This document shows positions 1 to 39,922 of a DNA stretch of 39,922 bases, piece after piece. Position 1 is the stretch's first letter; each line of letters opens with the position of its first letter. The notes under the pieces are model-generated. The model worked only from the letters and a program-made list of their open reading frames with translations. It did not search any database and was not told the origin of the DNA. This DNA comes from Minisyncoccota bacterium (GTDB lineage Bacteria; Patescibacteriota; Minisyncoccia; JAHIHE01; JAGLIN01), in contig JAGLIM010000018.1 of NCBI GenBank assembly GCA_023142995.1, positions 1 to 39,922 on the forward strand, given 5' to 3'. A program made the translations under genes and the position numbers.

Positions 1-1609
1 TTTCTTTAACGCTTAAACCAGGTTTAGAATCAAAATATTCAATTTTCTTTTCTAGATCTTTTCGTAATTCCTTAAAAGCTTTTCTTAAACTTAATTTAGC
101 TTCTTTAACTTCCTTATTAATTGCTTTATTTTCTTCTCTTCTTCGGTATAAAAGAATAAGAAGAAGAATTATAAAGATAATAATTGCCAAAAGTAATATA
201 AACGCTAATTGCCAAAAAGTAATAAGTAGTGGACCTATCATAACTCCACTTAATACTATTTTAATCTCTTTCTCTTGTGAAGAATCACTTATTGCCCCTC
301 TTTCATCTTTAGCTCTTGCTGAGAGCTTATAAGTCCCTTCTTTAAAAAGCTCCTCAGTTGAGAAAATCCAATGTCCGTCCTTATCACTTATAATTTCCCA
401 AGTTTTCACGATCTTATTATCTTTTTTAAAATCTAAAATAACAATTGCATTCGGAAACAATTTTCCTTCAATATACATAATTTCTTTTCCAGCATTATAT
501 ACAGGAGGATAAACTGTAATTTCTGGAATTTGAATTGACTTTATATCAACTACAATTGTAGAATCTTTCCTATTCCCACTTCTATCAACAGCTGTAACAG
601 TTACTTTGTACAAACCAGGAGATTGCAACGGCATAATAAATGGATTAATTTCCGTAGGCGTAACTGAAGAAATATGATTATCGTCAATTCCTATATCATA
701 ATGGCTTATACCAGAAAAATCATCTACTGCATCAAAGTATAAAGACGGACTTGGATTTGTTTTATCATCGCCATTATCAATTCTTATCTCAAAATCATTC
801 GGCGGACTAGCATCAATCTGAACTTTGAAATGAGATGTTTTGCTCCACCCATCATTATTTTTCACTCTTAAATGGAAATACCAGATCCCGTCTTCTATAT
901 TTTCATAACTTTTAAGATCAAAAATCCCTTCAGAAGTCGTATCTGGAATAGTAAGAGAATCATTATTGAATTCTATACTCCCTCCTATTAAACTAGGTAG
1001 CATCTTCCACGAAAAAGAAGGATTTTGGTTGCTATACCACTGATCTTGGTCAGAATGAGTTGTAGAATTAACTTCCACTATGGAAGGTTCTTTCTTCAGA
1101 GGAACATATGGTTTTGGAGGCTTAACCGTTCCTTTCTTGATTGAATAAGTCGCTCCGCTTCTTGAACTTAGAACATTTGTCCCTTTTCCATCAGCAGCTA
1201 ATACTACAGCACTTGAAAAGCTAACTTGTGCTTGACCTTCTCTTTTTGCAACAAAGTTTATGACTATACTAGTTCCTGTTCCTGAAAATCCAGGCGCTGT
1301 CATTCCTCCTGAAAAACTTACCACGCCAGAAGAATTTGAAAAAGTAGGCTCTTTTGTCCAAAGTTTTAGTACCGAACCACCTTTAGAGACACTTCTTACT
1401 TCCAGAATATCAGCAGGATAAACAATAGTTGCGTCAACTACATTAATCGCAGTTCCAGAACTATTCACTTTCACTGCCACAGAAAAGGATGACGAAACTG
1501 AATATTCCCTACTCCCAGGAGACAAATATAAAGACGCCCCTTCAGACTTAGCTGTCGGAAATACGCAAAAAAATAAAACTATTAAAATTGTATAAATGTA
1601 TCTTTTCAT
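1..1609 (-). CDS. Membrane-anchored cohesin-like surface protein, truncated at window start (C-terminus missing)
   Basis: Not in ORF track. ATG is the complement of 1607-1609; my manual reverse-strand translation is open to base 1: MKRYIYTILIVLFFCVFPTAKSEGASLYLSPGSREYSVSSSFSVAVKVNSSGTAINVVDATIVYPADILEVRSVSKGGSVLKLW... ADGKGTNVL..., then TTHSDQDQWYSNQNPSFSW, Ig-like region, TM segment and a charged tail (EENKAINKEVKEAKLSLRKAFKELRKDLEKKIEYFDSKPGLSVKE). Closely similar to the next two ORFs. Confidence 0.88.
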   Translation of the reverse strand, partial: MKRYIYTILIVLFFCVFPTAKSEGASLYLSPGSREYSVSSSFSVAVKVNSSGTAINVVDATIVYPADILEVRSVSKGGSVLKLWTKEPTFSNSSGVVSFSGGMTAPGFSGTGTSIVINFVAKREGQAQVSFSSAVVLAADGKGTNVLSSRSGATYSIKKGTVKPPKPYVPLKKEPSIVEVNSTTHSDQDQWYSNQNPSFSWKMLPSLIGGSIEFNNDSLTIPDTTSEGIFDLKSYENIEDGIWYFHLRVKNNDGWSKTSHFKVQIDASPPNDFEIRIDNGDDKTNPSPSLYFDAVDDFSGISHYDIGIDDNHISSVTPTEINPFIMPLQSPGLYKVTVTAVDRSGNRKDSTIVVDIKSIQIPEITVYPPVYNAGKEIMYIEGKLFPNAIVILDFKKDNKIVKTWEIISDKDGHWIFSTEELFKEGTYKLSARAKDERGAISDSSQEKEIKIVLSGVMIGPLLITFWQLAFILLLAIIIFIILLLILLYRRREENKAINKEVKEAKLSLRKAFKELRKDLEKKIEYFDSKPGLSVKE

Positions 1610-1630
1610 AAAAAATAAATTAGATCTCAA

Positions 1631-2914
1631 TTATAATCTTTCACTTCTTTCTAATTCCCTTCTCAATTGCTCTTCTTTTTCTCTTAATTCACATGAAACT
1701 TCCTGTCTATACTTTTTATCTCTTCTACAAAAAACGATTATAATCATTAAAATTAGAATTATCAAAATTAGAATTACAAGAAGAAAAGGCCACCATAACA
1801 TAAATTCTCCTTCATACCATAGTCCTTTTTTTGTGATTGATATTTCTTCTGGAATAATTTCTATTTTTATGTTTTCATCTTGCCAATTACCAGCCTTGTC
1901 ATAAGCCCTAACTATTATTATATAAGTACCGATTTCAAAATTTGAGAAAAGATATGGACTGCTTGCTTCAATAAAGAATGAGTCTTTTCCTTTATTTTCA
2001 ATTGCTATATCAACAACTTTTATTTCATAATGATCTATTCCAGAGAAAGCGTCAGTAGTTGAAAAAGATATAATAGGTTGCTTAGAATTTGTTTTTGGAG
2101 CAGGATCTATTTCGATTGCAAAAGATGCTGGATTTCCTTTATCTATTCTTACAAGAAAATGACTTGTCCCACCCCAAATTTCATTCTTCTTTGCTTTTAT
2201 GTGAAAATACCAAATCCCATCTTCAAGGTCAGAATATGAAACAGAGATTTCAGTTCCTTCTGATTGATTATCAGGCACTTCTAAAGGGTCATTATCAATA
2301 CTATAGCTAAATTCGCTTATACCATCTTCTTTTTCCCATAAAAAAGTTGGATTATTGTCTTTATGCCATCTATTTTGATCTGAATGCGTAAGAGAAAAAA
2401 CATCAGGACCTTCAGGAGGTAAAATCGCTATATTATAGATTCCTTTTCCATAAGAATTTAGAATATTAGTTCCTTTGCCATCATCAAGAAGAGTTTGAGA
2501 TGTATCAACTAAATATATTACAGTCTCTCCAGGATCAACTGCTCTGAAAGTAATCGTTGAGATCAAACCAGAAGATGTTTTTATCCCAGGAGAAGGAACT
2601 CCTCCCTGAAAACTCATATATCCTTCAACATTAGAAAAAGATGGAGGAACTGCCCATATTGAAATAAATGAGTTTCCAATAGTTGGATTTGCTATTTGGA
2701 TCTTTTTAGGATCAAACTTTAAATCAGCTCTTACGGCATTAATATTATTTTCTCCAGTATTAATGAATATTGAAACATCAAAAGTACTACCAATATTGAA
2801 AGTTCCACTATTTGGAGATAAATACAAAGAAGCACCAGATGCTTTAACATTAGACGTCTCAAAACAGAGTAATACTGAAAATATTATAAACAATAATGAG
2901 AAGAAAACTTTCAT
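1631..2914 (-). CDS. Membrane-anchored cohesin-like surface protein
   Basis: Signal peptide; ASLYLSPNSGTFNIGSTFDVSIFINTGENNINAVRADLKFDPKKIQI...DDGKGTNIL cohesin-like fold signature; HSDQNRWHKDNNPTFLW Ig-like segment; C-terminal TM (WWPFLLVILILIILILMIIIVFC) and charged cytoplasmic tail. Confidence 0.85.
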   Translation of the reverse strand: MKVFFSLLFIIFSVLLCFETSNVKASGASLYLSPNSGTFNIGSTFDVSIFINTGENNINAVRADLKFDPKKIQIANPTIGNSFISIWAVPPSFSNVEGYMSFQGGVPSPGIKTSSGLISTITFRAVDPGETVIYLVDTSQTLLDDGKGTNILNSYGKGIYNIAILPPEGPDVFSLTHSDQNRWHKDNNPTFLWEKEDGISEFSYSIDNDPLEVPDNQSEGTEISVSYSDLEDGIWYFHIKAKKNEIWGGTSHFLVRIDKGNPASFAIEIDPAPKTNSKQPIISFSTTDAFSGIDHYEIKVVDIAIENKGKDSFFIEASSPYLFSNFEIGTYIIIVRAYDKAGNWQDENIKIEIIPEEISITKKGLWYEGEFMLWWPFLLVILILIILILMIIIVFCRRDKKYRQEVSCELREKEEQLRRELERSERL

Positions 2915-2922
2915 ATCTATTT

Positions 2923-4089
2923 TTATTTTTTGTTTCTTTTTCTAAATAATTTAAGAAATATCCAAGTGATCGTTAGTATTAAAAAAAGAGATAAAATAGG
3001 GGAAAACCGCTGTGAATTAGATGTCCTTTTAACAGGAGAAATTTCATATTCTTTTTCATTTCCAGCTTTATCAACAGCTTTTATTTTGATCATACTTCCT
3101 AGTCCTTGATCTTCAAGCAGATATGGACTAGAAACCTCTTTCCAATCAATTTCATTCTTTATTTTTTGAAATTGTTTTTTCTCTTTAGTTTCCACTATCT
3201 TATAACGATCAATACCTGAAGTTCTATCTTCTGCTCTAAATACCAAATATTTTTTTCCTTCAATTTCTGTGACTTGAGCAAAAAGTTTTTCAGGACTTGT
3301 CACATCAATCATCGCTCTAAAAGTGATCTTTTGCGAGTATTCTTCATTTTGAAGTTTCTCTCTTAGATGAAAATAATATATTCCGTCTTCAAGACCTTTA
3401 TACGACATAGAACCCATCCAAACTAAATCACCTTCTGGCTTATCCGCGATCGTATCAGGCACAACCAAAGAATCTTTACCTATAAGATAACTATACTCAG
3501 CATTTTTGATCAAGTCCCAATGAAGACTAAAATGATCATCATTATACCATTTATTTTCATCAGGATGACTGTTAGACACGATCTTAATAAAACTTTTTTG
3601 TTTTTCAATAATATTACAATTATTTTCTATAATATTCACATCATCTTTTGTTCCTTTCCCATCATTTAAAAATATTTCTGTTTGAGAAAAATCTAATTGG
3701 CAATCCCCTTCATTTTTTGTCTTAAATATTATTTTAAGTACTAATTCACTTCCTTTATATCCATTCGGCACCCCTCCTGAAAATTTAATCAAACCTTCCA
3801 CATTTGAAATAATTGGTTCTTCTGTCCATAATTTTATAATTGATTCTCCTTTTATTATATCAATAACCTCTAAAACATCTGGATTAAAAGTTATTTCCGA
3901 TCTTACAACATTTATATTTTTGTCTTTAGTGTCTATATAAACATTTTTTATAAACGTATCGTTATTATGATATTGAAGGTTTTGTGGAATAAAAAAAACA
4001 TCAGAAGCTTTAGCAACAAAAGGAGCTACCATAAAAAGAATAAAGAAAATTGCGATAAAAAATATTTTTTGCATTATTTTTATTTTCAA
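2923..4089 (-). CDS. Membrane-anchored cohesin-like surface protein (third paralogue)
   Basis: Signal peptide; DVFFIPQNLQYHNNDTFIKNVYIDTKDKNINVVRSEITFNPDVLEVI...NDGKGT; SHPDENKWYNDDHFSLHW; TM and short basic tail FRKRNKK. Confidence 0.83.
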   Translation of the reverse strand: MKIKIMQKIFFIAIFFILFMVAPFVAKASDVFFIPQNLQYHNNDTFIKNVYIDTKDKNINVVRSEITFNPDVLEVIDIIKGESIIKLWTEEPIISNVEGLIKFSGGVPNGYKGSELVLKIIFKTKNEGDCQLDFSQTEIFLNDGKGTKDDVNIIENNCNIIEKQKSFIKIVSNSHPDENKWYNDDHFSLHWDLIKNAEYSYLIGKDSLVVPDTIADKPEGDLVWMGSMSYKGLEDGIYYFHLREKLQNEEYSQKITFRAMIDVTSPEKLFAQVTEIEGKKYLVFRAEDRTSGIDRYKIVETKEKKQFQKIKNEIDWKEVSSPYLLEDQGLGSMIKIKAVDKAGNEKEYEISPVKRTSNSQRFSPILSLFLILTITWIFLKLFRKRNKK

Positions 4090-4118
4090 TTATTAGATCT
4101 ACACTTATTATAAAATCT

Positions 4119-5432
4119 TTAATTCGTCCAATGATACATCATAATACTAAAATCAATTAAATTAACTTTTCTGTCAGAATTTATATCAGCGCAAATATTA
4201 GATGGATTAGATTGTTCCCAAAAATAAAGTAGTATTGAAAAATCAATTAAGTTGACCTTGCTGTCAAAATTTAGATCCGCTCCTTGACAAGGTCTCTCTT
4301 CTCCTTCTTTTAACACCTTAAAATTTAAACTTTGTGAAAAAATAGAAATTTCTGAGTCAGGAGATACTGCTTTTGAACGAGCGCTATGATCTCCTCCTTC
4401 AATAACAGAAGTATCTAAAGCAAGGAGCCATCCCCCATCATCGCTAGCTATTACTTTTTCAACAATTTCTGAGTCAGAATTTATAAAAACATTTACTTCA
4501 CTCTTGGGATAAGTATAACCAAAAATATTCAGTATTTCCCCTTTGGCAAGAACAGTGGTATCCAGGTCAATAGTCGGTGGCAAGAATAAACCAGAAAAAG
4601 TAGTAATTGTGCCAGCAGTTAATGATGCAGTAAAACTCATAGTCAAAGATTTTCTTCCATCTTTATCTTCTGACCATAAGCTGAAAGTTCGAATTCCAGC
4701 AGGCAAACCAGTAAGAGTAGATTCAAAATTTGCCGAAGGATCAGCATTAACAGTAGCTGCAATATTGCCGTCTTTTAGAATAGTAACATAAGCTCCTGGA
4801 TATGCCTTACCTTTAAGGACCACAGAAGCAAAGCCGACTGGAATGATCTGTCCTCCTCCTCCGCTAGGAGGAGTAGTAGTTGAATCAACAACAGATGCTG
4901 ATACATTAATACCCTGACCAACGATAACAATCGAAGCAATACCATAGTCAACCTGTGCCAGACATCCAATATCAGAATAGGTTTGTACTCTTGTAAAGAA
5001 ATTACCACTAACTATCGGATTTGTAATACTTGAAAATTCCATAGAAACATTTAACGCAGGATTTTCTCCAAGAGCGTTTATTAAATTCAAAGATCCATTA
5101 GAAGTATTATTAAACACCCATAATGCATTAGTCAAACCAACGGAATTATCAAAAGAAGAAGCTGTGCTATTTAGACCAGTAGGCGTCGTACATCCACCAT
5201 TTGGAGTGGTACAAAATAGAACTTTAATGCAACGCAAAGTATTTACAGAACCTGACCAAGAAAGTGAGTGTACTGCACTGACTCCTTCACGAGAATCAGA
5301 AACAGTATCGCTGAAACTAAAAAATTGTATTGCCTTTGTCGGCAAAAAAGAAAAAGTAAAAATTATCACAGAAAAAAATATTGTAAAAAGAAATTTAAAG
5401 TGGAGATTATTATTATTTTTCTTAGTATTCAT
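4119..5432 (-). CDS. Secreted protein with C-terminal duplicated type I-like dockerin
   Basis: Signal peptide; C-terminus GADLNFDSKVNLIDFSILLYFWEQSNPSNICADINSDRKVNLIDFSIMMYHWTN holds two EF-hand-like 12-residue loops (DLNFDSKVNLID, DINSDRKVNLID), each followed by a short helix, as in dockerins. Confidence 0.9.
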   Translation of the reverse strand: MNTKKNNNNLHFKFLFTIFFSVIIFTFSFLPTKAIQFFSFSDTVSDSREGVSAVHSLSWSGSVNTLRCIKVLFCTTPNGGCTTPTGLNSTASSFDNSVGLTNALWVFNNTSNGSLNLINALGENPALNVSMEFSSITNPIVSGNFFTRVQTYSDIGCLAQVDYGIASIVIVGQGINVSASVVDSTTTPPSGGGGQIIPVGFASVVLKGKAYPGAYVTILKDGNIAATVNADPSANFESTLTGLPAGIRTFSLWSEDKDGRKSLTMSFTASLTAGTITTFSGLFLPPTIDLDTTVLAKGEILNIFGYTYPKSEVNVFINSDSEIVEKVIASDDGGWLLALDTSVIEGGDHSARSKAVSPDSEISIFSQSLNFKVLKEGEERPCQGADLNFDSKVNLIDFSILLYFWEQSNPSNICADINSDRKVNLIDFSIMMYHWTN

Positions 5433-5503
5433 CTTAATATTATAACATATTTACTTTGAATTATAAAATGTTCGTTTTTAGATTATTAGACATAATAAAT
5501 CAG

Positions 5504-5560
5504 ATAATATCGTTCAACTGCCATAATATTGTTCAATTGCCATAATATTGTTCGACTTTT
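5504..5560. repeat. About 3 tandem 19-bp units (ataatattgttcaattgcc-like)
   Basis: ataatatcgttcaactgcc / ataatattgttcaattgcc / ataatattgttcgactttt at 5504, 5523 and 5542. Confidence 0.85.
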
Positions 5561-5637
5561 TATGGAGAACTCTACGGTAAATATTGTTCGACTTTATGGA
5601 AAACTGTGTGTGTATGGCCTTCTTCTCCACAAGGTCG

Positions 5638-5703
5638 AAGAATATTTGTTGGTTAAAGAATATTTGTTGGTTAAAGAATATTTATTGGTTAAAGAATATT
5701 TGC
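5638..5703. repeat. About 3.7 tandem 18-bp units (aaagaatatttgttggtt)
   Basis: Units at 5638-5654, 5655-5672, 5673-5690 and a partial unit 5691-5703. Confidence 0.9.
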
Positions 5704-5809
5704 ATAAAAAAACAGGCACATTTCAAAAGAACCATCCAAACTATTTGAATGATCTTTGAAAAAATTATAACACACCCCAACCCCTCTGGAGAGGGAAATT
5801 ATTTGGGAA

Positions 5810-6760
5810 TCATTGTGGATGATGTTCGCCTTTAAATAGTATTCCAAGCGCCATTTTCCATCGTTTTTTGGTCTTGAAAAAGAAAACAGTAGCAAATAGC
5901 AAAATAAGGGAAACTCCAAGCATTATTTTCCATGGTAGAACCCAAAATGTTATTACCCGTGGTTCAAAAGGAATATTTCCTGTGCCATAATTTCCAACCA
6001 CAGTAGCTGTATATTTTCCAAAAAGCCATTTTGTGTCCCACATCGCATCATTTTTCCTGATTGCTCCTGGAAGAACGTTTTTTTGTGAAAATTCAATTTC
6101 CGTTACCTTTTTGCCAAATAAATCAGTAACAACTACAAATCCCCTCGGTCTAACATGAACTGTACCAGTATTTTCAAATTTAATTTCAAATGGAACTGGA
6201 CCATATTCTGAGAAAGAAGGAGCTGAAAAGTCACTAACTCTAAGTTCCTCGCTCAAATCTCCAGATACCATCAACAAAACAAGTGCACCAGTCTTCGTAG
6301 CAATAGCAGCACCTGTTCCTTCATTTGACACAGAACCACTTATCCCTGCTAAAATTGATCCATATTTCCCACCTGGCTCAGCATTTTCAGGAATTTCAAT
6401 TATAAAATCAACTACTTTTTCTTTTCCTGGTTCTAATGTGAATTCAACAGGAATCGTTATAATCCATTTACGAAGAGAATATGTCGTATCCTCATCGCTT
6501 TCAGAAGTAGTAACAACTTTACCTTCTTCACCAACCGCCCGAAAATCTTCTGCTTCTATTCTTATTGAAACTATTTTATCAGTAGGATTATATATTTTTA
6601 TTTTATTATTAATAACATCACCTGGATTTGCTGTTAATTCAAAAGTTAAAGGAGAAATAGTAACACCACTTCCTACATTTTCTTGAGCAAAACTAATATT
6701 TACACACAAAAAACAACCCAAAATAATCAATCCTAAAATAACTTTTTTCATATAATCCAT
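5810..6760 (-). CDS. DUF916/WxLIP-like membrane-anchored surface protein
   Basis: Signal peptide; SGVTISPLTFELTANPGDVINNKIKIYNPTDKIVSIRIEAEDF...RKWI...FTLEPGKEKVVDFIIEIPENAEPGGKYGSILAGI; C-terminal FWVLPWKIMLGVSLILLFATVFFF TM and basic tail. Confidence 0.7.
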   Translation of the reverse strand: MDYMKKVILGLIILGCFLCVNISFAQENVGSGVTISPLTFELTANPGDVINNKIKIYNPTDKIVSIRIEAEDFRAVGEEGKVVTTSESDEDTTYSLRKWIITIPVEFTLEPGKEKVVDFIIEIPENAEPGGKYGSILAGISGSVSNEGTGAAIATKTGALVLLMVSGDLSEELRVSDFSAPSFSEYGPVPFEIKFENTGTVHVRPRGFVVVTDLFGKKVTEIEFSQKNVLPGAIRKNDAMWDTKWLFGKYTATVVGNYGTGNIPFEPRVITFWVLPWKIMLGVSLILLFATVFFFKTKKRWKMALGILFKGEHHPQ

Positions 6761-6811
6761 TTATGGGTAACAAAGAAACCTCAACGAGATTTCTTTTCTA
6801 AAATCTATTAA

Positions 6812-7918
6812 TTAATATGATGGTGTAGCAACAAAAACAACAGTTGTAGAATACGAACCAGCAGCAGTAGTTGCCAAAATTTCCGCATTCATTTCAACAT
6901 CAACTGTTCCACCAGAAATTCCTGCAGCTGTAGAAGCAAAAAGTAAATTACCAGTAGTAACAGCCAGATCAGATACAGTATCATGATCAAACCCTTCATC
7001 AATAGTCATATTGCTAGCACTAGCATAAACTGCGAACCCTTCAACATCCAGTGTAGTTATATCAGTTGAGGAATCAGCGGGAATTTCTGCTGCCGCTGTA
7101 GTAGAATATAATCCAGCAGAATCATTCGAATTTATACTTTTTACTGTAATTGACACACCATCACCTGCATTTGATGAAACTTGAAGTTGTGTTGGATCAT
7201 CTACACCAGCTGGTGCAGGAGTAAAAGTACCATTTCCATCAGATGTAGCCCAACGAGTAGCTACACTTCCACCTGTCCAAGATCCAAAACCAACAGCATT
7301 ATCAGCTTCAGTTGAAGAAAAGGTGATATATTCATCAACAGTCGCAGTAACTGCAATTCCAGAAAGAATCACAACTCTAGTAGTTCCAGTAGCATAATTA
7401 TTAGTACCACCAAGAGTAATAGTGTAAACCGCTGCTCCAGGATTTGGTAATTTATCAGAAACATTAGCAAAAACTATTCTTACAAATGGATTTGCAGCTA
7501 ACTTCGTAACACCAGTACCTGTCCATGTAAAAGTATAAACAGGATTTAAACCAGCAGAATTAGAAAATGTATAATCAGCAGTTTGCGTCATAGCTGTTCC
7601 GTATGTAGTTCCATCAGAACCAACAGTCATGGTAAAATCTGTAACCGCAGAGGCGTTAGCACCCTGAGTAAACCCAGTGAATGTAAATGTTTGAGTATCC
7701 CCATTAGCCAAAGTACCTTCATTATTATATTCAAATTGTATTGTATGATTCGCATATTCACCTGGTCTTGAGTCAGACAAAGCATCACTAATTCCTGAAC
7801 CAGCAACCGCAGCTGCATCAGAATCATTGATATTAACGACTGAATAAGAGAACACCAGCGTAAACATACAAACTAACGCTATGAACTTCTTACTTATTTT
7901 TTTTATTTTTTGTGCCAT
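6812..7918 (-). CDS. Secreted beta-rich surface protein with SDxxSDSRxG head motif and C-terminal AGSYSTTVVFVATPSY motif
   Basis: Signal peptide; low-complexity Ala/Thr/Gly-rich sequence; head motif ISDALSDSRPGEYANHTIQF and tail motif shared with other proteins in this window. Confidence 0.8.
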   Translation of the reverse strand: MAQKIKKISKKFIALVCMFTLVFSYSVVNINDSDAAAVAGSGISDALSDSRPGEYANHTIQFEYNNEGTLANGDTQTFTFTGFTQGANASAVTDFTMTVGSDGTTYGTAMTQTADYTFSNSAGLNPVYTFTWTGTGVTKLAANPFVRIVFANVSDKLPNPGAAVYTITLGGTNNYATGTTRVVILSGIAVTATVDEYITFSSTEADNAVGFGSWTGGSVATRWATSDGNGTFTPAPAGVDDPTQLQVSSNAGDGVSITVKSINSNDSAGLYSTTAAAEIPADSSTDITTLDVEGFAVYASASNMTIDEGFDHDTVSDLAVTTGNLLFASTAAGISGGTVDVEMNAEILATTAAGSYSTTVVFVATPSY

Positions 7919-8129
7919 AATTTTTATGTTATCTTTTAATTTAAATATATAAAAAAATAAAATTGATTTTATATAATATTTTTAATTTTCATCTTTAATT
8001 TCACAATTATTTCTGTTCGACTTTATTATATTATTGTAAATTAGCATCTACAACGATATTTTAACACATTTTAAAACTAATAGCAAAGGACCATTAAAAC
8101 TGTGGATAACTTTATCATTGAAAATCTAT

Positions 8130-9635
8130 TTATCTCTTTATTAAAACTTTTATTGCTTTTCTTATTCTCTTCCTTATCAGAATGAAAATGGCTAATATAA
8201 AAACAACTATCAAAAACAGTTTCCATGGGAATATCCAAAATTCAATTTCTTCTTCTGTGGTTACATCCTCTATATTAAGCGTTAACAAAGCACGATATTT
8301 CCCAAAAAATAGATTTTTTGAAATAATATTTGATAGTGGACTCGGCAATTTTTGAACTATTTTTGGAATTTCTGGACTAATATCCACTGGAATCTGGCGA
8401 GTTTTTCCTGGCAAGATCGTTGTTTTTTTAATCTCTGTTTCTCCTATTATCTTCCCACTATTTGATAGAACCACCAACTTTCCAAAAGGTTTGATATGAT
8501 AAGTATCATTATTTTTAATATGCAAATTAAATTGAAGCTCGCCTGCTTTGACAACAGAAAAAGTCTTTATTGTCTCAGCATAAGCTGTAGAGAATAGACC
8601 AGTAATATTGATCACAGAATCTTCAATTCTTTTGAGATGAAACTTTTCTGGAATGCTAAACTCGCTGATAGTCAAAAAATTGTTATCTATTGGCTTCTTT
8701 CTATCGCCGATAGAGATTAGAAGTAGTGTTCCTATCTTCTGCACAACACTAACACCACTTTCATCCTGATGAAGATCTCCAGAAGAAAAAACTTTTGGTT
8801 CAAAGAAAATTACCGTATAGTATCCTCCATCTTCTGCATTTTCTGGAACAGAGATAGTAAATTTAGTATTTACGGTTTCTTCTGGATCCAAAATAAAATT
8901 CGGTTTTTCAATTTCTATCCATTTGCGCGAATTAAATAAAATATCATCTTCTTGGTCAGACTGAAAATCATCATAAAAAACCGCTGTCCCAGAAATCTCT
9001 TCCGCGTCAAAATTTGAAACTACCGCCTCCATCGGCATAGCCATTCCTCCTTTATTATATATTTTTATTTTTCCATTATAAACCTCACCTTTTTCAAATT
9101 GTAATTCAAATATCTCCGGAGAGATCATTAACCTAACTTGGTCATTGGCTTTCGTTGAAATAGGAGATAGTAATCCTATACTTATGAAATAGAAGCAGAT
9201 CAACGCGGATATCAACGCGGATTTATGCAGAGATACTTCTCTTGCTTTGTCGTAGATTCTTCGTTTGATTTCTAATTTTTTTGATCCGAAATTTATTAGA
9301 AAACCTAATTTATAATTAGAGGCTTTTAGATAGCGCCAAAATTGTTTATCATCTTCTTTTGTAATAAAAGGCTTTACTTTTAATTCAATTAAAATCTTTT
9401 CATCAACAATAATATCAGGAATGTATGTTCCTATCTTTTCACCACGATGCATAATATTAATTCGCTTTTGATTTTCAATATTTAATCCTTTGTGTTTTAA
9501 CTCAGAAACCAAAGCTTTATTTATAATAATTTCTTTAAAAGCTCCTCCAAATTTTTTATATAAGTCAAAACAAGCTCCCCTAATACTATAGGATTCTTTT
9601 TCATACAATAAATTTTCTCCGTTTTCCGTTGCCAT
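8130..9635 (-). CDS. In-frame fusion: N-terminal GxxExxY-family (PD-(D/E)xK-like) domain joined to DUF916/WxLIP-like membrane protein
   Basis: N-terminus YEKESYSIRGACFDLYKKFGGAFKEIIINKAL...YIPDIIVDEKILIELKVK...NYKLGFLINFGSKKLEIKRRIY is GxxExxY-like; from ANDQVRLMISPEIFELQFEKGEVYNGKIKIYNKGG it parallels 5810..6760, including C-terminal FWIFPWKLFLIVVFILAIF. Confidence 0.8.
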   Translation of the reverse strand: MATENGENLLYEKESYSIRGACFDLYKKFGGAFKEIIINKALVSELKHKGLNIENQKRINIMHRGEKIGTYIPDIIVDEKILIELKVKPFITKEDDKQFWRYLKASNYKLGFLINFGSKKLEIKRRIYDKAREVSLHKSALISALICFYFISIGLLSPISTKANDQVRLMISPEIFELQFEKGEVYNGKIKIYNKGGMAMPMEAVVSNFDAEEISGTAVFYDDFQSDQEDDILFNSRKWIEIEKPNFILDPEETVNTKFTISVPENAEDGGYYTVIFFEPKVFSSGDLHQDESGVSVVQKIGTLLLISIGDRKKPIDNNFLTISEFSIPEKFHLKRIEDSVINITGLFSTAYAETIKTFSVVKAGELQFNLHIKNNDTYHIKPFGKLVVLSNSGKIIGETEIKKTTILPGKTRQIPVDISPEIPKIVQKLPSPLSNIISKNLFFGKYRALLTLNIEDVTTEEEIEFWIFPWKLFLIVVFILAIFILIRKRIRKAIKVLIKR

Positions 9636-9712
9636 AATATTTTCCGCGTTTATCTACATATTAACCCGCGTCAATCCGCTTCTACCTATATCCTCCGCGT
9701 TTATCCGCTTCT
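9191..9712 (-). mobile_element. Putative GxxExxY-associated element bounded by 19-bp imperfect terminal inverted repeats
   Basis: Left end agaagcagatcaacgcgga (9191-9209); right end tccgcgtttatccgcttct (9694-9712). Reverse complement of the right end is agaagcggataaacgcgga, 17/19 identical to the left. Extra copies of the cgcggat core lie just inside both ends. Confidence 0.7.
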
Positions 9713-9717
9713 ATTTA

Positions 9718-12700
9718 TTAATATTCCGCCGTAATGACGTAGACAATCGTTGTAGAATAAGCTCCTGGTCGTTGAGTATCTAAGGCTGAAATTCTATAAG
9801 TTATATCATAATCTTCTCCACTAATAGGACCACCATAATCCATAACCCTGATTGGGCTTGAAGAATCTTCAGAGAATCCAGCAAATGCCGTTCCGTTATT
9901 ATAACGATTAGCACTTTCAACATCAGCATCGCTAGATGTAAAACCAAATCCACATTGACCGCTACCAATACAAGTCCCTCCCCAAGCAGTAGGAGTAGTA
10001 TAATTTCCAGGCCAGTTGATAATATTAACTGCTGGAAAATCATTATGCGTCATTTTTTTCGTTTCCCATGCCGTAACTATATATCCATTAGTTGCAGAAG
10101 TAGAAACAGTTATTTTGGTCTTGGTTGCAGCAGTATTGGTAAAACTGTTTCCAGAATTCAAATTTGCAAAAGTAATGTCCGTTCCTGAAATTGCCACATC
10201 AAGACCAACAATCATTCCAACATACCATGAACCTTGGGTTGGCGGATTATTTACTCCGTCATATTCTTTTGATCCATTGATCGTTCCAGCAGAGGATCTA
10301 TACCATCCAACTCCTATCGTATCGTCATCAGTAGCATCGTCTGAACAAGCACTTGTTGTACCAGCCAAACAAGAAGTTAAATAGTTCTCTCCATAATCAT
10401 CATAATAATTATACTGTCCATAACTTGATTGCCAAGCTACATCTAAATTATACTTGTATAGAGTACATCCCGCTCCAGGACAAGTAGCGCTGACTGTCAT
10501 ACTATATTCTCTAACTCTAATCGCACCAGTATTTGTTATTTGAGCATTAATACCATTACTTGGGCCATTACAAGCAGCACCTGTTCCTGTTGTTTGAGAA
10601 GCAGCTGAAGCACCCCAACCACTATTATATCTCCAGACCATTAGTGCTGAATTGGCCTCAGAAATTGTGATATCACTGCATCCTGTATCAATATTTATTA
10701 GTGTATCAGCAGCGTTAACTGTATGAACACCAGCATACCAATCAACGTTTAATATTCCTCCTGTCACAGAAACTGGTCCTGTTTTGGCATTAAAATATGT
10801 CAGAGTTCCAGCTTGAACAGTGGTTTGATTTGGAAGAGCTACAGCTCCATCCTGATATAACCAACTGCCAGAACCATTGAAAGTAATATTATAAAAAGCG
10901 TCTCCACCATCAGCAATTGTGTGAGAACCAGACCCGTCAAAAGTCGCCGTTCCAGAGTTATTATTAAAGGTTCCTGAATTAGAAAAGTTTCCAGCCAAAG
11001 TAAAAGAAGCTGCTGCTGTACCAATTGGAGAAGTAAAAGTACCAGTATTATTAATGGTTAAGTTTCCATCGATATTCAAAGTGGCAGTAGCAAGATCAGA
11101 ATTAGTAAAAGTTGCACCAGCAGAAACAATAGCATTGCCAATAATACTAATATTTGGATCATTTGTCACTGCACTAACCGTCACTGCGTCAGACCCATTA
11201 CCAACAGTAAAATTGCCACTAGTAGTAACAGTTTGAGAAGCAGCTGTTCCCAAGGTATAAGTTGGAGAACCTGCAGTCGGTGCCAGTTCTAAATGATAAT
11301 ATGTTTCTTCTTCAATCTCTGTAGCCGAAGTTCCAGTGAATTTAACTGTGGAGCTTGTACCTTCTCCAAGTCCGGAAGCATTATTGACAATAAATGGCCT
11401 GGAACCAGCTGTTCCTGATCCGGAAATTGTCAGCGTATATCCGGAAGAAGCTAATCCCAAAATATCATCAGCTCCAACTGTTATGCTAGTAGCTTGAACT
11501 GAAGAAATCAGATTGACTGTCTTTGTCGTACCATCGATCACAACAGTTCCCAGGTCATCAATCGTCGCCGCATTATTCCAGGTCACCGGCGTAGTGGTTC
11601 CATCGAAAGTAAATGTTCCAGATCCACTGGTAAAGTTTCCACTGGCTCCAATTGAAAGGTTGCCTTCTAGAGTAATATTATTAGCACCCTGTCCCAGTGT
11701 TCCATAGTCAATAGTTAAATTACCATCCACATCCAAAGCGGAACCCAAATCCCAGGTTGCAGTGCCACTCCCAGTGCCCAAAACTAAATTATTAAAGGTG
11801 GCAGTTGAGGCACCAGTAGAATTAATTGCCTTTGTATCACTGGTAGCATCAAAAGTAACTGTTGAAGTGGCAGCAGTGAATGTTCCAGAATTTACCCAGC
11901 TTCCGGAAACAGTAATAGATTCCGAACCAGTGGCAGTATAAATTCCCGGTATTTTTATGTCATCTACCGTAACATTTCCTCCAGGAGTAAAAGTATCTCC
12001 GCCCAAAATATAAAGTTCATGACCATCATTAACAGTAAGTAGATCCGGAGTACTATCGTCAGCAGTGAATTGTATATCATTATCGTTGACAAAATCGAAG
12101 CTATTCAGATTATCAATCGTCATCGGACCTCCGTCCTCGTGTCGAATGATTACATGGTTTTGATAGAGATCAGCAGTAATACCAGATGTTGTATCTGCTG
12201 CTTTGGTAACTGTGGTGGCATAGACCGAACCGCTTCCGTTCTCGTTGACAAAGATTGTTACTACATCACTGGCGTTACTGATAGTTACATTAGCGATACT
12301 GAAAGCTCCGGTATTTGCAACACATTCAGCAGTGTAGGACCCTGCACCATTTACTCGAGCATCAATAGTTAGATTACCAGTGGTTGAACAAAGATAAGCG
12401 GTAGAACCTTCATCAGAATAGATAAAGCCGTCGATAGTGATACCAGAACTTGAATCATCCCATTGTAACATTCCAGGATCAGCTTCATTCACTCCATCAT
12501 CACCATCATTGGCTTCACCATCAAACGCTCCGGTGGAAGTATCAAAATCCCAATGACCAGTATCATTTGCTCCGGTACGATTGACATTGAATTCTGCCCC
12601 AGTTCCAGTGTTATCAAAATTCACTCCAGTAATAGTCTTACTTCCTGAACCGATTACAGTTGAAGCTACTGTAATAAAAGCATCTGCTGTCCCAGCCGTA

Positions 12701-15700
12701 CCCACCAAATTGTCAAAATCAGTGTTATCCAGACTAGTCACAGTTGATCCTCCTTGAATGTCAATTCCCAAGGCGCCGTCCAGATAGTCAAAGTCAGTAT
12801 GTTGAAAATCGATGGTTCCACCACTCAAACAAGATATTTCATAACCATTGGAAGTGCCTTGACGAGAAATTGTAGTTCGGTTTCCAGAAACTCCAACAGC
12901 AGCCAAAGTGTCACCAGAGTCAACCGTAACTTTCGCTGCCGGATCAATTCGCACATCCACTTGCCGAGCACTGGCTGCATTATCAAAATCGTTGGCGTAA
13001 CTCCAATAATCATTAGTATTTACGTGATAATCGCCCCAGATATACAAGTCTCCGGCAACATTAGCATGATCCTGAGAATAAAGTGAACCGGAAGCATCAA
13101 CTGTATAGGCAGTAGCCGCCGAAGATTCCCACATTCTAATGTCAGTATTGGCACCAATCTGAAGAGTGGCATAGGCTTCAGCATTTTGGGCTTTACTTCC
13201 CACCGTATAAGCTGTGCCTGAGTTTAAATATAACGTAGCCGAGGTCCAAGTGGTATTAGAAGTCTCCGCATCAGCAATACTGTAAGTTCCTTGTACCTCG
13301 GTTGTCACAGAATTAACTGTGAATCCAGAAGCAGCTGTGTCGGTGATGGTGAAATTGTGAGTGGCCGTCAAATTGTTGGTTTGGATGGTCCAGCCACCGT
13401 CACTGTTGTTAAATTGAATATCATAAAAATCTTTAGTTGAGCCTGTTCCACCACTGTCAATCGTTTCTCCAGTATCACCTGAATCAAATAACACTAATCC
13501 CGATCGGGCAGTAAATTCATCAGCATTTGACCAGGAACCGCCAACAGTAATTTGATTATTCTCTCCAGAAACCGTATCCAATGCTCCATTGGTAATTGTC
13601 ACATCATTATCTACATCTAAAGGGTCTTGAACCTGTATGATAATTCCAGTTCCTCCATCAATAACAAGATTATAGAGAGAGAAAGCGCCATCAGTAATCA
13701 AAGTGTTAGTACCTGCGCCATCATCAAACTCAACTGTTGACTCGTCCTGAACAAAAGTAGCTGTGGAACTGAGATTAAAATCATTTGCCGTATTCATATA
13801 CGTTGCATCAGTATCGTTACCAGAGCACTTTCCATCTCCCGAAGCAGAAGTATCTAAAACTCCACTAATTTGAATTCCTCCATTACCAGCATCTAGATCG
13901 TACCGACATGTATAAAGACCATCACCAGCACTAACTGTTATAGTATTAGCAGACATATCACTTGTAAGTATGGTATCAGCTGGAGATTGGCCTATTACTA
14001 CCTCGCCCAATGTAACACCAGCGACTGCATAAAATATTGTTGGGTTATCATTCAAAACAAAATCTGCAGTCAAACTAGGTGTTATACTCCCACCATTAAT
14101 TTTAAAATTTCCAGTTCCAATATCATCACCAAAGATCATAGTCGGATTGTTTGTGTTCAAATCCAACGCCCCATCTGTTAAGGTAAAATCCGCATTAACT
14201 GTCATATTCACCGTAGGTCTAAAAGTGGCGCTACCACCGGCATCGTTAAATACAACTGAATTAAACGCAGAAGCACCAGGATTAATTATTGGCGTTCCGG
14301 TAGTAGCGGAAAATGTAACCGTGCCGGTTCCCGCAGCAAAAGAGCCTGAGTTAACCCAATTGCCACCAACATCTATTGAATTATTATTTGAGTCAAGTGT
14401 AGCAGAGCTATCTATGGTTACATTATCTACAATTAACGAATCTTGAATGTCAATATGGGTACTCGCAGTAGAAATTTGAATATTCCCCAAATCATTACCG
14501 CTAGAAGTTAAATTTTGCGTCGTACCACTATTAAATACCATCGTAGATCCCGATACTTTACCAAAGTTACCGCTTGCGCCTATACTTAATGCTCCTGTGA
14601 TATTGACATTATTAGTACCATTCTGTGTTAAAGTACCGTAATCTATTGAAAGATTACCACTTATATCTAATGTAGAACCAAGCGTCCAGTTTGCAGTACC
14701 TGACCCTAAACCAAAAGTAAGTGCATTAAAACCAGCAACTGTAGCTCCTGTAGAATCTATTGATTCTGTACCTGAAATAGCATCAAAAGTTACTGTTGAG
14801 CTAGCGGCAGTAAAGGTACCAGAGTTAACCCAACTTCCGGAAACAGTGATTGATTCCGAACCAGTAGCTGTATAAGTACCAACTATCTTAATATCATCCA
14901 CCGTAACATTACCGCCTGGAGTGAAAGTGTCTCCTGTCAAGACATAAAATTCTTGGCCATCATCAACGACCAAAGTGTCAGGAGTACCACTAGTAGCAGT
15001 AAAAAAAACATTCTCATTATTGCCTTTATCATAATTATCCATATCATCAATAGTAAGTACCCCACCATTATCATGTCTAGCAATTACATGGTTTGTGTAA
15101 AGATCAAGACCAGTTAAATTATTTCCGTCAGATTCCGTTACTGTCACTGCTTTTTCCGATTCGCCATCAATATAGACAGTAACAATATCTCCGGCACTAG
15201 CACTTACTCCAGTGAAAGAAAATGATCCATTAGACGGGCTATTAGAGCACTCTACCGTATCTGCACCAGTTCCATTGACTTTTAACGAAACCGTCCGACT
15301 AGTAGTACAGTCTAAACCAGTCGTTCCCTCGTTAGTAAAAATACGACCAGAAAAATCAGGAGAAACTGCAACAGGAGCATTTACTACACAGCCGAGAGTG
15401 GAACTAACATCAGCAGTGGCAATTAGATGATTAGCAGTAGCAATTGTTTCACTTGTTGTTGTTGCAGCGTCTCTTATTGTCACAGTACCTGACATAGGCG
15501 ACAAAGGTGTTGTGCTAACTTCTGTCCAACCGGTAGCAGCACTAGAAAAAGGCTCTACATTAACACCACAAAAGACAACCACCCTTCCATCTGCTGTGCT
15601 TGTACTCCATGAAGGTGTAGGAACATTAGTAGAAGCAGGATCAGCACCACCTATTCCCGAAACTGAATCAATTGGATTAGAAGAATCAAATTCTCCTGCT

Positions 15701-16212
15701 GGAACTTTAATAACCTTACCAATCCACTCTTCATCCTTATAAATTGTCCACATTTGTGTTCCCGCACTTCTTGCCTCGGTTCCCACAAACCACATACCTG
15801 CAACTCCAGGACTATCTCTATGACCAGAGTCTCCCGAACCAATGATTGTTCTTGTTTCTCCATTAGGTCCAGTAGTTGCAGGTGTAATAGCGTCATCATC
15901 ATCACACGTCATAAACATAATTATTAGATCTCCTGCTACATAAGCCGAATAGCCGATATAAGGCTCTCCTGTCGTTGCACCACTTGAGCTTGTAACATCC
16001 CCCGCTTCAATCACCGGCGCGTCCGACGCAATCTGCCATTGGCGAATTTCTTCAAAAACCAATTTGGGTTCGTTCCCTATTGTTTTGTCTGTATTATATT
16101 TATTTACAGCCAACACAAAACCTCCAGCAATTGCTAGAATAGAGAAGATTATGATTAGTTTTTTAATGCGAGAACTGGTTTGCAACCAGTTCTTTTTGTT
16201 TTGAAGATTCAT
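9718..16212 (-). CDS. Giant (2164 aa) repeat-containing surface protein with C-terminal GAYSTTIVYVITAEY motif
   Basis: N-terminal TM (LIIIFSILAIAGGFVLAV), EEIRQWQIASDA motif, many beta-rich repeats (VSGSWVNSGTFTA..STVTF), tail motif shared with 6812..7918. Confidence 0.85.
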   Translation of the reverse strand: MNLQNKKNWLQTSSRIKKLIIIFSILAIAGGFVLAVNKYNTDKTIGNEPKLVFEEIRQWQIASDAPVIEAGDVTSSSGATTGEPYIGYSAYVAGDLIIMFMTCDDDDAITPATTGPNGETRTIIGSGDSGHRDSPGVAGMWFVGTEARSAGTQMWTIYKDEEWIGKVIKVPAGEFDSSNPIDSVSGIGGADPASTNVPTPSWSTSTADGRVVVFCGVNVEPFSSAATGWTEVSTTPLSPMSGTVTIRDAATTTSETIATANHLIATADVSSTLGCVVNAPVAVSPDFSGRIFTNEGTTGLDCTTSRTVSLKVNGTGADTVECSNSPSNGSFSFTGVSASAGDIVTVYIDGESEKAVTVTESDGNNLTGLDLYTNHVIARHDNGGVLTIDDMDNYDKGNNENVFFTATSGTPDTLVVDDGQEFYVLTGDTFTPGGNVTVDDIKIVGTYTATGSESITVSGSWVNSGTFTAASSTVTFDAISGTESIDSTGATVAGFNALTFGLGSGTANWTLGSTLDISGNLSIDYGTLTQNGTNNVNITGALSIGASGNFGKVSGSTMVFNSGTTQNLTSSGNDLGNIQISTASTHIDIQDSLIVDNVTIDSSATLDSNNNSIDVGGNWVNSGSFAAGTGTVTFSATTGTPIINPGASAFNSVVFNDAGGSATFRPTVNMTVNADFTLTDGALDLNTNNPTMIFGDDIGTGNFKINGGSITPSLTADFVLNDNPTIFYAVAGVTLGEVVIGQSPADTILTSDMSANTITVSAGDGLYTCRYDLDAGNGGIQISGVLDTSASGDGKCSGNDTDATYMNTANDFNLSSTATFVQDESTVEFDDGAGTNTLITDGAFSLYNLVIDGGTGIIIQVQDPLDVDNDVTITNGALDTVSGENNQITVGGSWSNADEFTARSGLVLFDSGDTGETIDSGGTGSTKDFYDIQFNNSDGGWTIQTNNLTATHNFTITDTAASGFTVNSVTTEVQGTYSIADAETSNTTWTSATLYLNSGTAYTVGSKAQNAEAYATLQIGANTDIRMWESSAATAYTVDASGSLYSQDHANVAGDLYIWGDYHVNTNDYWSYANDFDNAASARQVDVRIDPAAKVTVDSGDTLAAVGVSGNRTTISRQGTSNGYEISCLSGGTIDFQHTDFDYLDGALGIDIQGGSTVTSLDNTDFDNLVGTAGTADAFITVASTVIGSGSKTITGVNFDNTGTGAEFNVNRTGANDTGHWDFDTSTGAFDGEANDGDDGVNEADPGMLQWDDSSSGITIDGFIYSDEGSTAYLCSTTGNLTIDARVNGAGSYTAECVANTGAFSIANVTISNASDVVTIFVNENGSGSVYATTVTKAADTTSGITADLYQNHVIIRHEDGGPMTIDNLNSFDFVNDNDIQFTADDSTPDLLTVNDGHELYILGGDTFTPGGNVTVDDIKIPGIYTATGSESITVSGSWVNSGTFTAATSTVTFDATSDTKAINSTGASTATFNNLVLGTGSGTATWDLGSALDVDGNLTIDYGTLGQGANNITLEGNLSIGASGNFTSGSGTFTFDGTTTPVTWNNAATIDDLGTVVIDGTTKTVNLISSVQATSITVGADDILGLASSGYTLTISGSGTAGSRPFIVNNASGLGEGTSSTVKFTGTSATEIEEETYYHLELAPTAGSPTYTLGTAASQTVTTSGNFTVGNGSDAVTVSAVTNDPNISIIGNAIVSAGATFTNSDLATATLNIDGNLTINNTGTFTSPIGTAAASFTLAGNFSNSGTFNNNSGTATFDGSGSHTIADGGDAFYNITFNGSGSWLYQDGAVALPNQTTVQAGTLTYFNAKTGPVSVTGGILNVDWYAGVHTVNAADTLINIDTGCSDITISEANSALMVWRYNSGWGASAASQTTGTGAACNGPSNGINAQITNTGAIRVREYSMTVSATCPGAGCTLYKYNLDVAWQSSYGQYNYYDDYGENYLTSCLAGTTSACSDDATDDDTIGVGWYRSSAGTINGSKEYDGVNNPPTQGSWYVGMIVGLDVAISGTDITFANLNSGNSFTNTAATKTKITVSTSATNGYIVTAWETKKMTHNDFPAVNIINWPGNYTTPTAWGGTCIGSGQCGFGFTSSDADVESANRYNNGTAFAGFSEDSSSPIRVMDYGGPISGEDYDITYRISALDTQRPGAYSTTIVYVITAEY
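11632..12440 (-). repeat. Internal module duplication, copy 2
   Basis: Encodes GFIYSDEGSTAYLC...GDTFTPGGNVTVDDIKIPGIYTATGSESITVSGSWVNSGTFTAATSTVTFDA...LSIGASGNF, parallel to 14565-15357. Confidence 0.8.
14565..15357 (-). repeat. Internal module duplication, copy 1
   Basis: Encodes SGRIFTNEGTTGLDC...GDTFTPGGNVTVDDIKIVGTYTATGSESITVSGSWVNSGTFTAASSTVTFDA...LSIGASGNF. Confidence 0.8.
16171..16193. repeat. Perfect 10-bp-arm hairpin (agaactggtt-tgc-aaccagttct) within the start of the 2164-aa ORF
   Basis: Direct inspection; encodes part of NWLQTSS on the minus strand. Confidence 0.9.
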
Positions 16213-16288
16213 AAATATTAAAAATCCAAATTATTTGGGTTACAGTAAAAATGTTGTTTGTATGTTTTTTATGTTTATGAGAAATATC

Positions 16289-16320
16289 TGGTTCAGGTCA
16301 AAGACACTGAACCAACAATT
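16289..16320 (-). repeat. REP-like hairpin with GTTGG-type lead (intergenic copy)
   Basis: tggttcag (16289-16296) / ctgaacca (16307-16314), then acaatt; on the minus strand AATTGTTGGTTCAG...CTGAACCA. Confidence 0.75.
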
Positions 16321-16378
16321 AGAAACTGTGATCAATTTATTTCAAGAAGTAAATTTCCAAACAATTTTAGAAACTTGC

Positions 16379-16408
16379 TTCTTGGGGTTTTCATGAAAAC
16401 CCCAAGAA
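16379..16408. repeat. 30-bp perfect palindrome
   Basis: ttcttggggttttcatgaaaaccccaagaa equals its own reverse complement; lies 7 bp past the stop of 16416..18320. Confidence 0.9.
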
Positions 16409-16415
16409 AATATTT

Positions 16416-18320
16416 CTATTCCAATAATTCAATAATACCATCTGTACCAGTAACAGTAGTGATAATTTCTCCCGAAGCATAATCACTGATCAGATGAGGT
16501 GTAAATCGTTCCACTTTTTCAATAAATTTATTTAAGACAGTTATCGCTTTTCCATGCCTTCCTTCTCTAATTAGTTTTTGTGCTCTTTTGAGATGTACTT
16601 TTAAAAAGTAAGTAGAAGAAGATATTCTTCCCCCATTAACTTCAACTCCAATTTCTCCACCATCAGAATAACCGTCAATCGCAGATAATAATGTATCGAT
16701 ACCACTCGCCGCTACATTCATTGCAATTATAAATTCCGAAAAATGATCAACAGAAAGAGTTAATATATTAAGTGTCGTATCTACTATCGCTCCCTGAGCC
16801 TCCCATAAAGATGTTTCTGTATTGTAATAATAGATATCCAAATTATTCTCTTCTTCTAATGTCATTTCCGTGTCATCATAATTGAAAGTCAGTGTTACTG
16901 GAGAAGAAAATTCGGTTCCTTCTGGTCCGAAATCATAAATATAATCTACAGGCTCTGCTCCTTGCACCTGAAAACTTCCTGTATCTTCACCAGTTTCAAT
17001 AGTAACATCTGTATCACTAGATAAAGCATCTGCTGGAATTGTCACTTCAACAGTATCAGCTGTGTTAGTTACCGTTCCTCCAGCTGTAGCAACAACGGTT
17101 TCAGAAGCGTCATAAGGAGTAGTTTCTTCCGTTCCTAAACTATTTGTTGGTTCTGTCACAGTATATTGTCTTTTTTCATAATTCGCTTTAATTTCACCAA
17201 CAGTTAAAGCTCTTTTAGAAAGCCTAAGTTCATCAAGTTGTCCAACAAAGAAATCTTCCTGAAAATATTGCCCGAAAGTCAAGGGTGCTTCATTGTCAAC
17301 ATTACTTAATGTTGAATTGTCGACTTCTTTTCTAAATTCCCCATCAACATAAATTTTAATTTTTGTGCCTTCGCGCAATGCCGTAAAATAATGCCAACTA
17401 TCATCAACAAATAGTTCTTCATTACCATAAATTATTGATCCGCCATCCGGACTTTCTACCACAAAGTTCAAAGAATAATATGGCCTCCTATCAATGTATA
17501 AACCAATACTACCTACACCTTCTTCACTTTCTTTATCCATTATAGTTAAATCGTATAAATCATTTATACCATCCATCCCTATTTTCATCCACCCTTCAAA
17601 TGTAAAATTACTAGTTCCAAGATTCAGACTATCATTATGTAATATCTCAACAAAGTCTCCAGAATAATCATCTGCTGCTGGATCAAAATTCAAGGCACTA
17701 CCAGTTGAAAAAGGTGAATCAGATGTCCAGCTATCAGTTCTGGGAGTTACAGTAACGTTTTCTCCTTTAACCGATTCATATCTAAGCATAGTTCCATCAT
17801 TTTCATTTACAGAAGAATCCGTAACATCCGATCCTTCTCCCTCATCAAAATGCCAAAGTCCAACAGTGTCATCATCCGTTCCCAGCTTTTGCATCGTGTC
17901 ATCAAAACTGCTCAGCGAAGTAGTTGCAACAGAGTTTCCATAATATAAATAAATAGTAGTTGAACTTGAAGCTAAAACAGACGGAACTTTGACCCAAATC
18001 TTTGAATCGCCACTTGTATTCCATTCTTTGATCCAATAGGAAATTTCCGTTAATTCATCTGAGCCTGTAAATCTCAGATCAGATCCGTCTACATTTGCTT
18101 TTCCATAATCAAAATTTCCTGAATTTAAAGTAACCAAAACTTGATAATCAGTCAAAGCAACACTACTGCCTGTATTATCAACAGTGATCGCCTTCCTGTT
18201 TCCCCAATCAGGACTATACCAGTCAGAAGCTTCTGCTTTATTGTCTGCCGAACATAGTCCCGATCCCCCTAAAATTAATAATAAAAGTGTTATTACTTTT
18301 GTTATTGTTTTGTTTTTCAT
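16416..18320 (-). CDS. DUF2341 + LamG-like surface protein with ZU5-like region and C-terminal FIMAH-like domain
   Basis: WYSPDWGNRKAITVDNTGSSVALTDYQVLVTLNSGNFDY (DUF2341); GLWHFDEGEGSDVTDSSVNENDG...LDELRLSKRALTVGEIKANY (LamG); TIPADALSSDTDVTIE; KRAQKLIREGRHGKAITVLNKFIEKVE (FIMAH-like). Confidence 0.8.
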   Translation of the reverse strand: MKNKTITKVITLLLLILGGSGLCSADNKAEASDWYSPDWGNRKAITVDNTGSSVALTDYQVLVTLNSGNFDYGKANVDGSDLRFTGSDELTEISYWIKEWNTSGDSKIWVKVPSVLASSSTTIYLYYGNSVATTSLSSFDDTMQKLGTDDDTVGLWHFDEGEGSDVTDSSVNENDGTMLRYESVKGENVTVTPRTDSWTSDSPFSTGSALNFDPAADDYSGDFVEILHNDSLNLGTSNFTFEGWMKIGMDGINDLYDLTIMDKESEEGVGSIGLYIDRRPYYSLNFVVESPDGGSIIYGNEELFVDDSWHYFTALREGTKIKIYVDGEFRKEVDNSTLSNVDNEAPLTFGQYFQEDFFVGQLDELRLSKRALTVGEIKANYEKRQYTVTEPTNSLGTEETTPYDASETVVATAGGTVTNTADTVEVTIPADALSSDTDVTIETGEDTGSFQVQGAEPVDYIYDFGPEGTEFSSPVTLTFNYDDTEMTLEEENNLDIYYYNTETSLWEAQGAIVDTTLNILTLSVDHFSEFIIAMNVAASGIDTLLSAIDGYSDGGEIGVEVNGGRISSSTYFLKVHLKRAQKLIREGRHGKAITVLNKFIEKVERFTPHLISDYASGEIITTVTGTDGIIELLE

Positions 18321-18396
18321 AAATTATTTTTTAATAAATAAATTAATATTTTATAATCTCGAATCGACCTTTATATTTTCGAGAAAAAAATAGTTT

Positions 18397-20895
18397 TTAT
18401 TCATAAAACCCCAAAGGCCCTAACAAATGCAGATCAGGACTCACATCAGGCGCATCAAACTTATATCTTATTTCCAACTCATCATTTTGTTTCAAATCAA
18501 GATCGTGCCATCTTAATAGTTTAACATCGCTATCTTCCCCGTCCTGTGAAATAAATTGTCCATCATAAATTTCAAATTTCCCTGACTCTTGATTCTTAAT
18601 TCTTAATTCCTGATTCATAATCTTAAATGAAGTTGGGACTTTTTCCTGAATAAAACCGACAAAATCTTCATTGACTTTAATCTTCAAAATCATCTCATAA
18701 TCCGCTGGCGGATAAATTCTTGATGGACCGATTCTTTCCACTTCAAAAGGAACAGAGTCGCGAACTTCGAAAGCATCCGTTATTTCATAGCCATTATCAA
18801 GATTAGTCAGTTTCATTTCACAGACTCCTACCTCTCCGACTGTATAATAAGCAAAATAATCTGGTACATCAGTCACATTGTTTCCACTACATCTTCCACT
18901 ATACAAAATCGTCCCATCTTCAGTAGACAAGATTGTCTCATTGCTTGATACTTGATACTTGATACTTAATACTAAATTAGCATCACATATCGTATGTCCA
19001 TCATTTCTCAAAGCTCCCATCTGCAAATATGCTTCCTCACCTGATAGATAAATTGACTTGTTAACATTAATCGCCAAAACTCCCCAGGTAAAATCTTGTT
19101 CAAATACTCGCGTTTTCCCGTCTTCCTTAACTTTTAAAATGATTTTATAAAGTCCGGGTTTGAATTTTTTATCATTCTCTAGCTTTATTGAAATTTCACC
19201 GTCATCACCTAAAACAAAAACTTCAGAAAAACTGCCAAATTCTTCAGATGGAATTTGAAAAGTTTTTCCGTTTAAATCTATGATTTCAGCAGTTAAATTT
19301 ATACCATCCCAACGATCAACAAAACCGAAAACTTCGCCTAATGAGATCAAAAACTTTTCTTTTTCTTTTTCATATTTAAATTCAAATTCTAACCCTTCGT
19401 TTATTCTAAAATCTTTTTTATGTGATAAAATTTCTATTTTTTCTTCTCCATCAATCTCTTCACTAATCTCTTCATCGTCTTCATTCGTTTTTTCTGATTC
19501 AGTTTCCAGCCACAGAGCATCAAGAAAGAAAGGAACATAATTTTCTTCGCTATTATTCGTCAGATATGAAAATCTTACTTTAATATCTTCAACATCATTC
19601 CAGTCTAAAATTGCATTACTGCCAGAATCAGATAAGTCAAAAACATCAGCATAAAAATATCCGCCATTATTTTTGTTTGAATGATCTTTGTCTAAAACAA
19701 GTTCTAATGCTGTATCCCAATTCTGATCATTCAATGACCAAGAAACAATAATTTCATCATCTTCATTTTTTTCTCCAGAGCTTGCGAATGAAAAGCCGAT
19801 TCTGATCTTTTTAAGCTCTCCATTACTCTTTAAAACAGAAAAATCAGAATAAATAGCTTCAAGCTCTTTGGTAAAAATAGCCTGAGACTCTTCATTTTCT
19901 TTGTTTTCTTTGTTTTCCGAAAATAGATTTCCATCAACATCAGGAATAATTATTATTCCTGAATAATCTTCAAACTTTTCTTCTGAATTTTCTTCGTCTT
20001 TATCTTCATCTTGATCATCTTCATTCGTTTCTTCTGTTGGCTCCATACTCTGTGTGGAGCCTTCTTGTGATTCAAAATCATCCGCTGATTCAATGTTTTC
20101 AGTTAACTCAACATCTTCATCTATCGAATCAACGTCTTCGGATATTGGTTCAGTGTCTTCGTTTGTTGATTCAATGCCTACGACCGTTGGTTCAGTATCT
20201 CCGAGGTGAACCACCTCTTCTGCTTTTGCCTCTAGCACAGAGAAAATCTGCTTTGTCTTTTCAAAAAAACTAAATTCTTCGTTTGGTTCTTCCGCTGGCT
20301 CTGTTGGTTCTGTTGGCTCCATACTCTGTGTAGAGCCTTCTTGTGGCTCCTCTGGTTCAACTTCTACTAGCTCCTCTACTGGTTCAGTGTCTTCTTCTGT
20401 TGATTCAACATCTTCTTCTATCGGTTCAGTATCTCCAAGTATTGGTTCAGTATCTATGACTGTTGGTTCAGTGTCTCTGATCTGAACCTCTTCTTCAGTC
20501 TCCCCATTTGGTAAAGCAATATCATTATCTGAAGATTCTTCTTCAAATCCGGCAATACCAGTAGAATTATCAAAATTGAATTCTGAAATATCTGCCATAT
20601 TAGAAAGATCTCTTTCTAAACCATTTTCCTTTTTTTGCCAATTTCCTTTATATTCTGCAGGATATATTTCTGTAGTTTCAATTTTAGGAGAAAATCCTAT
20701 GATCAATGTCCCTCCTAGAAGAGCTACTCCTAAAACCAAAATAGCAAAACCATATTTCGAAGTTTTTAAAAATAGACACAAAGCTTTCGCCCAAATTGAA
20801 ACTTTTTTCTCCATTTTTTCAACAACAAATAAGCCCTTCTTGATAGCTGGAGGAATAATATCATAAATTATTTTTGATTCTTTTTTTTCCTTCAT
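18397..20895 (-). CDS. Large membrane/surface protein with acidic TEP-repeat region; start probably 20895 rather than 20982
   Basis: Track ORF 18397..20982. Start MKEKKESKIIYDIIPP at 20895 is preferred because the upstream part overlaps a palindromic repeat. TM (YGFAILVLGVALLGGTLIIGF), repeats DTEPTVIDTEPILGDTEPIEED and EGSTQSMEPTEPTEP, beta-rich C-terminal half. Confidence 0.75.
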   Translation of the reverse strand: MKEKKESKIIYDIIPPAIKKGLFVVEKMEKKVSIWAKALCLFLKTSKYGFAILVLGVALLGGTLIIGFSPKIETTEIYPAEYKGNWQKKENGLERDLSNMADISEFNFDNSTGIAGFEEESSDNDIALPNGETEEEVQIRDTEPTVIDTEPILGDTEPIEEDVESTEEDTEPVEELVEVEPEEPQEGSTQSMEPTEPTEPAEEPNEEFSFFEKTKQIFSVLEAKAEEVVHLGDTEPTVVGIESTNEDTEPISEDVDSIDEDVELTENIESADDFESQEGSTQSMEPTEETNEDDQDEDKDEENSEEKFEDYSGIIIIPDVDGNLFSENKENKENEESQAIFTKELEAIYSDFSVLKSNGELKKIRIGFSFASSGEKNEDDEIIVSWSLNDQNWDTALELVLDKDHSNKNNGGYFYADVFDLSDSGSNAILDWNDVEDIKVRFSYLTNNSEENYVPFFLDALWLETESEKTNEDDEEISEEIDGEEKIEILSHKKDFRINEGLEFEFKYEKEKEKFLISLGEVFGFVDRWDGINLTAEIIDLNGKTFQIPSEEFGSFSEVFVLGDDGEISIKLENDKKFKPGLYKIILKVKEDGKTRVFEQDFTWGVLAINVNKSIYLSGEEAYLQMGALRNDGHTICDANLVLSIKYQVSSNETILSTEDGTILYSGRCSGNNVTDVPDYFAYYTVGEVGVCEMKLTNLDNGYEITDAFEVRDSVPFEVERIGPSRIYPPADYEMILKIKVNEDFVGFIQEKVPTSFKIMNQELRIKNQESGKFEIYDGQFISQDGEDSDVKLLRWHDLDLKQNDELEIRYKFDAPDVSPDLHLLGPLGFYE
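20036..20488 (+). repeat. Cluster of REP-like hairpins within the coding region of the 861-aa protein
   Basis: gttggctccatactctgtgtggagcc (20036-20061), gttggctcca...tagagcc (20312-20337), ggttca...tgaacc (20189-20212), ggttcag...ctgaacc (20465-20488). Confidence 0.75.
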
Positions 20896-20971
20896 TTCTG
20901 TACTTATTCTTTTTTTATTATACCCTAAAAACAAGAAAAATAAAAGTAAAATCTTTTGAAATTTTACGAAA

Positions 20972-20992
20972 AGACGTAGCACTGCTACGTCT
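20972..20992. repeat. Perfect palindrome agacgtagca-c-tgctacgtct
   Basis: 10-bp arms with 1-nt centre; direct inspection. Confidence 0.9.
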
Positions 20993-21037
20993 CTACGATA
21001 TTTTAAATTTTAAGTTATACGTTTCGCGTTATACGCT

Positions 21038-21571
21038 TTAATCCGGTAAAACAGAGATTATTTCCGCAATTTTCGGATGCTGGGCAAGAAATCTATATTC
21101 AAGCATTTTCATAATGATCACAATGTGCTGAAGTTCAACGTCAGCTTTGTTGGGATGAGCAAAAAGACCAGTGATCTCTTTGCCTAAATCGCTTAAATAT
21201 TCAGGCATTGTCTCTGAATTAATTTTTTCTTTCAATTCTGAGATAATTTTATCAAGCTCATTCTTATCAAGCCAAACTCCATGGCAATCCAAACAGATAT
21301 CAACCATAACATCTGTGTTTCCATATTTTATCTTAAAAAGAGGTTTCCCGTCTTTTGGACAGTTGACTGATCTTCCACTAACCATTAATTTACTTCCATC
21401 TTCCCATAGGTCAAAATCAAGCCAGCTCAAATTTTTATCGCGACTATCACGAGTAACTTTTAGCTCGTCCTTATCGAACCATAATCCTCCGCAATATTTG
21501 CATCTATCAATTTTAACATCATTAATTTCTATTTCTTTTAGATCTTCTAATCTACACTTTGGACATTTCAT
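21038..21571 (-). CDS. TFIIB-type zinc-ribbon protein (zf-TFIIB, two copies)
   Basis: MKCPKCRLEDLKEIEINDVKIDRCKYCGGLWFDKDEL and VNCPKDGKPLFKIKYGNTDVMVDICLDCHGVWLDKNEL. Confidence 0.9.
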   Translation of the reverse strand: MKCPKCRLEDLKEIEINDVKIDRCKYCGGLWFDKDELKVTRDSRDKNLSWLDFDLWEDGSKLMVSGRSVNCPKDGKPLFKIKYGNTDVMVDICLDCHGVWLDKNELDKIISELKEKINSETMPEYLSDLGKEITGLFAHPNKADVELQHIVIIMKMLEYRFLAQHPKIAEIISVLPD

Positions 21572-21666
21572 AAAAATATTTTTATTAAATTAATACAAAC
21601 CATATTCCCCTGATAATAATAGTTTAATAAACCATTATTGGCAACATACGTACAAAAAGTTAAAAG

Positions 21667-22878
21667 TTATAAAGTTATATCCAAATATTTTCTCTTTTTT
21701 AATTCTTCTGGCATATATTCTTGATCTTCTTTATATTCAAAATCTGGAGAATATTTATAACCTTTTCCATAATCCAAATTTTTCATTAGTTTTGTGGACG
21801 CATTTCTAATATTAAGCGGGACTGGCAAGTTTCCAAATTTTTTAACATCATCAGATGCTTTGTTATACGCCCGATAAAGATCATTGCTCTTTTTACTCTT
21901 TGCCATATAGACAACTGCTTGAGCAAGATTAACGTTACATTCTGGATATCCAATAAAATGACAAGCTTGATATGCGCAAACTGCTTGATCAAGCGCAAAT
22001 GAATTTGCAATTCCAATATCCTCAGATGCAAAACGAATCAAACGCCGCGCGATATAGAGAGGATTTTCTCCTCCCTCAAGCATTCTAGCAAGCCAATAAA
22101 GCGCTGCATCTGCATCTCCTCCACGCATTGACTTATGAAGTGCGGAGATTATATTATAATGTTCCTCTCCATTTTTATCATAAGAAAGTGATTTTTGAAG
22201 AGCCTCTTCAAGAATTTTCTTATCTATTTTTTTATTTATGTCACTGGCAAATTCCAAAGCATTGAGTGCCACTCTTGCATCACCATCAGACATCTCAGAG
22301 AGAAATTTTAGATCTTTTTTACTTATCTCAATTTTCAGATTTCCTAGTCCTCTTTCTTTATCTTTCAACGTAATTTGCAAAATTTCAACAATGTTCTCTG
22401 TGGAAAGTTTTTCTAACACAAAAACTCGCGATCTAGAAAGTACAGCATTATTCACTTCAAAACTTGGATTTTCAGTTGTAGCTCCAATCAAGATTATAGT
22501 ACCATTTTCAATATACGGCAAAAGCGTATCTTGTTGTGATTTATTAAATCTATGAATCTCATCAATGAACATAATCGTCTTTTTCTCGTCTTTTTTAAAT
22601 TCTTGCGCTTTTTTGATCTTCTCTCTAATATCTTTAACCCCACTTGTCGTAGCGCTTAACTTTAAAAACTCGCCTTTCGTAACTCTGGCAATAACTGAAG
22701 CAATAGTAGTTTTTCCAGATCCTGGAGGACCCCAAAAGATCATTGAAGGAATATTATCAGTCTCAACAGCTTTTCTCAGTATTCTCCCCTGTCCCAAAAG
22801 TTTTTCCTGCCCAATAAAATCTCCCAACGTCTTCGGACGCATTCTATCTGCTAGAGGAATTTTATTGGTTTGAGTCAT
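21667..22878 (-). CDS. rarA: Replication-associated recombination protein A (MgsA/RarA AAA+ ATPase)
   Basis: PLADRMRPKTLGDFIGQEKLLGQGRILRKAVETDNIPSMIFWGPPGSGKTTIASVIA, MFIDEIHRFNKSQQDTLLPYIENGTIILIGATTENPSFE. Confidence 0.95.
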   Translation of the reverse strand: MTQTNKIPLADRMRPKTLGDFIGQEKLLGQGRILRKAVETDNIPSMIFWGPPGSGKTTIASVIARVTKGEFLKLSATTSGVKDIREKIKKAQEFKKDEKKTIMFIDEIHRFNKSQQDTLLPYIENGTIILIGATTENPSFEVNNAVLSRSRVFVLEKLSTENIVEILQITLKDKERGLGNLKIEISKKDLKFLSEMSDGDARVALNALEFASDINKKIDKKILEEALQKSLSYDKNGEEHYNIISALHKSMRGGDADAALYWLARMLEGGENPLYIARRLIRFASEDIGIANSFALDQAVCAYQACHFIGYPECNVNLAQAVVYMAKSKKSNDLYRAYNKASDDVKKFGNLPVPLNIRNASTKLMKNLDYGKGYKYSPDFEYKEDQEYMPEELKKRKYLDITL

Positions 22879-22915
22879 TTCTTTAATTTTTATATATCTG
22901 TAATTTATAAATCAT

Positions 22916-23608
22916 TTATTCAATAAAATATTTTTCTAGGTCTTTGCGCTTTCCTGATTCTTTAATTACCATATCAACATATTTACTATACTCCTTTACA
23001 TCTTTAAACTGCGATAAAATAATTTTTCTATTGCACAAAGTTCCATTTCTTTTGTCTAAATAATCAAGATAGCTACACCATTTATAATTTTTAGCTTTAG
23101 AAATCTTATGTATTTCAATATTACCATTTATATAACCTGAAAGCCATAAAAGATATTCATTATTATTAATATGGATTGACTTAAATGGACCTTGAAAGAG
23201 TGAGCCAGAACGATCATATTTTTGATTAAAGTATGATGAATAGCCAGTACCTACCTTATGCATAAATTTCGAAACACCATCGTTTGTTAATTGTTCCAAA
23301 ATAAAATGGTAATGATTTGGATTGAGGCAATAACAAATGACTTCCGTAAGAAAAGATAGTTTGAGTAGAGGCTTAGCCTCCAAATTGGAGGCTAAGCCTC
23401 TACTCAAACTATCTTTTTCGTTTTTATCTTTTAAATATTTTCTATAAAATCCTCCAGTACTTTCAATGTTATTTAATTCTCTTATACTTTCTAAAAATCT
23501 TAGATAATCCTCTTTATCGCAAAAAACATCACGTTTATCCACCCCGCGATTATAAATATGATAATATTCATTATTTTCAAATTTTATATTTCGCATGATC
23601 AATATCAA
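22916..23608 (-). CDS. REP-associated tyrosine (Y1/HUH, IS200-like) transposase
   Basis: FENNEYYHIYNRGVDKRDVFCDKEDYLRFL; CYCLNPNHYHFILEQ HUH-type motif; SSYFNQKYDRSGSLFQGPFKSIHINNNEYLLWLSGYI. MRNIKF is a likely alternative start. Confidence 0.92.
   Translation of the reverse strand: MILIMRNIKFENNEYYHIYNRGVDKRDVFCDKEDYLRFLESIRELNNIESTGGFYRKYLKDKNEKDSLSRGLASNLEAKPLLKLSFLTEVICYCLNPNHYHFILEQLTNDGVSKFMHKVGTGYSSYFNQKYDRSGSLFQGPFKSIHINNNEYLLWLSGYINGNIEIHKISKAKNYKWCSYLDYLDKRNGTLCNRKIILSQFKDVKEYSKYVDMVIKESGKRKDLEKYFIE
23351..23417. repeat. 67-bp perfect palindrome inside the transposase ORF
   Basis: aaaagatagtttgagtagaggcttagcctccaa - a - ttggaggctaagcctctactcaaactatctttt; 33-bp arms, 1-nt centre; arms contain nested palindromes gaggcttagcctc and gaggctaagcctc. 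Confidence 0.95.
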
Positions 23609-23617
23609 TGATCTAAA

Positions 23618-24646
23618 TTAACGAAAAAGCTTTTTGTTGATAATTTCTTGCATTCTTTGACTTTTAAATATAATTGAAATAAATCCAAACGCCACATTTC
23701 TGAATATACCAAGACTATCAAAAAAGTTCAAGATCATTGCATGTTTATTAACAACTTTAATAATCTTTCTAATCTCTTTAGAATCATAATCATCATCTAA
23801 AACAGATTTGGCAACTTCTTCCCCTGAAATTAAAGCTGAATGGATGCCTTCACCAGTCAATCCTGAAACAAGTCCCGCCGACTCCCCTGCTAAGAAAATA
23901 TTTCCGAATTTATATCCTTGGTAATCATAATTAATCGTATAAGCCTGAAATTCTCCTTTTGAAACATCTATATTGCTTTTTTCAAGCCATAAATTAAAGT
24001 TTTCTCGAAGTTTTTTTGCTGTTACCATATTCGTGTTACATCCGCACCCGATCGAAACAAAATCTTTCCTTGGAAAGATCCAGGCATACCAAGATCTAAA
24101 TAATTTTGAATCAATGAAAAACTCCAATTTTTTATATTCATCACTTGGGATAATATATTGGATCGCTATACAAAACTTTTCGGTTTTTAATCCTAAATAT
24201 TTTCTAACGATTGAGTTTGCTCCATCTGCCCCAATTAGATGTTTAAAACCGATTTTTTCATTTGCACCTATAATAATATGATCCTTGTTAATTTCAGTAA
24301 CTCTTGTATTTGTTCTAATTTTCACTTTGTTTGTGTCAATTTTGCTAAGTTGCCACTGACCAAACTTTTCTCGATCAATCGTATAGAGAAATTCATTATC
24401 CGCCTTTACTTCATCGCAAAGAAAAGGAAAATGAATCATCATTGATCTATATTTCTTTTCTAAAAGATCATCGGGAATATTGAATCTTTCTAGATCAATA
24501 TTTGGTAATCCTCCACCACAAACTTTCGGACCAACAACTTTGTTTTTTTCAAGCAACAAAACAGTTTTATCTGATCTTGCCAGTTTCTCAGCACATCTCA
24601 ATCCTGCAGGACCAGCACCAATAATTATTACATCATAATTCTCCAT
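23618..24646 (-). CDS. FAD-dependent oxidoreductase, geranylgeranyl reductase family-like
   Basis: YDVIIIGAGPAGLRCAEKLARSDKTVLLLEKNKVVGPKVCGGGLP; LIGADGANSIVRKYLG; GNIFLAGESAGLVSGLTGEGIHSALISGEEVA. Confidence 0.85.
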   Translation of the reverse strand: MENYDVIIIGAGPAGLRCAEKLARSDKTVLLLEKNKVVGPKVCGGGLPNIDLERFNIPDDLLEKKYRSMMIHFPFLCDEVKADNEFLYTIDREKFGQWQLSKIDTNKVKIRTNTRVTEINKDHIIIGANEKIGFKHLIGADGANSIVRKYLGLKTEKFCIAIQYIIPSDEYKKLEFFIDSKLFRSWYAWIFPRKDFVSIGCGCNTNMVTAKKLRENFNLWLEKSNIDVSKGEFQAYTINYDYQGYKFGNIFLAGESAGLVSGLTGEGIHSALISGEEVAKSVLDDDYDSKEIRKIIKVVNKHAMILNFFDSLGIFRNVAFGFISIIFKSQRMQEIINKKLFR

Positions 24647-24783
24647 AAATTTATATTTTTATTTTATTAAATTAAGATTTATAATAGGATCATAAAAATT
24701 ACATTAATTTATTTTATTATACAATAAAAAAACAAACTAAGACATAGCTTGTTCTAATTTTTATCTAAAAAATAACCATTGAA

Positions 24784-25020
24784 TTATTCATCCACCTCAG
24801 AAAAAGCTTCTCCATATCTTGCCTTTATCTTTTCCGTGCTTTTCTTAACAAATACAGGATATCTATTATAACACAACTCATGCAATTCTTTTTTTTCTGC
24901 ATCTGATAATCTTCCTAATAATTTTTTATTTAAAAGATTTGTTATTATCTTTGACTCTTCTTTAGCTCTCTTCTGCATTACTTTTTTTTTGGGTTTGTTT
25001 AAAAATTTGCTTATATCCAT
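24784..25020 (-). CDS. Small hypothetical protein
   Basis: Track ORF 24784..25098; internal start MDISKFLNKPKKKVMQKRAKEESKIITNLL at 25020 looks more plausible. Confidence 0.5.
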   Translation of the reverse strand: MDISKFLNKPKKKVMQKRAKEESKIITNLLNKKLLGRLSDAEKKELHELCYNRYPVFVKKSTEKIKARYGEAFSEVDE

Positions 25021-25158
25021 AATATTATAAAAAAATAAATATATACTACAATTATTATAATCTCTTATACAAATATAAACAAGACCTATTATCAACAATC
25101 AATAACATCTAAATTATCTGGTAAATAAGTTAATTTCATTCTACCATATAAATACTGA

Positions 25159-25614
25159 TCAATTTATAATATAATAATCAACAATCTCATTGAATTTATT
25201 AAAAACAAACTTTCCTCTAAAGCTTCTTTCATCTAAAAGCATCGGCAACCAATACTTATCATCAGACCACATTTGATTATATGGTATTTCATCTACATGG
25301 AACCATTTCGGTCTCATTTCTTCGCTTTCTACTGGACTTCCTTTAAATTCTTCTACACAAAATATATGAACTTCCATATTTCCAGAACCATCTTGATATA
25401 TAAATTCAAGAATTCCTAACTTGTTCATTCTGCTGATCTTGATCCCAGATTCTTCCTTCATTTCTCTGATCGCTCCCTGCTCAATCGTTTCTCCTTTTTC
25501 AACTTTTCCTCCAAACCCATTCCACTTCCCTTCCCCATACCCACGTTTTTTCATTCCAAGTAAAATTTTTGGATGTTGGTGGATAATGCAAAGTGTCAGG
25601 ATTTTCTTGTTCAT
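25159..25614 (-). CDS. NUDIX hydrolase, MTH1/MutT-like
   Basis: NUDIX box GGKVEKGETIEQGAIREMKEESGI; WNGFGGK; MHIFCVEEFKGSPVESEEMRPKWF. Confidence 0.92.
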   Translation of the reverse strand: MNKKILTLCIIHQHPKILLGMKKRGYGEGKWNGFGGKVEKGETIEQGAIREMKEESGIKISRMNKLGILEFIYQDGSGNMEVHIFCVEEFKGSPVESEEMRPKWFHVDEIPYNQMWSDDKYWLPMLLDERSFRGKFVFNKFNEIVDYYIIN

Positions 25615-25616
25615 AT

Positions 25617-26051
25617 TTATTCCTTAGGATAAGACAGAAACATTCCAATTATTGCCAAAACGCTAAATAAGATCAGATGATCAAAATTTCCATTCAATAA
25701 AAAAAGGATTAATCCATAAATCGCCATTGCTTCTGCTATGCCATATTTAATCACAAATAGATCTCCATCATTTTGTGGCGGTAATTCTGCAAGACTAAAC
25801 TTTCTTTTCGGATTCCACTTAAGCAAAATAATAAGCTGAATTATAGAAAAAAACAAAAATACATAAAACAGTATTAAAATCGTCTCTCCGTCCAGTCCAG
25901 CAAATCCTTCTCCTTTTTCAAAAAATTCTCCAGATTGCGAAATTATTACTGCCACAGCATTATAAATAAAAATTGCGCTAAGAAATGCAAAGAAAAGAAG
26001 TTTTTCATTTAGCGGTTTTTCTGACGATTGATTATTGGAATGATAGTTCAT
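25617..26051 (-). CDS. Hypothetical membrane protein (about 4 TM)
   Basis: Long hydrophobic segments; adjacent to the NUDIX gene. Confidence 0.65.
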   Translation of the reverse strand: MNYHSNNQSSEKPLNEKLLFFAFLSAIFIYNAVAVIISQSGEFFEKGEGFAGLDGETILILFYVFLFFSIIQLIILLKWNPKRKFSLAELPPQNDGDLFVIKYGIAEAMAIYGLILFLLNGNFDHLILFSVLAIIGMFLSYPKE

Positions 26052-26069
26052 CTGAAATACTTAAACAAT

Positions 26070-26312
26070 TTATTTATGTTTTAGAACATCCTTTTTTATT
26101 TTCTTAAGTTCATCTTTATTATCAATTAATTCACCTTTATGCAATTTATGCAAAAGAGGAAAAACTCCACAATCCTTACACTTTCCCCAATCACACTTTC
26201 CTTTATTTTTCTTGGACAATTTTTTGCAAAGCTCAATTTCCTTTTCAAAAACACTTTTCTTTAGGACATATTTCTTACGCCCAGCATCACAAGCTATTTT
26301 TTTGTTTGACAT
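26070..26312 (-). CDS. Small Lys/Cys-rich hypothetical protein
   Basis: CKKLSKKNKGKCDWGKCKDCGVFPLLHKLHKGE. Confidence 0.55.
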   Translation of the reverse strand: MSNKKIACDAGRKKYVLKKSVFEKEIELCKKLSKKNKGKCDWGKCKDCGVFPLLHKLHKGELIDNKDELKKIKKDVLKHK

Positions 26313-26394
26313 AAATTTTAATTTTAATTGTATTATTTTAATATTTTAATTATCTCATTTTAAAGCAACTAATGCAATAAATAATTTTTACCAT

Positions 26395-27555
26395 CTACCA
26401 AATTTCAACTATTTCGTTTGCATCAGGAGGTACGATTTTAATCACTTTATCAAAATTAATAAAATCTACTGTAATATCCATTGCACCTTTTTCGTAATTG
26501 TCAAAAACAATTTCTAATCTTTCTTGAATTGGATTAAAATTATCTTTATCTAAACTGATTTCACCCTTAATTTGACTAATTTTCTTATAATCCCTATCAG
26601 CTAGAATAAAATATTTTAAATCAACATCAAAAGTTATTTTAATTTCTGATTCAGTGGTTTCAATAATTTTAGGATTTTTATAAAACCTCAAATAATTAAT
26701 ATAATGCATGGGATTGCTCCATTGCAATGTTTCGTCTAAACAAGGACTATCAAACTCATCAGCATCACAATCTCTTACAAGAAATTTAGAACCATACTTA
26801 TCATACGCTTTATCTTTATAAATTATGACCTCCATATCAATATAATCTTTCATCTCCCAAAATTTAATTCCTATGCCAACTTTTTCGTCATATATTTTTT
26901 CAGGAATTACCGATAGAGTAATTTCTTTATCATCTCTTTTGATCAGAAGAGAGACCAGAATATTTTCTTTAGACTGAATATAATCCACAAAATCAGATGC
27001 ATTATCCATCTTCTCATTATCAATAGCAATTATTTGATCTTTATACTTTACACCCGCTTTTTCTGCTGGAGTGTCTGACAATACTTCCGCTACCACTATA
27101 TCCTCTTTATCTGAATATATATCGCTTATTCCTGACACACCCTTTATATAGAAATGACCTTTAGGAAAAGAAAATGAAATATCACCTTTAGAAGCAATAT
27201 CAGATACGCATATATCTTTCCCCACAAGAGCTCTTGCTTCAATTTGAAAACCTTCACTTGCAAAAATTTTGTCAATCACTGTTTTCATTAAACTTCCCGC
27301 TTCATCCTTTCCTTCTCTATCAATAGATCTATCGTTTTGAAATTTTTCAAATGAACTTACATAATTCTGTTTGTCATTTTGAAAATTGTTGAGTAAGTTT
27401 GTATGATCTTGCGATCCTTGCCACCAATAAAATAAAAGCAACGAGCTAACTGAGATTATCAATATAATACCAATTATACTTTTTTTAGTTTTACGAAACA
27501 AAACAACCATAAATATTATTAAGATTATTAATATTAAGAAAAACAATACTTTCAT
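26395..27555 (-). CDS. Membrane-anchored PDZ-domain protein without a recognisable protease domain
   Basis: N-terminal TM segments; PDZ-like VVAEVLSDTPAEKAGVKYKDQIIAIDNEKMDNASDFVDYIQSKENILVSLLIKRDDKEITLSVIPE. Confidence 0.8.
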   Translation of the reverse strand: MKVLFFLILIILIIFMVVLFRKTKKSIIGIILIISVSSLLLFYWWQGSQDHTNLLNNFQNDKQNYVSSFEKFQNDRSIDREGKDEAGSLMKTVIDKIFASEGFQIEARALVGKDICVSDIASKGDISFSFPKGHFYIKGVSGISDIYSDKEDIVVAEVLSDTPAEKAGVKYKDQIIAIDNEKMDNASDFVDYIQSKENILVSLLIKRDDKEITLSVIPEKIYDEKVGIGIKFWEMKDYIDMEVIIYKDKAYDKYGSKFLVRDCDADEFDSPCLDETLQWSNPMHYINYLRFYKNPKIIETTESEIKITFDVDLKYFILADRDYKKISQIKGEISLDKDNFNPIQERLEIVFDNYEKGAMDITVDFINFDKVIKIVPPDANEIVEIW

Positions 27556-27604
27556 AAATAATTCAGATTAATAATATTAATCAATACTTTTATTTTGCAC
27601 AACA

Positions 27605-27640
27605 GCTCCACAACCCTATCGGGACAATGGAGCCAACAAT
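27605..27640 (-). repeat. REP-like hairpin (intergenic copy)
   Basis: gctcca (27605-27610) / tggagc (27628-27633), then caacaat. Confidence 0.7.
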
Positions 27641-27646
27641 AACTAT

Positions 27647-27723
27647 TTAGGAAATCCACCTAGCCCCCTTTGTCGAAGGGGGAATAACACACCCCAACCC
27701 CTCTCAAGGGGGAAATTTCCTAA
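27647..27723. repeat. 77-bp MITE/REP-like element
   Basis: Ends ttaggaaat (27647-27655) and atttcctaa (27715-27723); internal hairpins ccccctt-tgtcg-aaggggg and cccct-ctca-agggg. Confidence 0.8.
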
Positions 27724-27733
27724 TTTCCAGTTT

Positions 27734-30133
27734 CTATTTCTTCCCTTTCTTTCCCAAATAGATCATCGTCTTCAAAACTGTATCAGGTGTTAAAGATATA
27801 CTATCAATTCCTTCTTTGACAACAAATTCTGCAAATTCTGGAAAATCAGATGGAGCTTGTCCACAAATACCAACTTTTCTTTTTCGCTTGTGAGCACCTT
27901 TAATCAATTGTCTGATTAGAATTTTTACTGCTTCATTCTTTTCATTAGCAATATGAGATAGATTTCCATTATCGCGATCAATTCCCATTGTCAATTGAGT
28001 TAGATCATTGCTTCCAATTGAAAAACCATCAAAGATCTTTGCAAACTCATCAACCAAAATTATATTTGATGGAATTTCCGCCATTACATAAACTCGCAGT
28101 TTATTCTTCCCTCTCTCAAGTCCAGCTTCTTTCATAACTTGCAGAACTTTTTTACCTTCTTCCACCGTTCGACAGAATGGGACCATTACAATGACATTAG
28201 TCAGTCCAAATTCTTCACGGACTTTTTTAATCGCTTGGCATTCTAATTTAAAAGCGTCTCTGTATTTATCATCATAATATCTGGAAGCGCCTCGCCAACC
28301 GATCATTGGATTTTCCTCTTTTGGTTCAAAATATGTTCCACCGATCAAATTCGCATATTCATTCGTTTTAAAATCAGAAAATCTCACAATTACATCGTTT
28401 GGATAAAAGGCTGCTCCTAGTTTTCCAATTCCCTGAGCAAGTTTATCAACAAAGAATTCAGTTTTTGTTTTATATCCAGCTGTGATCTTATTTATCTTGT
28501 TAATAGTTTGCCTGTCAATTTTTACTTCTCTTGTTTTCTTGTCCATTGCCATCAAAGCCAAAGGATGAACTTTAATACTGTTGTTGATAATAAATTCTTC
28601 TCTTGCCAGACCAACTCCATCATTTGGAATAAAAGATTGAGTAAAAGCTTGTTCAGGTTCTGCCAAATTCATCATAATTTTCACTTTCGGTTTTTTAAGC
28701 TTTCCAATATTCGTTTTCTTGACCTCAAAATCAAGAAGTCCTTCATATATATAGCCTTCTTCTCCTTCAGCACAACTTACTGTAACATCTTTTCCATTTT
28801 TAATTACCTGTGTCGCAATTCTTGTTCCAACCACACATGGAATTCCAAGTTCACGAGAAACAATTGCCGCATGACATGTTCTTCCTCCAGAATTTGTAAC
28901 GATTGCTGAAGCAATTTTCATAATTGGCTCCCAGTCTGGATCAGTCATTTCCGTCACCAAAACCTCACCTTTTTTAAAACTTTCAATTCCGCTTACATCC
29001 TTAATGGCATGAACTTTTCCTTTTCCGATCTTATACCCCACACTAGCACCAGAGCAAAGAATTCTGCTTTTCTTACCAATTATATATTCTTCTAGAACAT
29101 TTACATCCCGCATACTTTGAGCAGTTTCAGGACGAGCCTGGACAATGAATAATTTTCCAGTTACTCCATCTTTCGCCCATTCCATATCCATTGGTCTTTT
29201 ATAATGCTCCTCAATAATTGTCGCCCACTCAGCAAGTTTTATAATCTCTGCATCTGTGATACAAAATTTCTTCCGATCCTCAATTGAAACTGAAACATTT
29301 TTAATAGGAGACTTTCCTTCAGTGCTATAAATTAGTCTTAGAGCTTTTGACCCAAGAGTTTTTTCTACAATCGGCTTAAATCCTTTTTTGAGCGTTGGTT
29401 GGAAAACATAGAATTCATCAGGTGTAATTTTCCCCTGAACAATGTTCTCACCAAGTCCATAAGCTGCATTTATTAAAACTGCATCACGAAATCCAGATTC
29501 AGTGTCAATTGAGAACATCACTCCACTAATTGCTCTGTCAGAACGAACCATTTTTTGAATTCCAACTGAAAGCGCGATCGTGAAATGATCAAATCCCTTA
29601 TCTTCACGATATGAGATCGCACGATTCGTAAAAAGCGAAGCAATACACTGTCTTGTTGCATATAGAACATTATGAATTCCTTTGATATTCAAATAGGTGT
29701 CCTGTTGTCCTGCAAAAGATGCATCTGGCAAATCCTCTGCTGTAGCGCTGCTTCGAACTGCAGTGTCAACATTTTTACCATATTGTTTCTCCATTTCCAA
29801 ATAAGCTGTAGCAATTTCTTGGTTCAAATCTTCTGGAAGTTCTGCTGACATAATTGCATGGCGAACCTTTTCTCCACGATCAGAAAGATTTCTCATATTA
29901 CTAGTATCAAGATCGCTAAGAATCTCTTTGATCTGTATCATCAAGCCAGAATCTTTCATAAAGTGACGATAAGCATAAGCGCTCAAGGCAAAACCATTAG
30001 GAATGTTAACCTTTTTCTTAGTTAGCTTTTGATACATTTCTCCTAGAGATGCATTCTTCCCACCAACAAGATCAACGTCTTTATTAGTTACTTCGTTATA
30101 CCATAGAATATTCTTTTGTTTTCTGTTTTTCAT
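27734..30133 (-). CDS. ppsA: Phosphoenolpyruvate synthase
   Basis: ILWYNEVTNKDVDLVGGKNASLGEMYQKL; AVRSSATAEDLPDASFAGQQDTYLN; TNSGGRTCHAAIVSRELGIPCVVGT; DGFSIGSNDLTQLTMGIDRD; VGICGQAPSDFPEF. Confidence 0.97.
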   Translation of the reverse strand: MKNRKQKNILWYNEVTNKDVDLVGGKNASLGEMYQKLTKKKVNIPNGFALSAYAYRHFMKDSGLMIQIKEILSDLDTSNMRNLSDRGEKVRHAIMSAELPEDLNQEIATAYLEMEKQYGKNVDTAVRSSATAEDLPDASFAGQQDTYLNIKGIHNVLYATRQCIASLFTNRAISYREDKGFDHFTIALSVGIQKMVRSDRAISGVMFSIDTESGFRDAVLINAAYGLGENIVQGKITPDEFYVFQPTLKKGFKPIVEKTLGSKALRLIYSTEGKSPIKNVSVSIEDRKKFCITDAEIIKLAEWATIIEEHYKRPMDMEWAKDGVTGKLFIVQARPETAQSMRDVNVLEEYIIGKKSRILCSGASVGYKIGKGKVHAIKDVSGIESFKKGEVLVTEMTDPDWEPIMKIASAIVTNSGGRTCHAAIVSRELGIPCVVGTRIATQVIKNGKDVTVSCAEGEEGYIYEGLLDFEVKKTNIGKLKKPKVKIMMNLAEPEQAFTQSFIPNDGVGLAREEFIINNSIKVHPLALMAMDKKTREVKIDRQTINKINKITAGYKTKTEFFVDKLAQGIGKLGAAFYPNDVIVRFSDFKTNEYANLIGGTYFEPKEENPMIGWRGASRYYDDKYRDAFKLECQAIKKVREEFGLTNVIVMVPFCRTVEEGKKVLQVMKEAGLERGKNKLRVYVMAEIPSNIILVDEFAKIFDGFSIGSNDLTQLTMGIDRDNGNLSHIANEKNEAVKILIRQLIKGAHKRKRKVGICGQAPSDFPEFAEFVVKEGIDSISLTPDTVLKTMIYLGKKGKK

Positions 30134-30264
30134 TTTGTTTTATTAATGTTTTAAAATTGATTTATTATGGTTTTATTATAGCATAAATTGATTTATTTAG
30201 AAAACAATTTTAGCTCTAAGCCTATTTAAAACAGTTCTCGCGACAAAAAATAACGGACAACTTC

Positions 30265-30290
30265 GTTGGCTCCATTCTCCTGAGTGGAGC
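30265..30290 (+). repeat. REP-like hairpin gttggctcca...tggagc followed by ttttt
   Basis: gctcca (30269-30274) / tggagc (30285-30290); outer pairing gacaaaaa (30242-30249) / tttttgtc (30291-30298). Confidence 0.7.
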
Positions 30291-30371
30291 TTTTTGTCTA
30301 AACAATAAACTGTACCTACCTCTGATTACTGGTTGATTATCAATAGGATTATTCCGTGCGATTTAACAACA

Positions 30372-30401
30372 GGCTCCAGTCAGAAGACTGGAACCAACAA
30401 T
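30372..30401 (-). repeat. REP-like hairpin (intergenic copy)
   Basis: ggctccagtc-agaa-gactggaacc, then aacaat; one mismatch in a 10-bp stem. Confidence 0.75.
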
Positions 30402-30484
30402 TGATACTATTGAAACTTAAAAACAAAAAGAATCCCTAGGACTCGGGACAAAACAGTTCTTATGATTAATGAAAAACATATTCC

Positions 30485-31612
30485 TTAATTCAGAAACTTC
30501 AAATAATTTTCTTTATTTATTATTTTAAAATCCGCATTTTTGTAAGTGTCTAAAAACTCTTGAGGAATTTTTGTTCTTTTCTTGTTCCATTTAAATTCAA
30601 AAGCAGATAATTTTCCGCCTTGCTCTTCAATGTAATCAATTTCTTTTTGGCTATATGTTCGCCAAAAATATTGGTTTGGTGATAAATCTTTTCTTTGATT
30701 AGCTTTTATTCTTTCTGTAATACAAAAATTCTCCCATAGCGCGCCAACATCAGACCTTAGATCAAGAGAATTGAAATTGCGAATCAAAGCATTGCGAATT
30801 CCACAATCATAAAAATATATTTTACGACTTTTTTTAATTTCTGTTCTCAAATTTCGCGAAAAAGCTGGCAAACGAAAAATCACAAAAGCTCTTTCTAGCA
30901 AAATAATATATCTTTCTACTGTTTCGATAGATACACCCAGACTATTAGATAATTCATCTAACGAAACTTCATTGCCTAACTGCAAAGCAAGCATTTGCAC
31001 CAACTTAGTCAAAACTTCAGGATTACGCACTTCTTGAAAAGTAAAAATATCTTTGAAAAGATAGTTATTGGCAATTAAAGAAACTTGTTTTTGCGCTTCT
31101 TGTTCTCCTAATTTTGTAATTTCTGGATATAATCCTATTCGCAGAAACCTTTCCAGTAAACGATTAACTTCTGTTTCTGAATAAATTTGCTTCAATTCAA
31201 AAAAAGAAAAAGGATATAATTGATAAGAATAAAAACGCCCTGTTAAAGGTTCGTTGATAATATTAGATAATTCAAAACTAGACGATCCAGTAGCAATAAT
31301 TTGCATTTCTGGATAATTATCAATCAATAATTTTAATTTTATACCAATATCTCTAATTTTTTGAGCCTCATCCAAAATAATCAGTTTTTTTTCGCCAAAA
31401 AAATTCTTTAAAGCAGTTGAAGTTCCAGCTGACAATCCTTCGATTACATCACTTTCTTCACAATTATAATATTCTGCCTTTTCTGAATATTTTTTAAAAA
31501 TTTGATTTACCAAAGTGGTTTTTCCTACTTGTCGCGCGCCATAAACAATAATAACCTTTTGTTTCCAAAGATCTTTTTCAATTTTTTCCTGTATTTCTCT
31601 TTTTATTAACAT
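30485..31612 (-). CDS. AAA_14/DUF4143-type ATPase
   Basis: IIVYGARQVGKTTLVNQIFKKYSEKAEYYNCEE; KLIILDEAQKIRDIGIKLKLLIDNYPEMQIIATGSSSFELSN; ENFCITERIKANQRKDLSPNQYFWRTYSQKEIDYIE. Confidence 0.93.
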   Translation of the reverse strand: MLIKREIQEKIEKDLWKQKVIIVYGARQVGKTTLVNQIFKKYSEKAEYYNCEESDVIEGLSAGTSTALKNFFGEKKLIILDEAQKIRDIGIKLKLLIDNYPEMQIIATGSSSFELSNIINEPLTGRFYSYQLYPFSFFELKQIYSETEVNRLLERFLRIGLYPEITKLGEQEAQKQVSLIANNYLFKDIFTFQEVRNPEVLTKLVQMLALQLGNEVSLDELSNSLGVSIETVERYIILLERAFVIFRLPAFSRNLRTEIKKSRKIYFYDCGIRNALIRNFNSLDLRSDVGALWENFCITERIKANQRKDLSPNQYFWRTYSQKEIDYIEEQGGKLSAFEFKWNKKRTKIPQEFLDTYKNADFKIINKENYLKFLN

Positions 31613-32069
31613 AATTTTACTAAATTACTCTATTATACCTTATTATTTTAGCATAATTACTAAGGTTTGTCAATACCAAACACTTTGTCCTTATTACAAA
31701 ATATTTTAAAATTGATTAAAATTAGTTAAAATATTATTTTGGACACATAAAGGAATACTCATTGTTTCTATAGATACTGCCATATTTTTTACTTTATAGA
31801 AATATTCCAAATGATAATTACTGCAATAAAAAAATGGTATTAAAAAAGTTATTGGAAATATTATTAGCAAAAGTATATATAATTCTTTAATATTAAATAC
31901 TGATCGTAAATACAAAAAAATACTATAAGTATGGGACCATAAAAAAATAAAAGAATATCATTTGATAATAAAATACAAATAAGAATTATAGCACTTATTA
32001 AAAATTTAATGATATTGTTTTTAATCTTTAATTTTGACTTTATAGTAAAATAACGAACTATCTCAAATA

Positions 32070-32690
32070 TTATAATAAAAATAATAACTCTTTTATATTA
32101 GTATCAACAAGTACTGAAGTTATATTTTCAAACAGATCAGGTTTCTCGTATCCAACAAGAAAACCACTATTCTTGTCATAGAAAAACCTATTATCTCCAG
32201 CATTAATATAATATGTATCAAAATCTTTAAATTGAGATTCGCCAGTTATTTTTAGATTACCAAAAAATATTTCCCCTGTTTTTAAATTTGGTGGACCAAA
32301 CAAATTAGTATGATTTGCCATATAAGATTTCAAGAATTTTAGTTCGTGATTTTTAGCTAAAGTCGCATTAAGTGAATATTCTTCGCTTAATTCACCGCTA
32401 GGTTTAACGATAATAGAATATGATCCCATATCTAATTCCGTTCCATCTGATTCTACAATTTTTAATGATTTTCTAATCTCAAATTCTTTCCCTCTTTTAT
32501 TTATTGTAAATTTTTCAATCAACAGACTGCCAGAATCAGCAATACTTTCAAACACAAGATATTGCCCATGCTCTAGCGAAGTATCGCTATAATCAATTTT
32601 ATCATCATTATTAAACACGCCTACATAAATACAAATGAACAATAAAAACACAACTCCTAAGATTATTTTAAAAAATATTTTTTTACCCAT
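32070..32690 (-). CDS. Hypothetical membrane-anchored/secreted protein
   Basis: N-terminal hydrophobic segment FFKIILGVVFLLFICIYVGVF then a globular region; no family recognised. Confidence 0.65.
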   Translation of the reverse strand: MGKKIFFKIILGVVFLLFICIYVGVFNNDDKIDYSDTSLEHGQYLVFESIADSGSLLIEKFTINKRGKEFEIRKSLKIVESDGTELDMGSYSIIVKPSGELSEEYSLNATLAKNHELKFLKSYMANHTNLFGPPNLKTGEIFFGNLKITGESQFKDFDTYYINAGDNRFFYDKNSGFLVGYEKPDLFENITSVLVDTNIKELLFLL

Positions 32691-32816
32691 TTTTTTAGTT
32701 AATGTTTTAAAATATTTATGTTTTTATTATAGTATAAAATTAGAAAAATGGCGATAAGAGCAAAACAAGCCTCTAAGAAACTACATAGGATATTAGAGAC
32801 TGCTATGTATAACATA

Positions 32817-34463
32817 TTATTTCTTCTTCCTTTCGTAATCATCATAATTCCCTAAATACTCTTTTACTTCATTGTTCTTTATCTCCCAAATAATATTACA
32901 AACCTCAGACAAAACTGAGCGATCGTGAGAAACTATCATAATCGGACCATTAAAACTTTTAAGAACTTCGTTCATTGCGTCCTTACTTTCAAGATCAAGA
33001 TGATTTGTCGGCTCATCCAACAAAAGCATATTAGAATCACTCAAGATTAATTCCGCGATAGCTACTCTTGCCCGTTCTCCCCCACTTAGATCAGAAACTT
33101 TCTTAAAAACATCTTCTCCTGAAAAAAGTAAAGCTCCAAGGACAGTCCTTATTTTTTCTTGTCCTTCTCTCACTTTAGACTCTACTTCTTCTAAAATATT
33201 TTTCTGCGGATCAAGTTCTTCATGCGCCTGCGCGTAATAACCAATTTTTACTCCAGAAGAAAACTTTATTTTCCCTTCAATTGAATCACTGTCCCCTGTA
33301 AGAGTTTTTAAAAATGTCGATTTACCAACACCATTCGGACCAATAATTCCTATTTTACTTTTCTTCTCTACAACCCAGTCATCTTCAAATACCGCCAGAG
33401 GAAACTTTTCTCCACCAACAAAAAGATCTTTAAATTGCAAAACTTTTTGAGGTAATCTTTTAGAGATGTTAAATCTAATTTTAACTTTCTTTTTGTTTTC
33501 CTTCGGCTCTTGAACCTTTTCAAGCTTATCAATCATTTTAATTCTGCTCTGTACCGCCCTAGCTTTTGTTGGCTTATAGCGAAATCGCTCAATCCATTCA
33601 TTTTGCTCTTTTAAATATTTTTCTTGTCTTTTATACTCTTCTTTTTTCTTTTGTTCGCGTGCTTCTCTCTCTTCTAAATAACCAGAATAGTTACAGTAAT
33701 ACTTTTCCAATCCACTACTTTGAAGCTCGTAAGTTTTGTCACAAACCAAATCAAGAAACCGTTTATCATGAGAAACAGCAATAATCGCTCCATTCCAATT
33801 AGCAAGAAAATTTTCCAGCCAGCTAATCGTCTCTAAGTCCAAATGATTTGTCGGCTCGTCAAGAACAAGCAAGTTTGGTTTTTGTAGAGCAATCTTTGCG
33901 AGAGCTAATCTCGTTTTTTCCCCGCCACTCAAAGATTTTACCTTTCTATCCCATTCGCTTTCTGGAAAATTAAATTTATCTAGAACTTCTTCCGCCAACT
34001 CTTCATATTCATAACCATTGTTTGCTTCATAATCAGAAACTACTTCTCCATATTCAATTATTTTTTCCTCCAAATCAGCTCCCTTAGCATCAGACATTAA
34101 ATTTTCATATTCTCTTTTTTTAATAATTAAATTAAAGATCAATTTATCAGCTGACATCATTTCCTCTAAAATTGCATTATCAAGAGAACTCCAATGTGTT
34201 TCCTGGGGCAAATATCCAATACTAAGAGCTTTATTTTTTTGAACACTTCCATCATCACACAAAATGTCCCCAATGATCATTTTTACAAGAGTACTTTTTC
34301 CGGTTCCATTCGGACCGATGATCGCAATATGGTCATTTTTATTGACAACCATATCCACACCAGAAAAAATCTCTTGCGTTCCAAACTTCTTTGACACCTT
34401 GCTCAAAGCCAAAAGCGATCCTTCAATTGGTCTACTTTTTATTGTTATATTATCTTTTAACAT
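32817..34463 (-). CDS. ABC-F family ATPase (duplicated ABC domains, no TM)
   Basis: Two Walker A (GPNGTGKST, GPNGVGKST), two LSGGE signatures, LLVLDEPTNHLD and MLLLDEPTNHLD. Confidence 0.95.
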   Translation of the reverse strand: MLKDNITIKSRPIEGSLLALSKVSKKFGTQEIFSGVDMVVNKNDHIAIIGPNGTGKSTLVKMIIGDILCDDGSVQKNKALSIGYLPQETHWSSLDNAILEEMMSADKLIFNLIIKKREYENLMSDAKGADLEEKIIEYGEVVSDYEANNGYEYEELAEEVLDKFNFPESEWDRKVKSLSGGEKTRLALAKIALQKPNLLVLDEPTNHLDLETISWLENFLANWNGAIIAVSHDKRFLDLVCDKTYELQSSGLEKYYCNYSGYLEEREAREQKKKEEYKRQEKYLKEQNEWIERFRYKPTKARAVQSRIKMIDKLEKVQEPKENKKKVKIRFNISKRLPQKVLQFKDLFVGGEKFPLAVFEDDWVVEKKSKIGIIGPNGVGKSTFLKTLTGDSDSIEGKIKFSSGVKIGYYAQAHEELDPQKNILEEVESKVREGQEKIRTVLGALLFSGEDVFKKVSDLSGGERARVAIAELILSDSNMLLLDEPTNHLDLESKDAMNEVLKSFNGPIMIVSHDRSVLSEVCNIIWEIKNNEVKEYLGNYDDYERKKK

Positions 34464-34503
34464 ATACTTAAGTTATTTTAATTTATATAAATCTTTTCTT
34501 TAT

Positions 34504-34634
34504 GTCATTCCGAGCGACGATAGGAGTCGAGGAATCTCTCTCAATCTCACAAAATGTTTATTAAAGTAATACCTATCTTAGAGCGATTCATCCGTTCCAT
34601 TCGTTCGTGCCTCACTCATTCCAGTCGGAATGAC
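34504..34634. repeat. 131-bp MITE-like dispersed-repeat element
   Basis: Ends gtcattccga (34504-34513) and tcggaatgac (34625-34634); inner sequence cgagcgacgataggagtcgaggaatctc. Confidence 0.75.
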
Positions 34635-34680
34635 AACTATAATACTAATCCACAATAACAATTGATATTCTACCAACTAA

Positions 34681-34778
34681 AAAACCTGCTAAATAGTATC
34701 TTGTTTTATTTACTATTTTGCGCAAGTTACTGTGCAAAATAATGCGACAAAAAACAATCCACCTATTTAACAGGCTTT
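34681..34778. repeat. 98-bp inverted-repeat element with internal hairpin
   Basis: aaaacctgctaaatag (34681-34696) vs ctatttaacaggcttt (34763-34778), 14/16 complementary; inner stem tattttgcgca-agttac-tgtgcaaaata (34714-34741). Confidence 0.7.
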
Positions 34779-34901
34779 CTAATATACATAACAACACAAC
34801 CCATGATCTGGTTTGTGTAAATATTATTTGATTTTGAAATAAATTTATTCATATATTTTTAAAGTACCAACAGCATAACATATTTCTCAAATATGTCAAG
34901 A

Positions 34902-36794
34902 TTATTCCACTACCTGCAAATCCCAAAACTTTTTATATAAACCTCTTTTCTTTTTAATAAGTTCCTGATGTTTTCCAGTTTCAACGATCTTCCCTTTGTC
35001 TATCACATATATTTTGTCAGCTTTACGCGCTGTTGTCATTCTATGTGTGATCATTATGATCGTTTTCTCTTTCTTTAGTCCTTTTAAAATATCCATAATC
35101 TTTGCTTCATGTTCCGCATCAAGCTGGTTTGTTCCCTCGTCAAAAACGACAATCGGACGATCCTGCATCAGAACTCTGGCAATTGAAAGAAGTTGGGACT
35201 GTCCGCCAGAAAATTGGACATCATCACCAATTATTGAATTTAATTTTTTCGGCAATTTCTTAATATCTTTTTCTAAATCCAAGATTTTCAATAATTCCCA
35301 TATCTTTTTATCTGTATTCTTATCAGATCTACCAAAAGAAATATTTTCGCGAATAGAAAAACTTTCCAGCAAAAATGGCTCTTGCGGAATAATGCTTATA
35401 AACTTTTTCAGATATTTCGGTTCAATGTTTAAAAGCTCGTTGTTGCCTATTTTTATATTCCCTTCTTTGGGATCATAATTTCTTGTTATCATATTTACCA
35501 ATGTTGTTTTCCCACTGCCATTTCTACCAACAAGCGCCGTTATTTTTCCTTTTTCAAGCACACAATTAACCTCTTTTAAAACTTGTGGCATTTTCTTATG
35601 TTGTTTTGAAATAATCTCTTCCCATTCCGCCAAATCTTCAATATACCAACTGCCTACAGCCTTTTTTTTAAGTTTTTCTTCTTTTTCTATAATGCTCTTT
35701 ATATACTCCTTTTCTTGTTTATAAAAATTAGGATAGCTAAAACTTACATTTTTAAGAACGATCTCCCCTTCAATAGAATCATCAATATTTTTAATTGAAT
35801 TTAAGTTTAATCTTGTTTTCAAATTTAAGAAAAATCCAAGTTTATGAAATTGAACAGATATAATTTTCCAATCTGGTATGACTGAACTAATTTCATTAAA
35901 AACGCTTTGCAAGCTTGCTGTATACAAAAGTAACATTGTAAAGCTTCCAATCGTCAAATTACCAGCAGTAACTTGATAACCAGCAAAAATAGCAGTAAAA
36001 GCATAAGTAAAATTTTGGGAGACTACTTCTAATATTGAATATTTTTCATACAAATTTTCAATTTTCATTCTTATTTCATATTTTTTCTTTCTCAAATTCC
36101 AGTATTTTTCCATTATAAAATTACTATCATCAATATTTGCTATATTCTGTAATTGATAAAATATCAGATTTTGCAACTGCCAAAACTTGGACATTGTTCT
36201 ATCTTCAGCAAGAGCTAAGAGAACATCTTTTTTAGTTCTAGCTCTTATTATCATAATTTGAACGATCCCAAAAAATACAGCAACCGCAAAGATCTCTAAA
36301 CTAAAATAAGCCATAATGGGCAATATTCCAAATACAGTGATTATCGTTCTAAATTGGCTAGAAATAAAATCCGCTAATCTTTGAATTATATAAGTCAGAT
36401 TTAAAGAGCTATTTACTATTCTCCTATTGCGAGGATTTTGCATAAAACCAACATCAAATTTTTCAATCCGATCATATAGTTCTTTTTCTATTTTTATAGA
36501 ACAGATATAGTTTATTTTCCTATTATAAATACTAGAGAATATACCAGTTAACCTTTCTAATAAATTTGCTAATACAGCAAGAAAGATTATAATTACAAAA
36601 ATAATTTCTGGACTAGTATAAAATATACCAAAAAGATTACCAGACCGATCTTCAAGCTGGTCAATTTGAAGTTTGCTAAAATACGGAATCAAAAGAAATA
36701 AACCAGCCTGAAACGCGCTAAAAACAAAAAATATCGCAAAAAGAATTTTGTTTTGCAAAATTATTCTTGTAATGAGTTTACATTGCTGATTCAT
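34902..36794 (-). CDS. ABC transporter, fused permease + ATP-binding protein
   Basis: Multiple TM in N-terminal half; GRNGSGKTTLVNMI, FSGGQSQLLSIARVLMQDRPIVVFDEGTNQLD. Confidence 0.93.
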   Translation of the reverse strand: MNQQCKLITRIILQNKILFAIFFVFSAFQAGLFLLIPYFSKLQIDQLEDRSGNLFGIFYTSPEIIFVIIIFLAVLANLLERLTGIFSSIYNRKINYICSIKIEKELYDRIEKFDVGFMQNPRNRRIVNSSLNLTYIIQRLADFISSQFRTIITVFGILPIMAYFSLEIFAVAVFFGIVQIMIIRARTKKDVLLALAEDRTMSKFWQLQNLIFYQLQNIANIDDSNFIMEKYWNLRKKKYEIRMKIENLYEKYSILEVVSQNFTYAFTAIFAGYQVTAGNLTIGSFTMLLLYTASLQSVFNEISSVIPDWKIISVQFHKLGFFLNLKTRLNLNSIKNIDDSIEGEIVLKNVSFSYPNFYKQEKEYIKSIIEKEEKLKKKAVGSWYIEDLAEWEEIISKQHKKMPQVLKEVNCVLEKGKITALVGRNGSGKTTLVNMITRNYDPKEGNIKIGNNELLNIEPKYLKKFISIIPQEPFLLESFSIRENISFGRSDKNTDKKIWELLKILDLEKDIKKLPKKLNSIIGDDVQFSGGQSQLLSIARVLMQDRPIVVFDEGTNQLDAEHEAKIMDILKGLKKEKTIIMITHRMTTARKADKIYVIDKGKIVETGKHQELIKKKRGLYKKFWDLQVVE

Positions 36795-36845
36795 TAAAAT
36801 ATATTAATAATATTTTTTATGACAAACATATAAGTCCTAAATTCT

Positions 36846-37334
36846 TTATTCTGCCACTAATGGATCTCTCCCCGAATCAATTTCATTCTTATCGCTAAAT
36901 CCGTCACCATCTGTATCATATTTTTCAGGATCAGTTCCTGCATTTTTTTCATCAACATCACCTAGCCCATCATTATCAGAATCCAACTGTCCTGTCCCTA
37001 ATGGATCATATCCACTCTCAACTTCTTGCCCATCAGAATAATCATCACCATCTGTATCAAAATCAAGCGGATCTGTTTTCCACTTTTTCACTTCATCAAA
37101 ATCATTCAATCCATCATTATCTGTATCAGATTTATTAATATCCGTTCCTAATTTTTCTTCTTCTAAGTCAAATAGACCGTCATTGTCTGTATCAACATCT
37201 TTAACTTCTTTTTGTTTTTCTGTTTTCGGCAATTCTTTTTCCGTCTCCTTTTCTACTTTCTTAATTGAACATCCTGAAAAAGAAAGAACAGTGATTAATA
37301 ATAATGTTAAAATAATTATTTTATTGTTTTTCAT
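36846..37334 (-). CDS. Lipoprotein with thrombospondin type 3-like Ca-binding repeats
   Basis: Lipobox LSFSGCS; DTDNDGLFDLEEE...DTDNDGLNDFDE...DTDGDDYSDGQE...DSDNDGLGDVDE...DTDGDGFSDKNE. Confidence 0.92.
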   Translation of the reverse strand: MKNNKIIILTLLLITVLSFSGCSIKKVEKETEKELPKTEKQKEVKDVDTDNDGLFDLEEEKLGTDINKSDTDNDGLNDFDEVKKWKTDPLDFDTDGDDYSDGQEVESGYDPLGTGQLDSDNDGLGDVDEKNAGTDPEKYDTDGDGFSDKNEIDSGRDPLVAE

Positions 37335-37391
37335 TTTTATTTATTAATTATTTAAAAAATAACAAAAACTGCGTTTTTAGAGATTCTATTA

Positions 37392-38513
37392 TTATAGTTC
37401 AATCATCTTTTTATATTTCTCCTTGATCGGAATATATTTCTCATAAATCGGTATTGGTTCAGAACTAAATTTTTTAGCAAGAACATTTTCAATATCATCA
37501 AGGAAAGAACAAAATAGTCCAAAGTCCTTCGCGAATTTATCCGTTTTTCCTTCAAGAATACTGTTATTATAATTTAGATAAACAATAAAGTAAAACGAGT
37601 TAATCAACATTTTTGGGAGAATTGTAATTAAAAGAATAATAGCAAAGTAAACAAGCCAAAAAATAACTGTCGTTAAAGTAAATCCTATTTTTTCAGCAAG
37701 CACATCTAAGTAAGGATTCAAGTTACTCAAGTGATCACCGGCAACATAACAGATAGAAAATATAATTATTATTGTTGCTAAAAAAGAAACGGCTATTCCA
37801 TAAATACTTAACGCCGTCCACTCCCTGTTGATTTGATAACTTTTTATTACTGCTTGTTTGGAAGAATTGTGATATAAAGCATATTCCATCGGAACATAAC
37901 ACAGAATCTGTTTGGCATAACTGGGCAGGAAATAACGATTAATACTGAAATCCCTTCTGGAAAATAAAAAACCAACCATCATTGAAAATACTTCTAAATA
38001 AACAGTTATCATTATTGAAATTATTGATAGAAAAAATTTCAACATTTTGGGAAAAGTTTTAATTTCTTGTACGATTATTTCTTTGAATGATTGCTTTTTC
38101 TCTGAATTATCTTCTGTTATTATTTGCAATAATTGTCGATAGAAAATCACATAAGCAAATGAAATTATCAATGGATAGCTAATTGCCATAATTATAAGCG
38201 AACCAAACATCCAAATTAGACTAATAATAGCAATAAAATTATGCAGAAAAGAAATGCTTATTTTATCCGTAGCAATATTAAGTAATATTGCTACACTATA
38301 AATAATTGCAACAAGAATTATTGGTGCAACAATATAAACAAAAAGCAATAAAGATACATTTCGCAAAAACATTAATTTATTACTGGCAAAAATTTTCAAA
38401 GAGAATGACATAATTTTAATACTCGCCAAGATACCTTTTGGTTTTAAAAAGATAAACAGCGGTATCGTTATTAAAGTTAAGAGAATCAAATCATAAATAG
38501 TAAAAAACGGCAT
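37392..38513 (-). CDS. Hypothetical polytopic membrane protein
   Basis: Several TM segments; no family recognised. Confidence 0.8.
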   Translation of the reverse strand: MPFFTIYDLILLTLITIPLFIFLKPKGILASIKIMSFSLKIFASNKLMFLRNVSLLLFVYIVAPIILVAIIYSVAILLNIATDKISISFLHNFIAIISLIWMFGSLIIMAISYPLIISFAYVIFYRQLLQIITEDNSEKKQSFKEIIVQEIKTFPKMLKFFLSIISIMITVYLEVFSMMVGFLFSRRDFSINRYFLPSYAKQILCYVPMEYALYHNSSKQAVIKSYQINREWTALSIYGIAVSFLATIIIIFSICYVAGDHLSNLNPYLDVLAEKIGFTLTTVIFWLVYFAIILLITILPKMLINSFYFIVYLNYNNSILEGKTDKFAKDFGLFCSFLDDIENVLAKKFSSEPIPIYEKYIPIKEKYKKMIEL

Positions 38514-38531
38514 ATTTATTTTTATTAGAAT

Positions 38532-39545
38532 TTAATTATCCTCAAAATGCTTCATCCAGTAATATTCTTTATAATGAATATTAAATTGCTTTAAAAATTT
38601 CACCTCGCTAATTTGAGCACACCATTCATCGCCATACATATGTTGCGCTCCTCTAATATTAGAAAAATATTGATAGTTAGTAATCGGGTTACACCTTATT
38701 TTTAAATAAATATAATTCAACGAATTAACAACAAATCCGCTGTTTTCTCTGAAATTTTTCAAATGCTCCGCTTCATGAACCATCAACATAGAAAAATAGA
38801 TTTGATCATCCAGAGAATCAAACGGCTTGGCAAAAATTGGTTTAAAGGTAATTGACATCGCTGGAAGACTGGCATAAGCAACAAAATCAGAAGTAGGAAG
38901 ATTACTTGGAATATCAGAAGATACAACGAAAGAATCAGTATGCTTAATTATTTTCTCATAGGCACGTGGGTCAACTGTTCTAAGAAATTTAAAAGTTTGA
39001 CGAAGATTATCTTTGAAACTTTCATTACTTTTAGTAGCAACGATCATTCTTTCTATTTTAATATCAAGAGCCCTACTATTTTCATAATTTAATATTCTCT
39101 GATGCATAAAAACATCAATAAAACTATTTAGTAGAGTGAATATTATAATAAGATTGATCAGAAAAAAGATAACAAAAGCTTTTTGAAAATCCTCTGCACT
39201 GTGAATAAAAAAATCAAAAAGACCTATTTCTTTATTGATTATTTTTTCTCGCTTTTCAGAAGACAAATGTTTTTTCTTGAAAACATAATACACAAAAAAA
39301 CGGATTGTTATATAAAAAACAATAAAACTCAAAGCAAAAACTCCAACAATACTCGGAAAAAGACCAAAATCAAAGATCAAAGAAAGCACAAAAGAAGAAA
39401 ATTTGAAGAAAATCAAATTCAAACAAAAAACTGGAAAATAAATAGAGAATTCAAAAATAAACTCTCTAAAATTAGTCTTTTTTAGTTTTAAGATTCTTTG
39501 CCAAATTATTACAAAAATAAAAATGAGAATTAAATCACCGATCAT
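38532..39545 (-). CDS. Membrane protein with HExxH metalloprotease-like motif
   Basis: About 4 TM in N-terminal half; MLMVHEAEHLKNFRENSGF (HEAEH). Confidence 0.75.
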   Translation of the reverse strand: MIGDLILIFIFVIIWQRILKLKKTNFREFIFEFSIYFPVFCLNLIFFKFSSFVLSLIFDFGLFPSIVGVFALSFIVFYITIRFFVYYVFKKKHLSSEKREKIINKEIGLFDFFIHSAEDFQKAFVIFFLINLIIIFTLLNSFIDVFMHQRILNYENSRALDIKIERMIVATKSNESFKDNLRQTFKFLRTVDPRAYEKIIKHTDSFVVSSDIPSNLPTSDFVAYASLPAMSITFKPIFAKPFDSLDDQIYFSMLMVHEAEHLKNFRENSGFVVNSLNYIYLKIRCNPITNYQYFSNIRGAQHMYGDEWCAQISEVKFLKQFNIHYKEYYWMKHFEDN

Positions 39546-39694
39546 AAAAAATGTCTTAATTTAAAAAACTCAAATGTCATCGTAAAGTATTATTCTATGC
39601 TCTCAAAAGAGCAGTTTTAGCAGAAGGATTAATAAGATTAGATGTTTTTTTGTTTTATCACATGTAATTGTAAAACACTAAATATTCTAACTCT

Positions 39695-39731
39695 GGAGTC
39701 CTTGCACTGAAATAAATTCAGCATAAACTCC
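39695..39731. repeat. Imperfect hairpin ggagt...ctgaa-ataaa-ttcag...actcc
   Basis: Two-stage stem seen directly; resembles dispersed ctgaaataaattcag-type repeats. Confidence 0.5.
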
Positions 39732-39922
39732 ACAATGGTGAAATATCATTAGTTTTATGAAAATCATTAGTCTTACGATACTTCATCCTCACTCTCGTGA
39801 GGAGTCCATTGGAACTTAAAGATTCTCCCCCACCCCATAACAATCAAACTCAGTTTCATTAACCTTAATAACACTATCCCAATTGAATCTATGCCTATTG
39901 AATATCTCTGCTGAGGAGATGT

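Follow-up and report, generated by a model that had tools for sequence, protein, structure and literature searches.

The window, i.e. the whole stretch of 39,922 nucleotides that was analysed, lies at the start of contig C10 and opens with four open reading frames within positions 1-5432. All of them are on the minus strand, with one dockerin gene followed by the cohesin genes C, B and A at spacings of 29, 8 and 0 bp. The first gene (4119..5432) encodes a secreted protein of 437 aa, for which the reading frame, Pfam models (Big_6 and Dockerin_1, both above cut-off), hydropathy and an AF2 model indicate a signal peptide, an N-terminal surface domain, two Ig-like domains (the first a Pfam Big_6 domain at 4626..4823) and a C-terminal dockerin, but no transmembrane (TM) anchor. 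The three receptors were delimited by reading frame, Pfam and hydropathy. Receptor C (2923..4089, 388 aa), which receptor-class comparison assigns to the first-gene class, has its cohesin domain at 3568..4011, as placed by alignment and profile, and its TM segment at 2944..3000. Receptor B (1631..2914, 427 aa) belongs to the middle class, with the cohesin domain at 2417..2839, the TM segment at 1730..1786 and a tail of 32 residues. Receptor A (2..1630), of the last-gene class, has a cohesin domain at 1127..1543, a TM segment at 152..208 and 50 residues of a conserved cytoplasmic tail (2..151, from hydropathy and tail alignment) before it runs off the contig; since the window sits at the contig end, its C-terminus is missing.

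According to hydropathy, a signal-like segment is present at the N-terminus of all four proteins and a C-terminal TM segment in A, B and C. A genome scan revealed that these three cohesins, one per protein in the window, are the only ones found in the 1.48-Mb patescibacterial genome. The preliminary description had portrayed three same-strand receptors sharing a signal peptide, a cohesin-like domain, an HSDQxxW segment, a TM segment and a cytoplasmic tail. The signal, cohesin and TM parts of this portrayal hold for all three, yet receptor C departs from it in two respects: it has HPDENKW in place of HSDQxxW, and it lacks a real cytoplasmic tail, as only six residues follow its TM segment. The dockerin and cohesin genes probably form one operon. 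Promoter-like sites were no more common than in shuffled sequences (41 found versus 36 expected).

The same description had drawn the unit at 1-5432. The four genes are indeed there, but the conserved set reaches upstream to at least position 6760, where a conserved neighbour lies directly upstream of the dockerin gene (5810..6760, minus strand). This gene encodes a WxLIP/DUF916-like protein with a single C-terminal TM segment (residues 279-297) and a conserved basic tail, KTRKRW. It passes the DUF916 model (PF06030; 28.3 versus a cut-off of 27.3), whereas DUF3324 (PF11797) gave no Pfam match in it, and a relative reaches 17.0 versus 28.9. A search for a WxL-domain partner among the neighbours returned no Pfam match, only a WxL-like C-terminal pattern, as seen in the secreted surface protein encoded at 6812..7918 (minus strand), whose membership in the set is unsure. 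A profile of the WxLIP-like family retrieved nothing convincing from the PDB. In the WxL/WxLIP clusters of Firmicutes (PMC10599100), DUF916-like proteins with a C-terminal TM segment likewise stand beside large secreted surface proteins; the locus described here differs in having neither DUF3324 nor a recognised WxL domain, and in containing dockerin and cohesin genes. Since the DUF916 model passes and the DUF3324 and WxL models do not, the sequences argue for a likeness to these clusters rather than for membership.

The type I dockerin module (4122..4286, minus strand; profile E 2e-29) scored 27.5 with Pfam Dockerin_1 (PF00404; cut-off 22.9), and its alignment matched solved dockerins in the PDB with values of up to 1.5e-11. 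It comprises two loop-helix repeats on the minus strand, defined by loop sequence and alignment, DLNFDSKVNLIDFSILLYFW at 4218..4277 and DINSDRKVNLIDFSIMMYHW at 4128..4187. The letters are exactly those quoted when the loops were first called near-identical, with 14 of 20 residues in common. In both repeats the calcium-loop residues D1, N3, D5 and D12 are complete (D-x-N-x-D...D pattern), and the AF2 model places the respective helices at residues 395-403 and 425-435. A DFSI[LM][LM]YxW-like signature is common to dockerin modules across loci. Because of the symmetry of the two loops, a dual binding mode is possible.

Of the three receptors, only A exceeds the Pfam Cohesin cut-off (PF00963; 24.1 bits) in every search, with 26.6 bits; B reaches 23.0 bits by protein and 25.5 bits by genome scan, and C is weak with 15.3 bits. 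A homologue-based alignment of 38 cohesin-domain sequences spans A, B and C, and it matched solved type I and type II cohesins in the PDB (best value 3.5e-5). A profile built from C-type sequences alone gave weak matches in the PDB (best 0.013), but those listed are cellulosomal cohesins and the cohesin-like module of NagJ. The cohesin domain of B was modelled by AF2 with a pLDDT of 96.5 and a pTM of 0.89, and 49 of the 50 PDB matches listed by Foldseek for this model are cohesins. Many of these come from cohesin-dockerin complexes, and some are non-cellulosomal (Archaeoglobus fulgidus 2xdh, Clostridium perfringens 2vo8). The model thus predicts the cohesin beta-sandwich (jelly-roll) fold for B, and the alignment assigns A and C to the same family; the earlier reading of the N-terminal receptor domains as cohesin-like is therefore borne out by AF2 and Foldseek for B and by alignment for all three.

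The AF2 model of the whole dockerin protein has a mean pLDDT of 69, with the N-terminal domain mostly below 50-55, and Foldseek returned only generic Ig/Fn3-like matches for it. Across loci, the Ig pair and the dockerin are usually common to the dockerin carriers, and the N-terminal part is variable. No catalytic domain occurs among the families listed for 82 scanned carriers, which have Ig/Fn3-type domains, in keeping with the initial remark that no glycoside hydrolase is evident. It is important to consider at this point whether the genes might encode a cellulosome-like machine for polysaccharide breakdown. Cohesin and dockerin modules are the classic mark of a cellulosome, and in surveys covering CPR genomes they are classed with polysaccharide functions (PMC7038595). 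Moreover, the only other dockerin found in the genome, a sub-threshold one, is part of a protein that also contains CBM96 and Ig-like domains. This protein, however, is encoded on another contig with no cohesin nearby and is without the D-x-S-I motif, and a multi-cohesin scaffoldin is absent. With carbohydrate-active enzymes missing from the domains listed for the 82 carriers, we rejected the cellulosome as extremely improbable.

To what extent cohesin and dockerin genes belong together was surveyed in 384 genomes of the class, using raw genome counts in which kinship is ignored. Cohesins were found in 153 genomes and dockerins in 147; 136 genomes have both, 17 only a cohesin, 11 only a dockerin and 220 neither. 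Among the matches listed, 130 of 150 cohesins lie no more than 6 kb from a dockerin; read along the direction of transcription, the cohesin comes after the dockerin in 129 of these 130 pairs, the sole exception being a natural cohesin-dockerin fusion (L091). From these co-occurrence and adjacency counts, the pairing is far above chance. In about 262 genomes outside the class the association is looser (69 with both, 31 with cohesin only and 14 with dockerin only; kinship ignored), and other layouts occur there, such as cohesin-dockerin fusions in tandem or five or six dockerin proteins in a row. Most relatives in named genomes belong to Parcubacteria/Paceibacterota (Nealson-, Portnoy-, Kaiser-, Kerfeld-, Wildermuth- and Taylorbacteria), and some to Microgenomates and WWE3. 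The survey of related genomes that had been suggested as a check thus shows co-occurrence, and the linkage is conserved across the phylum.

The modules also appear to vary together. Of 229 cohesins, 211 have Trp62 in strand 5, and loci with a dockerin lacking D-x-S-[IVML] mostly lack this residue (79/4/1/6, p = 2e-6, kinship ignored). Examples are L070, L077 and L110, in which DFNxLMxNW dockerins accompany SWxxxAQxGYD cohesins. As few lineages are involved, this covariation is suggestive only. On the other hand, strands 3, 5, 6 and 8, the expected dockerin face, are no more conserved than the other strands or the opposite sheet (p = 0.66). This would suit a reading in which the cohesin-fold domains are adhesive or sugar-binding beta-sandwiches instead of dockerin binders, the dockerin is a calcium-stabilised end cap and the genes sit side by side simply because their products share a surface layer. 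The weakness of C as a cohesin points the same way. The 17 class genomes in which a cohesin but no dockerin was detected also count against a docking system. Yet the strict joint presence, the covariation and the cohesin-dockerin fusions implicate the two modules themselves, and we regard the absence of binding as quite improbable.

A comparison of 103 distinct loci revealed a usual order, in which an optional WxLIP-like membrane protein is followed by the dockerin protein and one to six cohesin proteins, most commonly two. Some genomes have two sets, such as G023 (L069 and L070) and G093 (L094). The cohesin gene comes directly after the dockerin gene in 85 of 95 cases, with a median gap of 12 nt, and a WxLIP/DUF916-like gene is directly upstream of the dockerin gene in 39 of 79. 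By hydropathy, 196 of 216 cohesin proteins have a C-terminal TM segment. Since the dockerin protein is unanchored, the cohesins are anchored, the genes probably form one operon and the modules travel together, docking in cis is the simplest reading. Receptors on one cell could instead bind the dockerin proteins of a sister or partner cell and thereby establish cell-cell contact: Patescibacteria are mostly host-dependent (PMC13293708), and cohesin and dockerin proteins are expressed by ANME archaea as well as by the bacteria they associate with, a role in the partnership being proposed for them (PMC10553843). But ligand and receptors are encoded in one tight cluster, and the dockerin protein itself is unanchored, which makes self-capture the simpler explanation, and we consider docking in trans rather improbable.

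Taken together, we think it likely that the locus encodes a non-cellulosomal docking system, probably calcium-dependent, by which the cell presents an exchangeable Ig/Fn3 adhesin on its own surface, and that this system is specified by a conserved patescibacterial operon. The dockerin protein would be secreted without an anchor, and its C-terminal dockerin, probably calcium-loaded, would be captured by the cohesin domains of the TM-anchored receptors from the same operon. Thereby, the lineage-variable N-terminal part would be held on the surface of the producing cell, where it would most likely serve as an adhesin or an envelope building block, and the WxLIP-like membrane protein probably helps to tie the assembly to the wall. 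An adhesive role is suggested by the Ig/Fn3 content and by the precedent of ANME archaea and sulfate reducers. About 40% of the sampled class genomes carry a cohesin, as do many in other classes of Patescibacteria. If binding is confirmed, the locus would represent a non-cellulosomal docking system that is compact, abundant and amenable to testing, and it would offer many matched pairs of cohesin and dockerin modules. It would also caution against reading cohesins and dockerins in CPR genomes as a sign of cellulose degradation.

Non-cellulosomal pairing of cohesins and dockerins is already known as a kind. The anchoring cohesins of Clostridium thermocellum are attached to the wall through SLH. 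OlpA and OlpC of this cellulosomal bacterium (3ul4, 4dh2) are anchored proteins that each capture a dockerin protein with their one cohesin. The fold found here matches theirs and docking is predicted, whereas the anchor is a TM segment followed by a cytoplasmic tail and the cargo is non-enzymatic. The cohesins of A. fulgidus (2xdh) and C. perfringens (2vo8, 2jh2) have the same fold outside cellulosomes; those of C. perfringens reside in glycoside hydrolases, unlike the enzyme-free, single-cohesin, Ig-like TM receptors of this locus. Animal TMEM132 proteins, described as adhesion molecules, resemble the receptors by domain description in combining cohesin and Ig domains (PMC6030884), but are eukaryotic and have no dockerin partner gene. 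Non-cellulosomal adhesins with cohesin and dockerin modules are also known from ANME archaea and syntrophic sulfate reducers; they are encoded by adjacent genes, and a surface role is proposed for them (PMC10553843, PMC5244752). They occur in other organisms, and the accessible parts of these papers describe no fixed dockerin-cohesin-cohesin operon in which a receptor tail is conserved; in one of the papers, what cohesins and dockerins do outside cellulosomes is called unknown (PMC5244752). For host attachment of Patescibacteria, type IV pili have been the main focus of discussion (PMC13293708). In the open-licence literature searched, neither the gene set in Patescibacteria nor its operon, phylum-wide spread, receptor classes or tail is described, which is weak evidence of absence.

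The first and the last receptor of a locus differ in their architecture. The first cohesin protein has a median length of 321 aa and a tail of nine residues, whereas the last one has 563 aa and an 81-residue cytoplasmic tail (IQR 78-84) that is absent from the first. This tail contains a conserved charged motif, probably helical, which ends in KEIkDIEkE. Because the tail is conserved, signalling or cytoplasmic tethering through it is worth testing. A bolder reading, which we deem unlikely, takes the system for a phylum-wide contact-sensing apparatus, in which the exchangeable docked adhesin would make contact with a host or partner and this contact would be relayed inward by the last receptor through its tail of about 81 residues; bacteria would then have an adhesion receptor assembled from cohesin components. 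In a tree of the cohesin domains, which has few columns and many unresolved forks, the three receptor types required 16 label changes versus 81.5 for shuffled labels, and with the middle type left out the first and last types were split by five label changes. The tail of the last receptor was also found in proteins without a recognisable cohesin.

Cohesin and dockerin domains are naturally fused at loci in other genomes, namely L091 (positions 2562-3296 of that locus), L196, L197, L198 and L199. At L198, two such fusions in tandem are followed by a plain cohesin, an arrangement that resembles an adaptor chain. Loci L200 and L201, which belong to genomes of other classes, encode 5-6 dockerin-bearing proteins in a consecutive row. 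A cohesin domain is not recognisable in the proteins encoded by the last receptor gene of L063 (3206-4480, - strand) and L065 (5505-6779, + strand), which retain the Ig domains, the transmembrane segment and the conserved cytoplasmic tail.

Short tandem repeats with AACCAACAAATATTCTTT-like and GAACAATATTATGGCA-like units lie in the gap between the dockerin gene and its upstream neighbour (5433-5809 of the window). Adjoining the WxLIP-like genes of the window are two genes for secreted proteins (6812-7918 and 9718-16212, both - strand), one product being 2164 aa long. Neither protein yielded a match in a Pfam search; both share the C-terminal pattern GxYxTxxxYxxTxxY, which resembles the ends of WxL domains. 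The second WxLIP-like protein (8130-9635, - strand) carries an in-frame fused GxxExxY/PDDEXK_3 domain at its N-terminus, ahead of its signal-like segment. Its orthologue in L063 (11203-12294) lacks this domain, which may be an inserted mobile ORF. Finally, a small lipoprotein-like ORF (36846-37334, - strand) is composed of DxDxDGxxD repeats of the calcium-binding, thrombospondin type 3-like kind.
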